Assembly (NCBI GenBank): GCA_012729785.1
Contig: JAAYCL010000027.1
Span: 1-64,000, forward strand
Length of the DNA stretch: 64,000 nt
Direction of reading: 5' to 3'
Source: Chlamydiota bacterium
GTDB taxonomy: Bacteria > Auribacterota > Tritonobacteria > UBA1439
Every line of letters begins with the position of its first letter. Positions within the stretch are counted from its first letter, which is position 1. Under the pieces are notes generated by a model, which was given only the letters and a program-made list of their open reading frames with translations, was not told the DNA's origin and did not search any database. This document shows, piece after piece, positions 1 to 64,000 of the stretch. Made by a program: the position numbers and the translations under genes.

Positions 1-61
1 AAGCGGTTGTACCCTTTTATTTATCCAAGCCCTTCTTGACAATACTAATCTTCGCGGCGCC

Positions 62-79
62 CCCACCCCTAGGGGTGGG
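62..79. repeat. Perfect 18-bp GC-rich palindrome upstream of the pta operon
   Basis: CCCACCCCT is followed directly by its reverse complement AGGGGTGGG. There is no T-tract on either side, so it is not a standard intrinsic terminator. It may be the end of an upstream transcript or a protein-binding site. The rest of 1-150 shows no gene. Confidence 0.5.
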
Positions 80-152
80 CGGGAGCCAACATCTCTCCGA
101 AAGCCCACACTTTAATCTACATCCCCCTCCATTTCCGCGCCTCCTTCTCCAG

Positions 153-181
153 TTGCTTTTTATCCGCCGTTCTCCTATACT
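153..181 (+). promoter_or_regulatory. Sigma-70-type promoter of the pta-acs operon
   Basis: TTGCTT (153-158) and TATACT (176-181) are separated by 17 bases, the ideal spacing. The start codon of the first gene follows about 56 bases later, and no other good promoter is seen before 9024, so this promoter probably drives the whole operon. Confidence 0.6.
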
Positions 182-237
182 ATCCGCACTTAGATCAGCG
201 GCGTATTCCGCGTTCAATATCCCGAGGAGACTCCTCT

Positions 238-1248
238 ATGCCCGAGAAGAGCGCATTCATCGAGGAGGTATTCACCCGGGCCAAGAAGACGCCCCGGCGC
301 ATCGTGCTCCCCGAGGGACACGACGAGCGCATCGTGAAGGCGGCCGGTATCATCGCGCGGAAGGATCTCGCCCGCCCCATCATCCTCGGCATCCGGGACC
401 GCATCCTCGCCCAGCTCAAGTCCCTGGGGATGAGCGCCGAGGGGATAGAGATCGTCAACCCCCAGGGTGACCCGCGTCTGGACGACTTCGCGAAGACCTT
501 CTTCGAGCTCCGCCGCCACAAGGGGGTCACGCTCGACCAGGCGCGCGAGACGATATCCTCCTGGGTCTACTTCGGCACGATGATGGTCTACAAGGGCGAC
601 GCCGACTGCCTCGTCTGCGGCGCAACCCACTCCACGCGCAACACGATAATGCCCGCCCTGCAGATCATCAAATGCAAACGGGGCTGCTCCCTCGTCTCAA
701 GTCTGTTCTTCATGGTCCTCGGCAAGGATGTCTTCGCCTTCGCCGACTGCGGGGTGATCGAGAACCCCTCGAGCGAGCAGCTCGCGGAGATCGCCGTCGA
801 GACGACGGCGACCGCGATCCACTTCGGCATCCCCCCGCTCATCGCGCTCCTCTCCTACTCCACGAAGCGCTCCGCAGCCAGCCCCCTCACCCGGAAGATC
901 GTCGAGGCGGTGGAGATCGCGAAGTTGAAGATCGCGCGCCGGTTCCCGGGCAGAGACGACATCGCCATCGACGGCGAGCTCCAGGTGGACGCGGCGATCG
1001 TGCCCGCCGTCGCGGCGCGCAAGGCCGCCGACAGCCCGTTGCGGGGGAAGGCGCGGGTGCTGATCTTCCCGGACCTCAACAGCGGCAACATCGGCTACAA
1101 GCTCGTCCATCGCCTCGCGCGGGCCGAGGCCTACGGCCCCATCCTTCAGGGCCTCGCCAAGCCGGTGAACGACCTCTCGCGCGGCTGCGACGCCGACGAC
1201 GTGGTCGGGGTCGCGGCCGTGACGGCAGTCCAGTCGCAGGACGTGTAA
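238..1248 (+). CDS. pta: Phosphate acetyltransferase (phosphotransacetylase)
   Basis: Cytoplasmic enzyme interconverting acetyl-CoA plus phosphate with acetyl phosphate plus CoA, the step that lets acetate kinase make ATP. The 336-residue length matches the short single-domain Pta form. The central block GDADCLVCGATHSTRNT corresponds to the family's conserved substrate region, and the C-terminal part (FPDLNSGNIGYKLVHRLA) is the diagnostic PTA_PTB signature. The ATG follows GAGGAG (224-229) at normal spacing. It is first in an operon with acetyl-CoA synthase genes, so it probably drains or feeds the acetyl-CoA they make. Some GAGGAG bases can pair with CTCCTC just before the ATG. Family assignment is firm; flux direction is inferred. 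Confidence 0.95.
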   Translation: MPEKSAFIEEVFTRAKKTPRRIVLPEGHDERIVKAAGIIARKDLARPIILGIRDRILAQLKSLGMSAEGIEIVNPQGDPRLDDFAKTFFELRRHKGVTLDQARETISSWVYFGTMMVYKGDADCLVCGATHSTRNTIMPALQIIKCKRGCSLVSSLFFMVLGKDVFAFADCGVIENPSSEQLAEIAVETTATAIHFGIPPLIALLSYSTKRSAASPLTRKIVEAVEIAKLKIARRFPGRDDIAIDGELQVDAAIVPAVAARKAADSPLRGKARVLIFPDLNSGNIGYKLVHRLARAEAYGPILQGLAKPVNDLSRGCDADDVVGVAAVTAVQSQDV

Positions 1249-1265
1249 GACCAAGCGGAGCGCCG

Positions 1266-2330
1266 ATGAAGATCGCCCCTTCCTGCAGGGCCACCGCGGT
1301 GGGAAGTCTGCCGTACCGCGACGCCGACGAGGCGGTTGGCCGCGTCCTCGCGGCGTTTCCAGAGTTCCCCGCCTGGCCCCAGCTCCCCAACCGCTCCTTT
1401 CTCGAGAATATGTACGTGCAGTACAGCGAGGGGCTCCCCTGCCTCGTCGTGAACCGGGAGGCGGAGCGGGTCTACTTCGACACCTCCGGCGATACGATGG
1501 CGGAGATCGAGCTGTTCTACGGGAAGGTGATCGAGGCGGATCTCGACCGGTTCGCCATCAGCCCCGACTACGCACCGGGGTTCCACCGCCTCGTCGAGAC
1601 GCTCGCGGCGGGCGCGCCGGCGGAGCTCGCCTGCGTGAAGGGTCAGATCGTGGGGCCGGTCAGCATGGGGCTGACGGTGACCGATCAGAACAAGCGGGCG
1701 ATCCTCTACCATGACGAGCTGATGGACGCGGTGGTGAAGTCGATCGCGATGAAGGCGGCATGGCAGGTGCGCGAGCTGAAGAAGGTCTGTCCGAACGTGA
1801 TGATCTGGCTCGACGAGCCGTACCTGGCGAGTTTCGGGTCGGCCTACGTAAGCCTCTCGGACACGCAGGTGCGCTCCCTCATCGGCGAGGTGGCAACGGC
1901 GATCCGCGACGCCGGGGCGCTCGCGGGGATACACTGCTGCGGCAACACCGACTGGTCCCTCCTGATGGACGCGGGGCTCGACGTCATCAACTTCGACGCC
2001 TACGGCTACTTCACCGGGATGACCTGCTACCCCGAGGCGCTGCGGACCTTCCTCAACGAGGGCCGCATCCTCGCGCTCGGCCTCGTCCCCACCTCCCCCA
2101 AGATACTCGAGGAGACCGTCGAATCGCTCGCCGCCGCGCTCGCCGACCGCCTCGAGACGCTGTCCGCCAAGACCGGGCTCAAGACGGAGGAGATCGCCGC
2201 GCGGTGCCTCCTCACGCCGAGCTGCGGCGCGGGGAGCCTCTCGCCGGATCTCGCGGACCGGATCCTCGAAACCGTCGGCGCGCTCTCGCGGCGCGTGCGG
2301 GGCCCGGGCGGGGCGGAGGGGGGGGCGTGA
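1266..2330 (+). CDS. Short MetE-like (core) methionine synthase / UROD-superfamily methyltransferase
   Basis: 354 residues, resembling only the catalytic C-terminal half of cobalamin-independent methionine synthase; the N-terminal half is absent. Candidate zinc ligands are visible: the HxC motif in GIHCCGNTDW and a later Cys in TPSCGAG. The ATG at 1266 lies 17 bases after the pta stop, and the stop overlaps the acsB GTG (GTGA), implying translational coupling to acetyl-CoA synthase. Core MetE proteins are known from organisms that are thought to take methyl groups from corrinoids rather than folate. The coupling here suggests methyl-corrinoid iron-sulfur protein as donor. Homocysteine as acceptor is likely but not proven; another thiol methyl transfer remains possible. 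Confidence 0.75.
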   Translation: MKIAPSCRATAVGSLPYRDADEAVGRVLAAFPEFPAWPQLPNRSFLENMYVQYSEGLPCLVVNREAERVYFDTSGDTMAEIELFYGKVIEADLDRFAISPDYAPGFHRLVETLAAGAPAELACVKGQIVGPVSMGLTVTDQNKRAILYHDELMDAVVKSIAMKAAWQVRELKKVCPNVMIWLDEPYLASFGSAYVSLSDTQVRSLIGEVATAIRDAGALAGIHCCGNTDWSLLMDAGLDVINFDAYGYFTGMTCYPEALRTFLNEGRILALGLVPTSPKILEETVESLAAALADRLETLSAKTGLKTEEIAARCLLTPSCGAGSLSPDLADRILETVGALSRRVRGPGGAEGGA

Positions 2331-4510
2331 ACGACCTCTCCATCATCCTGAACGGGGCGGTCGCGGGGGGGCGCGCGGTCGTGGGGCTCGCCGCCCAGAC
2401 GCTCGCCCCGGCGCTCTCCGCGCACGGGGAGGCCCGCCCGGTCTCCTTTCCCGACACCGCCTACTCCCTCCCCGTAATCTACGCCCTCACGGGCCGCAAG
2501 ATCGAGACGCTCGGCCAGCTGGACGCGGCGCTCAAGACCTGCCGCGCCATGCTCCCCCCCGAGGGGGGGACCGCGCCGACGCTCGAGCAGGCGCTGGCCG
2601 CGGGCCGCGCGACGCTGATGGCCGCCGAGGCGATCGAGGCGATCAGGCACCTCGACGGCCCGCCGCACACCGGCATCTGGCTCGGCCCCACCGGCGACTC
2701 CATCCTGCGGAGCCAGGGGGTGAAACTCGTGGACGGGAGCATGCCGGGGATCGCGGCCGTCGTCGGGGCCCCGCCCTCGCGGGACGACGCCGTCCGTCTC
2801 GCGCGCAGCTTCCAGGAGCGGAACATCCTCGTCGTGATGGCCGGGACCACGGGCGGCACGAGCATGGCCGAGCAGCTTCACGAGGCCGGGGTCGAGCTCT
2901 CCTGGAACACCTTCCTCGTCCCCTATGGAAGGGAGCTGACGGCGGCGATCTACGCCCTCGGCTTCGCCGCGCGGGCGGCGATGACCTTCGGCGGCATCCT
3001 CCCCCGCGAGGACGACGGCGGCGAGGGGATCCTCGCCTACAACCGCGCCCGGGTCCACGCATTCGTGGTCGCCCTCGGTCCGCTCGACGAGGTCAGGATC
3101 GCCGTCGCCGCCGGGGCGCTCAACTTCGGCTTCCCGGTGCTCTCCGACCAGGCGATCCCCGAGATCCTCGCCTTCGGCCCGGAGAAGCGGGACCTCGTCG
3201 TCGGCTCCGTCCCCCTCGACCGGATGGCGGAGAGGGCCATCGAGGTGCGGGGGCTCAAGATCCGGGTCTCCACGATCGACATCCCGGTCCTCTACGGGCC
3301 GGCGTTCGAGGGGGAGCGGGTGCGGAAGGGGAACATCGGGGCCGAGTTCGGCGGCAAGCACGCCCCCGCCTTCGAATTCCTCACCAGTGCGGCGTCATCG
3401 GAGGTCGAGGACGGGAAGATCGAGCTCGTCGGCCCCGATATCGGCGAGGTCCCCGAAGGGACCATCCTGCCCCTGGCCATCGTCGTGCGGGTCGCGGGGC
3501 GGAAGATGCAGCGGGACTTCGAGTCGATCCTGGAGCGTCACATCCATTCGTTCCTCTCCGAGGCGATGGGCGTGATGCACATCGGACAGCGGGACGTGCT
3601 GTGGCTGCGCGTCAGCAAGGACGCCGCGAAGGCCGGCTTCCGGATGCGGCACCTCGGCGTCATCCTGCGGAGCAAGATGCTCAACGACTTCCCGGCGATC
3701 GTGGACAAGGTGGAGGTCGCCCTGTACACGGAGCGGCCGAAGGTCGAGGAGCTTCTTCCCGAGGCCAAGGCCGCCTACGCCGAGCGCGACCGGCGGATGG
3801 GGGAGATGACCGACGAGTCGGTGGGCACCTTCTACTCGTGCCAGCTCTGCCAGTCGTACGCCCCCAACCACGTCTGCATCATCACCCCCGAGCGGCTCGG
3901 CCTCTGCGGCGCCTACAACTGGCTCGACGGCAAGGCCGCCCACCAGATCAATCCCACCGGCGCCAACCAGCCGGTGGAGAAGGGCGAGACGCTCGACGAG
4001 GTCAAGGGGAAGTGGAAGGGGATCAACGACTTCATCCTCGAGCGCTCCAACAAGACGATCGCGAGCTTCAGCGCCTACTCGGCCATGGACGACCCGATGA
4101 CCTCCTGCGGATGCTTCGAGTGCATCGTGGCGATCCTCCCGGACGCAAACGGGTTCATGATCGTCAACCGCGAGTACACCGGGATGACGCCGTCGGGGAT
4201 GAACTTCTCGGCGCTCGCCGAGGCGGTCGGCGGGGGGCAGCAGACCCCGGGATTCATCGGAATCGGCACGCGCTACATCCTGAGCAAGAAGTTTCTCAGC
4301 GCCGACGGCGGCCTGAAACGAATCGTCTGGATGACCCGGGAGATCAAGGAGCGGCTCGCTGACGAGCTCGCGGCGCGCTGCGAGGAGATCGGAGAGAAAG
4401 ACCTCCTTGCGAAGATCGCGGACGAGACCGTCGCCACCGACGGCGACGCGCTCCTAGAGCATCTAAAGAAGGTCGCGCACCCGGCGCTCGACATGGAGCC
4501 GCTCCTGTAA
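2327..4510 (+). CDS. acsB: CO dehydrogenase/acetyl-CoA synthase, acetyl-CoA synthase (beta/alpha) subunit
   Basis: Condenses CO, a methyl group from the corrinoid protein and CoA into acetyl-CoA. With the GTG at 2327 it is 727 residues, almost the same as the 729-residue Moorella enzyme, so it keeps the N-terminal domain that contacts CO dehydrogenase. All A-cluster ligands are present: Cys505, 508, 517 and 527 (CQLCQSYAPNHVC and GLCGAYNW) for the 4Fe-4S cluster, and Cys594-Gly-Cys596 for the distal nickel. These are the Moorella positions shifted by one. The start overlaps the preceding stop. CO dehydrogenase (acsA/cooS) is not in the window and must be encoded elsewhere. Confidence 0.96.
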   Translation: MNDLSIILNGAVAGGRAVVGLAAQTLAPALSAHGEARPVSFPDTAYSLPVIYALTGRKIETLGQLDAALKTCRAMLPPEGGTAPTLEQALAAGRATLMAAEAIEAIRHLDGPPHTGIWLGPTGDSILRSQGVKLVDGSMPGIAAVVGAPPSRDDAVRLARSFQERNILVVMAGTTGGTSMAEQLHEAGVELSWNTFLVPYGRELTAAIYALGFAARAAMTFGGILPREDDGGEGILAYNRARVHAFVVALGPLDEVRIAVAAGALNFGFPVLSDQAIPEILAFGPEKRDLVVGSVPLDRMAERAIEVRGLKIRVSTIDIPVLYGPAFEGERVRKGNIGAEFGGKHAPAFEFLTSAASSEVEDGKIELVGPDIGEVPEGTILPLAIVVRVAGRKMQRDFESILERHIHSFLSEAMGVMHIGQRDVLWLRVSKDAAKAGFRMRHLGVILRSKMLNDFPAIVDKVEVALYTERPKVEELLPEAKAAYAERDRRMGEMTDESVGTFYSCQLCQSYAPNHVCIITPERLGLCGAYNWLDGKAAHQINPTGANQPVEKGETLDEVKGKWKGINDFILERSNKTIASFSAYSAMDDPMTSCGCFECIVAILPDANGFMIVNREYTGMTPSGMNFSALAEAVGGGQQTPGFIGIGTRYILSKKFLSADGGLKRIVWMTREIKERLADELAARCEEIGEKDLLAKIADETVATDGDALLEHLKKVAHPALDMEPLL

Positions 4511-4631
4511 CGGACAGGAGACGCTTCGCACGGGCGCGCCGGTGCGCGCGCGTCTGCACCCCGTTGGGGTGTGTGGCGGGTTTTCGAACGCCGCCGGGTC
4601 TTGGCTCCCGACGGCACGGAGGAGTCGGTTT

Positions 4632-5579
4632 ATGGCCGCAGCCGTACGGCGGGTCCGCATCGGCAACACCGCAGCCGAGGGCGGCACCCGGGCCTTCTCC
4701 ATCGAGGTGGGCGGCGAGAGCTGCCTCCCATTCCTCCATATGGAGGGCGAGATGCCGCGCCGGCCCGTGATCGCGTGGGAGATCCCGGACATCCGCCCCG
4801 ACGACTGGGTCGAGACGGTGCGGGAGCCGTACGCGGCGGTCCTGGACGACCCGGCCGCCTGGGCGCGCCTCGTCGTGGAGAGGATGGGCGCGCGTCTCCT
4901 CTGCCTCGATCTCCGCGGCACGAACCCGGACAGACAAGACCGCCCCGCCGCGGAGGCGGCGGCGCTGGTGAAGAAGCTCCTCGCGGAGGTGAAGGTCCCC
5001 CTCATCGTCAAGGGGCCGGGCGCCGGCGCGAAAGGGAACGAGGTCCTCACCGCCTGCGCGGAGGCGGCACAGGGGGAGCGGCTGCTCCTCGCCTCGGCGG
5101 TCGAGGAGAACTACAAGACGATCGTCGCCGGCGCCATCGCCTACGGGCACGCCGTGGTCGCCGAAACCCCGATCGACGTGAACCTGTGCAAGCAGCTCAA
5201 CATCCTGATCTCGGAGATGCAGTTCCCGCCGGAGCGGATCGTCATCGACCCGCTCACGGGCGGCCTCGGCTACGGACTCGAGTACACCTACTCGGTGATG
5301 GAGCGGATCCGCATCCAGGCGCTCGGCGGCGACGCGATGATGCAGATGCCGTTCATCTGCTTCGCCGGGGCGGAGGTCTGGAAGAGCAAGGAGGTCAAGG
5401 TTTCCGTCGAGAAGGAGCCGCGCTGGGGCGACCGGGCGAAGCGCGGCGTTCTCTGGGAGATCGCGACCGCGGTCCCGCTCCTCCATGCGGGGGCCGGCAT
5501 CCTCGTGATGCGGCACCCGGAGGCGATCGCCGCCGTCGAGAAGACGATCGACGGGCTGATGGCGAACCAGCGGCCCTAG
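4632..5579 (+). CDS. acsD: Corrinoid iron-sulfur protein, small subunit (delta)
   Basis: 315-residue TIM-barrel subunit that, with AcsC, binds the cobamide carrying the methyl group to acetyl-CoA synthase. Family features are seen in the stretches PLIVKGPGA, VEENYKTIVAGAIAYGH and DPLTGGLGYGLEYTYSVMERIR. The reading frame stays open upstream to 4542, but ATG 4632 has GGAGG (4618-4622) just before it and gives the usual family length, so it is preferred. It follows acsB after 121 bases and precedes acsC, the common acsB-D-C order. Confidence 0.93.
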   Translation: MAAAVRRVRIGNTAAEGGTRAFSIEVGGESCLPFLHMEGEMPRRPVIAWEIPDIRPDDWVETVREPYAAVLDDPAAWARLVVERMGARLLCLDLRGTNPDRQDRPAAEAAALVKKLLAEVKVPLIVKGPGAGAKGNEVLTACAEAAQGERLLLASAVEENYKTIVAGAIAYGHAVVAETPIDVNLCKQLNILISEMQFPPERIVIDPLTGGLGYGLEYTYSVMERIRIQALGGDAMMQMPFICFAGAEVWKSKEVKVSVEKEPRWGDRAKRGVLWEIATAVPLLHAGAGILVMRHPEAIAAVEKTIDGLMANQRP

Positions 5580-5616
5580 AGGGCGAAGGAGCAGGGCGGT
5601 CGTGCCGCGGATCTAG

Positions 5617-5647
5617 GCGGACGGAGACAGGCGATCTCCCCGTCCGC
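5617..5647 (+). other. Intercistronic hairpin between acsD and acsC
   Basis: GCGGACGGAGA (5617-5627) can pair with TCTCCCCGTCCGC (5635-5647) around a 7-base loop, leaving a CC bulge. No T-run follows, so it is more likely an mRNA-stability or processing element than a terminator. It fills most of the gap between the two corrinoid-protein genes. Confidence 0.5.
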
Positions 5648-5694
5648 GGGGATCCGCGATACGCCGCGGCGAAAACGCATAAGGTTGTTATCCG

Positions 5695-7038
5695 ATGAAA
5701 TTGACCGGACTTCAGATATTCAAACTCCTCCCGAACAAGAACTGCAAGGAGTGCGGCTTCCAGACCTGCCTCGCCTTCGCGATGAAGCTCGCCGGCAAAC
5801 AGGCCAAGCTCGACGCCTGCCCGTACGCCTCCGACGAGGCCAGGGAGAAGCTCGGCGCCGCCTCCGCCCCGCCGATTCGCCTCGTGAAAATCGGCGTCGG
5901 TGAACGCGAGGTGCAGGTCGGCGAGGAGCTGGTGATGTTCCGGCACGAGAAGACCTTCTACCGCAAGACCGCCCTTGCCGCGCAGGTGGACGACGCGATG
6001 GCCCCGGCGGAGCGTCTCGCCCGCGTCGAGGCGGCCTCCGCCTTCTCGGTCGATCGCGCGGGGGAGACGCTCCGCCTCGACCTGATCGCGGTGAAGGAGA
6101 CGTCCGGCGACCCGCGGGCGTTCGCCGCGGCCGCGCGCGGCGCGCGGGAGGCCTCGCCGCTTCCGCTCGTCCTCGTCTCGAGAAACATCGACTGCCTCCG
6201 GGCGGCGCTCGAGGCGGTGAAGGATTCCCGCCCCCTCCTCTGGGGCGCCGACGCGGATACCGTCGAGAAGGCCGCCGCGCTCGCGAAGGAGTGTGCCGTC
6301 CCGCTCGTCGTCGAGAGCGCCGACGGCGCCGACGCGCTCGCCGCGCTCGCCGTCCGGGCCGCCGAGGCGGGCGCGGAGGAGCTCCTCCTCGCCCCCCGCA
6401 CCGAAAACCCCGCGACCCTCCTTCAAGACTGCACGCTCCTCCGGCGCAGGGCGCTCGCCCGCTCCTGCAACGGCGCCGGATTCCCGCTTGCCGTGTCCGC
6501 GGGGGGCTGCGGGCACGAGGCCGCGGCGGTGGCGGCCGCGGCCATCTGCAAGTACGCCTCCGTCCTCGTCCTCGAGTCGCCGGAACAGTGGGAGTTCCTC
6601 CCGCTCCTCACCCTGCGGCAGAACATCTACACCGATCCGCAGAGGCCGCTCCAGGTGGACCCGGGCGTCTACAAAATCGGCGACCCCGGCGACGACGCCC
6701 CGCTTCTCGTCACCACAAACTTCTCCCTCACCTACTTCATGGTCTCGACCGAGATCGAGGCGTCGGAGATCCCGGCACGCCTCCTCATCACCGAGGCGGA
6801 GGGACAGTCGGTGCTGACGGCGTGGGCCGCGGGGAAGTTCAACGCCGACCTGATCGCGAAGGCGGTCGCGGCACAGGGGCTCGACACAAGCGTTCCGCAC
6901 AAGCGCATCATCATCCCCGGCTATGTGGCGATGATCAGCGGGGACCTCGAGGACAAGCTCCCCGGCTGGAACGTGATGGTCGGGCCGCAGGAGTCCGCCG
7001 ACATCCCCTCCTACATGAAGGACGTCTGGAAGAGATAA
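5695..7038 (+). CDS. acsC: Corrinoid iron-sulfur protein, large subunit (gamma)
   Basis: 447 residues. The N-terminus carries the 4Fe-4S motif Cys17-x2-Cys20-x4-Cys25-x16-Cys42, which supplies electrons to re-reduce inactive cob(II)amide. The middle is a TIM barrel, and the C-terminal third (from about residue 330, YFMVSTEIEASE onward) matches the corrinoid-binding domain of the family. Partner of AcsD: it accepts methyl from methyltetrahydrofolate via AcsE and donates it to AcsB. acsE is not in this window. AAGG at 5681-5684 is a modest ribosome site for the ATG at 5695. Confidence 0.95.
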   Translation: MKLTGLQIFKLLPNKNCKECGFQTCLAFAMKLAGKQAKLDACPYASDEAREKLGAASAPPIRLVKIGVGEREVQVGEELVMFRHEKTFYRKTALAAQVDDAMAPAERLARVEAASAFSVDRAGETLRLDLIAVKETSGDPRAFAAAARGAREASPLPLVLVSRNIDCLRAALEAVKDSRPLLWGADADTVEKAAALAKECAVPLVVESADGADALAALAVRAAEAGAEELLLAPRTENPATLLQDCTLLRRRALARSCNGAGFPLAVSAGGCGHEAAAVAAAAICKYASVLVLESPEQWEFLPLLTLRQNIYTDPQRPLQVDPGVYKIGDPGDDAPLLVTTNFSLTYFMVSTEIEASEIPARLLITEAEGQSVLTAWAAGKFNADLIAKAVAAQGLDTSVPHKRIIIPGYVAMISGDLEDKLPGWNVMVGPQESADIPSYMKDVWKR

Positions 7039-7149
7039 TGCGGTCGTCGCATGCGATCTCTTCCGCCGGGACGTCGCGCGCCCCGGCGCGCCCCGGGACG
7101 ATTAAAGGCATAATCCGTTGCAGGGGTTGGTGTTCCATACAACGTCTAC

Positions 7150-9024
7150 ATGAATTACCGGGTTAGGTTTCTTCCTTCCGGGCGAGAGGCGGTCGTGAAC
7201 GACGGCGCAACCGTCTACGACGCCGCGCTCGCCGCCGGCCTCCCGTTGAGGGCCGACTGCGGAGGGAAAGGCACCTGCGGCGCGTGCGCCGTGAAGATCG
7301 AGGCGGGCGCCTGCCTCCCGACGCCCCACCCCTCGATCACGCCCGACAGGGAGAAGAAGGGCTGCCGCCTCGCCTGCCGCGCCGCCGTCACCGGCGACCT
7401 CGCGGTCTACATCCCCGAGGAGTCGACCCTCCCGGCGTGCAACGTCGATTTCGAGACGATCGTCCTCACCGAGGACGACGCGAAGCGGCGCGACGCGCTC
7501 GCCGGCCTCGTCCCCTCCCCTCTCGTCCGGCGTTTCGCGCTCTCCCTGCCGCACCCCACGCTCGAGGACAACCTCGGCGACATGGAACGCCTCGCCCGGG
7601 GCCTGAAGCTCGCGGGATTGCCGGGCGAGCCGACGTGCCCCCTCGACCTCATGCAACAACTCCCCGCCCTCCTCCGCCTTTCCGGCTGGCGCCTTGACGT
7701 TTCAGTCGCCGACGCCGCCCAGGGGCCGGAGATCGCCGCCGTCTCCGCGGCGGGCGGCGGCCCCCCCGTCGGGCTTGCCCTCGACCTGGGCACCACCACG
7801 GTCGTCGGGGAGCTCGTCGACCTCTGCACCGGCGCGTGCATCCGCCGCGCCGCCGCCTATAACCGCCAGATCTCCTGCGGCACGGACATCATCAGCCGCA
7901 TCGTCGCCGCGGGGAGCAAGGGGGGGGGCGAACGCCTGCGCGCGCTCGCCCTGGAGACGATCGAAAGGATCGTCGAGCGCCTCCTCGCGCAGGCGGGGCT
8001 CGAGCGCGGCGGCGTCACCGCGGCGGCCGTGGCGGGGAACACCACGATGGTCCACCTCCTCCTGGGCCTCGACGCGGAGCGGATACGCCTCGAACCGTAC
8101 ATCCCCGCCGCCAACCGCCTTCCGATTCTGCGCGCCGCGGAGACCGGCCTCCCGATCGCCCCGAGCGCCCCGGTGCTCTTCGCCCCGGGGATCGGGAGCT
8201 ACGTCGGCGGGGACGTTTTGGCCGGGGTGCTCGCCTGCGGGATGGGGCGCGCCGGCGACCTCACCCTCTTCATCGACGCCGGGACGAACGGGGAGATCGT
8301 CCTCGGCAACAGGGAGTGGATGATGGGCTGCGCCTGCTCGACCGGCCCGGCGTTCGAGGGGATCGGCATCGCCTGCGGGATGATGGCCGCCCCCGGCGCG
8401 GTGGAGGCGGTGGCGATCGGGTCGCGCGACGGGGCCCCGCAGGTCACGACGATCGCCGGCGCCCCTGCGCGCGGCCTCTGCGGCTCGGGGATGATCGACC
8501 TGATGGCGCAGCTCTTCGCCCGCGGGATCCTCGACAGGAAAGGGCTCCTCGTCTCGGAGGCGAAATGCCCCCGCCTCGTGGAGCGGGGAGGCCATGCGGC
8601 GTACCTCGTGAGGGAAAAGGGCGAGGACGGCGCGGCGAAGGATATCTATCTGACCGACGTGGATTTGAAGAAGCTCCTCCTCACGAAGGCGGCGATCCAG
8701 GCCGCGATCCGCACCCTGCTCGCCGAGGCGGGCCTCGCGGCCGAGGAGATCCGGCGCGTCGTGATCGCGGGGCGGCTCGGCGAGGCGATCGACGCCTCGA
8801 ACGCGATCGCGATCGGGATGCTCCCGAACCTCCCGCCGGACCGGTTCGAGTACGCGGGGAACGGCTCCCTCTGGGGGGCGAACCTGCTCCTCCTCTCCCG
8901 CGAGGCGCGGAGGGAAATCATCCGCCTCGCCGACCGGATCACCTACCTCGACCTGAGCACCAACCCCGGCTACATGAACGAGTTCATCGCCTCCCTCTTC
9001 ATCCCGCACACCGATGCGACCTGA
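7150..9024 (+). CDS. acsV: Reductive activator of the corrinoid iron-sulfur protein (RACo-like, ferredoxin plus ASKHA ATPase domain)
   Basis: 624 residues. An N-terminal 2Fe-2S ferredoxin domain has Cys37, Cys43, Cys46 and Cys76 (ADCGGKGTCGACAVK and CRLACR). After a linker, the DUF4445/ASKHA part begins near residue 205 with the phosphate-binding loop LALDLGTTTVVGELVDL and a second loop LFIDAGTNGEIVLGN. Proteins of this design use ATP hydrolysis to push an electron onto Co(II) of the corrinoid protein, returning it to Co(I). Its place directly after acsC supports this role rather than activation of another corrinoid methyltransferase. No strong ribosome site is visible. Confidence 0.88.
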   Translation: MNYRVRFLPSGREAVVNDGATVYDAALAAGLPLRADCGGKGTCGACAVKIEAGACLPTPHPSITPDREKKGCRLACRAAVTGDLAVYIPEESTLPACNVDFETIVLTEDDAKRRDALAGLVPSPLVRRFALSLPHPTLEDNLGDMERLARGLKLAGLPGEPTCPLDLMQQLPALLRLSGWRLDVSVADAAQGPEIAAVSAAGGGPPVGLALDLGTTTVVGELVDLCTGACIRRAAAYNRQISCGTDIISRIVAAGSKGGGERLRALALETIERIVERLLAQAGLERGGVTAAAVAGNTTMVHLLLGLDAERIRLEPYIPAANRLPILRAAETGLPIAPSAPVLFAPGIGSYVGGDVLAGVLACGMGRAGDLTLFIDAGTNGEIVLGNREWMMGCACSTGPAFEGIGIACGMMAAPGAVEAVAIGSRDGAPQVTTIAGAPARGLCGSGMIDLMAQLFARGILDRKGLLVSEAKCPRLVERGGHAAYLVREKGEDGAAKDIYLTDVDLKKLLLTKAAIQAAIRTLLAEAGLAAEEIRRVVIAGRLGEAIDASNAIAIGMLPNLPPDRFEYAGNGSLWGANLLLLSREARREIIRLADRITYLDLSTNPGYMNEFIASLFIPHTDAT

Positions 9025-9084
9025 GGACATTTTGCCCGCACGGCGCGGAACCTTGTGGTATCCTTTCGCAAACGGGGTGACGAC

Positions 9085-10017
9085 GTGAGCCGGGTGTTCG
9101 TGACGGGGGGGGCGGGGTTCGTCGGGGGGCCGCTATGCCGGGCGCTGAAGGAGCGCGGGCACGAGCTGCTCCTCTACGACAACCTGTTCAACGGGCGGCG
9201 GGAGAACGTCCCCGGCTTCGATCTCGTCCAAGGCGACATCCGGGACGCGGCGCTCCTGAAATCCACGCTCGCCGGCTTCGCGCCCGACGCCGTGATCCAC
9301 TTGGCCGCCATCCATTTCATCCCGTACTGCAATGCGCACCCGGCGGAGGCGGTGGACGTGAACACGCGCGGGACGGCGTCGCTCCTCGAGGCCGCAAAGG
9401 CGGCGCCGCCGGAGCGCGTCATCGCCATCTCCACCGCCGCCGTCTACGCCCCCGCCGATCGCGCCCACCGGGAGGAGGACGCGCCCGGACCGATCGACAT
9501 CTACGGGTACTCCAAGCTCTTCGCCGAGGGGCTCCTCCAACTCTACCGGCGCGAGACGGGAAGGGCCGCGATCGCCGTGCGCCTCTTCAACGTCTACGGC
9601 CTCGCCGACACGAATCCGCACGTCCTGCCCGACATCCTCGACCAGGTCCGCGCGGGGAAGGGCGAGATCGAACTCGGGAACCTCGCCCCGAAGCGCGACT
9701 ATATCCACGCCGACGACGTCGCGGCGGCCCTCGCCGCGCTCCTCGATTTCGAGGCGAAAGACAACTACCATTGTTTCAACCTCGGCACCGGCAACGAGGT
9801 CTCCGTCACCGAGCTCGTGGAGGCGATCGCGCGGCGCCTCGGCAAAAAGATCCGGATACGCTCCGCCCCGTCGCGCCAGAGGAAGGTCGAGCGTCCGCAC
9901 CTTCTCGCCGACATATCCCGGATCTCCGGCGCGACCGGATGGCGCCCGCGGTACGACCTCGCGCGCGGCATCGAGAAGACGCTCCGCGACGAGGGGCTGC
10001 TCGCGGCGGGGCGCTGA
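9085..10017 (+). CDS. NAD-dependent nucleotide-sugar epimerase/dehydratase
   Basis: Extended short-chain dehydrogenase of 310 residues. The N-terminal NAD motif is VTGGAGFVG, and the catalytic motif YxxxK is seen as YGYSK after STAAVYAP. Similar to UDP-glucose 4-epimerase-like enzymes; the sugar cannot be read from sequence. GTG 9085 is chosen because GGGGTGA (9074-9080) precedes it and the NAD loop then lies at the extreme N-terminus; an upstream in-frame start at 9055 would add ten unlikely residues. It opens the polysaccharide region and follows acsV by 60 bases. Confidence 0.85.
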   Translation: MSRVFVTGGAGFVGGPLCRALKERGHELLLYDNLFNGRRENVPGFDLVQGDIRDAALLKSTLAGFAPDAVIHLAAIHFIPYCNAHPAEAVDVNTRGTASLLEAAKAAPPERVIAISTAAVYAPADRAHREEDAPGPIDIYGYSKLFAEGLLQLYRRETGRAAIAVRLFNVYGLADTNPHVLPDILDQVRAGKGEIELGNLAPKRDYIHADDVAAALAALLDFEAKDNYHCFNLGTGNEVSVTELVEAIARRLGKKIRIRSAPSRQRKVERPHLLADISRISGATGWRPRYDLARGIEKTLRDEGLLAAGR

Positions 10018-10118
10018 ATCCCGACGCTCCTTGCGCGGGGAGGGGCGCCTCGATTGAAGGCCGCCGCCCCCTCAGCCCTCCGTTGTGTCCAGGGGGAGAA
10101 AGAGATACGCACACCGCC

Positions 10119-11282
10119 ATGCCCGTGCCGCCGCGTGACGAAGAGAAGAAGCTGAAGATCCTGATCGTCGTCTGGGGACTGCGCCACGGCGGCGGGGAGA
10201 CGCGCGTCTACGCCATGGCGAGGTTCATGGCCGCGCGAGGGCACGACGTCACCGTCTGCTGCCTCCGCCTGAAGGGGGAGCGGGGGGAGCAGCTCGAACG
10301 GGAGGGGGTGAAGGTCGTCGACCTCGGGAAGCGTTGGCGCTACGACCCGACCACGCTCCCCCGCCTCTACCGGCTGATGCGGCGGGAGCGGTTCGACGTC
10401 GTGGACGGGCAGATGACCTCGGGCTTCCGCTGGGCGACGATCGCCGGGAGGCTCGCCCGCGTCCCCCGCATCGTCGCGACCACGTACAACACCCGATTCT
10501 GGAAGAGCCGCGCGCGCCGGATCCTCGACACCCTCTTCCTGCAACTCGCCGACCTGATCGTCACCGACTCGCGCACGCTGATCGACGAGATCGTCACCCT
10601 CTCCCCCTCCCTGAAACGAAAGGTCTTCCGCGTGACCTACAACGGCGTGGACCTCGCGACGAACGGCCCCGTGCGCCCGCCGGAGGAGGTGCGGCGCGAA
10701 CTCGGGATCGCGGAGGGGGAACTCGTCGTCGGGATGGTCGCACGGATCGTGCCGCACAAGGGGCACATGGTCTTCGCCGAGGCGGCGAAGGCGATCGCGG
10801 CCGAGTTCCCCTCGACCCGCTTCCTCATCGTGGGACGGCCGGAGGGCGGGTACGAGAAAACCGTCGAGGAGAAGATCCGCGCCTGCGGCCTCGCCTCCCG
10901 CGTGCGCCTCTTCCAGTACGACCGGAACATCCTCGATATCATGGGCATCCTCGACCTCTACGTCCTCCCCTCCTATTCCGAGTCCCTCCCGAACGCGGTC
11001 GTCGAGGCGATGCTGATGCGCACGCCGGTGATCGCGACGCGCATCACCGGCCTGCCGGAGGCGGTCATCGACGGGGAGACCGGTTTCCTTATCCCCCCGG
11101 GGGATATCGGCGCGCTCCGCGACAGGATGCGTCTCCTCCTCTCCGACCGGTCCCTCAGAAAGCGGATGGGGGAGGCGGGCAAACGGTTCGCGCAGGAGCG
11201 GTTCTCGCCGTCCGCACTCGGCGACGGAACCCTCTCCGTCTATCGGGGGCAAGCTTCTCCGCCTCCCCTCTCGCTGACCTGA
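10119..11282 (+). CDS. GT4-family glycosyltransferase
   Basis: 387 residues with the GT-B fold: an N-terminal acceptor half starting KILIVVWGLRHGGGETRVYAM, and a C-terminal donor half with VGMVARIVPHKGH and the nucleotide-sugar motif SYSESLPNAVVEAMLMRTPVI containing the catalytic EX7E pattern. It probably adds a sugar to a lipid-linked glycan in the cytoplasm. ATG 10119 is the first codon giving the canonical N-terminus, with GGGGGAG at 10092-10098 upstream. It converges on the serB-like gene. Sugar and linkage are unknown. Confidence 0.85.
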   Translation: MPVPPRDEEKKLKILIVVWGLRHGGGETRVYAMARFMAARGHDVTVCCLRLKGERGEQLEREGVKVVDLGKRWRYDPTTLPRLYRLMRRERFDVVDGQMTSGFRWATIAGRLARVPRIVATTYNTRFWKSRARRILDTLFLQLADLIVTDSRTLIDEIVTLSPSLKRKVFRVTYNGVDLATNGPVRPPEEVRRELGIAEGELVVGMVARIVPHKGHMVFAEAAKAIAAEFPSTRFLIVGRPEGGYEKTVEEKIRACGLASRVRLFQYDRNILDIMGILDLYVLPSYSESLPNAVVEAMLMRTPVIATRITGLPEAVIDGETGFLIPPGDIGALRDRMRLLLSDRSLRKRMGEAGKRFAQERFSPSALGDGTLSVYRGQASPPPLSLT

Positions 11283-11443
11283 CCGGCGCCCCGCCGGGAA
11301 ACGGGAGGATGACGGCGTCTCCGGCCTTTTCCCTGTCCAGCCCCCCCGCCGCGTTTCCGCCGCACACGGTTCGGAGGAGGATGCACGGCCACGGGGGGCC
11401 CGCCGAGGGATCAGATGCCGTGTTCCGGCGAATCGCGCCGCGG

Positions 11444-12541
11444 CTAGGCGCCGAACGACGCGAGGACGGCGGGGATCTGCGCGGGGACGACGATCTTCTT
11501 CTCGATGAGGGAGAGGAGGTTCGCCTTGTCGATCCGCACCCGCAGGCCGAACTCGGAGAGGGGGATGTCCGCGCAGGCGTCGTCCCCGACGACCACGATC
11601 TCCGCGGCGGCGATCCCCTTCTCGCGCGCGAGCGACGCGAAGAGGGCGCGCCGCCCCCCCTCGTCCCGGACCAGCGCCTCGACCCGGCCGGTGAGTTTCC
11701 CCTTCTCGGTGAGCGCCCGGTCGCAGAAGATCCGGTCGATGCACTGGTGGCCGCGGAGCGGATCGAGGAACAGGTCGATCCCGTGCGAGAGGAGCACCAC
11801 GACCCAGCCCATCGCCTTGAGGGCGTGGAGGAGATCGTCCCCCTCGGAGGTGAAGCGGAGGCCGGCCGTGATCCGCGCGACCGTCTCGACCTTGAGCCCC
11901 TCGAGCCCCGCCGACGCCCCCTCCCCCGCCGCGGCGAGGAGCTCGCCGCGCAGCGACTCATCCAGGAGGTTGCGCCCCGGGGCGAGGACGAGGAGCCGGG
12001 GGCGGATCCGGTAGACGTCGTCGCGCTGGAAGAAGCAGCGTATGCCGGTCTTCCGCATCTCGGCCGCGACGCTCCGCTCGATCAGCGGGCCCGAGCACGG
12101 CGAGGAGCCCCAGTCGAGCGCCATCTCCATCGCGAAGAGCTCGCCGCGCGAGAACATCCTCGCCCCCTCGATGTTCACCCCGTTGTTGGCGAGGACGAAC
12201 GTCGCGGTGGAGATGATGCCGGGCTGGTCCCGACCCAGCAGGACGAGCCGCATCACGCGCCGCGGCTTGGGCCGCGGGAGAAGGCGCTGCCGCTCCGCAG
12301 CGATCTGGAGACCCGACTGGTGGGCGACCGCCTGCATCTTCGCGATGAACTGGAGGCCGGTGATCTTGGCCTCGGTGAGGTCCACGGTGAAGAAGATCGA
12401 GAAGAGCCCGTGGAAGACATTCTCCTCGAGGTCGAGGATGTTGGCGCGCATGTCGGAGACGATCGAGGTGACGAGGGAGACGAGACCCGTGACGTCGCGC
12501 CCCATCCCGCTCACTACGTAGATCTCGCGCTCGGCGTCCAT
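11444..12541 (-). CDS. SerB-like protein with two ACT domains and a degenerate HAD phosphatase domain
   Basis: 365 residues arranged like long phosphoserine phosphatases: two ACT amino-acid-binding domains (about 5-80 and 95-170) followed by a HAD fold. The catalytic signature is lost. Where SerB has DxDxT, this protein has LVLAPGRNL (184-192), with no aspartate pair; the last motif reads VVGDDACADIPL instead of the usual GDGxND. The Ser of motif II survives (LLSHGID). The frame is intact, so it looks like a maintained regulatory or pseudo-enzyme protein rather than decay. Divergent from the next glycosyltransferase; its own promoter has TGCTAGAAT at 12569-12577. Confidence 0.8.
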   Translation of the reverse strand: MDAEREIYVVSGMGRDVTGLVSLVTSIVSDMRANILDLEENVFHGLFSIFFTVDLTEAKITGLQFIAKMQAVAHQSGLQIAAERQRLLPRPKPRRVMRLVLLGRDQPGIISTATFVLANNGVNIEGARMFSRGELFAMEMALDWGSSPCSGPLIERSVAAEMRKTGIRCFFQRDDVYRIRPRLLVLAPGRNLLDESLRGELLAAAGEGASAGLEGLKVETVARITAGLRFTSEGDDLLHALKAMGWVVVLLSHGIDLFLDPLRGHQCIDRIFCDRALTEKGKLTGRVEALVRDEGGRRALFASLAREKGIAAAEIVVVGDDACADIPLSEFGLRVRIDKANLLSLIEKKIVVPAQIPAVLASFGA

Positions 12542-12568
12542 CCGCGGCGCCCCCCCTACTGGAACGCC

Positions 12569-12577
12569 ATTCTAGCA
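12569..12577 (-). promoter_or_regulatory. Extended -10 element of the SerB-like gene
   Basis: On the minus strand this reads TGCTAGAAT, an extended -10. Transcription would begin about 20 bases before the ATG at 12541. No clear -35 is seen. It shares the divergent region with TGCTATCAT at 12645-12653, which serves the rightward glycosyltransferase. Confidence 0.5.
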
Positions 12578-12644
12578 GCCGCCGGCGCCGCGCGTCAAAA
12601 GCAAATGCCGCCGGGCGAAAATCCGTCCGGGGCGCGGACCGGCG

Positions 12645-12653
12645 TGCTATCAT
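12645..12653 (+). promoter_or_regulatory. Extended -10 element of the rightward glycosyltransferase gene
   Basis: TGCTATCAT, the same motif seen before metX and glgP. The start codon at 12676 lies 22 bases downstream, giving a leader of about 15 bases. No convincing -35 hexamer. Confidence 0.5.
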
Positions 12654-12675
12654 ATCCGCGCGGAGCCCGCAGAAA

Positions 12676-13785
12676 ATGCGAATCGGGATCGACCTCCAGA
12701 CCGTCATCGTCCAACCCACCGGGGTGGGCCGGTACGTCTCCTCTCTCGTCCGCGCGCTCGCCGGCCTCCCGGGGGAGGAGCGGTACCGGCTCTTCTACTT
12801 CGACTTCAAGCGCCGCGGCTCCGCCCTCGGCGTCGGCGACCCCCGCTTCGAGGAGCGCCCGATCCGGTGCGTCCCGGGGAGGGTCTACCACGCCCTCGCA
12901 GACGCCCTCGGCGCCCCGGATATCTCCCTCCTGGCGGGCCGCTGCGACCTGTACCATTTCCCGAACTTCATCATCCCGCCGTGCCGGCGCGGGAAGACGG
13001 TCGTCACCGTCCACGACCTCTCCTTCGTCCGCTTCCCCCGGTACGCCGAGGAGGGGAACCTGCGACGGCTCCGGAGGCGCTTCGCCGAAACCCTCCGGCG
13101 GGCGGACGCCGTCATCACCGTCTCCGACTTCTCGCGGCGGGAGCTCGCCGAGCTCTGCGGGGTGCCCCCGGAGAAGGTGACGGTGACGCGTAACGGCGTG
13201 AGCATCCGCCCCCCTTCCCTCCCCGCGCGGCCCGCCCCGTCCCCCTACTTCCTCTTCGTCGGCACCGTCGAACCGCGGAAGAATCTCGAAACGCTCCTCG
13301 ACGCCTGGCGCATCCTGAAGAAGCGGGAGGGGGCGCGCTGGACGCACCGCCTCCTCGTCGTCGGCCGGCACGGCTGGCGCTGCACGCCGGCGGAGGAGCA
13401 GGCGCGCGCGCGGGGCGTGGAGGACGGCGTCAGCGTGCTCGACTACGTCCGGGACGACGAGCTCCCCGGCCTCTACGGCTCCGCCGAGGCCCTCGTCTTC
13501 CCGTCGCGCTACGAGGGATTCGGCCTCCCCCCGCTCGAGGCGATGGCCTGCGGAACCCCGGTGATCGCCTCGACCGCGCCCGCAATCCCGGAGGTGGTCG
13601 GCGACGCCGCGCTCCTCTGCGATCCCGACGACGCCGCCGGGTTCGCGGAGGCGATGCGCCGGGTCCGCGACGACCCGGCTTTGCGCGCGGACCTCGCGAG
13701 ACGGGGGCGCGCCCGTGCGGCGCAGTTCACCTGGGAACAAACCGCCGCGGAGACGCTCGCCCTGTACCGGCGGCTCCTGAGCTGA
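12676..13785 (+). CDS. GT4-family glycosyltransferase
   Basis: 369 residues. It starts MRIGIDLQTVIVQPTGVGRY, the usual N-terminus of mannosyltransferase-like GT4 enzymes. The donor half shows FVGTVEPRKNLETLLDAW and SRYEGFGLPPLEAMACGTPV, which contains the EX7E pair. It is the sister of the next gene (same motifs, same order) and is separated from it by 13 bases, so the two probably act in succession on one glycan. Sugar specificity cannot be told. Confidence 0.87.
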   Translation: MRIGIDLQTVIVQPTGVGRYVSSLVRALAGLPGEERYRLFYFDFKRRGSALGVGDPRFEERPIRCVPGRVYHALADALGAPDISLLAGRCDLYHFPNFIIPPCRRGKTVVTVHDLSFVRFPRYAEEGNLRRLRRRFAETLRRADAVITVSDFSRRELAELCGVPPEKVTVTRNGVSIRPPSLPARPAPSPYFLFVGTVEPRKNLETLLDAWRILKKREGARWTHRLLVVGRHGWRCTPAEEQARARGVEDGVSVLDYVRDDELPGLYGSAEALVFPSRYEGFGLPPLEAMACGTPVIASTAPAIPEVVGDAALLCDPDDAAGFAEAMRRVRDDPALRADLARRGRARAAQFTWEQTAAETLALYRRLLS

Positions 13786-13798
13786 AGGCGGATGCGGC

Positions 13799-14971
13799 GT
13801 GAAGGATCTCAACGGCTGCCACGGCATGAAGATCTGCATCGACGCGCGCTGGATCGGGGCGAAGATCGCCGGGATCGGGCGCTATACCGTCTACCTGCTC
13901 CGGTACCTCGCCGAACTCGACGGGGAGAACCGCTACCTCGCCCTCTTCCACGACCCCGCGGTCCGCGACGCGGTCTGCGCCGAGCTCGGCCTCTCCGGGC
14001 GCGAGCGCTGGGAGGTGCGCACCGTCCCGTACGGCGTCTTCTCCCCCCGCGGCCAGCTTCTCCTCCCCCGCCTCCTCCGGCGCGAGGGGGTCGACCTGTT
14101 CCACTCCACGAACTTCATGGCGCCGCTTCTCCGCTTCGGCGGGAAACTCGTCCTCACTGTCCACGACATCATCCCGCTCAAACACCCGGAGTTCGCGCCG
14201 CGGTCGAAGAAGTCGCGCGCCTACCCGATCTACCGGTGGCTGATGCGCCGGCTCGTCGCCCGGGCGGACCTGATCAGCGCCGACTCCGAATACTCGCGCC
14301 GGGACATCGTCGAATTCCTCGGCGCGCCGCCGGGGAAGGTCCGCACCATATACCTCGGCGTGGACCCGAAGTACCGCCCCCTCCCGCCGACCGTCCGCGA
14401 TGAGGTGCGCAGGAAATTCGGCGTGCGCGAACGCCTCGCACTCTTCGCCGGCCGAGCCGACCCGTACAAGAACCTGATCACGCTCGTCAAGGCCGCCGAG
14501 CTCCTCAACCGGAAAGGCGGGCCCCGGTGTACGGTGGTCGTCGCGGGCGCGGAGGATCCGCGCTACCCGGAGGTGGGGGATTACGTGCGCAGCGCCGGGA
14601 TGGAGAAGGACGTGATCTTCGCGGGAAGCCAGGACGAGGAGGCCCTCATCGGACTCTACAACGCCGCCGACGTCCTCGTCCTCCCGTCCCTCTACGAGGG
14701 GTTCGGCCTCCCGCCGCTCGAGGCGATGGCGTGCGGGACGCCCGTGATCTGCTCCGACCGCACCTCCCTCCCCGAGGTCGTCGGCGACGCCGGGATCCTC
14801 CTCGACCCGCTGGACACGCGGGCCCTCGCCTCCGCGATGGAGCGCGTCTTCACAGACGCCGCCCTGCGCGACCGGATGTCGCGGGCGGGCCTGGAGCGCG
14901 CCAAACTCTTCCCGTGGCGCAGGACCGCCGAGGAGACGCTCGCGGCGTATCGGGAACTGCTCCGCTCCTGA
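13799..14971 (+). CDS. GT4-family glycosyltransferase
   Basis: 390 residues from GTG 13799; ATG 13826 (protein beginning MKICIDARWIGAKIAGIGRY) is an alternative that aligns better with its neighbour's N-terminus. GTG is preferred because AAGGCGG (13785-13791) sits 7 bases before it, while ATG 13826 has no close ribosome site. Motifs: FAGRADPYKNL and SLYEGFGLPPLEAMACGTPV. Same family and probable pathway as the preceding gene, perhaps through duplication. Confidence 0.86.
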   Translation: MKDLNGCHGMKICIDARWIGAKIAGIGRYTVYLLRYLAELDGENRYLALFHDPAVRDAVCAELGLSGRERWEVRTVPYGVFSPRGQLLLPRLLRREGVDLFHSTNFMAPLLRFGGKLVLTVHDIIPLKHPEFAPRSKKSRAYPIYRWLMRRLVARADLISADSEYSRRDIVEFLGAPPGKVRTIYLGVDPKYRPLPPTVRDEVRRKFGVRERLALFAGRADPYKNLITLVKAAELLNRKGGPRCTVVVAGAEDPRYPEVGDYVRSAGMEKDVIFAGSQDEEALIGLYNAADVLVLPSLYEGFGLPPLEAMACGTPVICSDRTSLPEVVGDAGILLDPLDTRALASAMERVFTDAALRDRMSRAGLERAKLFPWRRTAEETLAAYRELLRS

Positions 14972-15227
14972 CGCCACCCAAACGGCGAACGGACGCGGGC
15001 CGCACGTGATTTCTCAACGGACCTGCAAAAATCGATGGCCTCAATCCGCACCCCAATCACACGGATTGAAAAAGCCAGGGGCAGACCTCGACTATTGACG
15101 TAACGGCCCCAAGCAATACGAGGATCCCTATGCAGCCGATAAGCATGCGTAGAAACGTTGCGCCCGTGAGGCCAACATCCTCGATAGTGCGCTTCCACAA
15201 ACAGGCATCGCCAACAGGGCTCGCCAC
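14972..15227. other. Intergenic stretch, left edge of accessory island
   Basis: No supported gene. Base composition is visibly less GC-rich than the flanking glycosyltransferases. A minus-strand frame encodes a hydrophobic segment, but I saw no homology or ribosome site to support it. Confidence 0.4.
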
Positions 15228-15479
15228 ATGACCGCCCATAAACTCGCGGATGGCACGGTCCACACGCTGCCCGCCGATTTTAGAAAAGCCATCGAGCGCG
15301 ATGGCGCCGCGAAGAGCCTCTGGGCCGGCATAACCCCGCTGGCCCGCAACGAGTGGATCTGCTGGGTCACGTCGGCCAAGCAGGAGGCCACCAGGAAGCG
15401 CCGCATCGAGGTCGGCATCGACAAGATGCGGGGAGGCATTCGCAGGCCGTGCTGCTGGCCGGGGTGCCCACACCGCTGA
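15228..15479 (+). CDS. YdeI/OmpD-associated family protein (short form)
   Basis: 83 residues. The run LPADFRKAIERDGAAKSLW, the block ITPLARNEWICWVTSAK and the terminal RRPCCWPGCPHR are characteristic of the small YdeI/OmpD-associated (bacteriocin-protection-like) proteins. Biochemical function is unknown in the family. The gene stands alone, with a weak ribosome site (AGGG about 11 bases before the ATG), in an island with toxin-antitoxin genes; such small genes are often carried on mobile DNA. Confidence 0.75.
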   Translation: MTAHKLADGTVHTLPADFRKAIERDGAAKSLWAGITPLARNEWICWVTSAKQEATRKRRIEVGIDKMRGGIRRPCCWPGCPHR

Positions 15480-15673
15480 TGCCCGCCCGTCGCGCCTTCC
15501 GTTCGCGCGGAGCGCCGACGAACCAAACCCCCAACAAGGCGCGGTGTGCCACTCAGCACGGACGTTGGATAGAGTGTAATAGAAGAATGCGTTGAATGGG
15601 CCACAACGTTGCGGCGTGCTGAATCGCCATAAAGCCCCGAATAAATGACCGGTAAAATGCGATCAAATGCCTG

Positions 15674-15710
15674 TTGACAGCAGTGTCATCATTGTATACA
15701 TTGTATGACA
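15674..15710 (+). promoter_or_regulatory. Promoter and palindromic operator of the first toxin-antitoxin pair
   Basis: TTGACA (15674-15679) is followed after 15 bases by TATACA (15695-15700). A dyad covers the -10: TGTCAT (15684-15689) and ATGACA (15705-15710) flank the inner palindrome TGTATACA (15693-15700), all sharing nearly the same centre. This is the expected layout for autorepression by a ribbon-helix-helix antitoxin. Confidence 0.6.
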
Positions 15711-15723
15711 TGAGAGGCCTGCG

Positions 15724-15942
15724 ATGAGCACCATGATATCCATCCGGCTGCCGGAAGATCTGGCCAGGGCGCTCGCCCACATCGCCGAAGAGACCGAGCG
15801 GCCCCGTTCCTTCCACGTGCAGAAGGCGTTGGAGGGGTACATCGAGGATTTCGCGGATGTGCAGATCGCCCTCGACCGCCTGCGCGACCACAAGGACCCC
15901 GTGATTTCCAGTCGGGATTTCAGGAAGTCCCTTGGCCTATAA
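15724..15942 (+). CDS. Ribbon-helix-helix antitoxin (RelB/ParD-like)
   Basis: 72 residues. The start MISIRLPEDLARALAHIAEE is a typical beta-strand plus helix of the ribbon-helix-helix DNA-binding fold, followed by an acidic C-terminal tail (residues 40-72) that would wrap the toxin. It overlaps the downstream toxin gene by 11 bases, the usual coupling of such pairs. It probably represses its own promoter through the dyad at 15684-15710. Confidence 0.85.
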   Translation: MSTMISIRLPEDLARALAHIAEETERPRSFHVQKALEGYIEDFADVQIALDRLRDHKDPVISSRDFRKSLGL

Positions 15943-16183
15943 GATCCGGTACAAGCAGAGCGTCGGGAAGGACCTGTCACGCCTCGACGCGCGTGAAGCC
16001 CGACGCGTCCTCGACAAGATCGAGAAAGAGCTTTCCGCACGCCCCGACCGCTGCCCCACCCTCAAGGGAGACTTCGAGGGGCTCCGGAAGACGCGCATGG
16101 GGGATTACCGGGTCGTCTATGCCGTGCTGGGAGACGATGTCCTGATTCTGCGGATCGGGCATAGAAGGGAAGTCTACCGATAG
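15932..16183 (+). CDS. RelE/ParE-family toxin
   Basis: 83 residues from TTG 15932. The fold signature is clear: YKIRYKQSVGKDLSRLD at the N-terminus, then LKGDFEGLRKTRMGDYRVVY and the ending ILRIGHRREVYR, with the basic residues typical of RelE mRNA interferases. Members with this pattern usually cut mRNA at the ribosome, though ParE-like gyrase poisons share the fold. It lies inside the end of its antitoxin gene. Confidence 0.87.
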   Translation: MAYKIRYKQSVGKDLSRLDAREARRVLDKIEKELSARPDRCPTLKGDFEGLRKTRMGDYRVVYAVLGDDVLILRIGHRREVYR

Positions 16184-16229
16184 AAGCACCCCCTATGCCG
16201 CAAGGGGATCGGGCTGTCCGGAATCCGTA

Positions 16230-16255
16230 TTGACATCACACAATTTATTGTGTGA
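16230..16255 (+). promoter_or_regulatory. -35 element and perfect inverted-repeat operator of the vapBC pair
   Basis: TTGACA (16230-16235) runs into TCACACAAT-TT-ATTGTGTGA (16236-16255), a perfect 9-bp inverted repeat with a 2-base centre. The -10 is less clear (around ACTATG, 16257-16262). The repeat lies 22 bases before the antitoxin start and is the likely VapBC binding site. Confidence 0.65.
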
Positions 16256-16276
16256 CACTATGTGTGGAGGTGGAGC

Positions 16277-16477
16277 ATGGCCACGAACCTTCAGCTCGAC
16301 GACCGGCTCATCAGGGAGGCGGTCAGGATGGGGAATCACCGCACCAAGAAAGCGGCGGTGACCCAGGCGCTGAATGACTACATCCGCCACCTGCGCCAGG
16401 AGAAGATCCTCGATCTCTTTGGAACGGTGGAGTTCGATCCCGGGTACGACTACAAGCGCCAGCGGGCGAAAAGATGA
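16277..16477 (+). CDS. vapB: VapB-type antitoxin
   Basis: 66 residues: N-terminal NLQLDDRLIREAVRMGNHRT and KKAAVTQALNDYIRH form a ribbon-helix-helix of the short VapB (DUF2191-like) type, followed by a tail that would block the toxin active site. ATG 16277 is chosen over 16262 because GGAGG (16266-16270) lies 6 bases before it. The stop overlaps the toxin start (ATGA), so the two are translated together. Confidence 0.82.
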   Translation: MATNLQLDDRLIREAVRMGNHRTKKAAVTQALNDYIRHLRQEKILDLFGTVEFDPGYDYKRQRAKR

Positions 16478-16935
16478 GGGTTTTGATCGACACCGGCGTC
16501 TGGTCCCTGGCGTTCCGGCGGGCGCCGCGCGCCGAGAATCCGGAGACCCTCGAGTTGCGCCGGCTGATCGCGGCCCACGTCGCCGATATCATCGGTCCGA
16601 TACGGCAGGAGCTGCTGTCGGGGGCCAGGGACCATGCCCAGTTCGCCCGGCTGGAGTCGGCGCTGGCCGCCTTCCCCGATCTGCCCCTGCTGACGGAGGA
16701 TTACGTGACGGCCGCGAAGTTCTTCAACCTCTGCCGTTCCAGGGGAATCCAGGGGTCCAACACGGATTTCCTCATCTGCGCCGTGGCCGCGAGAAACGGT
16801 CTGGCCATCTTCACGACGGACAGGGACTTCCGGCTCTTTTCCCGATGCCTGCCCGTGGTGCTGTACGAGGCGCAAAAACACGCCGGATCATCAACCGCAC
16901 GGGATCGTCGTTCCGCGTCGAAAGTGGAGGCGTGA
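16474..16935 (+). CDS. vapC: VapC-type PIN-domain ribonuclease toxin
   Basis: 153 residues with the PIN nuclease acidic residues visible: Asp in MRVLIDTGVW, Glu in RQELLSGA, Asp in SNTDFLICAVA and Asp in FTTDRDF. Family members are magnesium-dependent RNases acting on tRNA or rRNA. The last about 20 residues (after LYEAQKHAGS) look unlike the family and may be an extension after loss of the original stop. Coupled to vapB by a 4-base overlap. Confidence 0.88.
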   Translation: MRVLIDTGVWSLAFRRAPRAENPETLELRRLIAAHVADIIGPIRQELLSGARDHAQFARLESALAAFPDLPLLTEDYVTAAKFFNLCRSRGIQGSNTDFLICAVAARNGLAIFTTDRDFRLFSRCLPVVLYEAQKHAGSSTARDRRSASKVEA

Positions 16936-17101
16936 CGTTCCGCGCAACGCGCGGGACGGGGACTATATTGCAGCCCCCACCCTGCCCCTCCCTCTCCAGG
17001 GGAAAGGGAACCTGATGGGAATGCCCCCGCAAGGGGGGAGAGACAAAGTGGGGACTTCCCCTCGGGGGGGAGCTGAAGGATGAGCGTACGGGGGAGAGTC
17101 T
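16936..17101. other. Intergenic region with G/C-tract hairpins
   Basis: Contains short inverted G and C tracts, for example CCCCC-GCAA-GGGGG at 17024-17037 and a CTCTCC/GGGAAAGGG pair near 16991-17008. No gene and no T-tract terminator is seen. Confidence 0.4.
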
Positions 17102-17605
17102 ATGGGAAATACACCAACGACTCTGCGAAACATCGCGGAAGAGCTTTTCACGCCTGGATACTTCGCACGTGCATGCGAGCGTGCACGTCATCAACAGAGC
17201 CCTTGGAATCTTCTCTTCCTTGCGTTCGGATTTGCCGGGATTGGCGGGATTTCGTACCTCCTTTTTCAGGTCATGTGGCGCGTCCACGTGGCGTTCTACC
17301 CGGAGCATGCGGGCAGGTTCAGCGAGTTCTGGAATACGGGCATCAGTTTTCGGCCCTTTGTGTCCAGCTTCCTTCTGATGATACCGCTGATATTTGCCTC
17401 CATTCCACTCGGTTTCATGTTCGCATGCTTTAGCATGTGGTGCATTGGGCCGGCGCGAAGAGCTATGGAACGAGAGGCTGAAGGCGTGAAGTGGGCTTCA
17501 TTTCATGAATCCATGCGCGTTTTGTGGTTGATTGCTCTTATCGTAGTCCCAGTATGCTTGCTGCTGAGTTTTATAGGAGCGACCACATTGAGGAGTTTGA
17601 AATAA
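17102..17605 (+). CDS. Small integral membrane protein of unknown function
   Basis: 167 residues with three likely membrane helices, near residues 35-57 (WNLLFLAFGFAGIGGISYLL), 86-115 (FVSSFLLMIPLIFASIPLGF) and 140-162 (VLWLIALIVVPVCLLLSF). No family recognised. The gene has more A and T, especially at third codon positions, than its neighbours, which points to recent acquisition. It sits at the right edge of the toxin-antitoxin island, 91 bases before a glycosyltransferase. No clear ribosome site. Confidence 0.6.
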   Translation: MGNTPTTLRNIAEELFTPGYFARACERARHQQSPWNLLFLAFGFAGIGGISYLLFQVMWRVHVAFYPEHAGRFSEFWNTGISFRPFVSSFLLMIPLIFASIPLGFMFACFSMWCIGPARRAMEREAEGVKWASFHESMRVLWLIALIVVPVCLLLSFIGATTLRSLK

Positions 17606-17696
17606 TGGTGCACAATCCGATGGAGTGTACCCGAATAAGCGCGGGGATGCGGAGCGGGTCCGCCAGGCGCCGGGGTTGTCTCAGAAGATCCGTCGC

Positions 17697-18791
17697 ATGA
17701 ACGTCGCCCTTGTCCACGACTGGCTGAACGGGATGCGCGGCGGGGAGAAGATACTCGAGGTGCTCTGCGAGCTCTTCCCCGACGCCGTCGTGCACACCCT
17801 CCTGCTCGACCGGTCCCGCCTCTCTCCGGCGATCGCGCGGATGGAGATCCGGACCTCCCTCCTCCAGCGCCTCCCGCTCCGCCGCACGCACTACCGCTAC
17901 TACCTCCCCCTCTTCCCGAAGCTCGTCGAACGGTTCGACCTTCGCGGCTTCGACCTGGTCATCTCCACGAGCCACTGCGTCGCCAAGGGAGCCCGGGCCC
18001 CGCGCGGGGTCCCCTCCCTCTGCTACTGCCTGACCCCGATGCGCTACGTCTGGTACTTCGGCGAGGAGTATTTCGGCCGCTGGGGCGCGAAGCGGGCGCT
18101 CCTGAAGCCCGCCTTCGCCGCCCTCAAGCGCTGGGACGTCTCATCCGCCGCGCGGGTGGACAGATGGCTCGCCATCTCCGAGACGGTTGCCGCCCGCGTG
18201 CAGAAGGTCTATCATAGGGACGCGGAGGTGTTGTACCCGCCCGTGGACGCGGGTTTCTTCACGCCCGGGGAGGCGGCGGGCGGCTACCATCTCGCGGTCT
18301 CCGCCCTGGTCCCCTACAAGCGGCTCGACGTCGCGGTCCGCGCATTCAACGAGCTTTGCCTGCCGCTGAAGATCGTCGGCGAGGGGCCCGAGCGCAAGCG
18401 CCTCGAGGCGATCGCGGGGCCTCGGATCGAGTTCCTCGGCTGGCGCACGAACGAGGAGATCAGGGACCTGTACCGCGGCTGCAGGGCGTTCATCTTCCCC
18501 GGCGAGGAGGATTTCGGCATCACCCCGCTCGAGGCGCAGGCGTGCGGGCGCCCGGTGCTCGCCCTCGGGCGGGGGGGCGCGCTGGAGACGGTCCGGGACG
18601 GGGAGACGGGGCTCTTCTTCGACGCGCAGGAGCCCGCGGCGCTCGTCGAAGCGGTGCGGCGGGCGGAGCGGATGCGTTTCGACCCCGCCGTTGCCCGCAT
18701 GCACGCGGAGCGTTTCGACCGCCCGATCTTCAAGGAACGGCTGGCGCGCTGGATCCTGAAGGCCTCGGAGGAGTGCCGGGAGGAGACGTAG
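17697..18791 (+). CDS. GT4-family glycosyltransferase (WbaZ/mannosyltransferase-like)
   Basis: 364 residues. It begins MNVALVHDWLNGMRGGEKIL, a hallmark of WbaZ-type O-antigen glycosyltransferases, and has CLTPMRYVW, then the donor-site region FPGEEDFGITPLEAQACGRP with the EX7E pair. ATG 17697 gives this canonical N-terminus; the open frame reaches 17625, but those residues are not family-like. Followed after 33 bases by the glycosylphosphotransferase, so probably in the same transcript. Confidence 0.86.
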   Translation: MNVALVHDWLNGMRGGEKILEVLCELFPDAVVHTLLLDRSRLSPAIARMEIRTSLLQRLPLRRTHYRYYLPLFPKLVERFDLRGFDLVISTSHCVAKGARAPRGVPSLCYCLTPMRYVWYFGEEYFGRWGAKRALLKPAFAALKRWDVSSAARVDRWLAISETVAARVQKVYHRDAEVLYPPVDAGFFTPGEAAGGYHLAVSALVPYKRLDVAVRAFNELCLPLKIVGEGPERKRLEAIAGPRIEFLGWRTNEEIRDLYRGCRAFIFPGEEDFGITPLEAQACGRPVLALGRGGALETVRDGETGLFFDAQEPAALVEAVRRAERMRFDPAVARMHAERFDRPIFKERLARWILKASEECREET

Positions 18792-18824
18792 CCGCGGGGA
18801 CACGGCGCAGGGAGAGGTGGGGGC

Positions 18825-20255
18825 ATGTCGAACCGGAGCAGGACGACCGAGGCGGCGACCGCGGTCAGGGTGGCGATCGACATCCTGTGCCTCAACGCCG
18901 CCTTCTGCGCCTCCTACTGGACACGCTTCCACTCTCCGTTCACGGCGCTCGTCCCCGTCCTGAAAGGCGTCCCCCCGTTCCGCTCCTACCTCGCGGCGTT
19001 TCCCGTCGCGACGCTCGCCTTCGTCTATCTCTACAAGCTCCTCGGCTCCTACGCGCGGCGCTGGCGCTACGACGCCGCGAACGAGTTTTTCGTCGTGACC
19101 CGGGGGACGACCGCCGGGATGATCGCCCTCATGGCGCTCACCTTCCTCCTCCCCTCCACGCACAGCGAGGCGGGGCTGAAATACTCGCGCATCACATTCC
19201 TGCTCCTCTTCCCGCTCGTCGAATCCTTCGTCTGGGCGGGACGGCTCGCCTCCAACGCCGTGGAGAAGCGGCTCTACCGCCGCTCCGCGGGGAAGCGGAA
19301 GCTCCTCCTCGTGGGCACCGGCGAAACCGCCGCGCGGCTCGCGCGGCACGTGCGGCGCAATCCGACCCTCGAGTGCGAGATCGTGGGCTTCGTCCGCTGC
19401 CCCGGCGAGAAGAGCTCCTCGTCGAGGATCGTCGCGCCGATCGCCGGGGAGCTCGACGCCCTCCCCGCGCTGCTCGAGCGGGGGGGCGTCGACGAACTCA
19501 TCCTGACGAACCCGAAGCTCGACCACGCCCGGGTCCTCTCCATCGTCGCGCTTTGCGAGAAGAACCTCGTGGAGTTCAAGCACGTCCCCGACATGTTCGA
19601 GATACTGACGCGCAAGGTGGAGGTCGTGAGCTTCGACGGCGTCCCGCTCGTCGGCATCCGCCACATCCCGCTCCACTCCCCGTGGAACCGGTTCCTCAAG
19701 CGCTCCTTCGATGTCGCCGGGTCCGCCCTGGGCCTCGTCGTCGCCGCGCCGGTCATCGCCCTCTGCGCCCTCGCCGTCAAGCTGGATTCGCGAGGGAAGG
19801 CGTTCTTCTCGCAGGAGCGCTGCGGCGAGGACGGGGTTTGCTTCCGGCTCCACAAGCTCCGCACGATGGTGGAGGACGCGGAGCGGCACACCGGCCCTGT
19901 CTGGGCGCGCGCGGAGGACCCGCGCTGCACGCGCGTGGGGGCGTTCCTGCGGCGCCGGAACCTCGACGAGCTCCCCCAGCTCTGGAACGTGCTGAAGGGG
20001 GAGATGAGTCTGGTCGGCCCGCGGCCCGAGCGCCCGCACTTCGTGAACCGTTTCCGGGAGGAGAACCCGCGCTACATGGCTCGGCATTCGGTGAAATCCG
20101 GCATCACCGGGTGGGCGCAGGTGAACGGGCTCCGCGGCAACACCTCCGTCCGGGCCCGTCTCCGCTACGACATGTACTACCTCGAGAACTGGTCGCTCCT
20201 CTTCGACCTCAAGGTCCTCATCCTCACCCTCTTCGCCCGCCGCAACGCCTACTGA
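18825..20255 (+). CDS. Polyprenyl-phosphate glycosylphosphotransferase (exopolysaccharide initiating transferase)
   Basis: 476 residues, WcaJ/WbaP-like. Four or five membrane helices in the first 150 residues are followed by a cytoplasmic NAD-fold-like region (LLLVGTGETAARLARHV, about 165-180), then the catalytic bacterial sugar transferase domain. That domain shows KRSFDVAGSALGLVV, KLRTMVEDAE, RRRNLDELPQLWNVLKGEMS, LVGPRPERP and the terminal SGITGWAQVNGLRG. It transfers a sugar-1-phosphate from a nucleotide sugar to undecaprenyl phosphate, the first step of glycan assembly. GGAGAGG precedes the ATG. Confidence 0.93.
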   Translation: MSNRSRTTEAATAVRVAIDILCLNAAFCASYWTRFHSPFTALVPVLKGVPPFRSYLAAFPVATLAFVYLYKLLGSYARRWRYDAANEFFVVTRGTTAGMIALMALTFLLPSTHSEAGLKYSRITFLLLFPLVESFVWAGRLASNAVEKRLYRRSAGKRKLLLVGTGETAARLARHVRRNPTLECEIVGFVRCPGEKSSSSRIVAPIAGELDALPALLERGGVDELILTNPKLDHARVLSIVALCEKNLVEFKHVPDMFEILTRKVEVVSFDGVPLVGIRHIPLHSPWNRFLKRSFDVAGSALGLVVAAPVIALCALAVKLDSRGKAFFSQERCGEDGVCFRLHKLRTMVEDAERHTGPVWARAEDPRCTRVGAFLRRRNLDELPQLWNVLKGEMSLVGPRPERPHFVNRFREENPRYMARHSVKSGITGWAQVNGLRGNTSVRARLRYDMYYLENWSLLFDLKVLILTLFARRNAY

Positions 20256-20325
20256 CGCGGGCTGGGGCGGGAACCCCACATGCGATGAAGGGGCTGACTC
20301 GAATCGCCGCGCCGGAGGGATGCCA

Positions 20326-21717
20326 GTGAGTGTGAGGCCTCGCGCATGGGCGGTGGCGTTTTTTCTTTGCGGCGCCCTTATGCGCCTCGCCCTCTGCTGG
20401 TCGAATCCTCCCACCAATGCGTTCGATGATCATTATGAGCCGATCCTCATGATCATGCGCACCGGCGTCATTCCGGCCAAGGACGCCTGCTGGGAATGTT
20501 ACCATCCGCCGGTTTTCTATTGGCTGTCCGCGATGATCGGGAATTTCGCCGTCCGCATGGGGGTGCATCCCCGGCACCTCCTGAAGCTCCTGCAGTTCAT
20601 CCCCTGCGTGTACGGCATCCTGAACATGGGGATGATCTACCTGATCCTGCGCAAGGTGCCCCTCTCCGATTTCCCGCGGCTTGCCGCGTTCGGCACGGTC
20701 TGTTTCCTGCCCCGCCACATCTACATGTCGGCGATGCATTCGAACGACACCATCTCCTACCTGTGCGTGTCTCTCTGCATCTACCTGCTGTTGATCGCCA
20801 TCGAACGCACCCTGTCTCCCGCATCGCTCGTGGCGGTCACCGTGGCGCTCACCATCGCCCTTTTCACCAAATATACGGCCTACGCGATGCTCCCGGTCAC
20901 CCTGATCGCATTCGCCGCCCTCTTCATCGGTCCGAGACCCTCCTCCCGGGCGCGGGTCCTCGGCTCCTGCATCCTGGTGTTCCTTCTCCCCCTCGCGGCC
21001 CTGGGCGTCTCTCTGGCAGCGAACGCGCGGCACTACGGAAGGCCGATGCCCATCAACCTCGATCTTCGGGGCGTCAGGCTCGCCCAGCCGCGCGACGCCA
21101 ACCGTTTTGACTTTGTCAGCTTCACGCCATGGGACAGCATCGCCACGCCGATGCTGGTTCCGGGCAAGATGCATTCCTTCTGGACGATGCTGTACCGTGG
21201 GATGTGGTACGACACCGAACCGAAATTTCTCTATTTCCTGGATTCCAATGCGGGCTGGTGGAACCACTACTACGCCTGGCTCAGGGGCGAGAAGGATTTC
21301 CCCGGAGACAATCCCTCGATGTCGAGCCTGACACGCTGCATGGGGGGGAGCCTGATCATCCTCGGCCTCCTCCCTCTTCTGCTGCTTGGCGGCGGTGCGT
21401 GGATCTATTGCCGGGGAGGATGGAGAAGGTGGAGCAGCGCGCCGGAGGTGGACGCGGCGAAGATGAGCGTCTTCCCCGCGCTCCTGCTGATCACTGCATC
21501 CGGCATCATCGCGCTCGCGTGGAGATATCCGTACTACAGCGCAGTGAAGGCATCCTACGTCCTCGCCGCGGCGCCTGCATACGCTGTCTTCCTCGGTTTA
21601 GGCCTGATGCCGTGTGAGATCCACGAGGAAGCGAAAAGGATCATCGCCAGGATATTCGCCATCACGTGGGGGCTTTCGGCGCTGCACATCCTGCACATCA
21701 TCCTGTCTATCTCATGA
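20326..21717 (+). CDS. Multi-spanning membrane protein, GT-C (GT39-like) glycosyltransferase-type
   Basis: About 463 residues with roughly ten membrane helices. The first periplasmic loop has acidic FDDHYEP and later CYHPPVFYW, resembling GT-C enzymes that use polyprenyl-phosphate sugars at the outer face of the membrane. GTG 20326 is preferred to ATG 20320 because GGAGGG (20314-20319) abuts that ATG but is 6 bases from the GTG. Its third-base composition is slightly less GC-rich than its neighbours. It ends tail-to-tail with the next gene, overlapping by 6 bases. Substrate unknown. Confidence 0.6.
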   Translation: MSVRPRAWAVAFFLCGALMRLALCWSNPPTNAFDDHYEPILMIMRTGVIPAKDACWECYHPPVFYWLSAMIGNFAVRMGVHPRHLLKLLQFIPCVYGILNMGMIYLILRKVPLSDFPRLAAFGTVCFLPRHIYMSAMHSNDTISYLCVSLCIYLLLIAIERTLSPASLVAVTVALTIALFTKYTAYAMLPVTLIAFAALFIGPRPSSRARVLGSCILVFLLPLAALGVSLAANARHYGRPMPINLDLRGVRLAQPRDANRFDFVSFTPWDSIATPMLVPGKMHSFWTMLYRGMWYDTEPKFLYFLDSNAGWWNHYYAWLRGEKDFPGDNPSMSSLTRCMGGSLIILGLLPLLLLGGGAWIYCRGGWRRWSSAPEVDAAKMSVFPALLLITASGIIALAWRYPYYSAVKASYVLAAAPAYAVFLGLGLMPCEIHEEAKRIIARIFAITWGLSALHILHIILSIS

Positions 21718-23421
21718 CGATGCCGCGCCGCGCGGCGACCGGGTGGCCGTGCCCTCAGGAGGGGGGGGGTACGGAGGGCCCATCCCGGGCCCGGACTCCG
21801 AAGCACCGGATTCCCGATCCGCCATCCCACGCGGGGGACGACCGTGCGGTGGCGCCGGTCGGGGAGCGGCATCCTGCAACCCCTCCGCCGCCTCGATGCC
21901 GCGCCCCTCGGCGGCAAGGAGATGCGCCAGCGCGGCCCGGAGGTACAACGCATCGTCGATCTCGAGCGCGCGCCGGAGGTCCCGCTCGGCCTCGCGTGCC
22001 CTCCCCATACGCATCAGGGCGACCGCCCGTATGTGCAGCGCCGCCCCCCGCGCCTCCTCGCAGGTGGGCGTCAGCCGCAACGCCGCCGTCGCCGCCTCGA
22101 CCGCCAGCCCGCTCCGCCCCTCGTCGTTGCACGCCTTCCCGTAGTTCACCTGGGCGATGAAGCTCCGCGGCTCCTTCTGTGCGCTGTCGCGCCAGAGCGT
22201 GAACTCGCTCTTCCAGTCCCCGACGCGGCGCGCCGAGAGGAGGCCGAGGCACACGACCGCGGCGGAGGCGGCGAGCCGCGCGCGCCCGCCGCCCGGGCGC
22301 TGCGCGAGCAGCCACGCGATGAGAAACGAGAGCCCCATCGCCGGCAGGTAGAGGAACCGCTCGTTCGCCACCGCCTTGATCGGCAGGATATTCAGCACCG
22401 GCAGGAGGGCGATCGGGATCCAGGAGAGGCCCAGGGCGTACGGGGAACGTCGCCGAAGGGCGCGCAGGAGGAGGACGAGATACAGCGCCCCCGCCGCGGC
22501 GGAGAGGATGAACCAGCCGGCCCCCTTTCCGAACGGCGGATAGAAGACGTAGTCGAGCCGGAGCCCGAACGGCAGCACGAGGAGCCGGAGGTAGGTCGCG
22601 AACCCGATCAGCTGGAACGCCAGATGCTCCCCGACGCCCCCGCCCCACCCGCCGCGCTGCGTCATCCTCCCCACGAGGAGAAGGCGCAGGATGAGGTAGC
22701 ACCCCGCGACCTTGAAAAACGCCGCGTACCCGCGCCCGCCTGTCCGCCGCCGCCCGGGGATGGCGAGGGTCGCGTCGCAGGCGACCAGGATGAGCGGGAG
22801 GACGATCGCCTGCTCCTTGGCAAGAAGGGCGAGGGCGAACGCGGCGAGCGCAGCCGCGCGCCACCACCCCCTCCCCATTGCCTCCTTCTCTCCCCGGGTG
22901 CGGCAGAGCAGGGCGGCGAGGAAGAAGAGCCCGCAGAGGATATTCGAGCGCCCCACGATCCAGGTCACCGACTCGACGTTCACCGGGTGGACCGCCCAGG
23001 CGGCGGCGGCGAGGAACGCCGCCCACGGGAACGCATCGGCGGGGGCGGCGATGCCGGCGTTCTCCGGGGAGGCGGTGGAAAGCATCGCCCGCACCAGGAA
23101 AAGGAGCAGCATCGCGTTGACGGCGTGGAGCAGGAGGTTGACGAGCCGGAAGCCGTGCGGCCCCGGGCCGAAGACGGCGAAGGTGAGGGCGTGGCTCAGC
23201 GTCGCGAGGGGGCGGTAGATCTCAGTGGCGGGCGTCGGGGTGACCGCCACGGTCGAGGGGTCGAGGAAGAAGCGCAGCGGGCGGGCGAGGGTGCGGATGT
23301 GCGGATTGTCGGCGACGTGTGTCACATCGTCATAGACGAACGGGTACGGGAGCGCGCGCAGACCGCAGACCGCCACCGCCGCGGCGAGCGCTGCGCAGGC
23401 GGCGACCGAGCCCCTTTTCAT
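21712..23421 (-). CDS. Membrane protein with C-terminal TPR repeats (TMTC-like)
   Basis: 569 residues: around ten membrane helices (1-400), then a tetratricopeptide segment (about 430-530). The first lumenal loop contains YPFVYDDVTHVADNPHI, and conserved HPVNVESVTWIVGRSNIL follows, both typical of bacterial relatives of the TMTC O-mannosyltransferase family. ATG 23421 is preferred to an upstream codon because a signal-anchor helix then starts at residue 5 and TGCTATACT lies directly before it. A second, similar protein is at 34397-36022. Probably glycosylates exported proteins or glycans, but no activity is shown. Confidence 0.72.
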   Translation of the reverse strand: MKRGSVAACAALAAAVAVCGLRALPYPFVYDDVTHVADNPHIRTLARPLRFFLDPSTVAVTPTPATEIYRPLATLSHALTFAVFGPGPHGFRLVNLLLHAVNAMLLLFLVRAMLSTASPENAGIAAPADAFPWAAFLAAAAWAVHPVNVESVTWIVGRSNILCGLFFLAALLCRTRGEKEAMGRGWWRAAALAAFALALLAKEQAIVLPLILVACDATLAIPGRRRTGGRGYAAFFKVAGCYLILRLLLVGRMTQRGGWGGGVGEHLAFQLIGFATYLRLLVLPFGLRLDYVFYPPFGKGAGWFILSAAAGALYLVLLLRALRRRSPYALGLSWIPIALLPVLNILPIKAVANERFLYLPAMGLSFLIAWLLAQRPGGGRARLAASAAVVCLGLLSARRVGDWKSEFTLWRDSAQKEPRSFIAQVNYGKACNDEGRSGLAVEAATAALRLTPTCEEARGAALHIRAVALMRMGRAREAERDLRRALEIDDALYLRAALAHLLAAEGRGIEAAEGLQDAAPRPAPPHGRPPRGMADRESGASESGPGMGPPYPPPPEGTATRSPRGAASS

Positions 23422-23428
23422 CGGAGAC

Positions 23429-23437
23429 AGTATAGCA
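23429..23437 (-). promoter_or_regulatory. Extended -10 element directly before the TPR membrane gene
   Basis: Minus strand TGCTATACT. Only 7 bases separate the hexamer from the ATG at 23421, so the message would start at or next to the start codon. Confidence 0.5.
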
Positions 23438-23484
23438 CCCCGACCGGACCGCGCCACCCTCGCGCGGAAACGGGGATAATGGTC

Positions 23485-23543
23485 ATATATTAAATTATTC
23501 AATATATTTACTGTTTGACATTTGATCAATATCCGTGTACCCT
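23485..23543 (+). promoter_or_regulatory. AT-rich control region of the marR-efflux operon
   Basis: An inverted repeat ATATATT/AATATAT (23485-23507) lies upstream of TTGACA (23515-23520) with a possible -10 TACCCT (23538-23543) 17 bases later. CGTCACG occurs twice between there and the gene (near 23549 and 23561). These are candidate MarR sites. The AT-rich block stands out from the GC-rich surroundings. Confidence 0.45.
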
Positions 23544-23582
23544 GGGACGTCACGCTTGGAGCGTCACGATGGAGAGCCCACG

Positions 23583-24035
23583 ATGACGGACCGCAAGGAT
23601 TTCCTGAAGCTGCTGCGCCAGGTGCACCTGCGCTTCACGAAGTTCTACTCGAAGAAGATCGCCTGCCTTCGGGTGACATCGCCGCAGTACATGACGCTGA
23701 TGATCCTCATCGAGGAGGGGGCCCAGAAGATGCACGACCTCGCCGACTTCCTCCAGGTTTCGACGCCGGCGGTCACGAATCTCGTGGACAAGCTCGAGGC
23801 GGCGGGCTACGCGCGGCGCTCCCCTCACCCCGCCGACCGGCGCGTCTTCGTGATCGCGCTCACCCCCGAGGGGACGCGCGTCGTCTCCGCCCTCCGCGAG
23901 GAGGGGCTCGCCCTACTCAGGGAGGCGCTCGGCACGATGCCCGAGCAGGACCAGGAGGCGGTGCTCCGCTTCTACCGGAACCTCCTGGCGCGCCTCGACG
24001 CCGCGCTCAGCCGCAACGGGGGGAACCGCCGATGA
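23583..24035 (+). CDS. MarR-family transcriptional regulator
   Basis: 150-residue winged-helix regulator. The recognition region is HDLADFLQVSTPAVTNLVDKLE, then the wing YARRSPHPADRRVFVIALTPEG, whose DRR residues are the MarR hallmark. ATG 23583 is preceded by GGAGAG (23571-23576). First gene of an operon: its stop overlaps the tolC-like ATG (ATGA). It probably represses the operon and is released by a small ligand that the pump exports; the ligand is unknown. Confidence 0.92.
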   Translation: MTDRKDFLKLLRQVHLRFTKFYSKKIACLRVTSPQYMTLMILIEEGAQKMHDLADFLQVSTPAVTNLVDKLEAAGYARRSPHPADRRVFVIALTPEGTRVVSALREEGLALLREALGTMPEQDQEAVLRFYRNLLARLDAALSRNGGNRR

Positions 24036-25570
24036 GCCGGACGGCCCGCCGGGCGCTCCTCGCGGCGCTCCTCGCGGCCTCCGCCGTCTCCGCGGCGGAG
24101 AACGGGGACGACGGCCCGCCTCCGTCGGTGACGCGCGAGGCGTTCCTCAAATCCGCCGCCCAGCGGACGGTTCTCCGCATCGGGCTGGTGGATGTCGTGG
24201 CCTACGCCCTGCAGAAGAACTCCGAGATCAGGATCGCGCGCATCGAGCCGAAGCTGAAGGCCGACGACGTCCGGATCGCGCAGTCCGCCTTCGAGCCGGC
24301 GTTCACCGCCGACTACCTGCTCCGCGACGTCACCGAGGAGAGCGCGAGCGTCTTCTTCCCCGGCAACCAGAGGAGCCGCTCGATGGGGTTCGACGCCGGG
24401 ATCCTCGGGAAACTGGTCACCGGGACGACCTACCGTTTCGATTTTTTGAACGACCGGGAGCGAACCAACTCCGACATCACCGCGCTCAATCCCTCCTACA
24501 CCAGCGAACCGCTCATCACCCTCACCCAGCCGCTGCTGCGGGGGTTCGGCGTCGCCGTGAACCGCGCGGAGATCATCATCGCCCGCAACAACGAACGCCA
24601 GTCGATCGAAACGTTCAGGGCGGCGGCGATAGACGCCGTCAGCGATGCGAAGAACGCCTACTACGCCTACGCCTACGCGATCGAGGCGCGGCAGATCGCC
24701 AGGGACTTCCTCGCGAGCGCGAGGGAACTCGTCGAGATCAACCGCGCCCGCTACGCGAAGGGGATCGCCAGCTCCGTGGATCTCCTCGAGGCCGAGGCGG
24801 CCGAGGCGGAACGCGAAAAGCTCCTCCTCGACGCCGAGTACGGCCTCAAGACCGCGGAGGACAAGCTGAAGTTCGTCACCAACCTCGTCGACGACCCCGA
24901 GACGTGGAACGCGGAGATCGAGCTCATCGAGAAGCCCGACTTCTCCGTCCGGTCCGTCGATCTGGTCCAGTCGATCCTGGACGCCTTCGAGCACAGGCCC
25001 GATTACCGCGCCAGGAAGATCGAGGTCAAGAACAAGGATATCCGCATCGTGACGGCGAAGAACGCCCTCCTCCCCACGCTCGACGTCGTCGGGAGCTTCG
25101 GCCTGAACGGCCTCGGGGACCAGTACGGCCGCGCCGTCGAGAGCATCCACTGGCGCTACAAGGACTGGGGCGTCGGCGGATCGCTGCGCGTGCCGTGGGG
25201 GAAGGGCGACCGGGCCCGCTATGACCAGTCGAAGCTCGAGAAGGCGCAGCTGCTCCTCGAACTCGAGCGGATGGAGCAGCGGATCATCCTCGATGTGCGG
25301 GACAAGGTGCGGGAGGTCGACCTCCAGTACCGGCAGAAGCAGGCCTCGCAGGTGGCCCGGGACAAGGAGGAGGAGAACTACACCGCGCAGAAGGATCGCC
25401 TCGCGGCCGGGCAGGTCAGCACGCACGACATGCTCGACTACCAGTATCGGTACTCGAAGGCGGAACTCGATCTCAAACAGTCGATCGTCAACTACAACAG
25501 CGCGCTCGTGAACCTCGACAGGGAAGTCGGCCTCACGCTGGCGAGGAGCGACGTGACGCTGGAGGAGTGA
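24032..25570 (+). CDS. TolC-family outer-membrane efflux protein
   Basis: 512 residues with an N-terminal signal peptide (RRALLAALLAASAVSAAE, cleavage near residue 21). Two repeated halves with long helices form the outer-membrane channel plus periplasmic tunnel; TLTQPLLRGFG and the later AELDLKQSIVNYNSALVNLD are typical. It would pair with the adaptor and RND pump encoded next to form a tripartite exporter. The start overlaps the marR stop, giving translational coupling. Confidence 0.9.
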   Translation: MSRTARRALLAALLAASAVSAAENGDDGPPPSVTREAFLKSAAQRTVLRIGLVDVVAYALQKNSEIRIARIEPKLKADDVRIAQSAFEPAFTADYLLRDVTEESASVFFPGNQRSRSMGFDAGILGKLVTGTTYRFDFLNDRERTNSDITALNPSYTSEPLITLTQPLLRGFGVAVNRAEIIIARNNERQSIETFRAAAIDAVSDAKNAYYAYAYAIEARQIARDFLASARELVEINRARYAKGIASSVDLLEAEAAEAEREKLLLDAEYGLKTAEDKLKFVTNLVDDPETWNAEIELIEKPDFSVRSVDLVQSILDAFEHRPDYRARKIEVKNKDIRIVTAKNALLPTLDVVGSFGLNGLGDQYGRAVESIHWRYKDWGVGGSLRVPWGKGDRARYDQSKLEKAQLLLELERMEQRIILDVRDKVREVDLQYRQKQASQVARDKEEENYTAQKDRLAAGQVSTHDMLDYQYRYSKAELDLKQSIVNYNSALVNLDREVGLTLARSDVTLEE

Positions 25571-25571
25571 T

Positions 25572-26558
25572 ATGCCTACGTTCGCAACACCGTCCACGAT
25601 CCATGCCCGCGGAACCCGCCGGCCGTCGATCGTGCGCCATGCCCTGTGGACCGTCGTCGCCGTCCTCGCCGTTTCGGGATGCGGGAGCAGGGAGACGGAG
25701 GAGAAGGAGCGCATCCCGATCAGGGCGGTGCACGCGGCCGCCGAGACGATCTCGCGGACCCTCGATTACGCCAGCACCATCGAGGCGTGGGACAAGGCCG
25801 AGGTCTTCCCGAAGGTGAACGGCAAGATCATCGAGAAACTCAAGGAGGACGGGGAACCGATCGACAAGGGTGAGGTCATCGCCTATATCGACCGCGACGA
25901 GGTCGGGTTCAAGTTCGAGAAGGCGCCCGTCGAGAGCCCCCTCGCCGGCCTCGTCGGGCGCATCTACGTGGACAAGGGGACGAACGTCACCGCCCAGACC
26001 GCCGTGGCCCTCGTGGTGGCCATCGACCAGGTCAAGGTGCGCCTCGATGTGCCGGAGCGGTACCTCCCCCAGGTCTCGATAGGACAGACGGCCCGCGTGC
26101 GCGTGGATGCGTACCCGGGGACGGTCTTTGACGGCACGGTGACCCGGATCAGCCCGGTCGTCGAGATCGAGACGCGCACCGCCCCCGTCGAGATCTCGAT
26201 CGACAACGCGGACCACCGACTCAAGCCCGGGATGTTCGCGGGCGTCCAGCTCGTCCTCGAACAGAGGGAGAACGTCCTCACCGTGCTGCAGGAGGCGGTG
26301 ATCGGCCGGGAGCCCGACACCTACGTCTTCGTCGTCAACGACGGCGTCGCCCGGGTGCGCAACGTCGCGCTCGGCCTGCGCGAGAACTACCGGGTCGAGG
26401 TGCGCGAAGGTTTGAAGGCGGGGGACATGGTCGCGGTGATGGGGCAGGAGCGTCTCCGCGACGGAGCGGCGGTGAGCGTGGAGATCGACGGCGAACAGCC
26501 GCAGGCCACGCCGACCGCCTCGACGGGGCGCGATCCACAGCCGACGGCCGTGGACTGA
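25572..26558 (+). CDS. RND efflux periplasmic adaptor lipoprotein (membrane fusion protein)
   Basis: 328 residues with a lipoprotein signal ending LAVSGC (Cys37), so it is anchored by lipid in a membrane. A biotinyl-lipoyl-like segment (VFPKVNGKIIEKLKEDGEPI) and beta-barrel part (VPERYLPQVSIGQTARVRVD) follow. The usual long alpha-hairpin is very short or absent, as in compact adaptors. It starts just after the tolC stop and links the RND pump to the channel. Confidence 0.9.
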   Translation: MPTFATPSTIHARGTRRPSIVRHALWTVVAVLAVSGCGSRETEEKERIPIRAVHAAAETISRTLDYASTIEAWDKAEVFPKVNGKIIEKLKEDGEPIDKGEVIAYIDRDEVGFKFEKAPVESPLAGLVGRIYVDKGTNVTAQTAVALVVAIDQVKVRLDVPERYLPQVSIGQTARVRVDAYPGTVFDGTVTRISPVVEIETRTAPVEISIDNADHRLKPGMFAGVQLVLEQRENVLTVLQEAVIGREPDTYVFVVNDGVARVRNVALGLRENYRVEVREGLKAGDMVAVMGQERLRDGAAVSVEIDGEQPQATPTASTGRDPQPTAVD

Positions 26559-26576
26559 TCGGCACGGGGTGAGGAG

Positions 26577-29500
26577 ATGAGCCTTCCGGAGTTCGGCGTA
26601 CGCAAGCCGGTCACCAACCTGATGATCTTCTCGGGGATCATCGTGATCGCCCTCTACTCCCTCGGGCACCTCGGCGTCGACCTGATGCCCGAGATCGAGC
26701 CCCCGGCGATCACCGTCATCTCGACCTACTCCGGCGCCAACCCCGAGGACATCGAGTCCAAGGTGACCGAGCCGCTCGAGAACCAGCTCGCGACCACGCC
26801 GGGGATCGACAAGATCACCGCCCGCTGCCTCGAAGGGATCTCCCTCATCACCCTGAAGTTCAACTGGGGGACTAACCTCGACGAGGCCTCCAACGACATC
26901 CGCGACCGGATCGACCGCGCCAAGAAGTTCCTCCCCGACATCCCCGACGAGATGGACGAGCCGTCCATCTTCAAGTTCAACACCGCGATGATCCCCATCC
27001 TCTTCGTCGGCTTCAGCGCCGACCGCTCCTATCCCGACCTGTACGACCTGATCGACAAGCGCATCGTGGACGACCTGAAGCAGATCCCCGGCGTCGGCAC
27101 GCTCACCCTCCAGGGGGGGCTCCAGCGGCAGATCAACATCTGGATCGACAGGCGGCGCCTCGAGGCGTACGGTTTCTCCATCCTCGACATCGAGGAACTG
27201 CTGGGGAAGGAGAACTTCACGCAGCCGGCCGGCAGCATCAAGTACGGCCTCACCGACTACCTCGTCCGGGTGCCGGGCGAGTTCGTGACGCCCGAGGAGA
27301 TCGACACCGTCATCCTCGGGCAGCGCAAGGGGAACCTGATCTACCTGAAGGACGTCGCGCGCGTCGAGGACGGCTTCAAGGAGGTCACGAGCGACGTGCA
27401 GGTCAACCGCAACCCCGGCCTGATGATGATCATCCAGAAGCAGATCGGGTCGAACAGCGTCCAGGTCGCCGAGCGGGTGAAGAAGCGCCTCGCGGACCTG
27501 ACCCGGGATCTCCCCGCCGATGTGAAGACGACCGTCATCGCCGACACCTCCGAGGACATCATCGACTCCCTGAACTCCCTCAAGACGACCGTCTGGCAGG
27601 GCGGGTTCTTCGTCATCATCGTCGTCTGGTTCTTCCTGCGCCGCCTCGTCCCCAGTCTCATCATCGCTCTCACCATCCCCTTCTCGCTCCTGATCGCCTT
27701 CATCTACCTCTTCCTCACGGGCCGCACCATCAACATCGTCAGCCTCTCCTCGCTCACCATCGGCATCGGGATGGTGGTGGACAACGCCATCGTCATCGTG
27801 GACAACGTCTACCGGCACATGGAGCGCGGGAGGCGCCCCCAGGAGGCGGCGATCTTCGGGACGAGCGAGATGTTCCTCTCCGTGGCCGCCTCCACCGCCA
27901 CGACCGTGGTCGTCTTCCTCCCGATGCTCTTCATCTCCGGCCTCGTGGGGATCTGGTTCGGAGAGCTGGCCATCACCATAACCGTGACGCTCGTCGCCTC
28001 GCTCTTCACGGCCTCGACGTTCAGCCCGATGCTCTGCTCGAAGCTGATGAAGGTCGACCGGCGGTCCGCGGTCCACGACGTATCGCCCGACAAGCGCGTC
28101 CCGGGAGACGGAGCGTCGGCCATCGGCCGGTGGAGAGACCTCCTGGGCCGGTTCTACGAAATGTCGGAGCGGTGGTTCGTCTCGTGGGAGACCCGTTACG
28201 CGCAGGCCCTCGCCTGGTGCCTCGCCCGGCGCAGGGTCGCGCTCGGCGGCTTCACGGCGGTCTTCATCGGCAGCCTCCTCCTCATCCCGTTCGTCGGCTA
28301 CGAGTTCGCCCCCGAGGACGACCAGGGTGACATCCGCGCGACCCTCCAGCTCCCCATCGGGACGCGCATCGAGGAGACGATCAAGGTGGGGCGCCGGGTC
28401 GAGGAGCTCTTCGTCAACGAGATACCCGAGCTGCGCGACATCTACGTCCGGAGCGGCCTCAGCTCCGACGTCGGGGCGATCTTCGGCGACGCGACCGGCC
28501 CGCACATCATCAACGTGGGGGTGAAGTGCGGGCCGAAGACCGAGCGGCGGCGCAGCGCCAAGGAGATCGCCAACGCCGTCCGGGAGAAGGTGCTGCTGAT
28601 CCCCGGGATCGTGAAAACGAACTTCTCCGTCGGCAACCCGCTCGGGCGCGCCATCTCGGGCTCGGGGGGCAAGGAGGTCCAGGTCGAGATCATCGGCCAC
28701 TCGTTCGAGGAGACGGGGCGCGTCGCCGAACAGATCAAGGCGGTGATGGAGAAGGTGCCGGGCGCGGTGGAGGTCAGCATCTCGCGCGAGCTCAAGCGGC
28801 CCGAGTTCCGGATCGAGGTCAACCGCGAGAAGGCCGCCGCCCTCGGCCTCAACATGCGCACCATCGCCGACACGGTCAAGACCTACATCGAGGGCGAGTC
28901 GGCCACCCGCTACCGCGAGGCGGGCGACACCTACGACATCTACGTCCGCCTGGACGAGGAGTCGCGCTCGAAACGGGAGGACATCGAGGGGCTCGTCGTC
29001 GTCTCCCCGTTCACGCAGAAGCAGATCAAGCTCGCGAGCGTCGCCCGCTTCCGCGAGACGTTCGGCCCGATGGAGATCGAGCGGAAGAACCGCGAGCGGG
29101 TGATGCGCGTCGAGTGCAACACCTACCAACGCTCCACCGGCAAGGTCAGCGACGACATCCTGGAGGGGATGAAACAGATCGCGCTCCCCGCCGGCGTCAC
29201 GCTCAACTTCGGCGGGCAGGCCGAGGAGCAGTCCGAGGCGTTCCTGAACCTGACCTACCTCCTCATCCTCGGCACCCTCCTCGTCTATATGGTGATGGCG
29301 GCGCAGTTCGAGTCGCTCCTGGACCCGTTCGTCATCATGTTCGCCATCCCGTTCACCTTCACGGGCGCCATCCTCGCCTTCGTGCTGACCGGCACCTATC
29401 TGAACGTGATGTCGTTCCTCGCCCTCGTGATGCTGATGGGGATCGTGGTGAACAACGCGATCGTCCTCATCAGCTACATCATCATCCTCCGCGCGCGCGG

Positions 29501-29825
29501 CAAATCGATGGTGGACGCCATCACGGAGGCGGGACGGGATCGTCTCCGGCCCGTCCTCAGCACGACCGTCACCACGCTCGCGGGCCTGCTCCCCCTCGCC
29601 ATCTCGCGCGGGGAGGGCTCGGAGACCTGGCAGCCGCTCGGGATCACGATGATCGGCGGGCTGTCCGTCTCGACGTTCATCACGATGCTCTTCGTGCCGA
29701 CGCTCTACGCGGTCTTCGAGACGCACCTGAAGAAGCGCGAGGAGAAGCGCAAGCGGAGGGCGTGCCCCGTCACGTCGGCCGACGGCCGGCAAGCCGCGGT
29801 CGAGGGCGATGACCGCTCGAGGTGA
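26577..29825 (+). CDS. RND (HAE1-type) efflux permease
   Basis: 1082 residues, the standard length for the hydrophobe/amphiphile exporters. Twelve membrane helices with two large periplasmic loops are visible. Helix 4 has IGIGMVVDNAIVIVDNVYRH: a single Asp of the proton relay, with Asn where AcrB has the second Asp. MPEIEPPAITVISTYSGANP near the N-terminus is the usual porter-domain start. It uses the proton gradient to drive export through the preceding adaptor and channel. The substrate is unknown. Confidence 0.94.
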   Translation: MSLPEFGVRKPVTNLMIFSGIIVIALYSLGHLGVDLMPEIEPPAITVISTYSGANPEDIESKVTEPLENQLATTPGIDKITARCLEGISLITLKFNWGTNLDEASNDIRDRIDRAKKFLPDIPDEMDEPSIFKFNTAMIPILFVGFSADRSYPDLYDLIDKRIVDDLKQIPGVGTLTLQGGLQRQINIWIDRRRLEAYGFSILDIEELLGKENFTQPAGSIKYGLTDYLVRVPGEFVTPEEIDTVILGQRKGNLIYLKDVARVEDGFKEVTSDVQVNRNPGLMMIIQKQIGSNSVQVAERVKKRLADLTRDLPADVKTTVIADTSEDIIDSLNSLKTTVWQGGFFVIIVVWFFLRRLVPSLIIALTIPFSLLIAFIYLFLTGRTINIVSLSSLTIGIGMVVDNAIVIVDNVYRHMERGRRPQEAAIFGTSEMFLSVAASTATTVVVFLPMLFISGLVGIWFGELAITITVTLVASLFTASTFSPMLCSKLMKVDRRSAVHDVSPDKRVPGDGASAIGRWRDLLGRFYEMSERWFVSWETRYAQALAWCLARRRVALGGFTAVFIGSLLLIPFVGYEFAPEDDQGDIRATLQLPIGTRIEETIKVGRRVEELFVNEIPELRDIYVRSGLSSDVGAIFGDATGPHIINVGVKCGPKTERRRSAKEIANAVREKVLLIPGIVKTNFSVGNPLGRAISGSGGKEVQVEIIGHSFEETGRVAEQIKAVMEKVPGAVEVSISRELKRPEFRIEVNREKAAALGLNMRTIADTVKTYIEGESATRYREAGDTYDIYVRLDEESRSKREDIEGLVVVSPFTQKQIKLASVARFRETFGPMEIERKNRERVMRVECNTYQRSTGKVSDDILEGMKQIALPAGVTLNFGGQAEEQSEAFLNLTYLLILGTLLVYMVMAAQFESLLDPFVIMFAIPFTFTGAILAFVLTGTYLNVMSFLALVMLMGIVVNNAIVLISYIIILRARGKSMVDAITEAGRDRLRPVLSTTVTTLAGLLPLAISRGEGSETWQPLGITMIGGLSVSTFITMLFVPTLYAVFETHLKKREEKRKRRACPVTSADGRQAAVEGDDRSR

Positions 29826-29870
29826 GCCGCCGGTTATCGGCCATGAACTGATCTGAACGGAGCCGGGACT

Positions 29871-30164
29871 ATGAAGATGGTGATGGTCTGCTACAACGAG
29901 GCGATCGACGACGAGTTGATGGAGATGCTCGAGTCGTGCGCGCTCGCCAACTACACGAAGGTCCTGGGGGCCTTCGGTAGGGGGGAGAGCTCGGGGACGC
30001 ACCTCGGGAACGACGTCTGGCCGGGGCGCAACAACATCCTCTACGCGGCGTGCGGCGACGCGAACGCCGCCCGCCTGCTCGCAGCCGTGCGGGAGCTGGG
30101 GCGGGAGTACCGCGAGGAGGGGATCAAGGCGTTCTGCTGGACGATCGACGACGCCACGGGATGA
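29871..30164 (+). CDS. PII-like small protein linked to the RND operon
   Basis: 97 residues. The pattern MKMVMVCYNEAIDDELMEML, then TKVLGAFGRGESSGTHLGND and a final beta-strand region, matches the ferredoxin-like fold of PII-like proteins found next to RND genes. The residues that bind ATP and 2-oxoglutarate in true PII are not evident. It follows the pump by 45 bases (GGAG about 11 bases before the ATG), so it may sense a ligand or metal and modulate the pump. The role is inferred from position. Confidence 0.6.
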   Translation: MKMVMVCYNEAIDDELMEMLESCALANYTKVLGAFGRGESSGTHLGNDVWPGRNNILYAACGDANAARLLAAVRELGREYREEGIKAFCWTIDDATG

Positions 30165-30261
30165 CGCCGCCCCGCGCGCATCTGCCGGTCATTGCGAACC
30201 GCGCCGGGGGTGCGTCGCCACTTCGCCTCTCGCGCTGACGCGGAGGGGTCGGCCCGGCCCG

Positions 30262-30906
30262 TCAGACGGCCTGCTTCGAGATCAGCACCTGGATCCGGTC
30301 GCCGACGTCCTCGACCGCGTCCGCGATCTCCGAGATCAGCGTGAGCAGCTCGCTGATGAGGATCTTCTCCGCGAGCGTGATGTCGATCTCCTGGAACAGC
30401 CGCTTCAGCAGCTTGAACTCGATGGCGTCCGCCGCCTGCTCCCGCGCCGATATCTCCTGAATCAGAGCCATCGACTTCTCCCGGTCCAGCAGCGACCCCT
30501 CCATCAGCTGGACCAGCGGCTCGATCGCCTCCACGGCGCGCGTCGTCAGCATCCGGATGTCCGCGTGCAGCTCCTGCGGGATCTTCGGCATCTGGATCAC
30601 CATCGTCTGCGTCACCGTCTTGGCGCGGTTGGCGATCTCGTCGATCAACTCCACGATATCGATGAAATCCTCCCGGATGAACGGCAGGAACGCGCCGTCG
30701 GCCAGCTTCGCGATGATCTCGCGCCGCACCACGTCGGCCTCGTGCTCCTTCTTGTGCACGTTGTAGGAGCTCACGTTCGCCTCCTCGGCGTGCCCGTCGA
30801 GGTAGAGCGAGATCGTCTTCTCGAACAGGACCAGGCACTCCTTGATCCTGTCGACGTGCCTCTTCATGAACTGCCTGACCTGCTGCTCCTTCTTGTCGAA
30901 GAACAC
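30262..30906 (-). CDS. DUF47 family (PhoU-like) protein, phosphate transport accessory
   Basis: 214 residues, mostly helical, beginning MFFDKKEQQVRQFMKRHVDR. The acidic EADVVRREI and EADAAD-like (EQAADAIEFKLL) segments correspond to the metal-binding repeats of PhoU-like DUF47 proteins. It starts 17 bases after the PiT stop and so is co-transcribed with it; such partners probably regulate the transporter. Confidence 0.9.
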   Translation of the reverse strand: MFFDKKEQQVRQFMKRHVDRIKECLVLFEKTISLYLDGHAEEANVSSYNVHKKEHEADVVRREIIAKLADGAFLPFIREDFIDIVELIDEIANRAKTVTQTMVIQMPKIPQELHADIRMLTTRAVEAIEPLVQLMEGSLLDREKSMALIQEISAREQAADAIEFKLLKRLFQEIDITLAEKILISELLTLISEIADAVEDVGDRIQVLISKQAV

Positions 30907-30923
30907 GGTTCACCTCCTTGTTG

Positions 30924-31901
30924 TCAGCGTATGCCCAGCGCCAGGGCGATGCCTATCGCGAGCAGCGCGGCGACGACCGGGGACAGGAACCAGGCGGAGA
31001 AGATCGCCCAGAGCTTCCGGGCGTTCACGGTGCTCACGCCCCGCACGAGCCCCACCCCCGCGACCGCCCCGACGATCGCCTGGGACGACGAGACCGGGAT
31101 GGCGAGCTGGGTGAAGAAGTGGACGACGAGCGAGTGCGTGAGCACGGCGATGAGCGCGGAAAACGGGTCGAGGGCGGTGATATCCTTGCCCACCGTCCTG
31201 ATGACGTTCCCCCCGTAGGTCAGCGCCCCGACGGCCATCGCGACGCCGCCGAGCGTCGCCGCCCAGATGGCGTGGGCGCGGGAGGGGTCGCCGAAGAAAC
31301 CCGCCTGGTAGAACGGCCCGGTCGTGACGACGACGTTGTTCGCCCCCATCGCGTAGGCCCCGTAGCAGCCGAAGACAAGGAGGCCGATCTTGTAGATCGT
31401 ATTGAGGACGGCCACCCGCTTGACGGTGCGCTGGACGACCCAGCCGAGACCTCTGACCCCGGCGTAGGAGACGGCCGCCGAGGCGATGGGGAGGATGATC
31501 CAGGAGACGAGCCAGTAGAGGAGCTTCGTCCAGCTGATGCCGGCCATCCCCATCGAGAGGATGGAGATCCCCATCACGCCGCCGATGGCGTTCTGCGTGG
31601 TGGAGGTCGGGATGCCGAAGTACGTCTGCACCATTATGCTCGCGGCGCCCGCGGTGGTGGCGACGGCCGCCTGCGTGAAGGAGACCTTGAACTCCCCGCT
31701 CTTGTCGAACTTGTAGCCGTCGTAGAGCTTGTACCCCTCGAGGATGGACCCCACCAGGACAAAGACGGCGACGCAGACGACGGCGGTGCGGTACTTGACG
31801 GCGCCGGTGCCGACCGCCGTCCCGAACATATTGCCGGCGTTGTTGGCCCCGATCCCCCAGCCGAGGAAGAGGCCGCCGAAGAGCTTGAGTAACGCGAGCA
31901 C
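30924..31901 (-). CDS. pit: PiT-family inorganic phosphate transporter
   Basis: 325 residues with about ten membrane helices. The two PiT signature motifs are present in inverted-repeat halves: GIGANNAGNMFGTAVG near the start and AMGANNVVVTTGP in the middle. Conserved STTQNAIGG and SSSQAIVGA follow each half. It imports phosphate by proton or sodium symport in the inner membrane. GTG 31901 has GGAGGGGGGG upstream. Its operon partner is the DUF47 gene. Confidence 0.93.
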   Translation of the reverse strand: MLALLKLFGGLFLGWGIGANNAGNMFGTAVGTGAVKYRTAVVCVAVFVLVGSILEGYKLYDGYKFDKSGEFKVSFTQAAVATTAGAASIMVQTYFGIPTSTTQNAIGGVMGISILSMGMAGISWTKLLYWLVSWIILPIASAAVSYAGVRGLGWVVQRTVKRVAVLNTIYKIGLLVFGCYGAYAMGANNVVVTTGPFYQAGFFGDPSRAHAIWAATLGGVAMAVGALTYGGNVIRTVGKDITALDPFSALIAVLTHSLVVHFFTQLAIPVSSSQAIVGAVAGVGLVRGVSTVNARKLWAIFSAWFLSPVVAALLAIGIALALGIR

Positions 31902-31956
31902 GATCGCCCCCCCTCCCCGCCCGAGAGATGCCGTCGCGCCATGCGCACGGGGGGGC

Positions 31957-31986
31957 AGTATACACGTTCACCCGAGGCGGCGGCAA
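31957..31986 (-). promoter_or_regulatory. Promoter of the pit-DUF47 operon
   Basis: Minus strand TTGCCG (31981-31986) and TATACT (31957-31962) with an 18-base spacer. The leader would be about 50 bases. Confidence 0.5.
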
Positions 31987-32016
31987 CGGAATTTCGCGCC
32001 GAAACAAGCATTTCCG

Positions 32017-32045
32017 TTGCCCGGGCGGGCCGCCTGTGCTAGGAT
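32017..32045 (+). promoter_or_regulatory. Promoter of the small lipoprotein gene
   Basis: TTGCCC (32017-32022), 17-base spacer, TAGGAT (32040-32045) preceded by TG. The ATG at 32055 lies 9 bases after the hexamer, so the transcript would be leaderless or nearly so. Confidence 0.5.
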
Positions 32046-32054
32046 CGACGCGCC

Positions 32055-32198
32055 ATGAGAATCGTGCCCCCGCGCATCCCCGCCCTCCTCGCCCTCCTCC
32101 TGCTCGCCCTCCTCGCCGCCTCCGGGGGCTGCGCCTCCATGAAGCGGCAGTGGGAGGATTTCACGCAGTACATGCACGACGACGTCGTGCGCTGGTGA
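32055..32198 (+). CDS. Very small predicted lipoprotein
   Basis: 47 residues: a positively charged start, a leucine-rich hydrophobic stretch, then ASGGC-A as a lipobox-like site with Cys at residue 26, leaving a mature peptide of only 22 residues (ASMKRQWEDFTQYMHDDVVRW after the Cys). A good promoter precedes it. The mature end resembles no family I know. Small entericidin-like lipoproteins have this general plan. It stands alone between the pit promoter and the converging ion channel gene. Confidence 0.55.
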   Translation: MRIVPPRIPALLALLLLALLAASGGCASMKRQWEDFTQYMHDDVVRW

Positions 32199-32210
32199 CC
32201 CCTTCCGCGC

Positions 32211-33260
32211 CTACCAGGCGTGCGGCAGCAGTATCCGAAGGAGTATCGCCGTGTAGAGCAGCGGCATGGCCCAGCGCGCCATCCGGTTGACCAGGTTGAG
32301 CCGCGAGTGGCGCCGGCCGTGGAGGGCGTGCTCGAGGACGCTCACCGCCGCCCCCAGCGCGAGGCTGGCGTAGGTGAGCAGGTAGACCCTGTCCACGATC
32401 GTCAGGTAGGAGATCTTCGGGATATTGAAGCTGATGGCGAACTGCGTCGCGATGCAGGCGAGGAGGCATGACAGGCACAAGGCGACGCGGTGGTACAGTT
32501 CAGGGATCTGGACGAAGTAGACGGCGAATGACATCGCCATCACCAGGACGGTGGGGAAGAAGATCCTCCAGACGTAGAAGGCGCTGTTGCGGCTGACGCT
32601 GACAAGGGCGACGAACTCCGAGTAGGTGCTCCCGAGGCCCGGGGGACTCACGGCGCGGCAGACGGTCTCCACGCCCGTCACCCGGAGGTCGTCGCAGGTA
32701 TCCCCCCCCGCGAACCCGTTCATCGATGGGTCGGTGACGAACCGCACCGCGCCGTGGTCGAAGAGGAACGACTGGAGCCGCACCTCGAGCACCTGGCGGT
32801 CGAACGGGAAGCGGCGGAAGTCGAACCGGCTCCGGAACTGCGACGTCAGGTTGATCTGGAAGGTCACGCCCCCGTCCGAAGCGATCGCAAGCGACCGGTT
32901 CTTCACCTGCGGGTTCACCGCGTTGACGAGTTCCACCTCCGGCCACCAGATCCCCTTCAACGCCTCCTCGGCGTCCCTCCCGACGAAGATGCGCCGGGCA
33001 TCCCCGTCCGCCTTCGAAACGAAGGCGAGGCGCGGGTCGTTCCAGGCGACCTGGAGGTACAGATCGGCCTCGAACGACTCCGTCCGTTCGCTCACGGAGG
33101 CGAGGTTGAGGAGGTAGAAGCCGGTTTTGACCGCGACGGGGCGGATACCGGGAGGGGCCTGCAGCGGATCGGGGGCCGCCGCGGCGGGAGCGGCGCTCCC
33201 CGGACAGCAGGCGGCGGCGAGGATGGCCGCGCACACCGCCCATGTCAGGATGCCGCGCAT
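32211..33260 (-). CDS. Pentameric ligand-gated ion channel (prokaryotic Cys-loop-receptor homologue)
   Basis: 349 residues with a signal peptide (about 1-25), an extracellular beta-sandwich (about 35-215) and four membrane helices. Family markers are clear: WWPEVELVN (loop A region), FPFDRQVLEV (the FPFD turn), RIFFPTVLVM with the M1 proline, and NIPKISYLTIVD, the M2-M3 loop. It should form a homopentameric channel in the inner membrane opened by a periplasmic ligand. At the inner mouth of M2 the acidic residue of cation channels is replaced by His-Arg, so ion selectivity is open. ATG 33260 gives a proper signal peptide. Confidence 0.92.
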   Translation of the reverse strand: MRGILTWAVCAAILAAACCPGSAAPAAAAPDPLQAPPGIRPVAVKTGFYLLNLASVSERTESFEADLYLQVAWNDPRLAFVSKADGDARRIFVGRDAEEALKGIWWPEVELVNAVNPQVKNRSLAIASDGGVTFQINLTSQFRSRFDFRRFPFDRQVLEVRLQSFLFDHGAVRFVTDPSMNGFAGGDTCDDLRVTGVETVCRAVSPPGLGSTYSEFVALVSVSRNSAFYVWRIFFPTVLVMAMSFAVYFVQIPELYHRVALCLSCLLACIATQFAISFNIPKISYLTIVDRVYLLTYASLALGAAVSVLEHALHGRRHSRLNLVNRMARWAMPLLYTAILLRILLPHAW

Positions 33261-33331
33261 GTCCGAGGGCCCCGGAGACCGATCGCCACCCATTATTGAG
33301 GGCGCCGCGCCGGGATGCAAGCGAAATAGCG

Positions 33332-33348
33332 CCCCCCCCCCCCCCCCC
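33332..33348 (+). repeat. C17 homopolymer tract in a divergent promoter region
   Basis: Seventeen consecutive C on the plus strand, 71 bases from the channel gene start and 67 bases from the dusB-like start. Long poly-C tracts vary in length by slippage, which can alter expression of flanking genes. Length may also be a sequencing artefact. Confidence 0.75.
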
Positions 33349-33400
33349 GCCGGCCGACGGAGGCAAACGGGAGGAAGAACGGCGCGTGCAGACCCCGCCG

Positions 33401-33409
33401 TGGTAGAAT
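33401..33409 (+). promoter_or_regulatory. Extended -10 element before the tRNA-dihydrouridine synthase gene
   Basis: TGGTAGAAT, with 6 bases to the ATG at 33416, so a leaderless message is expected. No clear -35. Confidence 0.45.
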
Positions 33410-33415
33410 CCCCCC

Positions 33416-34387
33416 ATGCCACTCGTCATCGGGAACCTCGCCCTGCCGTCGCGGCTCCTCCTCTCCCCCCTCGCCGGGGTGAGCGACCTGCCGTTCCGCC
33501 TCGTCGCCCGCGGCCTCGGCTGCCGGTTCGCCTTCGCCGAGATGATCAGCGCCGCCGCCCTCGTCCGCGGGAGCCCGCGCACGATCCGGATGCTCCGGAC
33601 GGAGACCGCGGACGCGCCGCTCGGCGTGCAGCTCTTCGGCGCGGACCCGGTCCAGGCCGCGCGCGCGGTGGAGATCCTCTGCGAGCGCCCCCCCGCCCTC
33701 ATCGACTTCAACGCGGCCTGCCCGGCGCGGAAGATAGTCCGGCGCGGCGAGGGGGCGGCGCTCCTCAGGGACCCGGCCGCCCTCGAAGCGATCCTCCGCG
33801 CGATGGCCTCGCGCGCCTCCGTGCCGGTGACCGTGAAGCTCCGCGCGGGCTGGGACGCCTCCTCCCCCGCGGCGCGTGAGATCGCCCTCCGGGCGCGGGA
33901 CGCCGGGGTGCGAGCGATCTTCATCCACGGGAGGACGATGCGGCAGGGGTACACCGGCTCCGTGGACTACGCGGCGATACGGGCGGTGAAGGAGGCCCTC
34001 GACATCCCGGTCGTGGCCAGCGGCGACGCGCTCACACCCGCCCTCGTGAAGCGGCTGCTCGACGAGACCGGCTGCGACGGGGCGCTGCTCGCGCGCGGGG
34101 CGCTCGGGAACCCGTGGCTGTTCGCCGAGGCGGAGACGTTCCTCTCGGGCGGGAGCGTCCCGCCGCGCCCCTCCCGCGGCGAGATCGCCGCGACGATGCT
34201 CCGCCACCTCGCCCTGCTCTGCGCGCACTACGGGGAGGGGCACGGCCCCACGGTGTTCCGCAAGCACTTCGCCTGGTACACGCGGGGGATGGCGGGGACG
34301 AAGCCGCTCAAGGAGAAGGCCTTCAAGGCGGCGACGGAAGAGGCGATGCGCGGCCTGATCGAGGCGCTGCGGGAAGGCGGCGGATGA
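33416..34387 (+). CDS. dusB: tRNA-dihydrouridine synthase
   Basis: 323 residues. FMN-dependent TIM-barrel enzyme reducing uridine to dihydrouridine in tRNA. The start LLSPLAGVSDLPFRLVAR, the catalytic cysteine motif DFNAACPARKIVRRGEGAAL and the FMN phosphate site ALLARGALGNPWLF are all present. The last 70 residues form the helical tRNA-binding domain. DusB-like by overall similarity; the exact subclass is uncertain. It converges with the TPR membrane gene, leaving a 9-base gap. Confidence 0.9.
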   Translation: MPLVIGNLALPSRLLLSPLAGVSDLPFRLVARGLGCRFAFAEMISAAALVRGSPRTIRMLRTETADAPLGVQLFGADPVQAARAVEILCERPPALIDFNAACPARKIVRRGEGAALLRDPAALEAILRAMASRASVPVTVKLRAGWDASSPAAREIALRARDAGVRAIFIHGRTMRQGYTGSVDYAAIRAVKEALDIPVVASGDALTPALVKRLLDETGCDGALLARGALGNPWLFAEAETFLSGGSVPPRPSRGEIAATMLRHLALLCAHYGEGHGPTVFRKHFAWYTRGMAGTKPLKEKAFKAATEEAMRGLIEALREGGG

Positions 34388-34396
34388 CGGCCGGCG

Positions 34397-36022
34397 TCAT
34401 TCCCGCGGGGCGGGCGAAAGCGCCGCGCGGCACCGCCTGATCCGCGCCCGCAGCGGCGCGTCGTCGAGGTAGACGGGGTTGAGGCGCAGCGCCCGCTCGT
34501 ACGCCTCGAGGGCGCGCGCCGGATCGCCCATGGCCTCGTGCGCGATCCCCCTCGTGTGGTGCGCCTGCGCCGCGTAGACGAGGTCCTTCTCCAGATTGCC
34601 CGCCTTCTCGAGTTCCCGCAGCGCCTCCTCGTGCCGGCCGGTGAGGATGAGGACGTTGGCGAGATTGTTCCGGGCGGAGCCGGATTTCGGCCGGAGCGAG
34701 AGGGATCGCCGCAGCGCCTCCTCCGCCTCCGCGTAGCGCCGCTCCCGCGCGTAGGCGATGCCGAGGTTGTTCAACGCATCCGGGTTCGCCGGATCCTGCG
34801 CGATGGAAGACTCCCAGAGCGCGACGCTGTCCCGCCACGCCGTTCCGCGCGCGACCGTGAGAACGAGAAAGAGGGCGGCGACCGCCCCGAGACCCGCGAG
34901 CCATCCCCCGCGCATCCCCCTCCGCGCCGCGCGCGCCCACACCGCCCCGGAGAGGAGGCAGAAGGCGGCGCTCGGGAGGTACAGGTACCGGTCCGCCTTG
35001 ATCACGTTCAAGGGGATGAACTGCAGCACGGGGAGGAGGCTCGCGATCCCCCAGCCGAGACAGAAGACGAACAGCCGGCCGGTTTTCCGCCGCTTCGCGG
35101 CGAGGGCCGCGAGCAGAGCCCACGCCGCGAGCGGGAGCAGGCACCTGATCTCGATACAACGGGGCGGGATGCGCACGAGGTAGAGGGCGTTCAGGCGGAC
35201 GGGGAAGACGAGCATCCTGAGGTAGTCGCCCCCCACCCGCAACACGGCGCGGGCGGTCGCGGCGGGGCTTCCGCCGTGCCAGGGGAGGCGGATCTCGTTG
35301 TGCGGGTCGAGGCACAAGGCGGCGAGGAGGGTGAGGACGAGCGGGACCGCGAACGCCGCAAGGCGCCGGCAGGCGCGGCGGAGCGGCCGGCCCCGGAGCG
35401 CCGTCTCGTACAGGAGGAGGGCGAGAGGGAGGGTCGCCATCAGCGGCTTCGCCCAGACGGCGCCGAGGTAGAGCAGCGCGGCGAGCGAAAGAAAGCCCCG
35501 GCCGCCGCCCGCGTCCCGATGCGAATGCGCGCCCTCCCCCCGATCGGTCGAGGCCCCGCGCTCCGACGCACGGTAGGCGAGGAACGCGGCGAGGTAGCAG
35601 AGCATCGCGACGCCGTCCTTCCGGCTGGAGAGCCACGCCACCGACTCCACGTGCACGGGGTGGACGGCGAAGAGGGTTCCCGCGGCGAACGCGGCCCGCC
35701 CGTCTCCGGTCAGTTGCTCCGCGAGGAAAAAGAACGCCGCGACGATGAGAGCGTAGAGGAAGAGGTCGGTCAGGTGGTAGCCGACGGGATTCAGGCCCCA
35801 AAACCGGTAGTCGAGGGAGTGCGTGAACACGGTAAGAGGCGGATAGCTGAGGTGGAAGCAGCGAAGGAGGCGGAGCGGGTCGATCGAGCGGATCGTCGTG
35901 TTCCTGACGATCAGGTGCTCGTCGTCCCAGTTGGTGAAGCGGTTTTCGAGCATCCCGGCGTAGGCGACGAGTGCCAGGAGGACGAGGGAGGCAAGGAGGA
36001 GGAGACGGACGCGGGAGGTCAT
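34397..36022 (-). CDS. Membrane protein with C-terminal TPR repeats (TMTC-like)
   Basis: 541 residues, similar in plan to the protein at 21712-23421. About ten membrane helices are followed by TPR units (roughly 400-530; NNLGIAYARERRYAEAEEAL and NNLANVLILTGRHEEALREL). The first loop contains FTNWDDEHLIVRN, with the acidic pair expected at the catalytic site of GT-C enzymes, and VHPVHVESVAWLSSRKD. ATG 36022 has GGAGG a few bases upstream and overlaps the stop of a possible small gene (ATGA). Probably a glycosyltransferase facing the periplasm. Confidence 0.75.
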   Translation of the reverse strand: MTSRVRLLLLASLVLLALVAYAGMLENRFTNWDDEHLIVRNTTIRSIDPLRLLRCFHLSYPPLTVFTHSLDYRFWGLNPVGYHLTDLFLYALIVAAFFFLAEQLTGDGRAAFAAGTLFAVHPVHVESVAWLSSRKDGVAMLCYLAAFLAYRASERGASTDRGEGAHSHRDAGGGRGFLSLAALLYLGAVWAKPLMATLPLALLLYETALRGRPLRRACRRLAAFAVPLVLTLLAALCLDPHNEIRLPWHGGSPAATARAVLRVGGDYLRMLVFPVRLNALYLVRIPPRCIEIRCLLPLAAWALLAALAAKRRKTGRLFVFCLGWGIASLLPVLQFIPLNVIKADRYLYLPSAAFCLLSGAVWARAARRGMRGGWLAGLGAVAALFLVLTVARGTAWRDSVALWESSIAQDPANPDALNNLGIAYARERRYAEAEEALRRSLSLRPKSGSARNNLANVLILTGRHEEALRELEKAGNLEKDLVYAAQAHHTRGIAHEAMGDPARALEAYERALRLNPVYLDDAPLRARIRRCRAALSPAPRE

Positions 36023-36234
36023 CCCTCCCTCCCGGCGGATTCGCACCGCCGCGGGCGCGACTGGAACGGTGTACACCGGGCCGGCTCCCCTTCCCGCCGC
36101 GGCCATCCGCGCACCCAAATCGTTTCCGCCTCGCGGCCGCGCGCCGCCGGGAGCGCCCGCGCGAATCCCTGCGGGGCGTCACACTGCCGGTACGCCGCGA
36201 GGCGTTCGCGTGCCGAGTCGGTGGAGGCGAGCAT
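36019..36234 (-). CDS. Possible small protein coupled to the TPR membrane gene
   Basis: 71 codons beginning MLASTDSARERLAAYRQ, ending in a stop that overlaps the downstream ATG by the ATGA pattern, which favours translation. Third codon positions are mostly G or C, as in genuine genes of this window. The product is Arg-rich (REGEPARCTP) with no membrane helix or family that I recognise. No clear ribosome site. Confidence 0.3.
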   Translation of the reverse strand: MLASTDSARERLAAYRQCDAPQGFARALPAARGREAETIWVRGWPRREGEPARCTPFQSRPRRCESAGREG

Positions 36235-36463
36235 GTGGATAATTCCCCATTTCACGCGAAGGATGTCGACCGTACGGACCGGGCTGTCTCCGATCGAGAG
36301 GGGCGGGAACGTCGAGCCGGAAGGCACGACATCCCGAGTGCGCGAAGATCCGCCCCTTTCGCTGGGATCCCGATACGCGAAGCGCCTTCTCGACGTATCC
36401 CGGCGCGTTCCGGAGAAGATGGTCACAGGATCATATGCATTGTGCATAGCGCGGCGGGATCCG
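36235..36463. other. Upstream region of the TPR gene with an inverted repeat
   Basis: No supported gene. Contains TATGCA-TTG-TGCATA (36434-36448). On the minus strand TTGACG (36462-36467) lies 17 bases before CACAAT (36439-36444), a possible promoter that would overlap the repeat. Confidence 0.35.
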
Positions 36464-37714
36464 TCAACCGGGTGCGCCCTCGCACGCCCCCGCGATCCCC
36501 TCTCCCCAGAAGAGAACCTCGAACGGCGCGCCCGCCCCCTCGAGGATGTCGTACGCCGCGCCGAGCCCCGTCCTCCCCTCGCGGACCGGGTGCCCGACCT
36601 CGAGCAGATGCCCCGGGAGGACGCGGGCGGGCCGGATCGACGCGAGGCAGTGGCGGATCGCCTCGCGGTCGTCTGTGTCGGGGGAGACGCCGCCGCACTT
36701 GGGGATGAGGAGGTCCACCGGCCCGTCGTGCGCGACCGGCGCCGTGTAGTCGTGGTCGGCGAGGTGCAGGACGCGCGGCCCCCCGGGGAATTCCGCCTCG
36801 TAGCAGCGCATCGGCAGGGCGCGCCCGGCGCCGTAGACATGCCGTCCGGAGTGCGCGCGGACGCGCACGCCGCCGCCGAGGTCGAAAAGCTCCCCCGCGG
36901 AGGCGTGGCGCACGCCCCGCGCGAACAGGCACGAAAGCTCCGCGGGGATGACGGCCGTCTTCCCCGCCTCGCGCATCCTGGCGACCATCTCGACGTCGAG
37001 GTGGTCGAGGTGGCGGTGCGAGAGGAAGAGCAGATCGAGGCACGAGACGAGCCCCGCCGCGAGCCGTGCGGGGATATCCCACCAGACGCGCAGACCGGCG
37101 CGCGTGCTCACGACGTCGAAGCCGGCCACCGCCCCGGGTGTCTCGACGATGACGCCGTGGTTGTAGACGAGCCAGGCGCGCCACCCGGCGCGCACGCGCC
37201 CCCCCCGCAGCCGCTCCACGAGCCGGGCGAGGCGGCGCTGGAACAGCTCCCGGACCGCGGGCCGCTCCGCGGCGCCCTCCCGGAGGAGCTCCGCGTCCAG
37301 GGCGGCGAGCGCCGCCCGCCGCGGCGCGTGCCGGTCCCAGCGCGGCGGATGGGCCGCGAGCGCCGTCTCCGCCGACGCGATGAACCGTGCGTCCTCGCGC
37401 GGGCAGTCGATGTCGAAGGCGCTGTTGACCCAGCCGCCCGGGGCGGGCTCGACGCGCGGGTTCGCGGGGTCGGTGAACCACCGGCCGCCGTCCGCCACGT
37501 ACTTGTACCGGTACGTCCCGGAGACGAGCCCCGCCGTCTCCGCCGTCCACGCCCCGTCCGGGCGGCGCCGCATCGGGCCGGCGGCGGGGTTCCAGGCGTT
37601 GAACTCCCCGGCCACGCCGACTGAACGCCACCCCCCGTCCTCCAGGACGAAGATCGCGCGCCCCTCCCCGTCGGGCGCGGTGACGCCGGGGGGAGGATGC
37701 TGTATTTTCCCCAT
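36464..37714 (-). CDS. CBM48 (glycogen-binding) / metallo-beta-lactamase fold fusion protein
   Basis: 416 residues. Residues 18-102 form an AMPK-beta/CBM48 glucan-binding module (SVGVAGEFNAWNP, then GTYRYKYVADGGRWFTDPAN). After a helical linker, residues 180-416 are a UlaG-like metallo-hydrolase domain with the metal motif H233-R-H235-L-D237-H238, then HSGRH and LADHDYT. The two domains make a glucan-tethered hydrolase, probably cytoplasmic since no signal peptide is seen. It is divergent from glgP, whose -10 overlaps its own, so a role in glycogen use is likely; substrate unknown. Confidence 0.85.
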   Translation of the reverse strand: MGKIQHPPPGVTAPDGEGRAIFVLEDGGWRSVGVAGEFNAWNPAAGPMRRRPDGAWTAETAGLVSGTYRYKYVADGGRWFTDPANPRVEPAPGGWVNSAFDIDCPREDARFIASAETALAAHPPRWDRHAPRRAALAALDAELLREGAAERPAVRELFQRRLARLVERLRGGRVRAGWRAWLVYNHGVIVETPGAVAGFDVVSTRAGLRVWWDIPARLAAGLVSCLDLLFLSHRHLDHLDVEMVARMREAGKTAVIPAELSCLFARGVRHASAGELFDLGGGVRVRAHSGRHVYGAGRALPMRCYEAEFPGGPRVLHLADHDYTAPVAHDGPVDLLIPKCGGVSPDTDDREAIRHCLASIRPARVLPGHLLEVGHPVREGRTGLGAAYDILEGAGAPFEVLFWGEGIAGACEGAPG

Positions 37715-37720
37715 TCCTGA

Positions 37721-37730
37721 TGCTATCATA
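37721..37730. promoter_or_regulatory. Overlapping divergent -10 elements between the CBM48-MBL gene and glgP
   Basis: Rightward TGCTATCAT (37721-37729) and leftward TATGAT (37725-37730) share bases, so RNA polymerase can occupy only one at a time. TGTATT (37701-37706) is a possible weak -35 for glgP at 17-base spacing. Confidence 0.5.
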
Positions 37731-37761
37731 CTCTTCCGAGCCGGCACAAAGGAGCCCTTCG

Positions 37762-40323
37762 ATGAGAAAAGTCGTGCGCTACACGGTGATCCCGTCTCTC
37801 CCCGGGCGGCTGAAGCCGCTCCTCGACATCGCCTACAACCTCTGGTGGTCATGGAACCCGCGCGCGGTGGAGCTGTTCTGCGGCCTCGACCCCGCGCTCT
37901 GGGAGACGACCAGCCACAACCCGGTGAAGATGCTCGGCTCCCTGGCACCGGAGGCGATCGAGGGGCTGCTCAACAACGACGCCTACCTCGCGGGGATGGA
38001 CAGGGTGGCTGAGGAACTGTCGCGGTACCTCGCCCACGGCACCTGGTACCAGAAGGAGCACGACAGCCACCTCGGGAGGACCATCGCGTACCTTTCCGCC
38101 GAGTTCGGCCTCCACGAGTGCCTCCCGCTCTACTCGGGGGGCCTCGGCGTCCTCGCGGGCGACTACCTCAAGTCCGCCAGCGAGCTAGGACTCCCGCTGA
38201 TCGGCGTCGGGCTCGCCTACCGTTTCGGCTACTTCCGCCAGTATCTGAACCTCGACGGCTGGCAGCAGGAGACGTACTCGGAGAACGACTTCTACAACAT
38301 GCCGATGACGCTCGTGAAGGACGAGGCGGGCGCGCCGGTCGTGGTGGACGTGCCGTTCCCGGGGCGGTCGGTGTTCGTGCATATCTGGAAGGTGCAGGTG
38401 GGGCGCATCCCGCTCTACCTCCTCGACACGAACATCGAGAAGAATTCGCACGACGACCGCGCCATCACCTCCCACCTCTACGGCGGCGGACACGAGATGC
38501 GGATCAGGCAGGAGCTCGTCCTCGGGATCGGCGGGATCAAGGCCCTGGCGGCGATCGGCTGCCCCCCGACGGTCACGCACATGAACGAGGGGCACTCGGC
38601 GTTTTTGGCGCTCGAGCGCACGCGCCACCTGATGGAGAAGCACTCCCTCTCGTTCGACGAGGCGCGCGGGCTCGTCGCCGCGACGAGCATCTTCACCACG
38701 CACACGGCGGTCCCCGCCGGCATCGACCGCTTCGACGCCGACCTGGTGCGCAGATACCTCTCCGGGTACTGCAAGAAGCTCGGGCTCCCCGTCGAGACGC
38801 TCCTCGATCTCGGCCGCGAGAAACCCGGCGACGGCGGCGAGCCGTTCTCGATGGCGGTCCTCGCCTGCCGCTTCGCCTCGTCGATCAACGGCGTGAGCAA
38901 GCTCCACGGCGAGGTCTCCCGCGCAATGTGGCACCGCCTCTGGCCCGAGGTGCCTTTGGACGAGATCCCCATCGGGCACGTCAGGAACGGCATCCACACG
39001 CCCACCTGGCTCTCCGACGAGATGGTGCGCCTCTACGACCGCCACATGGGGACGCGGTGGCGCTTCGAGCCGGAGAACACGAAGGTCTGGGAACGGATCG
39101 ACAAGATCCCCGACGCCGAGCTCTGGGGGAGCTGCCAGCGCCTGCGCGAGCGGCTCGTCGGCTACGCGCGGCTGAAGCTCCAGGAGCAGCTCAAGGAGAT
39201 GGGGGCGCACAGCGCGCGCGTCGCGGAGGCCGCCGAGTCGCTCGACCCCGCGGCCCTCACCATCGGATTCGCCCGGCGCTTCGCGACCTACAAGCGCGCC
39301 AGCCTCCTCATGCGCGATCCGGACCGGCTGGCCCGCATCGTCTCCATCCCCGGCAAGCCGGTCCAGTTCGTCTTCGCCGGCAAGGCGCACCCCGCCGACG
39401 AGGGGGGGAAGCGGCTCATCAAGGAGATCGTCCACCTCTCCGAGCAGGAGCCGTTCAGGAACAAGATCATCTTCCTCGAGAACTACGACATGGACCTCGC
39501 CCGCCGCCTCGTGCAGGGGGTGGACGTGTGGCTCAACACGCCGCGCCGCCCCCTCGAGGCGAGCGGCACGAGCGGGATGAAGGTGGTCGCCAACGGGGGC
39601 CTGACGGTGAGCACGCTCGACGGCTGGTGGCCGGAGGGCTACAACGGCGAGAACGGGTGGGCCATCGGGAGCGGCGAGGAGTACGAGGACGGCGACTACC
39701 AGGACGAGGTCGAGAGCCTCGCCCTCTACGAGCTGCTGGAGAAGGAGGTCGTCCCCCTCTTCTACGACCGGGGGAAGGACGGTTTGCCGCGCGACTGGAT
39801 CGCGATGATGAAGAACTCGATCCGCACCCTCTCCCCGATCTTCAACACGAACCGGATGGCCGGGGAGTACACCGCGGCGATGTACCTGCCCGCGCTCGAC
39901 CGCTGGAAGGCCGCCTCCGCCGACGGGATGGCCGCGGCCAAGGAGTTCACCCGCTGGTGCGCCGCGATGCGCGAGCAGTGGAACGGCGTGCAAATCCGGG
40001 ACGTGAAGATCTCGGGCGTCTCGGAGCTCGGGGTGGGCTCCGAGCTCCCCGTGGAGGTCCAGGTGGAGCTCGGGAAGGTGAACCCGAAGGACGTCGCCGT
40101 GGAGCTGTTCCACGGCCCCCTGAACGCCGACGGGGAGATCGTGCACGGGAAGGCGGTCCCGCTCGCGCGCAAGAAGGCCTCCAAAAACAGGCACGAGGTC
40201 TACACCGGGGCGATCCGTTCCGCGGCGAGCGGGCAGTTCGGCTTCTCCGTCCGCGTGCTTCCGTCCCACCCGGCGCTCACGCACCGGTTCGAGACAGGCC
40301 TCCTGCACTGGTGGCACACATAG
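37762..40323 (+). CDS. glgP: Alpha-glucan (glycogen) phosphorylase, short bacterial/archaeal type
   Basis: 853 residues, GT35. The N-terminal DUF3417-like part (LKPLLDIAYNLWWSWNP) marks the TIGR02094 subtype. The body has LSAEFGLHECLPLYSGGLG, HMNEGHSAFL and the PLP site RRPLEASGTSGMKVV with the pyridoxal-binding Lys; the last 100 residues form a beta-rich domain. It releases glucose-1-phosphate from alpha-1,4-glucans. ATG 37762 has AAAGGAG (37748-37754) upstream. Confidence 0.94.
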   Translation: MRKVVRYTVIPSLPGRLKPLLDIAYNLWWSWNPRAVELFCGLDPALWETTSHNPVKMLGSLAPEAIEGLLNNDAYLAGMDRVAEELSRYLAHGTWYQKEHDSHLGRTIAYLSAEFGLHECLPLYSGGLGVLAGDYLKSASELGLPLIGVGLAYRFGYFRQYLNLDGWQQETYSENDFYNMPMTLVKDEAGAPVVVDVPFPGRSVFVHIWKVQVGRIPLYLLDTNIEKNSHDDRAITSHLYGGGHEMRIRQELVLGIGGIKALAAIGCPPTVTHMNEGHSAFLALERTRHLMEKHSLSFDEARGLVAATSIFTTHTAVPAGIDRFDADLVRRYLSGYCKKLGLPVETLLDLGREKPGDGGEPFSMAVLACRFASSINGVSKLHGEVSRAMWHRLWPEVPLDEIPIGHVRNGIHTPTWLSDEMVRLYDRHMGTRWRFEPENTKVWERIDKIPDAELWGSCQRLRERLVGYARLKLQEQLKEMGAHSARVAEAAESLDPAALTIGFARRFATYKRASLLMRDPDRLARIVSIPGKPVQFVFAGKAHPADEGGKRLIKEIVHLSEQEPFRNKIIFLENYDMDLARRLVQGVDVWLNTPRRPLEASGTSGMKVVANGGLTVSTLDGWWPEGYNGENGWAIGSGEEYEDGDYQDEVESLALYELLEKEVVPLFYDRGKDGLPRDWIAMMKNSIRTLSPIFNTNRMAGEYTAAMYLPALDRWKAASADGMAAAKEFTRWCAAMREQWNGVQIRDVKISGVSELGVGSELPVEVQVELGKVNPKDVAVELFHGPLNADGEIVHGKAVPLARKKASKNRHEVYTGAIRSAASGQFGFSVRVLPSHPALTHRFETGLLHWWHT

Positions 40324-40686
40324 TGTCGGGGTCGGACCACGATATCCTGTTGCACGGGAATTCGTTAAGACTAATTTAGCCCCTAAAAACAGCCTTAGCG
40401 GCGATTTTGGGGCCCGAAAAACGCCTCTAAGACATCATCCGTATCGCCGATGGGCACCGGTCCGCGCCGTGGATGGCGCCGGGCACGCCCGGCAAACTTC
40501 GCCACGCACGTCGATGAGGGGCCCCGGGGCGCGAAGCGCCGCAGGAACGGGCTGTCGAACGGGCTTGCGGATCCTCCCCCGAAGGGGCATTATCGCCGCA
40601 GGCCGGTCACGGCGGGGATCCCGGGAAAGGCGCCGGGCGGAATGCGCCGCCGCGGCGCGTCCCTGCACACGGCGCGGGGGCTTCAG
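40324..40686. other. Intergenic region with hairpins after glgP
   Basis: No gene. A stem GCCCCTAAAA...TTTTGGGGC (40379-40413), with inner GCC/GGC pairing, follows glgP but is not succeeded by a T-run. A second stem GCCGGGC-AC-GCCCGGC lies at 40478-40493. The frame of the downstream gene is open back to 40450, but that extension is basic and not family-like. Confidence 0.45.
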
Positions 40687-41664
40687 ATGCTGGGCGCGAT
40701 CGCGGGCGATATCATCGGCTCCGTCCACGAGTTCACCTGCACCAGGACGAAAGAATTCGAGCTGTTCGCCTCGAACTGCTTCTTCACGGACGACACGGTG
40801 CTGACGGTCGCGCTCGCCGACTCCATCCTCACCAATACTCCGTACGAGACCAACCTCAGACGCTTCTTCCGCCTCTACCCCGACCGCGGCTACGGCGGCA
40901 GCTTCCACCATTGGGCGATGGGCAGGAAGAAGAAGCCGTACGGGAGCTGGGGGAACGGCGCGGCGATGCGCATCAGCCCCGCCGGCTTCGCCTACGACGA
41001 CCTCGATACGGTGCTCCGGAAGGCGGAGGAGTTCACCGCCGTCACGCACAGCCACCCTGAGGGGATCAAGGGCGGCCAGGCGACCGCCGCCGCGGTCTTC
41101 CTCGCCCGGACGGGCGCCTCGCGGGAGCGGATCAAAAGCTTCATCGAGGATCGGTTCCAGTACGACCTCGGCGCGCATGTCGACGAGATCCGTCCCTCCT
41201 ACGGATTCGACGCCTCCTGCGAGGGCACGGTGCCGCAGGCGATCCGGGCGTTCATCGACTCGACCGGCTTCGAGGACGCCGTCAGGACCGCGGTGTCGCT
41301 GGGCGGCGACGCCGACACGCTGGCGTGCATCACCGGCGGCATCGCGCAGGCGTTCTACGGAGGCGTGCCCGAACCGATCGCGGACAGGGTGTACGGGATC
41401 CTCGACGAGCGGCTCGGCGGGATCACGCGGGAGTTCACGGCGAGATACTGCGCCCCGTTTGGCGGCAGGGCGGAGGCGATGCGCGACGCGGAAACGCCCC
41501 CTTCCGAGGGCGCAGAAACGCGGGAAGACGAACCGTCGAAGCGGCGGGACGACGGGCGCTGTTGCTGCCCGCGCTGCGGCCTGACCGGCACGCGGGAGGA
41601 TTTCGGGGGGGACCCGGGGAGAGGCGCCCGGTGCCCGGGATGCGGGAGAAAGATCCCGTTCTGA
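40687..41664 (+). CDS. ADP-ribosylglycohydrolase family protein with C-terminal zinc ribbon
   Basis: 325 residues. The ARH/DraG fold begins MLGAIAGDIIGSVHEF; its metal-binding acidic residues are seen in FFTDDTVLTVALADS and SLGGDADTLACITGGIA. These enzymes remove ADP-ribose from proteins or nucleic acids with two metal ions. The last about 35 residues add CCCPRCG and RCPGCGRK, two CxxC knuckles of a zinc ribbon, absent from plain family members. ATG 40687 is chosen because the conserved domain begins exactly there. It stands alone; target unknown. Confidence 0.88.
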   Translation: MLGAIAGDIIGSVHEFTCTRTKEFELFASNCFFTDDTVLTVALADSILTNTPYETNLRRFFRLYPDRGYGGSFHHWAMGRKKKPYGSWGNGAAMRISPAGFAYDDLDTVLRKAEEFTAVTHSHPEGIKGGQATAAAVFLARTGASRERIKSFIEDRFQYDLGAHVDEIRPSYGFDASCEGTVPQAIRAFIDSTGFEDAVRTAVSLGGDADTLACITGGIAQAFYGGVPEPIADRVYGILDERLGGITREFTARYCAPFGGRAEAMRDAETPPSEGAETREDEPSKRRDDGRCCCPRCGLTGTREDFGGDPGRGARCPGCGRKIPF

Positions 41665-41674
41665 CGCCGGGCCG

Positions 41675-42637
41675 TCACGCCCGCGCGGCAACGCGCGCGC
41701 GCCACCAGTCGAGGATGAGGCGGAGCGTCTCCTCGATCGGGTGCTCCGGTCTCCACCCCGTCGCCGCGGCGAATTTCGCGGAGTCCCCGTAGAGGACCGG
41801 GGTGTCGGATTTCCTGAGGCGCGCCGGGTCCCGCCGCACCTCGATCCGCGCGGAGGAGAGGGCGATGAGCATCTCGAGCATCCGCCCCACGCGGAGGGGG
41901 CGCCCGGCGCCGATGTTGTAGATCCCCCCCGGCGCGCATCTCTCCGCGGCGAGGGCGTACGCGCGGACCATGTCGCGCACGTCCGTGAAGTCCCGCTCCG
42001 CGTCGAGGTTCCCCACCGAGACGACCGGCTCCTTCATCCCCGCCTCGATCTCGGCGACCTGCCGCGCGAACGACGAGGCGACGAACGAGGGGGCCTGTCT
42101 GGGGCCGATATGGTTGAACGGCCGCAACACCACCGCGGACAGGCCGTGCGCCCTCGCGTAGAAGCGGACAGCCTCCTCGGCGCAGAGCTTCGTGAACGCG
42201 TAGACGTTCGCGGGGGCGGGGCGGCGGTCCTCGCGGACCGGCATCCCCTCGGGGGGGACCTTCCCGTAGACCTCGGAGGAACTCGCCAGGATGAAGCGCG
42301 CCGCGGGGGCGTGCCGGCGGCAGGCCTCGAGCAGGACGAGCGTCCCCCCGGCGTTCACGTCCAGCGCCTCACGCGGGGAATCCTCGACGGAGGGGAGGAA
42401 GGTGACCGCGGCGAGGTGGAAGACCGCGTCCGGCGCAACGTCCGCCACCGCCCGCCCCACCGCGGCCGCGTCGAGGATATCCGCCTTTTCAACGCGCACG
42501 GGGCCGATCCCGTCGAGGTTGGCGCACGGGGCGCCGGGGCGCTCGATGCCGGAGACTCCCCATCCGCGCGAAAGGAGATGCGCGGCGAGGTGGCTCCCGG
42601 CGAAGCCGGCGATGCCGGTGATGAGAGCGCGTTTCAT
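41675..42637 (-). CDS. rmd: GDP-4-dehydro-6-deoxy-D-mannose reductase-like SDR
   Basis: 320 residues. NAD(P) motif ITGIAGFAGSHLA at the N-terminus; catalytic SSSEVYG and YAFTK (YxxxK). The stretch RPFNHIGPRQAPSFVASSFARQ is typical of Rmd-type reductases that convert GDP-4-keto-6-deoxymannose to GDP-rhamnose. It lies downstream of gmd in the same direction, giving substrate supply. An alternative is another GDP-sugar epimerase-reductase. Confidence 0.82.
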   Translation of the reverse strand: MKRALITGIAGFAGSHLAAHLLSRGWGVSGIERPGAPCANLDGIGPVRVEKADILDAAAVGRAVADVAPDAVFHLAAVTFLPSVEDSPREALDVNAGGTLVLLEACRRHAPAARFILASSSEVYGKVPPEGMPVREDRRPAPANVYAFTKLCAEEAVRFYARAHGLSAVVLRPFNHIGPRQAPSFVASSFARQVAEIEAGMKEPVVSVGNLDAERDFTDVRDMVRAYALAAERCAPGGIYNIGAGRPLRVGRMLEMLIALSSARIEVRRDPARLRKSDTPVLYGDSAKFAAATGWRPEHPIEETLRLILDWWRARVAARA

Positions 42638-42748
42638 CGGATCACGCCGTTGTCACGGGGCGGGTGGAACAGGTGAGGGCGGAAGCGCCCCGTGCCGCCT
42701 TCCGCCGTGCGTCGTTCGTGGGAGACCATGCTCCGCGGCGCGGCGCCG

Positions 42749-44471
<1,723 letters not shown>

Positions 44472-44582
44472 GGCGCCTCCGCCTCCCGGACGGACATGGT
44501 ACCCCGTCCGCGGACGAATGTCCAAAAGGGTTTCGGCGACGCGGCGGGCGCGTAAATAATGCGTCTGCTTTCGCCTCCCGCG

Positions 44583-44591
44583 TGCTATCAT
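44583..44591 (+). promoter_or_regulatory. Extended -10 element of metX
   Basis: TGCTATCAT with 8 bases to the ATG at 44600, so the message would be leaderless. A weak -35 (CTGCTT, 44565-44570) lies upstream. No SAM riboswitch is visible. Confidence 0.5.
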
Positions 44592-44599
44592 TTTTGGTC

Positions 44600-45757
44600 A
44601 TGGAGAAGGGCACTGTCGGCCTCGTCGAGACGAAACAATTCACCTTCGCCCATCCCCCCGGCGGCCTCGCGCTCGAGGGGGGCGACACCCTGGGTCCGGT
44701 GACGCTCGCCTACGAGACCTACGGCGCGCTCGCCGCCGACCGCTCCAACGCGATCCTGATCCTCCACGCCCTTTCCGGCGACGCCCACGCGGCGGGGTAC
44801 CACGACGGCGACACGCGTCCCGGCTGGTGGGAGATGATGATCGGGCCGGGGAAGGCGTTCGACACGAACCGGTACTTCGTCGTCTGCGCGAACTGCCTCG
44901 GCGGCTGCACCGGCTCCACCGGCCCCTCCTCCGTAAACCCCGAGACCGGCGCCCCCTACGCGATGGAATTCCCGGTCATCACCATCGGGGACATGGTCAA
45001 GGCGCAGAAGGCGCTCGTGGACCACCTCGGGATCGAAAAGCTCCTCGCCGTGGCGGGCGGTTCGATGGGGGGGATGCAGGCCCTCGAGTGGGTGACCGCG
45101 TACCCCGACGCCGTCCACGCGGCCATCCCGATCGCCACGACCGCCCAGCTTTCCGCGCAGGGGATCGCCTTCAACGAGGTCGGGCGCCAGGCGATCATGG
45201 CCGACCCGCACTGGAACGGCGGCAACTACTACGACGGGGAACACCCGGAGCGGGGTCTCGCCATCGCCCGGATGATCGCGCACATCACCTACCTGAGCGA
45301 CGAGTCGATGCGCCAGAAGTTCGGCAGGCGCCTCCAGGGGAAGCAGGAGCTCTCCTTCGACTTCCTCGCCGACTTCCAGGTCGAATCGTACCTCCACCAC
45401 CAGGGGCAGGTCTTCACCAAGCGATTCGACGCGAACTCGTACCTGTACATCACCAAGGCGATCGACTACTTCGACCTGACCGACATGGGCGCCCGGCCGC
45501 TCGAGGACGCCCTCGGCGGCGTCAAGGCCGCCTTCCTGATCATCGCCTTCTCCTCGGACTGGCTCTACCCCGCCCGGCAGAACAAGGAGATCGCCGACGC
45601 CCTCCGCGCGCACAATCTGGAGGTGAGCTACTGCGTCCTCGACTCCCCGTTCGGGCACGACGCCTTCCTCATCGACCCCAAGCACCAGACCCACCTGATC
45701 ACGCACTTCCTGCGCCATATCCACGAGGAGCACGCGCACGGGAGGCACGGACGATGA
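44600..45757 (+). CDS. metX: Homoserine O-acetyltransferase
   Basis: 385 residues, alpha/beta hydrolase. Nucleophile elbow [12 protein letters not shown] with the catalytic Ser; oxyanion-region [13 protein letters not shown]; the acid and His of the triad lie in FSSDWLYP and GHDAFLID. It activates homoserine with acetyl-CoA for methionine synthesis (a succinyl-using variant cannot be excluded). The stop overlaps metW (ATGA), the usual metXW pair. Confidence 0.92.
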
Positions 45758-46401
45758 GCCCGGAATTCAACGCCCTGCGCCTGCGGCCGGATCTGCTGAA
45801 GATCTACGAGATCATCCGGCCCGGCAGCCGCGTCCTCGACCTCGGCGCCGGGAGCGGCGACCTGCTCAAGGCCCTCGAGCAGCACAAGGGCGCCACGGTC
45901 TTCGGCATCGACAAGTCCGAGGTGGGGATCATGCGGTGCATCGCCAAGGGGATCCCCATCTTCCAGAGCAACCTCGACGAGGGGCTCCGCGACTACGCGA
46001 ACGGGTCGTTCGACTACGTCATCCTCAGCCAGACGCTCCAGCAGGTCTACCGGCCCAAGCAGATCCTCCTGGACGCCGTCCGCGTGGGGAGAAGCGCACT
46101 CGTCAGCATCCCCAACTTCGCCCACTGGCGCATCCGTTTCCATCTCCTCTTCCGCGGCACGATGCCGACGACCCCGGCCATCCCCTACGCCTGGTACGAG
46201 ACGCCGAACATCCACCTCTTGAGCATCCGCGACTTCCGCGCCCTCTGCGCGGAGATCGGGATCGTCATAGTCCGGGAGTGGCCGGTCGGGTTCAGAAAAG
46301 GCCCACTCGCCAGATGCCGCCCTCTCTGGCCCAATCTGCTCGCCGCGCAGGGGGTATTCGAGGTACGCAGCCGGGAAGAGCCGGAGCACGCGCACGGATA
46401 A
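45754..46401 (+). CDS. metW: Methionine biosynthesis protein MetW
   Basis: 215 residues, methyltransferase fold: SAM-binding [16 protein letters not shown], then acidic [10 protein letters not shown] and [13 protein letters not shown]. Always paired with MetX in many Gram-negatives; supports homoserine acetylation, but its exact reaction is unsettled. Translationally coupled to metX by a 4-base overlap. Confidence 0.92.
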
Positions 46402-46422
46402 CCGTTGAGAGGAGGGTCCGCG

Positions 46423-47454
46423 ATGGAACAGCGCGACTACTTCGAGAGCCAGATCGGGCAGATCCTCTGTCCGGTCACCGACTTCAAGAAGGGGGTCCTC
46501 GACACGACCTACCTGATGCGCCACGACGGGAGCTTCGTCTACGTCGAGGGGTACTACCAGCCCCCCGGCAAGGTGATCGGCAAGATCATCTACCACCCGA
46601 AGGAGGGCGGGAAGATCGACATCCACGGCCGCCCCTACGCGAGCATGGTGAAGGGGGAGAAGGACGGGCAGTCGACCTACATCCCGCACGACGAACAGAT
46701 CCGGAATCATTACCTTCTCGACCCGACGCTCGAGCGGGAGGATCTGATCGTGACGAAGTTCCACGTCGGGTTCCCGCTCTCCGGTTTCCGCGGCTACTTC
46801 AACGACCGCCTCTCCCTCTTCTACGCGATGGGCAAGTTCCCCCTTGTCGGAAAGGCGGTGGAGAACGCGAGCCGTTTCCTCGAGATCCCCATCAGCCGGC
46901 TCGGGATCACCGGCTCAACCGCGCTCGGGCGCCGCGGCGAACACTCCGACGTGGACCTCGTCATCTTCGGCACCGTCGCGCAGAACCGCGAGACGGCGGC
47001 GCGGATCGCCGACTACGTCCACCGGACCCCCGAGGCGCGCGTGGTCGAGTTCGGGAAGCTCTGGCCGCTCCGCTTCATCCACCAGGGGATCGAGATCTGC
47101 CCCGCGTACGTCTACATCGACCTCGACGAGGTCCCGCTGCGGAACTGCACGGTGGAGCTCGTGAAGGACGACGTGCAGGCGTACGGAACGGTGCGCGACG
47201 ACACGCACGCGATCTTCATGCCGCCGGTGGTGACCCTCTCCGACGTCTGGCTCGACGGGAAGCGTGCCGACGACATCTGTCTCATCGTCTACGACGGCTC
47301 GCTGCGGGGGGAGTTCTACCTGAAGGAGCGCCTCGGTGTGCGCGGGCGCCTGATCCGCGTGAAGAAGGACGGGGAGGAGTTCATGGCCCTCGCCGCCTCC
47401 GACGCGGGCGACATCACCCGCCAGAGGTTCGTGAAGGGCGTGCCGACGATCTAG
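46423..47454 (+). CDS. Nucleotidyltransferase-fold protein of unknown function
   Basis: 343 residues. The centre has GITGSTALGRRGEHSDVDLVIFG, split as GSTALG and a DxD pair, the Pol-beta nucleotidyltransferase signature; a flanking DxD-like third acid is probably DLDEVP. N- and C-terminal parts are not recognised. The ATG is set by GGAGGG (46411-46416) 6 bases upstream. It follows metW by 21 bases and may share its transcript, but no link to methionine is shown. An archaeal-type predicted nucleotidyltransferase is the nearest general description. Confidence 0.6.
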   Translation: MEQRDYFESQIGQILCPVTDFKKGVLDTTYLMRHDGSFVYVEGYYQPPGKVIGKIIYHPKEGGKIDIHGRPYASMVKGEKDGQSTYIPHDEQIRNHYLLDPTLEREDLIVTKFHVGFPLSGFRGYFNDRLSLFYAMGKFPLVGKAVENASRFLEIPISRLGITGSTALGRRGEHSDVDLVIFGTVAQNRETAARIADYVHRTPEARVVEFGKLWPLRFIHQGIEICPAYVYIDLDEVPLRNCTVELVKDDVQAYGTVRDDTHAIFMPPVVTLSDVWLDGKRADDICLIVYDGSLRGEFYLKERLGVRGRLIRVKKDGEEFMALAASDAGDITRQRFVKGVPTI

Positions 47455-47508
47455 CGCCGGAACCCGCGCCTCGCGCGGCCCGGCCCCCACGGCGGACGCC
47501 GGCCGCGC

Positions 47509-48981
47509 CTACCGGTGCGCCCCGGTGCCTGTGCGCCGTGGCGCGGTGCGCAGATAGTCCGCGAAAAGCTCCGAGAGGCGCTGGATGTCGGCGAGGATCT
47601 CCGAGGCGTCCACCCGCGTGAACCGGTAGTCGTCCAGCAGCAGCTCCCCTCCCGCCGCGACCCACCGCGCCTCGCTGCCGTTGGAGGCCCAGATCAGGTT
47701 CTCCGCGACGTTGTCGATGCGCGTCGGCGTGAGGTGGGCCCCGCGGAGATCGATCAGCACGAAGTCCGCGGCGCGGCCCGCCTCGAGCGACCCCGCGTTC
47801 AGCCCCAGCATCTGCGCCGGCTCGACGGTGATCAGCTCGAGCATCCGCTGCGCGGGCAGGAGCGTCGCGTCCTGGTGGAGCGCCTTCTGGTACTGCGCGG
47901 CGAGGCGGGCGGCGTTGAGGATGTTCTGGTTGTCGGCGCTCCCGGAGCCGTCGGTCGAGACGGCGACCGGGATCCCCATCGACATCATCCGGATGAGCGG
48001 CGGCATCCCCGAGCCGAGGATGGTGTTGGCGAGCGGGTTGTGGACGATCTTTACGCCCGTGTCGCGGAGGATCTCGAGGTCCCGGTCGGTGCAGTTGACC
48101 TGGTGGGCGAGGATGGTGTCGCCGTCGAGGAAGCCGATCCCCTTGGCGTACTCCACCTCCGTCATCCCGTACGTCTCGACGAACCAGCGCGTCGTCCCGG
48201 GCTCCTCGGAGGAGTGCGTGTGGATGAGCGTGCCGTGGTCGCGCGCCCATTGTTTAAGCCCCTTCAGCATCTCGGGGCCGTTCGAGAAGAACTGGTCGGG
48301 CCCCGGGATGACGCGCACGCGCGGCACGGCGGCGAACTCGCGCGCGTACCCGTCGACGCGTTCGACCGCCTGGGACGGCGTATCGAGGATCCGGGCGTCG
48401 TAGTGCCGGTCCTGGCTCCCGACCGCGATGGTGAGGCGGGTGCCGGCCTCCGTGTTCGCCTTGACGAGCTCGCGGACGTGGTACTTGCTGAAGTTGCAGT
48501 GGTGGGTGAGGGCCGAGGTGATACCGTACGAGACGTCGTCGAGGCGCGCCTTCCGGTACGCGACCTCGTTGGAGGAGCGCCCGAACCCCTTCTCGAGCCG
48601 CTTCGCGTTCTCCGTCAGGAAGCCGGTGAACGGGTTGACGGCGTTGTCGAGCCAGGCGGTGAGCGGCTGGTCCTTGGCGACGCCGATGATGGCGGATTCG
48701 TGGTCGTGTCCGTGCGCCTTCACGAACCCCGGGAGGAGGGCGCCGTTCAGGCGCGGGACCGCCTCGTCGCCGGGACCGGTCCCCGCGCCGACGACGAGGA
48801 GGTCCTCCCCGCAGGCGGCGAGGATCCGCGCGCCGATCTCGGGCGTGTACCGCCCCGCCTCGGCGATACGCGGCCCCTCCGTGAACAGGTACCCGTCCTC
48901 GATCCGCGCCGCCCGTCCGCCTTTCCCGCCCATCGGCAGGAGGAACCGCGCGCGGATGAGAAGATGATTCGGCTTTTTCAT
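47509..48981 (-). CDS. Amidohydrolase of the SsnA/TRZ-ATZ type
   Basis: 490 residues, composite barrel metalloenzyme. Probable zinc ligands: HGH in FVKAHGHDHE, the HTHSSEE motif, His in LAHQVNC and Asp in STDGSGS. Similar enzymes deaminate cytosine, adenosine or guanine, or remove chlorine from triazines; SsnA is linked to selenate metabolism. GGAGTG before ATG 48981 sets the start. Its neighbour on the right is divergent. The substrate is not evident. Confidence 0.85.
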   Translation of the reverse strand: MKKPNHLLIRARFLLPMGGKGGRAARIEDGYLFTEGPRIAEAGRYTPEIGARILAACGEDLLVVGAGTGPGDEAVPRLNGALLPGFVKAHGHDHESAIIGVAKDQPLTAWLDNAVNPFTGFLTENAKRLEKGFGRSSNEVAYRKARLDDVSYGITSALTHHCNFSKYHVRELVKANTEAGTRLTIAVGSQDRHYDARILDTPSQAVERVDGYAREFAAVPRVRVIPGPDQFFSNGPEMLKGLKQWARDHGTLIHTHSSEEPGTTRWFVETYGMTEVEYAKGIGFLDGDTILAHQVNCTDRDLEILRDTGVKIVHNPLANTILGSGMPPLIRMMSMGIPVAVSTDGSGSADNQNILNAARLAAQYQKALHQDATLLPAQRMLELITVEPAQMLGLNAGSLEAGRAADFVLIDLRGAHLTPTRIDNVAENLIWASNGSEARWVAAGGELLLDDYRFTRVDASEILADIQRLSELFADYLRTAPRRTGTGAHR

Positions 48982-49024
48982 GGTCACTCCATGGTGTGCC
49001 CTGTCCCATCCCCCGTCGCGGGGG

Positions 49025-49038
49025 GCCTGCCGGCAGGC
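49025..49038. repeat. Palindromic G/C-rich element in a divergent intergenic region
   Basis: GCCTGCCGGCAGGC, a perfect 14-bp palindrome, preceded by CCCCCGTCGCGGGGGG near 49013-49025. It lies between two divergent genes, so it may be an operator or a folded leader. No terminator. Confidence 0.4.
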
Positions 49039-49160
49039 AGAGGCCGGGGGAGAGGGCAATGTCCCCTCGCCCTGGGGATGCATCAGTCTATAACAATCCC
49101 CTTGCCGGGAAAAGCCCCATGCCCTATGATGGCGCGCTCTCCCCGGAGGAATGCGCCCGT

Positions 49161-50006
49161 ATGCTACTGCTGTCTATCGGCTCGCTGCGCTTCTTCGGCC
49201 TCGACCGCGTCTTCATGCTCGCCAAGGATCTGGGCTTCGACGGCGTCGAGGTCATCGTGGACGACCGGTGGGACACCGCGGATCCCGGCTACCTCCGCAC
49301 CCTCTCGGCCCGGTACTCCCTCCCGATCCCGAGCCTCCACTCCCCGTTCAGCTTCATCCCGACGCCGGCGTGGGGCACCGACCCGGTGGAGCGGATGCGG
49401 CGCTCCGTGGCCCTCGCCGAGGAGATCGGGAGCGAGGTCCTCGTCATCCACCTCGCCTTTTTCGCCGACGCCCGCTACGCGGCCTGGGTGCGAGACGAGC
49501 TACCGCGGTGGCAGGAGAAGACGGCCGTGAAGCTGGCCGTGGAGAACATGCCGCACGCGTTCAAGATGCTCGGCAGGGCGGGGATACGCCTGGGGACGGG
49601 GACCTTCTACGCGGTGGACCGCGGGAGGTGGCGCAACCGGCTGTTGCGCCCCTTCAGCTGCGACTGCCACATCGACAACATGTTCGAGAACCTGCTCCGC
49701 TACCCGTACCGCGTGCTCGACACCACGCACCTGGCCACCGCGGGCCTCGATCCGGTGGCGGCGTACGAGCGCCTGAAGGAGGGGCTCGTCCTCGTCCACG
49801 TCTCCAACTACGACGGGCGCGAGCACCAGCCGCTCTCGACCGGGCTGCTCGACATCGGCGGCTTCCTCTCCCACCTCGCCCGGGACGGCTACGCGGGGCA
49901 CGTCACGCTGGAGCTGATGCCGGACAACTTCCCCGACCGTTCAGAGGCCACCGCGCGCCGCATCCTCGCCGGCGACCTCGCCCTGCTGCGCGAATACCTC
50001 GGGTGA
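49161..50006 (+). CDS. Sugar phosphate isomerase/epimerase-like TIM-barrel protein
   Basis: 281 residues. The fold is seen in GFDGVEVIVDD at the start, SLHSPFSF, VLVIHLAF, KLAVENMP, and the metal-binding His in DTTHLATAG and VHVSNYDG. Family members (AP endonuclease-2/xylose isomerase-like) isomerise sugars or act on DNA; this one lacks clear endonuclease features. GGAGGA (49145-49150) decides ATG 49161 over earlier in-frame starts. Divergent from the amidohydrolase. Confidence 0.8.
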   Translation: MLLLSIGSLRFFGLDRVFMLAKDLGFDGVEVIVDDRWDTADPGYLRTLSARYSLPIPSLHSPFSFIPTPAWGTDPVERMRRSVALAEEIGSEVLVIHLAFFADARYAAWVRDELPRWQEKTAVKLAVENMPHAFKMLGRAGIRLGTGTFYAVDRGRWRNRLLRPFSCDCHIDNMFENLLRYPYRVLDTTHLATAGLDPVAAYERLKEGLVLVHVSNYDGREHQPLSTGLLDIGGFLSHLARDGYAGHVTLELMPDNFPDRSEATARRILAGDLALLREYLG

Positions 50007-50029
50007 GCCGGCCCGTCCCGCCGCACCCG

Positions 50030-51679
50030 TCACCGGACGCGGAGTATCTCGGTGTCCTCGGCCCCCGCGATCCAGTTGAGCCGGCCGTTCACGATCGGCG
50101 CCCTCGCGTCGACCGCGCCGCCCTGGAGCAGGTAATCGCCCGTGGGGATCCGATCGAAGGAGGCGCTGAACAGACGGATGCCGTGCGCGGCGGCCGGAAC
50201 GGTCATCGCCACCGGCGCCCAGTGTTTCCCCCTCCTCTGCATCACGTAGGCGCTGAGATCGGGCGTGAGCCGGTTGCCCTCCACCAGGTAGAGGCGACGC
50301 CCCGCAGGCGTGACGATGTAGAACGCGGGGTAGAACGGCTCGTGTATCGCCCTCGTCACGTCCACGTCGATATCGATCGCCCCGGTCGTGGCGAACCGGG
50401 TGCGGTTCGGCCGAAGGTGCACCGTGTGCGCCGCGGGTGCGTCGCTCATCGGCTGGATGGCGATATGGACCTCGGCCGCATCCCCCTCGACGCCGGTGCT
50501 GAACTCCCCCACGTCGTCGAAGGAGAACCCGTAACAGAACCCCTCGTACGCGGCCTCGTGCAGCACCTTCGAGTACAGGTTCGTCGGCTCGTGCGCGTAG
50601 AACCGTCGGGCGTCGCGCCACCAGTCGTCGGGATTCTGGATGCCGTGCGCGCCGTCGTAGAGAACCCCGCGGTTCAGCGCGGCGCCCATCGTCTTGATGA
50701 TCCCCTGCTTCGCGATGCTGTCGCTCCCCGTGGTGAACAGGTAGCCGGGCCCGTCGCACCCGAAGATATGCGCGCCCTGGCCGGCGAGGTTTTTGATCTC
50801 GACCTTCTCCTTTGTGCCCGCGGTAAACCTAAAGGCCCCTTTCTCCACTTGCCCGGTCGCCTTCCACGCGGGCGCGTTCGGGGGGCTCTTGAGGTACAGT
50901 GTCTTCGTGCCATAGTAGCTCCAGCATCGGGAGACGTAATCGTCGAAATACGAATCGAACGGCTTTGTGTCCGCCAGCTTGTTCGGCGCGACGAACCTGA
51001 CGGGCGTACCGCCGTTCCAGACCATGCCGTGGTTCCACGGCGCGGGGAGGTTTTTGAGTTCGGAGATGATCGCGTGCCTGCTCTTCGTGAAACCGCGCGA
51101 CAGGGTGGTCCCGTTGCGGAGCTTCAGCCCGAGCATGAAGGAGATGCTGAAGTAGTCGACGGTGGTGGTGTTGAGGAACGGCCGCTTGCCGTGCTCCCAG
51201 TCCAGTTCGATCTTGTCGAAGATCAGGTGGTAGTTCGGATTGTTCTGATCGACGGCGGAGGGCGTTTCCAGTTCGGTAGCCGAGAACACGTGGAAATACG
51301 CCGGCTGCTTGAAGGAGATGTACACCCGCCCGCTGATGATATGCGGCATCCGGAAGGAGTAGGCGTGGATCGTCTCGTGCGTGAGCTCGGAGAGTCTGCG
51401 CGCGTAGCCGGTGTACCGGTCGTGCGGCCACGGCCCTCCCGGGGGACGGACGGTGTTGTCGCTTTCGGCGATCGGATGCCAGGTCGAGGTCGCGAGATCC
51501 ACGTGCCCGTTTTTACCGGAACCGGAGGGATCGAGCCCCGTCATCTGGACGTACACCTGGTCGTCCGCGTAGGTGTGGGAATCGTTCAGGACGATCACCT
51601 TCAACAGGTCCGCGCCGCACCGGCACGGGACCGCCGCCGCCATCACCGCCGCCGCCAGAATTCCCACCGCCCTATTCAT
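50030..51679 (-). CDS. Secreted GH64-like beta-1,3-glucanase family protein
   Basis: 549 residues, signal peptide about 1-23 (MNRAVGILAAAVMAAAVPCRCGA). The beta-rich body has FDKIELDWEH, LNTTTVDYFSISFMLGLKL and YGFSFDDVG, which recall the laminaripentaose-producing GH64/thaumatin-like fold; the beta-strand tail after residue 400 is an unassigned domain. Likely exported and acting on beta-1,3-glucan or a related polymer. AAAGGGGGGG lies before ATG 51679. Confidence 0.65.
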   Translation of the reverse strand: MNRAVGILAAAVMAAAVPCRCGADLLKVIVLNDSHTYADDQVYVQMTGLDPSGSGKNGHVDLATSTWHPIAESDNTVRPPGGPWPHDRYTGYARRLSELTHETIHAYSFRMPHIISGRVYISFKQPAYFHVFSATELETPSAVDQNNPNYHLIFDKIELDWEHGKRPFLNTTTVDYFSISFMLGLKLRNGTTLSRGFTKSRHAIISELKNLPAPWNHGMVWNGGTPVRFVAPNKLADTKPFDSYFDDYVSRCWSYYGTKTLYLKSPPNAPAWKATGQVEKGAFRFTAGTKEKVEIKNLAGQGAHIFGCDGPGYLFTTGSDSIAKQGIIKTMGAALNRGVLYDGAHGIQNPDDWWRDARRFYAHEPTNLYSKVLHEAAYEGFCYGFSFDDVGEFSTGVEGDAAEVHIAIQPMSDAPAAHTVHLRPNRTRFATTGAIDIDVDVTRAIHEPFYPAFYIVTPAGRRLYLVEGNRLTPDLSAYVMQRRGKHWAPVAMTVPAAAHGIRLFSASFDRIPTGDYLLQGGAVDARAPIVNGRLNWIAGAEDTEILRVR

Positions 51680-52018
51680 ACCCCCCCCTTTCGTGCTAAT
51701 TTTTGAATGTACACACCCCGCGCGCGCGACGCAAGCGTTTCCTTATCTGCGTTTCCCTATCCGCTGTCGCATTCCCCGCGCGTGTCCCGATTCCCCCACG
51801 GTTCAAGGAAACCGGTCTCATCTACCCCGGGCTGATCGCGTTGAAGATCTCGCATATGCCGGATTACGGCGCGGCTGATACAACGGCCTGCCAGTGAAGA
51901 GCCGGACACGGCATGCACCCGGACCGGTTGGAGGTCGCGATGACCTGGATCGCGATTCAGTTGCTGCATTTCGTGCAACAACCGACGCCGACGGTGCTCC
52001 CATGGACAAGAGAACACC
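51680..52018. other. Intergenic stretch without a supported gene
   Basis: 339 bases of lower GC than the flanks. Several short frames exist, none with a family, ribosome site or consistent codon bias. It leads into the SWIM fragment and may contain remains of lost DNA. Confidence 0.4.
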
Positions 52019-52243
52019 ATGACGATCGCGGATTTGACGCGGGAAGATCTGAAGGGGTGGGCCGGAGACCGGATCGTGAGACGCGGCCGATCATATACAC
52101 GCGACGCGAAGGATCTGCGCGTCGCCGCGGTTGGGGCGCGTGTCGCGTGGGCGCACGGAGGCGATCGTTACGCCGCGACGGTGCGCATGCTCGGGGTGCT
52201 GAATGCGCTCGAGGGACGCCGCGCTCCGATCGTCGGCGGTTGA
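52019..52243 (+). pseudogene. Truncated SWIM zinc-finger family protein
   Basis: 74 codons. The first about 50 residues (IADLTREDLKGWAGDRIVRRGRSY and LRVAAVGARVAWAHGGDRYAATV) match the N-terminus of SWIM zinc-finger proteins, which should continue for hundreds of residues with a CxCx-nCxH motif. Here the similarity stops and the frame ends within 25 residues, so the gene is broken. Isolated, between the glucanase and rsmI. Confidence 0.55.
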
Positions 52244-52322
52244 GGAACGCGCGGTTCCGACGGATTTCGCGCATCTTCCGCACAATCCCCGCGTGTCTCT
52301 TGGCGCGCCCTCGAAGCCGTCC

Positions 52323-53144
52323 TCAGCGTGTATGACGGTACAGGTCGCTCTTGGAGATGCCGCTGAGCTGCGCGGCGAGCTTGAGGGCCGCCTTGCGGTC
52401 GATGGAGAGCCGCTCCTCGAGGTGCTTCACGTAGGCGGGCAGATCGACTGCGCCCCAGTCGGTCTCCTCTTTCGCGCCGGCGAGGACGATGACGACCTCG
52501 CCCTTCACCTCGCCCTCCCCCACCCTGCCGATGATCCCGGAGAGCGTGCCGCGGGCGAACTCCTCGTGGATCTTCGTGAGCTCGCGCGCCACGGCCGCCT
52601 CCCTGTCGCCCATGGCGAGGAGCATCTCGCGGAGCGTCTCGGCCAGCCGGCGGGGGGATTCGTGGAAGACGAGCGTCCGCGTGTCGTGCGTGAGCGCGGC
52701 GAGGCGGGCGCGGCGCTCCTGCGCTCCTCTCGGCAGGAAGCCCTCGAAGCAGAAGCGCGACGTGTCCAGGCCGGAGGCGGCGAGCGCCGCGGCGAGGGCG
52801 ACAGGGCCGGGGACGGGGACCACGTCGAAGCCCTCCGCGATCGCCATCCGCGCGACCAGCGCGCCCGGGTCGGAGATCCCCGGCATCCCCGCGTCCGAGA
52901 CGAGCGCGACGCTCTTCCCCTCTCGCAGGAAGCCGATCAGCGCGCGCGCCTTCTCCTTCTCGCGCGCGCCGAAGTAGCTGACCAGACGCTTCCGCACCCG
53001 GTGGCGCTCGAGCAGGTGCTGCGTGCGGCGCGTGTCCTCGCAGGCGACGAGATCGACCTCGCCGAGGATCCGCAGGGCGCGCAGGGTGATATCCTCGAGG
53101 TTCCCGATGGGCGTGGCGACGAGGTAGAGCGTTCCCCTTTTCAC
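52323..53144 (-). CDS. rsmI: 16S rRNA (cytidine1402-2'-O)-methyltransferase
   Basis: 273 residues, SAM-dependent. Motifs LVATPIGNLEDITLRALR, CEDTRRTQHLL, VSDAGMPGISDPGA and PGPVALAAALAASGL are diagnostic of the RsmI family of tetrapyrrole-methylase fold enzymes. GTG 53144 follows AGGGGAGGGG; ATG 53177 further upstream is in frame but lacks support. It methylates the ribosomal decoding centre. Confidence 0.94.
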   Translation of the reverse strand: MKRGTLYLVATPIGNLEDITLRALRILGEVDLVACEDTRRTQHLLERHRVRKRLVSYFGAREKEKARALIGFLREGKSVALVSDAGMPGISDPGALVARMAIAEGFDVVPVPGPVALAAALAASGLDTSRFCFEGFLPRGAQERRARLAALTHDTRTLVFHESPRRLAETLREMLLAMGDREAAVARELTKIHEEFARGTLSGIIGRVGEGEVKGEVVIVLAGAKEETDWGAVDLPAYVKHLEERLSIDRKAALKLAAQLSGISKSDLYRHTR

Positions 53145-53245
53145 TCCCCTCCCCTCCCCTCCCCCGTCGCGGCGCACGCAGTCGGCGCGTCCGACGGATC
53201 CATGCCGAATCCGACCGCCTTCGGCCGGGCTGCCCCAGGCGTGCC

Positions 53246-54100
53246 CTACTCCGCGAAGCCGGGCAGCATCATCTCGAGTATCCGCTCGAGGTCCTCCTGC
53301 GAGTAGTACTCCACCTCTATCCGCCCCTTGCGCCTTCCGGGGACGATGCGCACCTGCGTTCCGTAGGCGCCGCGCAAATTCTCCTCGATCTTGAGCAGCT
53401 CCGCCGATTTCCGGGGCGCCGCCCCCGCGCGGTGCCGGGGTTTTCGCTGCATCCGCGCGATCCAGCGCTCGGCCTCGCGCACCGACAGCCCGCGCGCCAC
53501 GATCAGGTCCCGCAACGCCTTCTGCTGCCGAGGATCCTCCGCGGCCAAAAGGACCTTCGCGTGTCCCGCCGTGAGCCGCCCGGCGGCGATGTCGTCCTGG
53601 ACCTCCTCGGGCAGTTTGAGGAGCCGGATCGCGTTCGCCACGGCCGCGCGGCTCTTGCCGACCTTCCCGGCGATCTCCTCCTGCGTGAGCGTGAACGCTT
53701 CGCCGAGGGTCCGATACGCGCGCGCCTCCTCGATCGGGTTCAGATCCTCCCGCTGCACGTTCTCCACGATCGCCAGCTCGAGCGCCTGCCGGTCGTCCGC
53801 GTTCTTCACGATCGCCGGCAGCGTCCGCGCCCCGAGGGCCTTGGCGGCCCTCAGGCGCCGCTCGCCCGCGATGAGCTCGAACTCCCCGCCCGCGGGCCTC
53901 ACGATGATCGGCTGGATGACGCCCTTCTCCTTGATGGACTCCACGAGTTCCCGGAGGCGCTCCGCGTCGAACTCGAGGCGCGGCTGGAATCTGCCCGCCT
54001 TGACGCGGGCGACGTCGATCTCCACCACCTCGCGCTCGCGGGCGGTGACCGTCTCCGGGATGAGCGCGCTCAGGCCCCTTCCGAGTGCAAGCTTAGCCAT
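53246..54100 (-). CDS. parB: Chromosome-partitioning protein ParB
   Basis: 284 residues. The CTPase motif GERRLRAAK, box ELAIVENVQREDLNPIEEA and helix-turn-helix LTQEEIAGKVGKSRAAVANA are all present, with a C-terminal dimerisation domain. It binds parS (two copies at 55338-55400), spreads, and loads SMC while ParA moves the origins. ATG 54100 has AAGGAAGG upstream and overlaps the end of parA by 8 bases. Confidence 0.97.
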   Translation of the reverse strand: MAKLALGRGLSALIPETVTAREREVVEIDVARVKAGRFQPRLEFDAERLRELVESIKEKGVIQPIIVRPAGGEFELIAGERRLRAAKALGARTLPAIVKNADDRQALELAIVENVQREDLNPIEEARAYRTLGEAFTLTQEEIAGKVGKSRAAVANAIRLLKLPEEVQDDIAAGRLTAGHAKVLLAAEDPRQQKALRDLIVARGLSVREAERWIARMQRKPRHRAGAAPRKSAELLKIEENLRGAYGTQVRIVPGRRKGRIEVEYYSQEDLERILEMMLPGFAE

Positions 54101-54962
54101 TGGGCATTCCTTCCTTTCGTTCGACCGTCTCCGGCGACGTCGATTCTCGGGCGGGCGCCTCCCCGCCATTCCTCCCCGCCCCCTCCTCCGGGACGGGCAT
54201 CCCGTGGCGCTCGAGGAATTCCCGCGCGAGCCGCATGTACGCGTGCGCCCCCGCCGATGCGGGGTCGTACTCCATGATCGGCTTCCCGAAACCCGGCGCC
54301 TCGCCGAGCCGGACGTTTCTCCCGATGACGGTCTTGAAGACCAGTTCGCCGAAGTGCGTCCGCACCTCGTGCTCGACCTGCTCGGAAAGATTCGTGCGGA
54401 GGTCCGCCATCGTGAGCAGGATGCCCTCCAGCGCCAGGAGCGGATTGAGCCGCTGACGCACAAGGTTATAGGTCTCAAGGAGCTGCCCGAGCCCCTCCAG
54501 CGCGTAGTACTCGCTCTGGATGGGCAGCAGCACCGAATCCGCGGCGGTGAGCGCGTTCACCGTGAGGAGGCCGAGGGATGGCGGGCAGTCGATGAAGACG
54601 AAATCGAATCTATCCTTACTGCCTGCAAGGCAATTAGTTAGGAAGTATTCCCTGCGCTCCATACCTATCAGTTCTATCTCGGCCCCCGCGAGATTCCTTT
54701 TTGCCGGGAGCAGATACAGGTTTTTCCACGGCAGGGCCCTCACGGCCTCTTCCGTGTTCTCCTGCCCGAGCATGCATTCGTAGATCCCGTGCCCGACCTC
54801 GTTCTTGTCGATGCCCAGGCCGCTCGTCGCGTTGCTCTGCGGATCGACATCGACGAGAAGGATCTTCTTGCCGAGCGCGCCGAGAGAGGATGAGAGACTG
54901 ATTGCGGTGGTCGTCTTTCCAACCCCGCCCTTCTGATTCGCGATGGCTATGATCTTTCCCAT
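54093..54962 (-). CDS. parA: Chromosome-partitioning ATPase ParA/Soj
   Basis: 289 residues. Deviant Walker A ANQKGGVGKTTTAISLS at the N-terminus, Walker A' LLVDVDPQSNATSGLG, Walker B FVFIDCPPSLGLLTVNAL. Forms an ATP-bound gradient on DNA that pulls ParB-parS complexes. ATG 54962 puts the P-loop right at the start. The C-terminus (residues 260-289) is a low-complexity tail not found in most ParA. Promoter probably TTGACA (55009-55014) and AATATT (54986-54991), 17 apart on the minus strand. Confidence 0.97.
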   Translation of the reverse strand: MGKIIAIANQKGGVGKTTTAISLSSSLGALGKKILLVDVDPQSNATSGLGIDKNEVGHGIYECMLGQENTEEAVRALPWKNLYLLPAKRNLAGAEIELIGMERREYFLTNCLAGSKDRFDFVFIDCPPSLGLLTVNALTAADSVLLPIQSEYYALEGLGQLLETYNLVRQRLNPLLALEGILLTMADLRTNLSEQVEHEVRTHFGELVFKTVIGRNVRLGEAPGFGKPIMEYDPASAGAHAYMRLAREFLERHGMPVPEEGAGRNGGEAPARESTSPETVERKEGMPNG

Positions 54963-54985
54963 TGGGTGTCTCCGATGCTGTGCAC

Positions 54986-55014
54986 AATATTGCATAACGA
55001 CATTTATATGTCAA
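54986..55014 (-). promoter_or_regulatory. Probable promoter of parA-parB
   Basis: Minus strand TTGACA (55009-55014), 17-base spacer and AATATT (54986-54991). The -10 is weak; the region is notably AT-rich. Confidence 0.45.
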
Positions 55015-55337
55015 TACATGTTTTAGTCCCTCCCCTCTTATACCGCAACCTCCCATTGCCGTTGAACAGTTTCAGAAGCAGTGGAGAAGAGCGCAGCTCT
55101 TTCCGCCCGATTCGCCGGATGTCGTCACCGGCCCTTTGCGCCGGCCTGTCCGGCTCTATCGTTTCGACGAAAGAGGCCGCGTGCTTCCGGCGTGAAACCG
55201 CGGATTGAGGTTCGGATCCAGGCGAAGCGGGAACCTCGTGTTGTGCAGACCCGGGCGTCAGATCGAACGGGAATGGAGCATCGCGGTCCGTCTGTTCCGG
55301 ATGGGACAGGGGCCTATAAGCCGGTGGAGAACGCGGT

Positions 55338-55353
55338 TGTTCCACGTGGAACA
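55338..55353. promoter_or_regulatory. parS: parS site 1
   Basis: TGTTCCACGTGGAACA, a perfect 16-bp palindrome differing from the general consensus TGTTTCACGTGAAACA by one symmetric change. The flanking T and A extend the symmetry to 18 bp. It lies 47 bases from site 2, between parA and mnmG. Confidence 0.9.
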
Positions 55354-55384
55354 ATTTCGTGGAGGGCGGGGCAGGGGACTGATT

Positions 55385-55400
55385 TGTTCCACGTGGAACA
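55385..55400. promoter_or_regulatory. parS: parS site 2
   Basis: Identical 16-bp palindrome TGTTCCACGTGGAACA. Two parS copies so close make a strong ParB nucleation centre about 8 kb from oriC. The remaining bases of 54963-55426 hold no gene. Confidence 0.9.
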
Positions 55401-55426
55401 TTCGGGCACAGATGCGCGAAAGACGA

Positions 55427-57274
55427 TCAGACGGAGGAGCGCGCACCGCCGGCCCGGCGCCTGTTTCGGGAGAGGAAGACCATGAGGACCGAGAGGTCCG
55501 AGGGACTGACGCCGGAGATGCGGGATGCCTGGCCGAGCGAGGAGGGCATCACCTTGCCGAGCTTCTCGCGCGCCTCCTTCTTCAGGCCTGTCATCCCCGC
55601 GTAGTCGATGCCCGGCGGTATCCGCACCGATTCCATCGACTTGAACTTCTCGATCTCCTCGAGCTGCCTCTTCAGGTAGCCGGCGTACTTCACCTCGCTT
55701 TCGATCTGCTCGATCACGTCCGCACCCAGATCGGGGAGACCCGCGACGCCCAGCGCGGCAAGATCGGCCCACCTGATTTCCGGACGTTTGAGAAGCTGTT
55801 CCGCGGTGGAGTTGCCCGACCTGAGTTCAGAGAGGATCCTGATGCCCTCCGCGATGCGCCGCCTCTTCTCGCAGAGCCGCGTGAACTGAGCCTCCGAAAT
55901 CAGACCGAGCGCGCGGCCATGCGGCATCAGACGAAGGTCCGCATTGTTTTGCCTCAGCGACAGCCGGTATTCCGCCCTTGAGGTGAACATCCTGTACGGC
56001 TCTTCCGTTCCTTTCGTCACGAGGTCGTCCAGGAGAACGCCAATGTACGCCTCCGACCTGTCGAGCGTGAACGCGCTTTTCCCGAGGACCTTCAGCGCCG
56101 CATTAACCCCGGCGATCAGGCCCTGTGCGGCCGCCTCCTCGTAGCCGGAGGTGCCGTTGATCTGGCCGGCCAGGTAGAGACCGGGCACCTTCTTCGTCTC
56201 CAGTGTCGGGTGAAGCTGCGTCGGCCGGACATAGTCGTACTCTATCGCGTAGCCGGGCCGCATTATCTCCGCGGCCTGGAGACCTTCTATCGAACGGACC
56301 ATCTCGACCTGCACATCGTAGGGGAGACTGGTGGCCAGGCCGTTCAGGTAGATCTCGCCGGTATTCCGCCCCTCGGGCTCCAGGAAGATTTGGTGCGAAG
56401 GGGTGTCCGGAAATCTGACGATCTTCTCCTCGATGTAGGAACAGTAGCGCACGCCGGTCCCCTTGATCGCACCAGAAAAATGCGGAGATCGGTGGAGATT
56501 CGACTTTACGATGCGCGCCGTCTTTTCGCCGGTGTGCGTGAGATAGCACGGAAGTTGCGTCAGATCGAGTGAAGCGGTGGCGAAGGAGAAGGGCAGGGGG
56601 ACCTCGTCGCCGTCCTGCCGCACCATGACGCCCGTGTCGACCGACCTCGCGCTTACCCTCGGGGGAGTTCCGGTCTTCAGTCTTCCCATCTCGAACCCGA
56701 GCCCCTTGAGGCACTCCGCAAGGTCCGTCGATGCGGATTCTCCCGCTCTTCCCGCCTGAAGAGACGTATCGCCGATATGGATCAGTCCGTTCAAGAAGGT
56801 TCCGGTCGCAACTACCACTGTAGACGCATGATATGAATTCCCGCCGATGCATTCCACGAGAAATAGCCGGTCTTTCTCGGGCACTATGCGGGCGGCCATC
56901 TCCTGCTTCAGGTCGAGGTTTTCGCAGCTTTCGACTATCCGCTTCATTCTCGCGTGGTAGGCGAGCTTGTCGCACTGCGCCCTGGACGACCTGACAGCCG
57001 GCCCTTTCTTCCGGTTCAACACCTTGAACTGGATTCCCGCGGCGTCCGTGTTCCTGCCCATCTCGCCGCCGAGGGCATCTATCTCGCGGACGAGGTGCCC
57101 TTTGGCGAGCCCACCGATTGCGGGGTTGCAGGACATCCGCCCAATCGCGTCGAGGTTCCCCGTGAGCATGAGCACACGGACGCCCATCCGGGCCGCCGCA
57201 AGTGCCGCCTCGCAGCCGGCATGGCCCGCTCCCACCACTATGCACCCGTAGTTGACCGGGTTCCTGTAGGCCAT
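55427..57274 (-). CDS. mnmG: tRNA uridine-5-carboxymethylaminomethyl modification enzyme MnmG
   Basis: 615 residues. FAD motif [19 protein letters not shown] at the N-terminus, then [19 protein letters not shown] and [21 protein letters not shown], all diagnostic. With MnmE it modifies U34 of tRNA. It follows mnmE by 5 bases in the same direction. rsmG does not follow as it often does. The start ATG gives the expected length (about 620). Confidence 0.97.
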
Positions 57275-57279
57275 TTGCC

Positions 57280-58668
57280 TTATTTCCCGATGCAGAATCT
57301 CGAAAAGATCCTGTCCAGGAGTTCTTCGCTCGCCGTCTCTCCGACTATATCCCCCAGCGCGGCAAGGGCTCTGTTCAGCTCAACGGCGACGAGCTCCTCC
57401 TGGTTGCCCGACCTGGCAAGGTCGAGCGCCGAATCGATCGCTTCAGCGCATTTTTTGAGCGATTGTGCCTGTTGAACAGAGAATAAAATAGCGGATTCGC
57501 TTCCATTGCTATATGATTCTAACTTATTCATATTATTAATTATACTTCTTAAGCTTTCTATGCCTTCTTCCGTTTTGGCGGAGACGCTCAGGGATTTCCA
57601 TCCCTTGACCTCCGAGGGAAGACGGCCAACATCCAGACGCTTCGCGAGATCGTTCTTGTTCAACACGAGCACTACTTTTCTTTCCGCGAGAAGCGCGGCG
57701 ATTTCCCGATCCTCCTCCGACCAGGGCACGGAGGAGTCCGCGACGAAGAGCGCCAGGTCGGCCCGCTCGAGCGCCGCCTTGCTCCTCGCGACGCCCGCCC
57801 TGCCCGCCTCGTCGAGATGGTCGCCGCAGATCCCCGCCGTGTCCACGAAGGTGACGGGGATCCCGTCGAGCTCGACCGTTTCCTCCACTGTGTCGCGTGT
57901 CGTCCCCCTCTGCGGGGTGACAAGCGCGCGATCCGCGTGCAGGAGCGCGTTGAACAGGCAGGACTTCCCCGCGTTCGGCTTCCCGACGATGACCACGCGC
58001 GCCCCTTCCCGCGCGCGCATCCCCGCGGTCCCGGCCGCGTCGAGAAGACGGCACCTTTCCTGCGCCCGGGCGAGGCCGGAACGGATATCGCCGCCCTGGT
58101 CCGTCGAAACATCTTCGGGAAACTCGATCCGCGCCTCCAGATCCGCGAGGAGATCCAGCAACTCCTCCCTGAACTTCCCGATCCTTTGGCTCAAGGCGCC
58201 GTCTGCCTGCCTGAGGGCCAGCTCGAGCGCCTTCCCGCTCTCCGCGTCGATGATCCCCGCGACCGCCTCCGCCTGCGAGAGGTCCATCCTCCCGTTGAGA
58301 AACGCCCGCCGGGTGAATTCTCCCGGGAGGGCGATCCTGGCGCCTTCCCGGAGGCACGCCTCGAGCACCCTCGCCAGCACCAGCGGGTTCCCGTGACAGT
58401 GGAACTCGACGACGTCCTCGCCGGTGTAGCTCCCGGGCCCCCGCATCACCGCCACCAGCGCCTCGTCGAGCAGGATCCCGCCGTCAGAGAGCCGCCTTTG
58501 TCTGAGCGTGTGTGTGGCGGACTCCTCGATCGGAGGGCCGGGCGCGGCGCGGGTGAGACAGCCGGCTATCTCGAGGGCGCGCCGGCCGCTCAGGCGCACG
58601 ATGCCGATGGCGCCCCTTCCGTGCGGGGTGGAGACGGCCACGATGGTGTCGTGCGGATGCGCTTTCAC
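57280..58668 (-). CDS. mnmE: tRNA modification GTPase MnmE
   Basis: 462 residues. N-terminal folate-binding domain ([17 protein letters not shown] and [19 protein letters not shown]), helical domain, G domain with [19 protein letters not shown] and NKND, and the C-terminal CIGK where the cysteine is catalytic. Partner of MnmG. The GTG start (58668) is only 7 bases after TATAAT (58676-58681), so a leaderless message is likely. Confidence 0.97.
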
Positions 58669-58675
58669 GGGCCAG

Positions 58676-58681
58676 ATTATA
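58676..58681 (-). promoter_or_regulatory. Consensus -10 of the mnmE-mnmG transcript
   Basis: Minus strand TATAAT, 7 bases before the GTG start. No good -35 at normal spacing. No ribosome site is possible between it and the start. Confidence 0.5.
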
Positions 58682-58815
58682 CGTCGCCTGACGCGGGGCG
58701 GGGACAGATTAATGCGGGACGGCGGGGGGACCCGGCCCCGTTGCGCGGGCGCACGCCGGTTGGACCGGGGTGAGCGCCGCCAGGCGGGATCCGCCCGAGG
58801 CCGCTGACGGCGGGG

Positions 58816-59343
58816 CTATTCGCCGGCGGGGGAGGGGAGGTCGTGCGGCATTCCGCCGGGAGGGGCCTGCTGCCAGGAGCGTATGCGGACGCGGCGGCCC
58901 TCGCGGCTGTCCTCGCTCCGGGTCTCGATCCCCGCCTTGTCGCGGAGCGCGACGTGCACGATCTTCCGCTCCCAGGAGGTCATCGGCTGGAGCAGTTCCG
59001 AGCCTCCGGTCACGCCGATTCGGCCGGAGACCTCCTCCGCCAGGCGCCCGAGCTCAATCTCGCGCCTCTTCCTGCAGCCGTTGAGGTCCAGCACGACGGG
59101 CGGCAGCCCGCCGTCGCCGAGCTTCCTGCCCGCTATGCGCTGCGCCAGGTACTGCAGCGCCTCCAGCACGCCGCTCTCGTTCCTGCCGAAAGCCGCGGGA
59201 TCCTCCGTGACCGCCTCAATGCGCACGGCGGTCCCGTCCCAAACGGCATCGACCGAAGCGCGCACGGAAAGATGCGCCAGCATCTTCTCCAGAATCTCTT
59301 TGATCAGGGCTGCCGTCTCTTCAGTCATACATTTGTGATCCAT
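58816..59343 (-). CDS. jag: Jag/KhpB-like R3H-domain RNA-binding protein
   Basis: 175 residues: a KH-like part (about 45-85, with GVLEALQYLAQRI) and an R3H domain (MTSWERKIVHVAL, then TRSEDSREGRRVRI), in the order of SpoIIIJ-associated proteins. Binds RNA and usually lies beside yidC, as here. No strong ribosome site. ATG 59328 is an alternative start. The N-terminal Jag domain looks shortened. Confidence 0.88.
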   Translation of the reverse strand: MDHKCMTEETAALIKEILEKMLAHLSVRASVDAVWDGTAVRIEAVTEDPAAFGRNESGVLEALQYLAQRIAGRKLGDGGLPPVVLDLNGCRKRREIELGRLAEEVSGRIGVTGGSELLQPMTSWERKIVHVALRDKAGIETRSEDSREGRRVRIRSWQQAPPGGMPHDLPSPAGE

Positions 59344-59356
59344 CGTTAGTACGATA

Positions 59357-61006
59357 TTACTTTATCATATACTTTTGCTGTATAATTCCGAGCAAAGTGC
59401 TCGCCGCGAAGTACAGGTTCAATCCGGCCGGCATATTGTAGAAGATGACGCCGAACATCAGCGGCATCAGGACTCCCATCATCTTCTGCTGCTGCTGTTG
59501 CTCGGGCGACGCGGACATCCCCGAGGGGGTCATCTTCTGCTGTATGTAGAAGACGAGCAGCATCAGGATCGGCAGCACGTTGAGGAAGATGTACCCGTGC
59601 CCGTCGACCATGCGCCCGATGAACGGCACCACGCTCTTCCCGGTCGAGAACCGCATCAAGGCGTCTGGCTCGGACAGATCGGTCATCCAGAGGAAGAACG
59701 GGGCCCCCCAGAGCTCGATGGCGTTCTGAAGCACCCTGAAGAAGGCGATGAGTATCGGCATCTGTATGAGCAACGGCAGGCATCCGCCCATCGGGTTGAC
59801 CTTGTGCTCCTTGTAGAGCTTCATCATCTCCGCCTGGCTCTTCTTCGGGTCGCCTTTGTACTTCTGCTGGAGGGCGGTGATCTCAGGCTGGAGCGCCTGC
59901 ATATTCTTCATCGACCTGAAGCTCTTCTGGTTCAACGGGAAGAGGATGATGCGGATCACGATGGTCAGGAGGATGATGGCGACGCCGTAGTTTCCGCACA
60001 AACGGTACAACGCGTTCAAGCCCAGGAGGATCCACTTCCCGATGAAGCCGAACCAGCCGAAATCCAGGATCTCGGGGGCGCCGAACGCCGCGAGCGCCGT
60101 GTACTCTTTCGGGCCCATGTAGATATCGAAGGCGAACTCCTTCGTCGCCCCGGGCGCGAGGGAGAGAGGCCCCAGCATCAGGCCGCCCTCGATCCCGCTC
60201 AACCCCCCCTCCAGGCGCACCGCCCTCGCGTACGAACCCATTGCGGGCGCACCGGGCTTGACGATGACCGTGAAGAACTGGTTTCTCAGGGCGAACCAGC
60301 GCGTCGGGCGCAGCTCGGACCACCCCTTGACGGTTTTTCCGGCCCCGATTCTGGCCACTTTGCCGGTCTCGTCGAGGCGTTCGATGCCCACGTAGGTGTC
60401 CTTCTCCGGAACGGTGAGCGCAACTACCGCCCCCGCAGCCAATTCGACACTCTCCCTGATCTCGACATTCTCTGCGCCGGTGTTTTTGATCATTATTCTT
60501 GCATTGATCACATATCCTTTGTTCTGAACACGATATGTCTTTTGTATCGTCAATCCGTCGAACGCCTTGAGGAAAGAGATTTCCTTCTCTTGGGCGTTCT
60601 CCGACTCCAGCAGATACTCGGCCGCATCGTCCAACCCCTGGATTTTGAGCGTAACCGATTGCGGCGATACGTCTAACGGCTGAACTACGTGTATCGGCCC
60701 CTTCTTGATGACGGGTGATTTGAAGAGGGTGGCGTGGGTGATCGCCCCCCCTTCGGTCGAAAAAGCGATCTCCATCGCCTCAGTGCGGACTGTGGATAAC
60801 TTTCCTTTTGGCTCGATTATTGCCGCCTCCCGCGGTCCGTCCGCCTCCGCCTTCTCACGCCCCGATTGGGGGGGCGTGGGCGTCACCGCGGCCTGCTGCG
60901 GCGAGGGCTGCGGCATCCTCCTGGGGGGCGGCGGGGCGATGAACCTGGTGTAGACCAGGATGACCACGAACGAAAGCGCGAGGGCGATCAGGGTCCTACG
61001 ATCCAT
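59357..61006 (-). CDS. yidC: Membrane protein insertase YidC
   Basis: 549 residues, the Gram-negative form. N-terminal membrane anchor (LIALALSFVVILVYTRFI), a Pro-rich linker, a large periplasmic beta domain (80-330), then five membrane helices with FNLNQKSFRSMKNMQALQPE-like motif (seen as LFPLNQKSFRSMKNM) and KVNPMGGCLPLLIQMPIL. It inserts membrane proteins with or without SecYEG. It lies between yidD and jag. Confidence 0.96.
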   Translation of the reverse strand: MDRRTLIALALSFVVILVYTRFIAPPPPRRMPQPSPQQAAVTPTPPQSGREKAEADGPREAAIIEPKGKLSTVRTEAMEIAFSTEGGAITHATLFKSPVIKKGPIHVVQPLDVSPQSVTLKIQGLDDAAEYLLESENAQEKEISFLKAFDGLTIQKTYRVQNKGYVINARIMIKNTGAENVEIRESVELAAGAVVALTVPEKDTYVGIERLDETGKVARIGAGKTVKGWSELRPTRWFALRNQFFTVIVKPGAPAMGSYARAVRLEGGLSGIEGGLMLGPLSLAPGATKEFAFDIYMGPKEYTALAAFGAPEILDFGWFGFIGKWILLGLNALYRLCGNYGVAIILLTIVIRIILFPLNQKSFRSMKNMQALQPEITALQQKYKGDPKKSQAEMMKLYKEHKVNPMGGCLPLLIQMPILIAFFRVLQNAIELWGAPFFLWMTDLSEPDALMRFSTGKSVVPFIGRMVDGHGYIFLNVLPILMLLVFYIQQKMTPSGMSASPEQQQQQKMMGVLMPLMFGVIFYNMPAGLNLYFAASTLLGIIQQKYMIK

Positions 61007-61009
61007 TCT

Positions 61010-61297
61010 TCATTCCTTTTCATTGTGCGTGCCCGATTCGTGCGCCCGGCGCAGGCGCGCCTCGCCGGGGCGGGAACAGTCGTCCACCGGGTCGTATCCG
61101 CCCGCGAAGAGCGGGTTGCAGCGCGCCAGCCTCAGGGCGCCGAGCGCGACGCCCGCCAGGACGCCGCGCGCGCGAACGGCGTCGATGAGATACTGCGAGC
61201 ATGACGGATGGTACCTGCAGTGCGCGCCGAGCAACGGCGAGATGAAGCGCTGGTACGCCTTGATCGGAACCGTGATGCAGCGTGCAACGACAGTCAT
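61010..61297 (-). CDS. yidD: Membrane protein insertion efficiency factor YidD
   Basis: 95 residues. YQRFISPLLGAHCRYHPSCS, then YDPVDDCS with the conserved Cys residues, are diagnostic. A short amphipathic protein at the inner membrane that aids YidC. Internal in-frame ATG 61297 gives the canonical N-terminus. Ends 3 bases before yidC. Confidence 0.94.
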   Translation of the reverse strand: MTVVARCITVPIKAYQRFISPLLGAHCRYHPSCSQYLIDAVRARGVLAGVALGALRLARCNPLFAGGYDPVDDCSRPGEARLRRAHESGTHNEKE

Positions 61298-61395
61298 GGC
61301 AGCTGACCTCAAACAGGACAACGCCCCCGATGGCCGTCCGCGAGGGCGGGGAGTGTGCACTCGCCGTCGAGCGTCGCCCGGCGGCGGTGCGCCTC

Positions 61396-61764
61396 TCAAG
61401 CGGTGTCGGGGGGATCGCCGAGCGCCTTGACCTCTCCGAGAAGCCTGATGTACTCTAACTCCTTCTCCCTGAATGTGTTGGAGAATATGCCCTGGCGCGC
61501 TATCGCGACGATCCTCCATCCGTCCCGTACCCGGAACGCGTTCAGGCGGATGATCTCGCGCATCAGCCGTTTGGCCCTGTTCCGATCGACCGCGCCGCCC
61601 ACGCGCCGGCTCGCGCTGACGCCGAATCTGAATCCCGTGTCCGCCCGCATCGCGCAGAGCACCATGCATCGCCCCGCGCGCCTGCGCCCCTTCTCGAGCA
61701 CCTCCCGCAATTCGCCTCTCGAGAGAGCGAACCTCTTCCTCGGCAGGCGGTGCGCTGCTGCCAT
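61396..61764 (-). CDS. rnpA: Ribonuclease P protein component
   Basis: 122 residues with the RNR signature region FGVSASRRVGGAVDRNRAKRL and a basic N-terminus. It assists the RNase P RNA in cutting tRNA 5' leaders. Next to rpmH (61798-61932), the usual pair. The RNA component is not in this window. Confidence 0.95.
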   Translation of the reverse strand: MAAAHRLPRKRFALSRGELREVLEKGRRRAGRCMVLCAMRADTGFRFGVSASRRVGGAVDRNRAKRLMREIIRLNAFRVRDGWRIVAIARQGIFSNTFREKELEYIRLLGEVKALGDPPDTA

Positions 61765-61797
61765 TCCGCTCCCCCTTCCGCTGCGGGCGCGGCTCGT

Positions 61798-61932
61798 TCA
61801 GGCGGTGAGCTTCTTGCGGCCCTTTTTGCGCCTGCGCCGGATCACGTCCCTCCCGGTCTTCGTGCTCGTGCGCTTGAGAAAACCGTGCGTCTTGCTCCTC
61901 CACCTCTTGGACGGCTGGTAGGTCCTCTTCAT
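61798..61932 (-). CDS. rpmH: 50S ribosomal protein L34
   Basis: 44 residues starting [20 protein letters not shown], entirely basic, the canonical L34. First gene of the leftward operon from the origin. Its promoter is at 61976-62003. The stop is 33 bases before the rnpA start. Confidence 0.97.
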
Positions 61933-61975
61933 CGTCGAAATTCTCCAGATGCGGCCCTGTTGTCCGAAGGTGCAG

Positions 61976-62003
61976 ATTATATACGTGTCTGGACGCTTGT
62001 CAA
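61976..62003 (-). promoter_or_regulatory. Consensus promoter of rpmH
   Basis: Minus strand TTGACA (61998-62003), 16-base spacer, TATAAT (61976-61981): both hexamers match the consensus fully, the strongest promoter in the window. Confidence 0.75.
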
Positions 62004-62346
62004 GGCGCGATGCCGCGGAAGCTCCCTTTCTCCGCGCCCCACGGCCGCCGGCGCCTCCGCCGATATGCCGCGCGCACTGTATCTGCGGCAGCGGCGCCCT
62101 GTTGCGCTCTTTTGCCCCCTGTGAATAAGTTGTGGAAAACACGGGGCCCGCCGCCGCCATGTGCGGCCTGCGCGTGCACGGACGAGCGTATCCGGCGCCG
62201 CTTTCGGCGCCTCGGGCCGCACCCGGCGAGAATTCCGATTCCGCATTTCGATCATGATTGTAACTATCACGAGAGAGCATAGTTATGTCGTTATTTTTTG
62301 CTTCACAACACACCCCCTATCCTCTATACTCCGTACGGAGGTTGAT
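62004..62346. other. rpmH-dnaA intergenic region with DnaA boxes
   Basis: Contains TGTGAATAA (62119-62127), a full match to the DnaA box TGTGnATAA, and TGTGGAAAA (62130-62138), one mismatch, next to each other. These may serve the origin or feedback control of dnaA. No gene is seen. Confidence 0.6.
62302..62330 (+). promoter_or_regulatory. Promoter of dnaA
   Basis: TTCACA (62302-62307), 17-base spacer, TATACT (62325-62330). The GTG start of dnaA is 16 bases further on. Confidence 0.65.
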
Positions 62347-63687
62347 GTGGACTACTCTTCTTCTTCCCTGTGGAAAACCATCGTGGCCCGGATAGGCCAC
62401 GGGGCGCACAAGGACACCGTCGACACCTGGCTGCAGCCGGTGCGCGCCACGTCAATCGAGGGCGACGTGCTCGTGCTCGAGGTCCCGAACCAGCTCTTCA
62501 GCGACTGGATCGCCGGGCACTACCGCCGCGAGATCGAGGAGACCGCGAGCGGCCTGCTCGGACGCCCCATCTCGGTGCGGTGCGTCCGATCCGGCGTGGA
62601 GGCGGAGCCGACGGCGCGCCCGAGGCCCGGCGTGACGGTCACGCGGCGGCGGCTCTTCAACGCCGATCTCAAGCTCAACCGGAAATACACCTTCGACACC
62701 TTCGTGGTCGGCCCGAGCAACCGTTTCGCGCACGCCGCCTCCATCGCGGTGGCGCAGTCCCCCGCCAAGGCGTACAACCCGCTGTTCATCTACGGCGGCG
62801 TGGGCCTCGGGAAGACGCACCTAATGCAGGCGATAGGCCACTACATCCAGGACAAGTTCGCCGAGGCGAGCGTCAGCTACATCTCCAGCGAGAAGTTCAC
62901 CAACCAGCTCATCGACGCGATCCAGAACAAGGCGACCGTCAAGTTCAGGAACCGGTACCGGAACGTAGACGTTCTCCTCATCGACGACGTGCACTTCCTC
63001 GGCGGCAAGGAACAGACGCAGGAGGAGTTCTTTCACACGTTCAACACGCTCTACGACGCACACAAGCAGATCGTCCTCTCCAGCGACCGGCCCCCGAAGG
63101 AGATCCCGAATCTCGAGGACCGGCTGGTGTCGCGCTTCGAGTGGGGCCTGGTCACGGACCTCCAGATCCCGGACATCGAGACGCGCGTGGCGATCCTCAG
63201 GAAGAAGGCGGAGCAGGAGCGGGTGTCGCTCCCCGACGAGGTCATCTTCTACATCGCCTCCAAGATCAAATCCAACGTCCGGAAGCTCGAGGGCGCCATG
63301 AGCCGCCTGACGGCCTACAGCTCCCTGATGAAGGCGCCGATGAACGTGCAGGTCGCCGAGGCGATCCTGGGCGACATGATCGGCACGGAGGAGATGAAGA
63401 CCGTCACGACCGAGGCGGTCCAGAAGAGGGTCGCGGAGTATTTCGATATCCGGGTCTCGGACATGATGAGCAAGAAACGGCCGCAGGCGATCGCCTTCCC
63501 CCGGCAGATAGCGATGTACCTCGCCAGGACGCTCGTGGGCAGCTCCCTGCCCGAGATCGGGGACGCGTTCGGGGGCCGGGACCACACGACGGTCCTGTAC
63601 GCCGTCAAGGCGATCGAAACGCGGATGAAAACCGACGAGGGGGTGAAAAAGATCGTCGCCTACCTCGAGCGCCAGTTGAAGGAGTAA
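62347..63687 (+). CDS. dnaA: Chromosomal replication initiator protein DnaA
   Basis: 446 residues. N-terminal domain I, then the AAA+ core with Walker A YGGVGLGKTHLMQAIG and Walker B VLLIDDVHFLGGKE, and the C-terminal DNA-binding domain with signature GGRDHTTVLYAVKAIE. GTG 62347 is chosen because GGAGG (62337-62341) lies 5 bases before it and earlier codons are not family-like. Genes to the left run away from it and dnaN follows, marking the origin. Confidence 0.97.
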   Translation: MDYSSSSLWKTIVARIGHGAHKDTVDTWLQPVRATSIEGDVLVLEVPNQLFSDWIAGHYRREIEETASGLLGRPISVRCVRSGVEAEPTARPRPGVTVTRRRLFNADLKLNRKYTFDTFVVGPSNRFAHAASIAVAQSPAKAYNPLFIYGGVGLGKTHLMQAIGHYIQDKFAEASVSYISSEKFTNQLIDAIQNKATVKFRNRYRNVDVLLIDDVHFLGGKEQTQEEFFHTFNTLYDAHKQIVLSSDRPPKEIPNLEDRLVSRFEWGLVTDLQIPDIETRVAILRKKAEQERVSLPDEVIFYIASKIKSNVRKLEGAMSRLTAYSSLMKAPMNVQVAEAILGDMIGTEEMKTVTTEAVQKRVAEYFDIRVSDMMSKKRPQAIAFPRQIAMYLARTLVGSSLPEIGDAFGGRDHTTVLYAVKAIETRMKTDEGVKKIVAYLERQLKE

Positions 63688-63988
63688 CGTGTGGAGGAGC
63701 CTGTGGATAATCCGTGGACAAGACGGGGCCGCGGAACAGGCGCGGGAGGGGATACGCAAACCCCCGGACGCCGCACAGCTTCCTCGCAGCTTCTCCACAG
63801 GGAGGTCCGCGCCGGTTCCGCCGGCCGGAGGCAGCGCAACCAATTGCGGTGGAATACGCTGCGGCATCCATGCGCGGGGCGGCTCGCCGGCAACCGGGGT
63901 TGTGCACACCTTTACTACTACTACAGTTTTATAAAGAAGGAAGGTATTGAATACCAAAGGGGTGGATAACATCCCGAAGGGAGGGGAG
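63688..63988. other. oriC: Putative replication origin oriC
   Basis: Between dnaA and dnaN. DnaA boxes: TGTGGATAA (63702-63710, perfect), TTCTCCACA (63791-63799, one mismatch), GGTGGATAA (63961-63969, one mismatch), TTGTGCACA (63900-63908, two mismatches). CTA repeats (63915-63923) followed by the AT-rich GTTTTATAAAG stretch (63926-63936) form a DnaA-trio and unwinding element. The strand switch at dnaA agrees. Confidence 0.85.
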
Positions 63989-64000
63989 ATGAAGATCAAG
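63989..64000 (+). CDS. dnaN: Start of DNA polymerase III sliding clamp (partial)
   Basis: Only four codons (MKIK) fit in the window. The strong ribosome site GGGAGGGGAG directly before it and its place after dnaA and oriC make dnaN the expected gene. Confidence 0.5.

Follow-up and report, generated by a model that had tools for sequence, protein, structure and literature searches.

CBM48 joined to a metallo-beta-lactamase fold beside glgP: a candidate glycogen-tethered metallohydrolase

Glycogen- and starch-editing enzymes, the glucan phosphatases, are known from eukaryotes, and to our knowledge little is known about glycogen-active enzymes in bacteria beyond the GlgA/B/C/P/X set. SEX4/DSP4 and the laforin-type phosphatases combine a CBM48 or CBM20 with a dual-specificity phosphatase. 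The protein analysed here (P0001), encoded in a 64,000-nucleotide stretch of DNA from a Chlamydiota bacterium (the window), resembles them in linking a carbohydrate-binding module to a small hydrolase that would be aimed at storage glucan. It differs in being bacterial, in having a metal-dependent metallo-beta-lactamase (MBL) fold and in lacking the Cx5R phosphatase; a search for a dual-specificity phosphatase domain gave no phosphatase Pfam match, and phosphatase activity of P0001 is hypothetical. The CBM of the AMPK beta subunit (PF16561) has the same W/K/W/N contacts as P0001, which however has no Pfam match to the kinase-interacting C-terminal domain of that subunit, is without a kinase partner and carries its own hydrolase. 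The CBM48 modules of bacterial GlgB, GlgX and pullulanase show the same fold on glycogen enzymes, but their partner is a GH13 domain whereas in P0001 it is an MBL. UlaG/UPF0173 (COG2220-type) MBL hydrolases share with P0001 the HxHxDH motif, the third His, the Asp and the last His, and there is detectable profile similarity to TM1162; the P0001 family is set apart by an extra N-terminal segment and the motifs ADHDYT and PGHLxELGHP...WGE. The novelty is the domain architecture, built from known kinds of domain. The pairing is apparently undescribed: in the literature collection searched, no paper joins CBM48 with a metallo-beta-lactamase, and nine papers that mention both CBM48 and lactamase deal, judging from title and abstract, with other subjects than such a fusion.

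Domain architecture and conserved residues

The features of the locus are collected in Table 1. Pfam searches place AMPK1_CBM/CBM_48 at residues 28-97 of P0001 and Lactamase_B_2/B_3 at residues about 220-370. AMPK1_CBM (PF16561) reaches 29.4 bits in the genome scan, above the curated cut-off, and 26.0 bits in the whole-protein scan, just below it; for CBM_48 (PF02922) the corresponding values are 23.4 bits (above) and 20.5 bits (just below), while Lactamase_B_2 and Lactamase_B_3 match the C-terminal part with E 3.5e-5 and 2.2e-4, slightly below their cut-offs. As these scores are near the cut-offs, relatives were needed for the domain assignment. A structure model from the single sequence was uninformative on the fold (mean pLDDT 38). 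The helicity of residues about 106-173 is read from the sequence together with a low-confidence model; within this segment R132 is near-invariant in alignments, CBM-free relatives included. No signal peptide is evident at the N-terminus of the CBM-fused form, unlike in CBM-free relatives, and PADLOC gave no match for P0001.

Table 1. Positions, in the window, of the fusion gene, its predicted domains and metal ligands, and the divergent phosphorylase gene
Feature	Position	Strand	Basis or remark
CBM48-MBL fusion gene (P0001, 416 aa)	36464..37714	-	Uninterrupted open frame, Pfam matches, CBM-half ortholog in sister species G001
CBM48/AMPK1_CBM domain, residues about 13-103	37406..37678	-	Pfam, contact residues
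MBL-family N-terminal segment (residues about 106-173), probably helical	37196..37399	-	Alignments; helicity predicted
Metallo-beta-lactamase-fold core, residues 174-408	36491..37195	-	Pfam, profile, hhalign, ligands
Metal motif HRHLDH, residues 233-238	37001..37018	-	ORF translation, alignment
Predicted metal ligand H292 (third His)	36839..36841	-	Alignment, hhalign
Predicted bridging ligand D320 (motif ADHDYT)	36755..36757	-	Alignment, hhalign
Predicted metal ligand H369 (motif PGHLLEVGHP)	36608..36610	-	Alignment, hhalign
Divergent intergenic region (47 bp) between the P0001 gene and glgP	37715..37761	.	
Alpha-glucan phosphorylase gene glgP (DUF3417 + phosphorylase, TIGR02094)	37762..40323	+	AAGGAG ribosome-binding site just upstream

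At the level of sequence and profile the MBL assignment is secured by two comparisons: a profile of the MBL parts of the family matches the UPF0173 MBL structures 3x2y/3x2z in the PDB (E 2.8e-5), and hhalign, at 95.7% probability, brings every ligand into register with those of a UlaG/UPF0173-type protein. The metal motif is intact, as the initial annotation had stated, and with the three later positions P0001 has all seven predicted ligands of an MBL site (H233, H235, D237, H238, H292, D320, H369). The label 'UlaG-like' holds at the superfamily level but not beyond, as an NCBIfam search with P0001 (E up to 1) gave no UlaG (L-ascorbate-6-phosphate lactonase) model. The P0001 MBL is not UlaG itself; its branch is divergent, for the most part uncharacterised, and includes CBM-free, apparently secreted forms. 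A core of Y184, E372, H375, R381, W403 and E405 is common to the P0001 family and these relatives, so that the MBL chemistry may be older than a role on glucans. In the H292 column the secreted clade has Q. Seven of eight CBM-fused MBLs, G431 being the exception, have the basic residues R205 and K339, which are absent from the CBM-less G006 and G161 of that clade and could line an anionic pocket or an interdomain face.

On the CBM side, the glucan contacts, which we take to be W100, K126, W133 and N150 in AMPK-beta1 numbering, have W/K/W/N at all four equivalents in P0001 and in its sister G001. One of the predicted contacts in P0001 is W41. Among solved structures the AMPK-beta CBMs are nearest to the P0001 CBM by sequence, with SEX4 among the weak matches; weak GlgB matches were also obtained. 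The contacts are kept in seven of the nine fusion sequences at an overall identity of about 30%; in G072 and G354 the first W is retained and the equivalents of K126, W133 and N150 are lost.

Recurrence of the fusion across phyla

A survey with the MBL profile gave matches in 17 of 384 genomes. CBM48-MBL fusions occur in two phyla outside that of the window, one represented by G072 and G354 and the other by G111 and G252. Longer subtilase-CBM48-MBL proteins of about 930 aa (L064:5806-8604, L065:1754-4555, L104:9472-12252) occur in G370 and G239 of a third phylum and in G431, which is counted as a fourth by its absence from the phylum listings. Including that of the window, the total is five phyla, and in other phyla the architecture is found with 28-35% identity along the full length. 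G431 was the one new fusion genome from surveys centred elsewhere, which mostly re-sampled the same cross-phylum set. The fusion is rare but recurrent. Profile searches of genome contigs recovered CBM48 domains on unrelated proteins and no additional CBM-MBL, scans of viral contigs found no relatives, and a plasmid search found none. The domain pairing, as initially proposed, is borne out by the Pfam matches, the UPF0173 profile match and hhalign. Since the CBM half and glgP are kept together in the sister species and the architecture recurs in other phyla, comparison of the predicted proteins confirms that the fusion is real, beyond chance.

Maximum-likelihood analysis places the CBM-fused sequences, and with them the CBM-less G006 and G161, apart from the secreted group, which itself has a support of 89. 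Deep inside the CBM-fused clade the branches have weak support (49-56), and for this reason one fusion followed by losses and several independent fusions cannot be told apart. The N-termini of the CBM-free relatives mostly look secreted. One CBM-free member of the family is fused to a HAD hydrolase domain (L031:997-2610 / L070:2011-3624).

Divergent glgP and gene neighbourhoods

The head-to-head arrangement with glycogen phosphorylase is as first described, the two genes lying 47 bp apart on opposite strands and the glgP product matching TIGR02094 with 866.8 bits. Between them, TATCATA at 37724-37730 is symmetric, -10-like and readable on both strands. TATTATA is found at the same position in G001, and TATTATA or TACTATA precedes glgP in the family members G002 and G004, in which glgP is present and the fusion was not found. 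A consensus scan for full sigma-70 sites in the 47-bp region found none. We infer from TATCATA that the P0001 gene and glgP may share promotion. In G001 the CBM half lies at the same place beside the same glgP with 57-59% identity over about 147 aa, the contig stopping within the fusion gene such that the synteny covers the CBM half only. The window genome, which is 97% complete, encodes a full glgA (558 bits) and one glgP, and genome scans with PF16561 and PF02922 detected P0001 as its only CBM48/AMPK1_CBM domain.

Directly downstream of glgP is a gene (window 40450-41664, +) whose product belongs to the ADP-ribosylglycohydrolase family and has a C-terminal tail rich in Cys. The proximity of glgP to two GDP-mannose-dehydratase-like genes (window 41675-43990; L108; L109) is kept in G004 and G006, where the fusion was not found. 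Elsewhere, the window encodes a pentameric ligand-gated ion channel homolog (32211-33422, -; Neur_chan_LBD E 7.7e-20, Neur_chan_memb E 5.3e-4).

The adjacency to glgP in the initial annotation stands for the window genus and is confined to it; in the other fusion lineages the neighbours differ and glgP is on another contig. Co-occurrence with phosphorylase, which that annotation proposed as a check, is seen in every fusion genome (above the cut-off in all but G431), but most control genomes also have a phosphorylase-family match, and at this high base rate it is weak evidence. In G252 the fusion gene has transglycosylase and SpoIID neighbours.

Possible functions and significance

We tentatively favour, at a little under even confidence, a cytoplasmic glycogen-tethered metallohydrolase that is co-placed with glycogen breakdown in the window genus. 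The N-terminal CBM48 would hold a soluble cytoplasmic metallohydrolase on glycogen or long malto-oligosaccharides, and its head-to-head placement makes joint expression with the breakdown pathway probable. With what are probably two metals, the MBL site would hydrolyse a small ester or lactone, probably anionic, on the glucan or close to it, for example on a phosphorylated or oxidised glucosyl unit, in a role of clean-up or repair. A glucan-tethered hydrolase, the function first suggested for P0001, appears the best reading because its CBM keeps the glucan-contact residues; from the sequence we infer glucan binding, metal binding and co-expression, whereas the substrate class is guesswork: phosphoester or lactone is suggested by the fold family and the basic residues, and the damaged glucosyl unit of the initial annotation is equally speculative. 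The architecture, the ligand set, the contacts, the presence of both glgA and glgP, and a CBM half that sits beside glgP in two species speak in favour. So do the status of P0001 as the single CBM48 detected in the genome, the recurrence of the fusion in five phyla, the absence of an evident signal peptide and the R205 and K339 residues of the CBM-fused MBLs.

Against the tethered hydrolase stand the MBL core shared with apparently secreted CBM-free relatives, the high base rate of phosphorylase, the sister contig that stops before the MBL half, the absence of glgP adjacency outside the window genus and the situation in G072 and G354. The last of these bears on an alternative that we regard as unlikely but worth weighing, namely that the substrate is unrelated to glycogen and the CBM48 serves as an E-set module that gives stability, dimerisation or weak sugar binding. 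In G072 (L058:6845-10470) the fusion gene lies between cbiG and metX and in G354 (L059:8541-11034) it adjoins cbiG, in both with a CBM devoid of three of the four contacts; in G111 it follows hemA, with an AP-endonuclease-like gene overlapping downstream; and the CBM-free members G006 and G161 exist. This alternative is countered by the conservation of the contacts in most of the fusions despite their low overall identity and by the divergent glgP in the window genus. In the G072/G354 phylum the adjacency to cbiG and metX may point to a cobalamin-related role. A general tetrapyrrole or cobalamin role suggested by cbiG and hemA was not adopted, as it concerns only two lineages and none of these genes lies around the window gene.

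Rather less probable is a glycogen-sensing regulator, in which the CBM48 would report glycogen status as in AMPK-beta and gate an MBL whose target is a soluble signal or metabolite, so that metabolism would be regulated and the glucan not edited. The nearness of the P0001 CBM to AMPK-beta CBMs fits such a function, and so do the subtilase fusions of three genomes, where CBM48-MBL follows the protease as one unit and, with its metal site degraded, has the look of a module for targeting or sensing. The subtilase motif GTSFGAP/GTSFSAP is retained there while the metal site is partly or largely lost, two ligands in G370 and G239 (H233Q, H235L) and four in G431 (H235L, H292Y, D320E, H369C); two of the three proteins have a phage-integrase-like N-terminal segment. 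However, Pfam recognised no signalling gene in the immediate neighbourhood of P0001, and the stand-alone fusions (window, G072, G354, G252, G111) keep the complete metal set, which argues that catalysis is under selection. A chance fusion or annotation artefact, to which the fragmented, probably metagenome-assembled genomes and the near-cut-off Pfam scores might point, is extremely improbable, being refuted by the recurrence of the fusion, the same gene arrangement in the sister species and the same full-length architecture in other phyla.

For the window organism, a CBM48-MBL fusion head-to-head with glgP in a glycogen-metabolising genome provides a concrete and cheaply testable candidate. 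The broader proposal, which we consider doubtful at present, is that CBM48-MBL proteins form an undescribed family of glycogen-targeted metallohydrolases, sporadic across bacterial phyla, that would edit or repair glycogen as a prokaryotic functional counterpart of SEX4 and laforin, and that in some lineages became a glycogen-directed protease module through subtilase fusion and loss of the metal site. The protease-CBM48-pseudoMBL proteins suggest turnover of proteins at glycogen particles.
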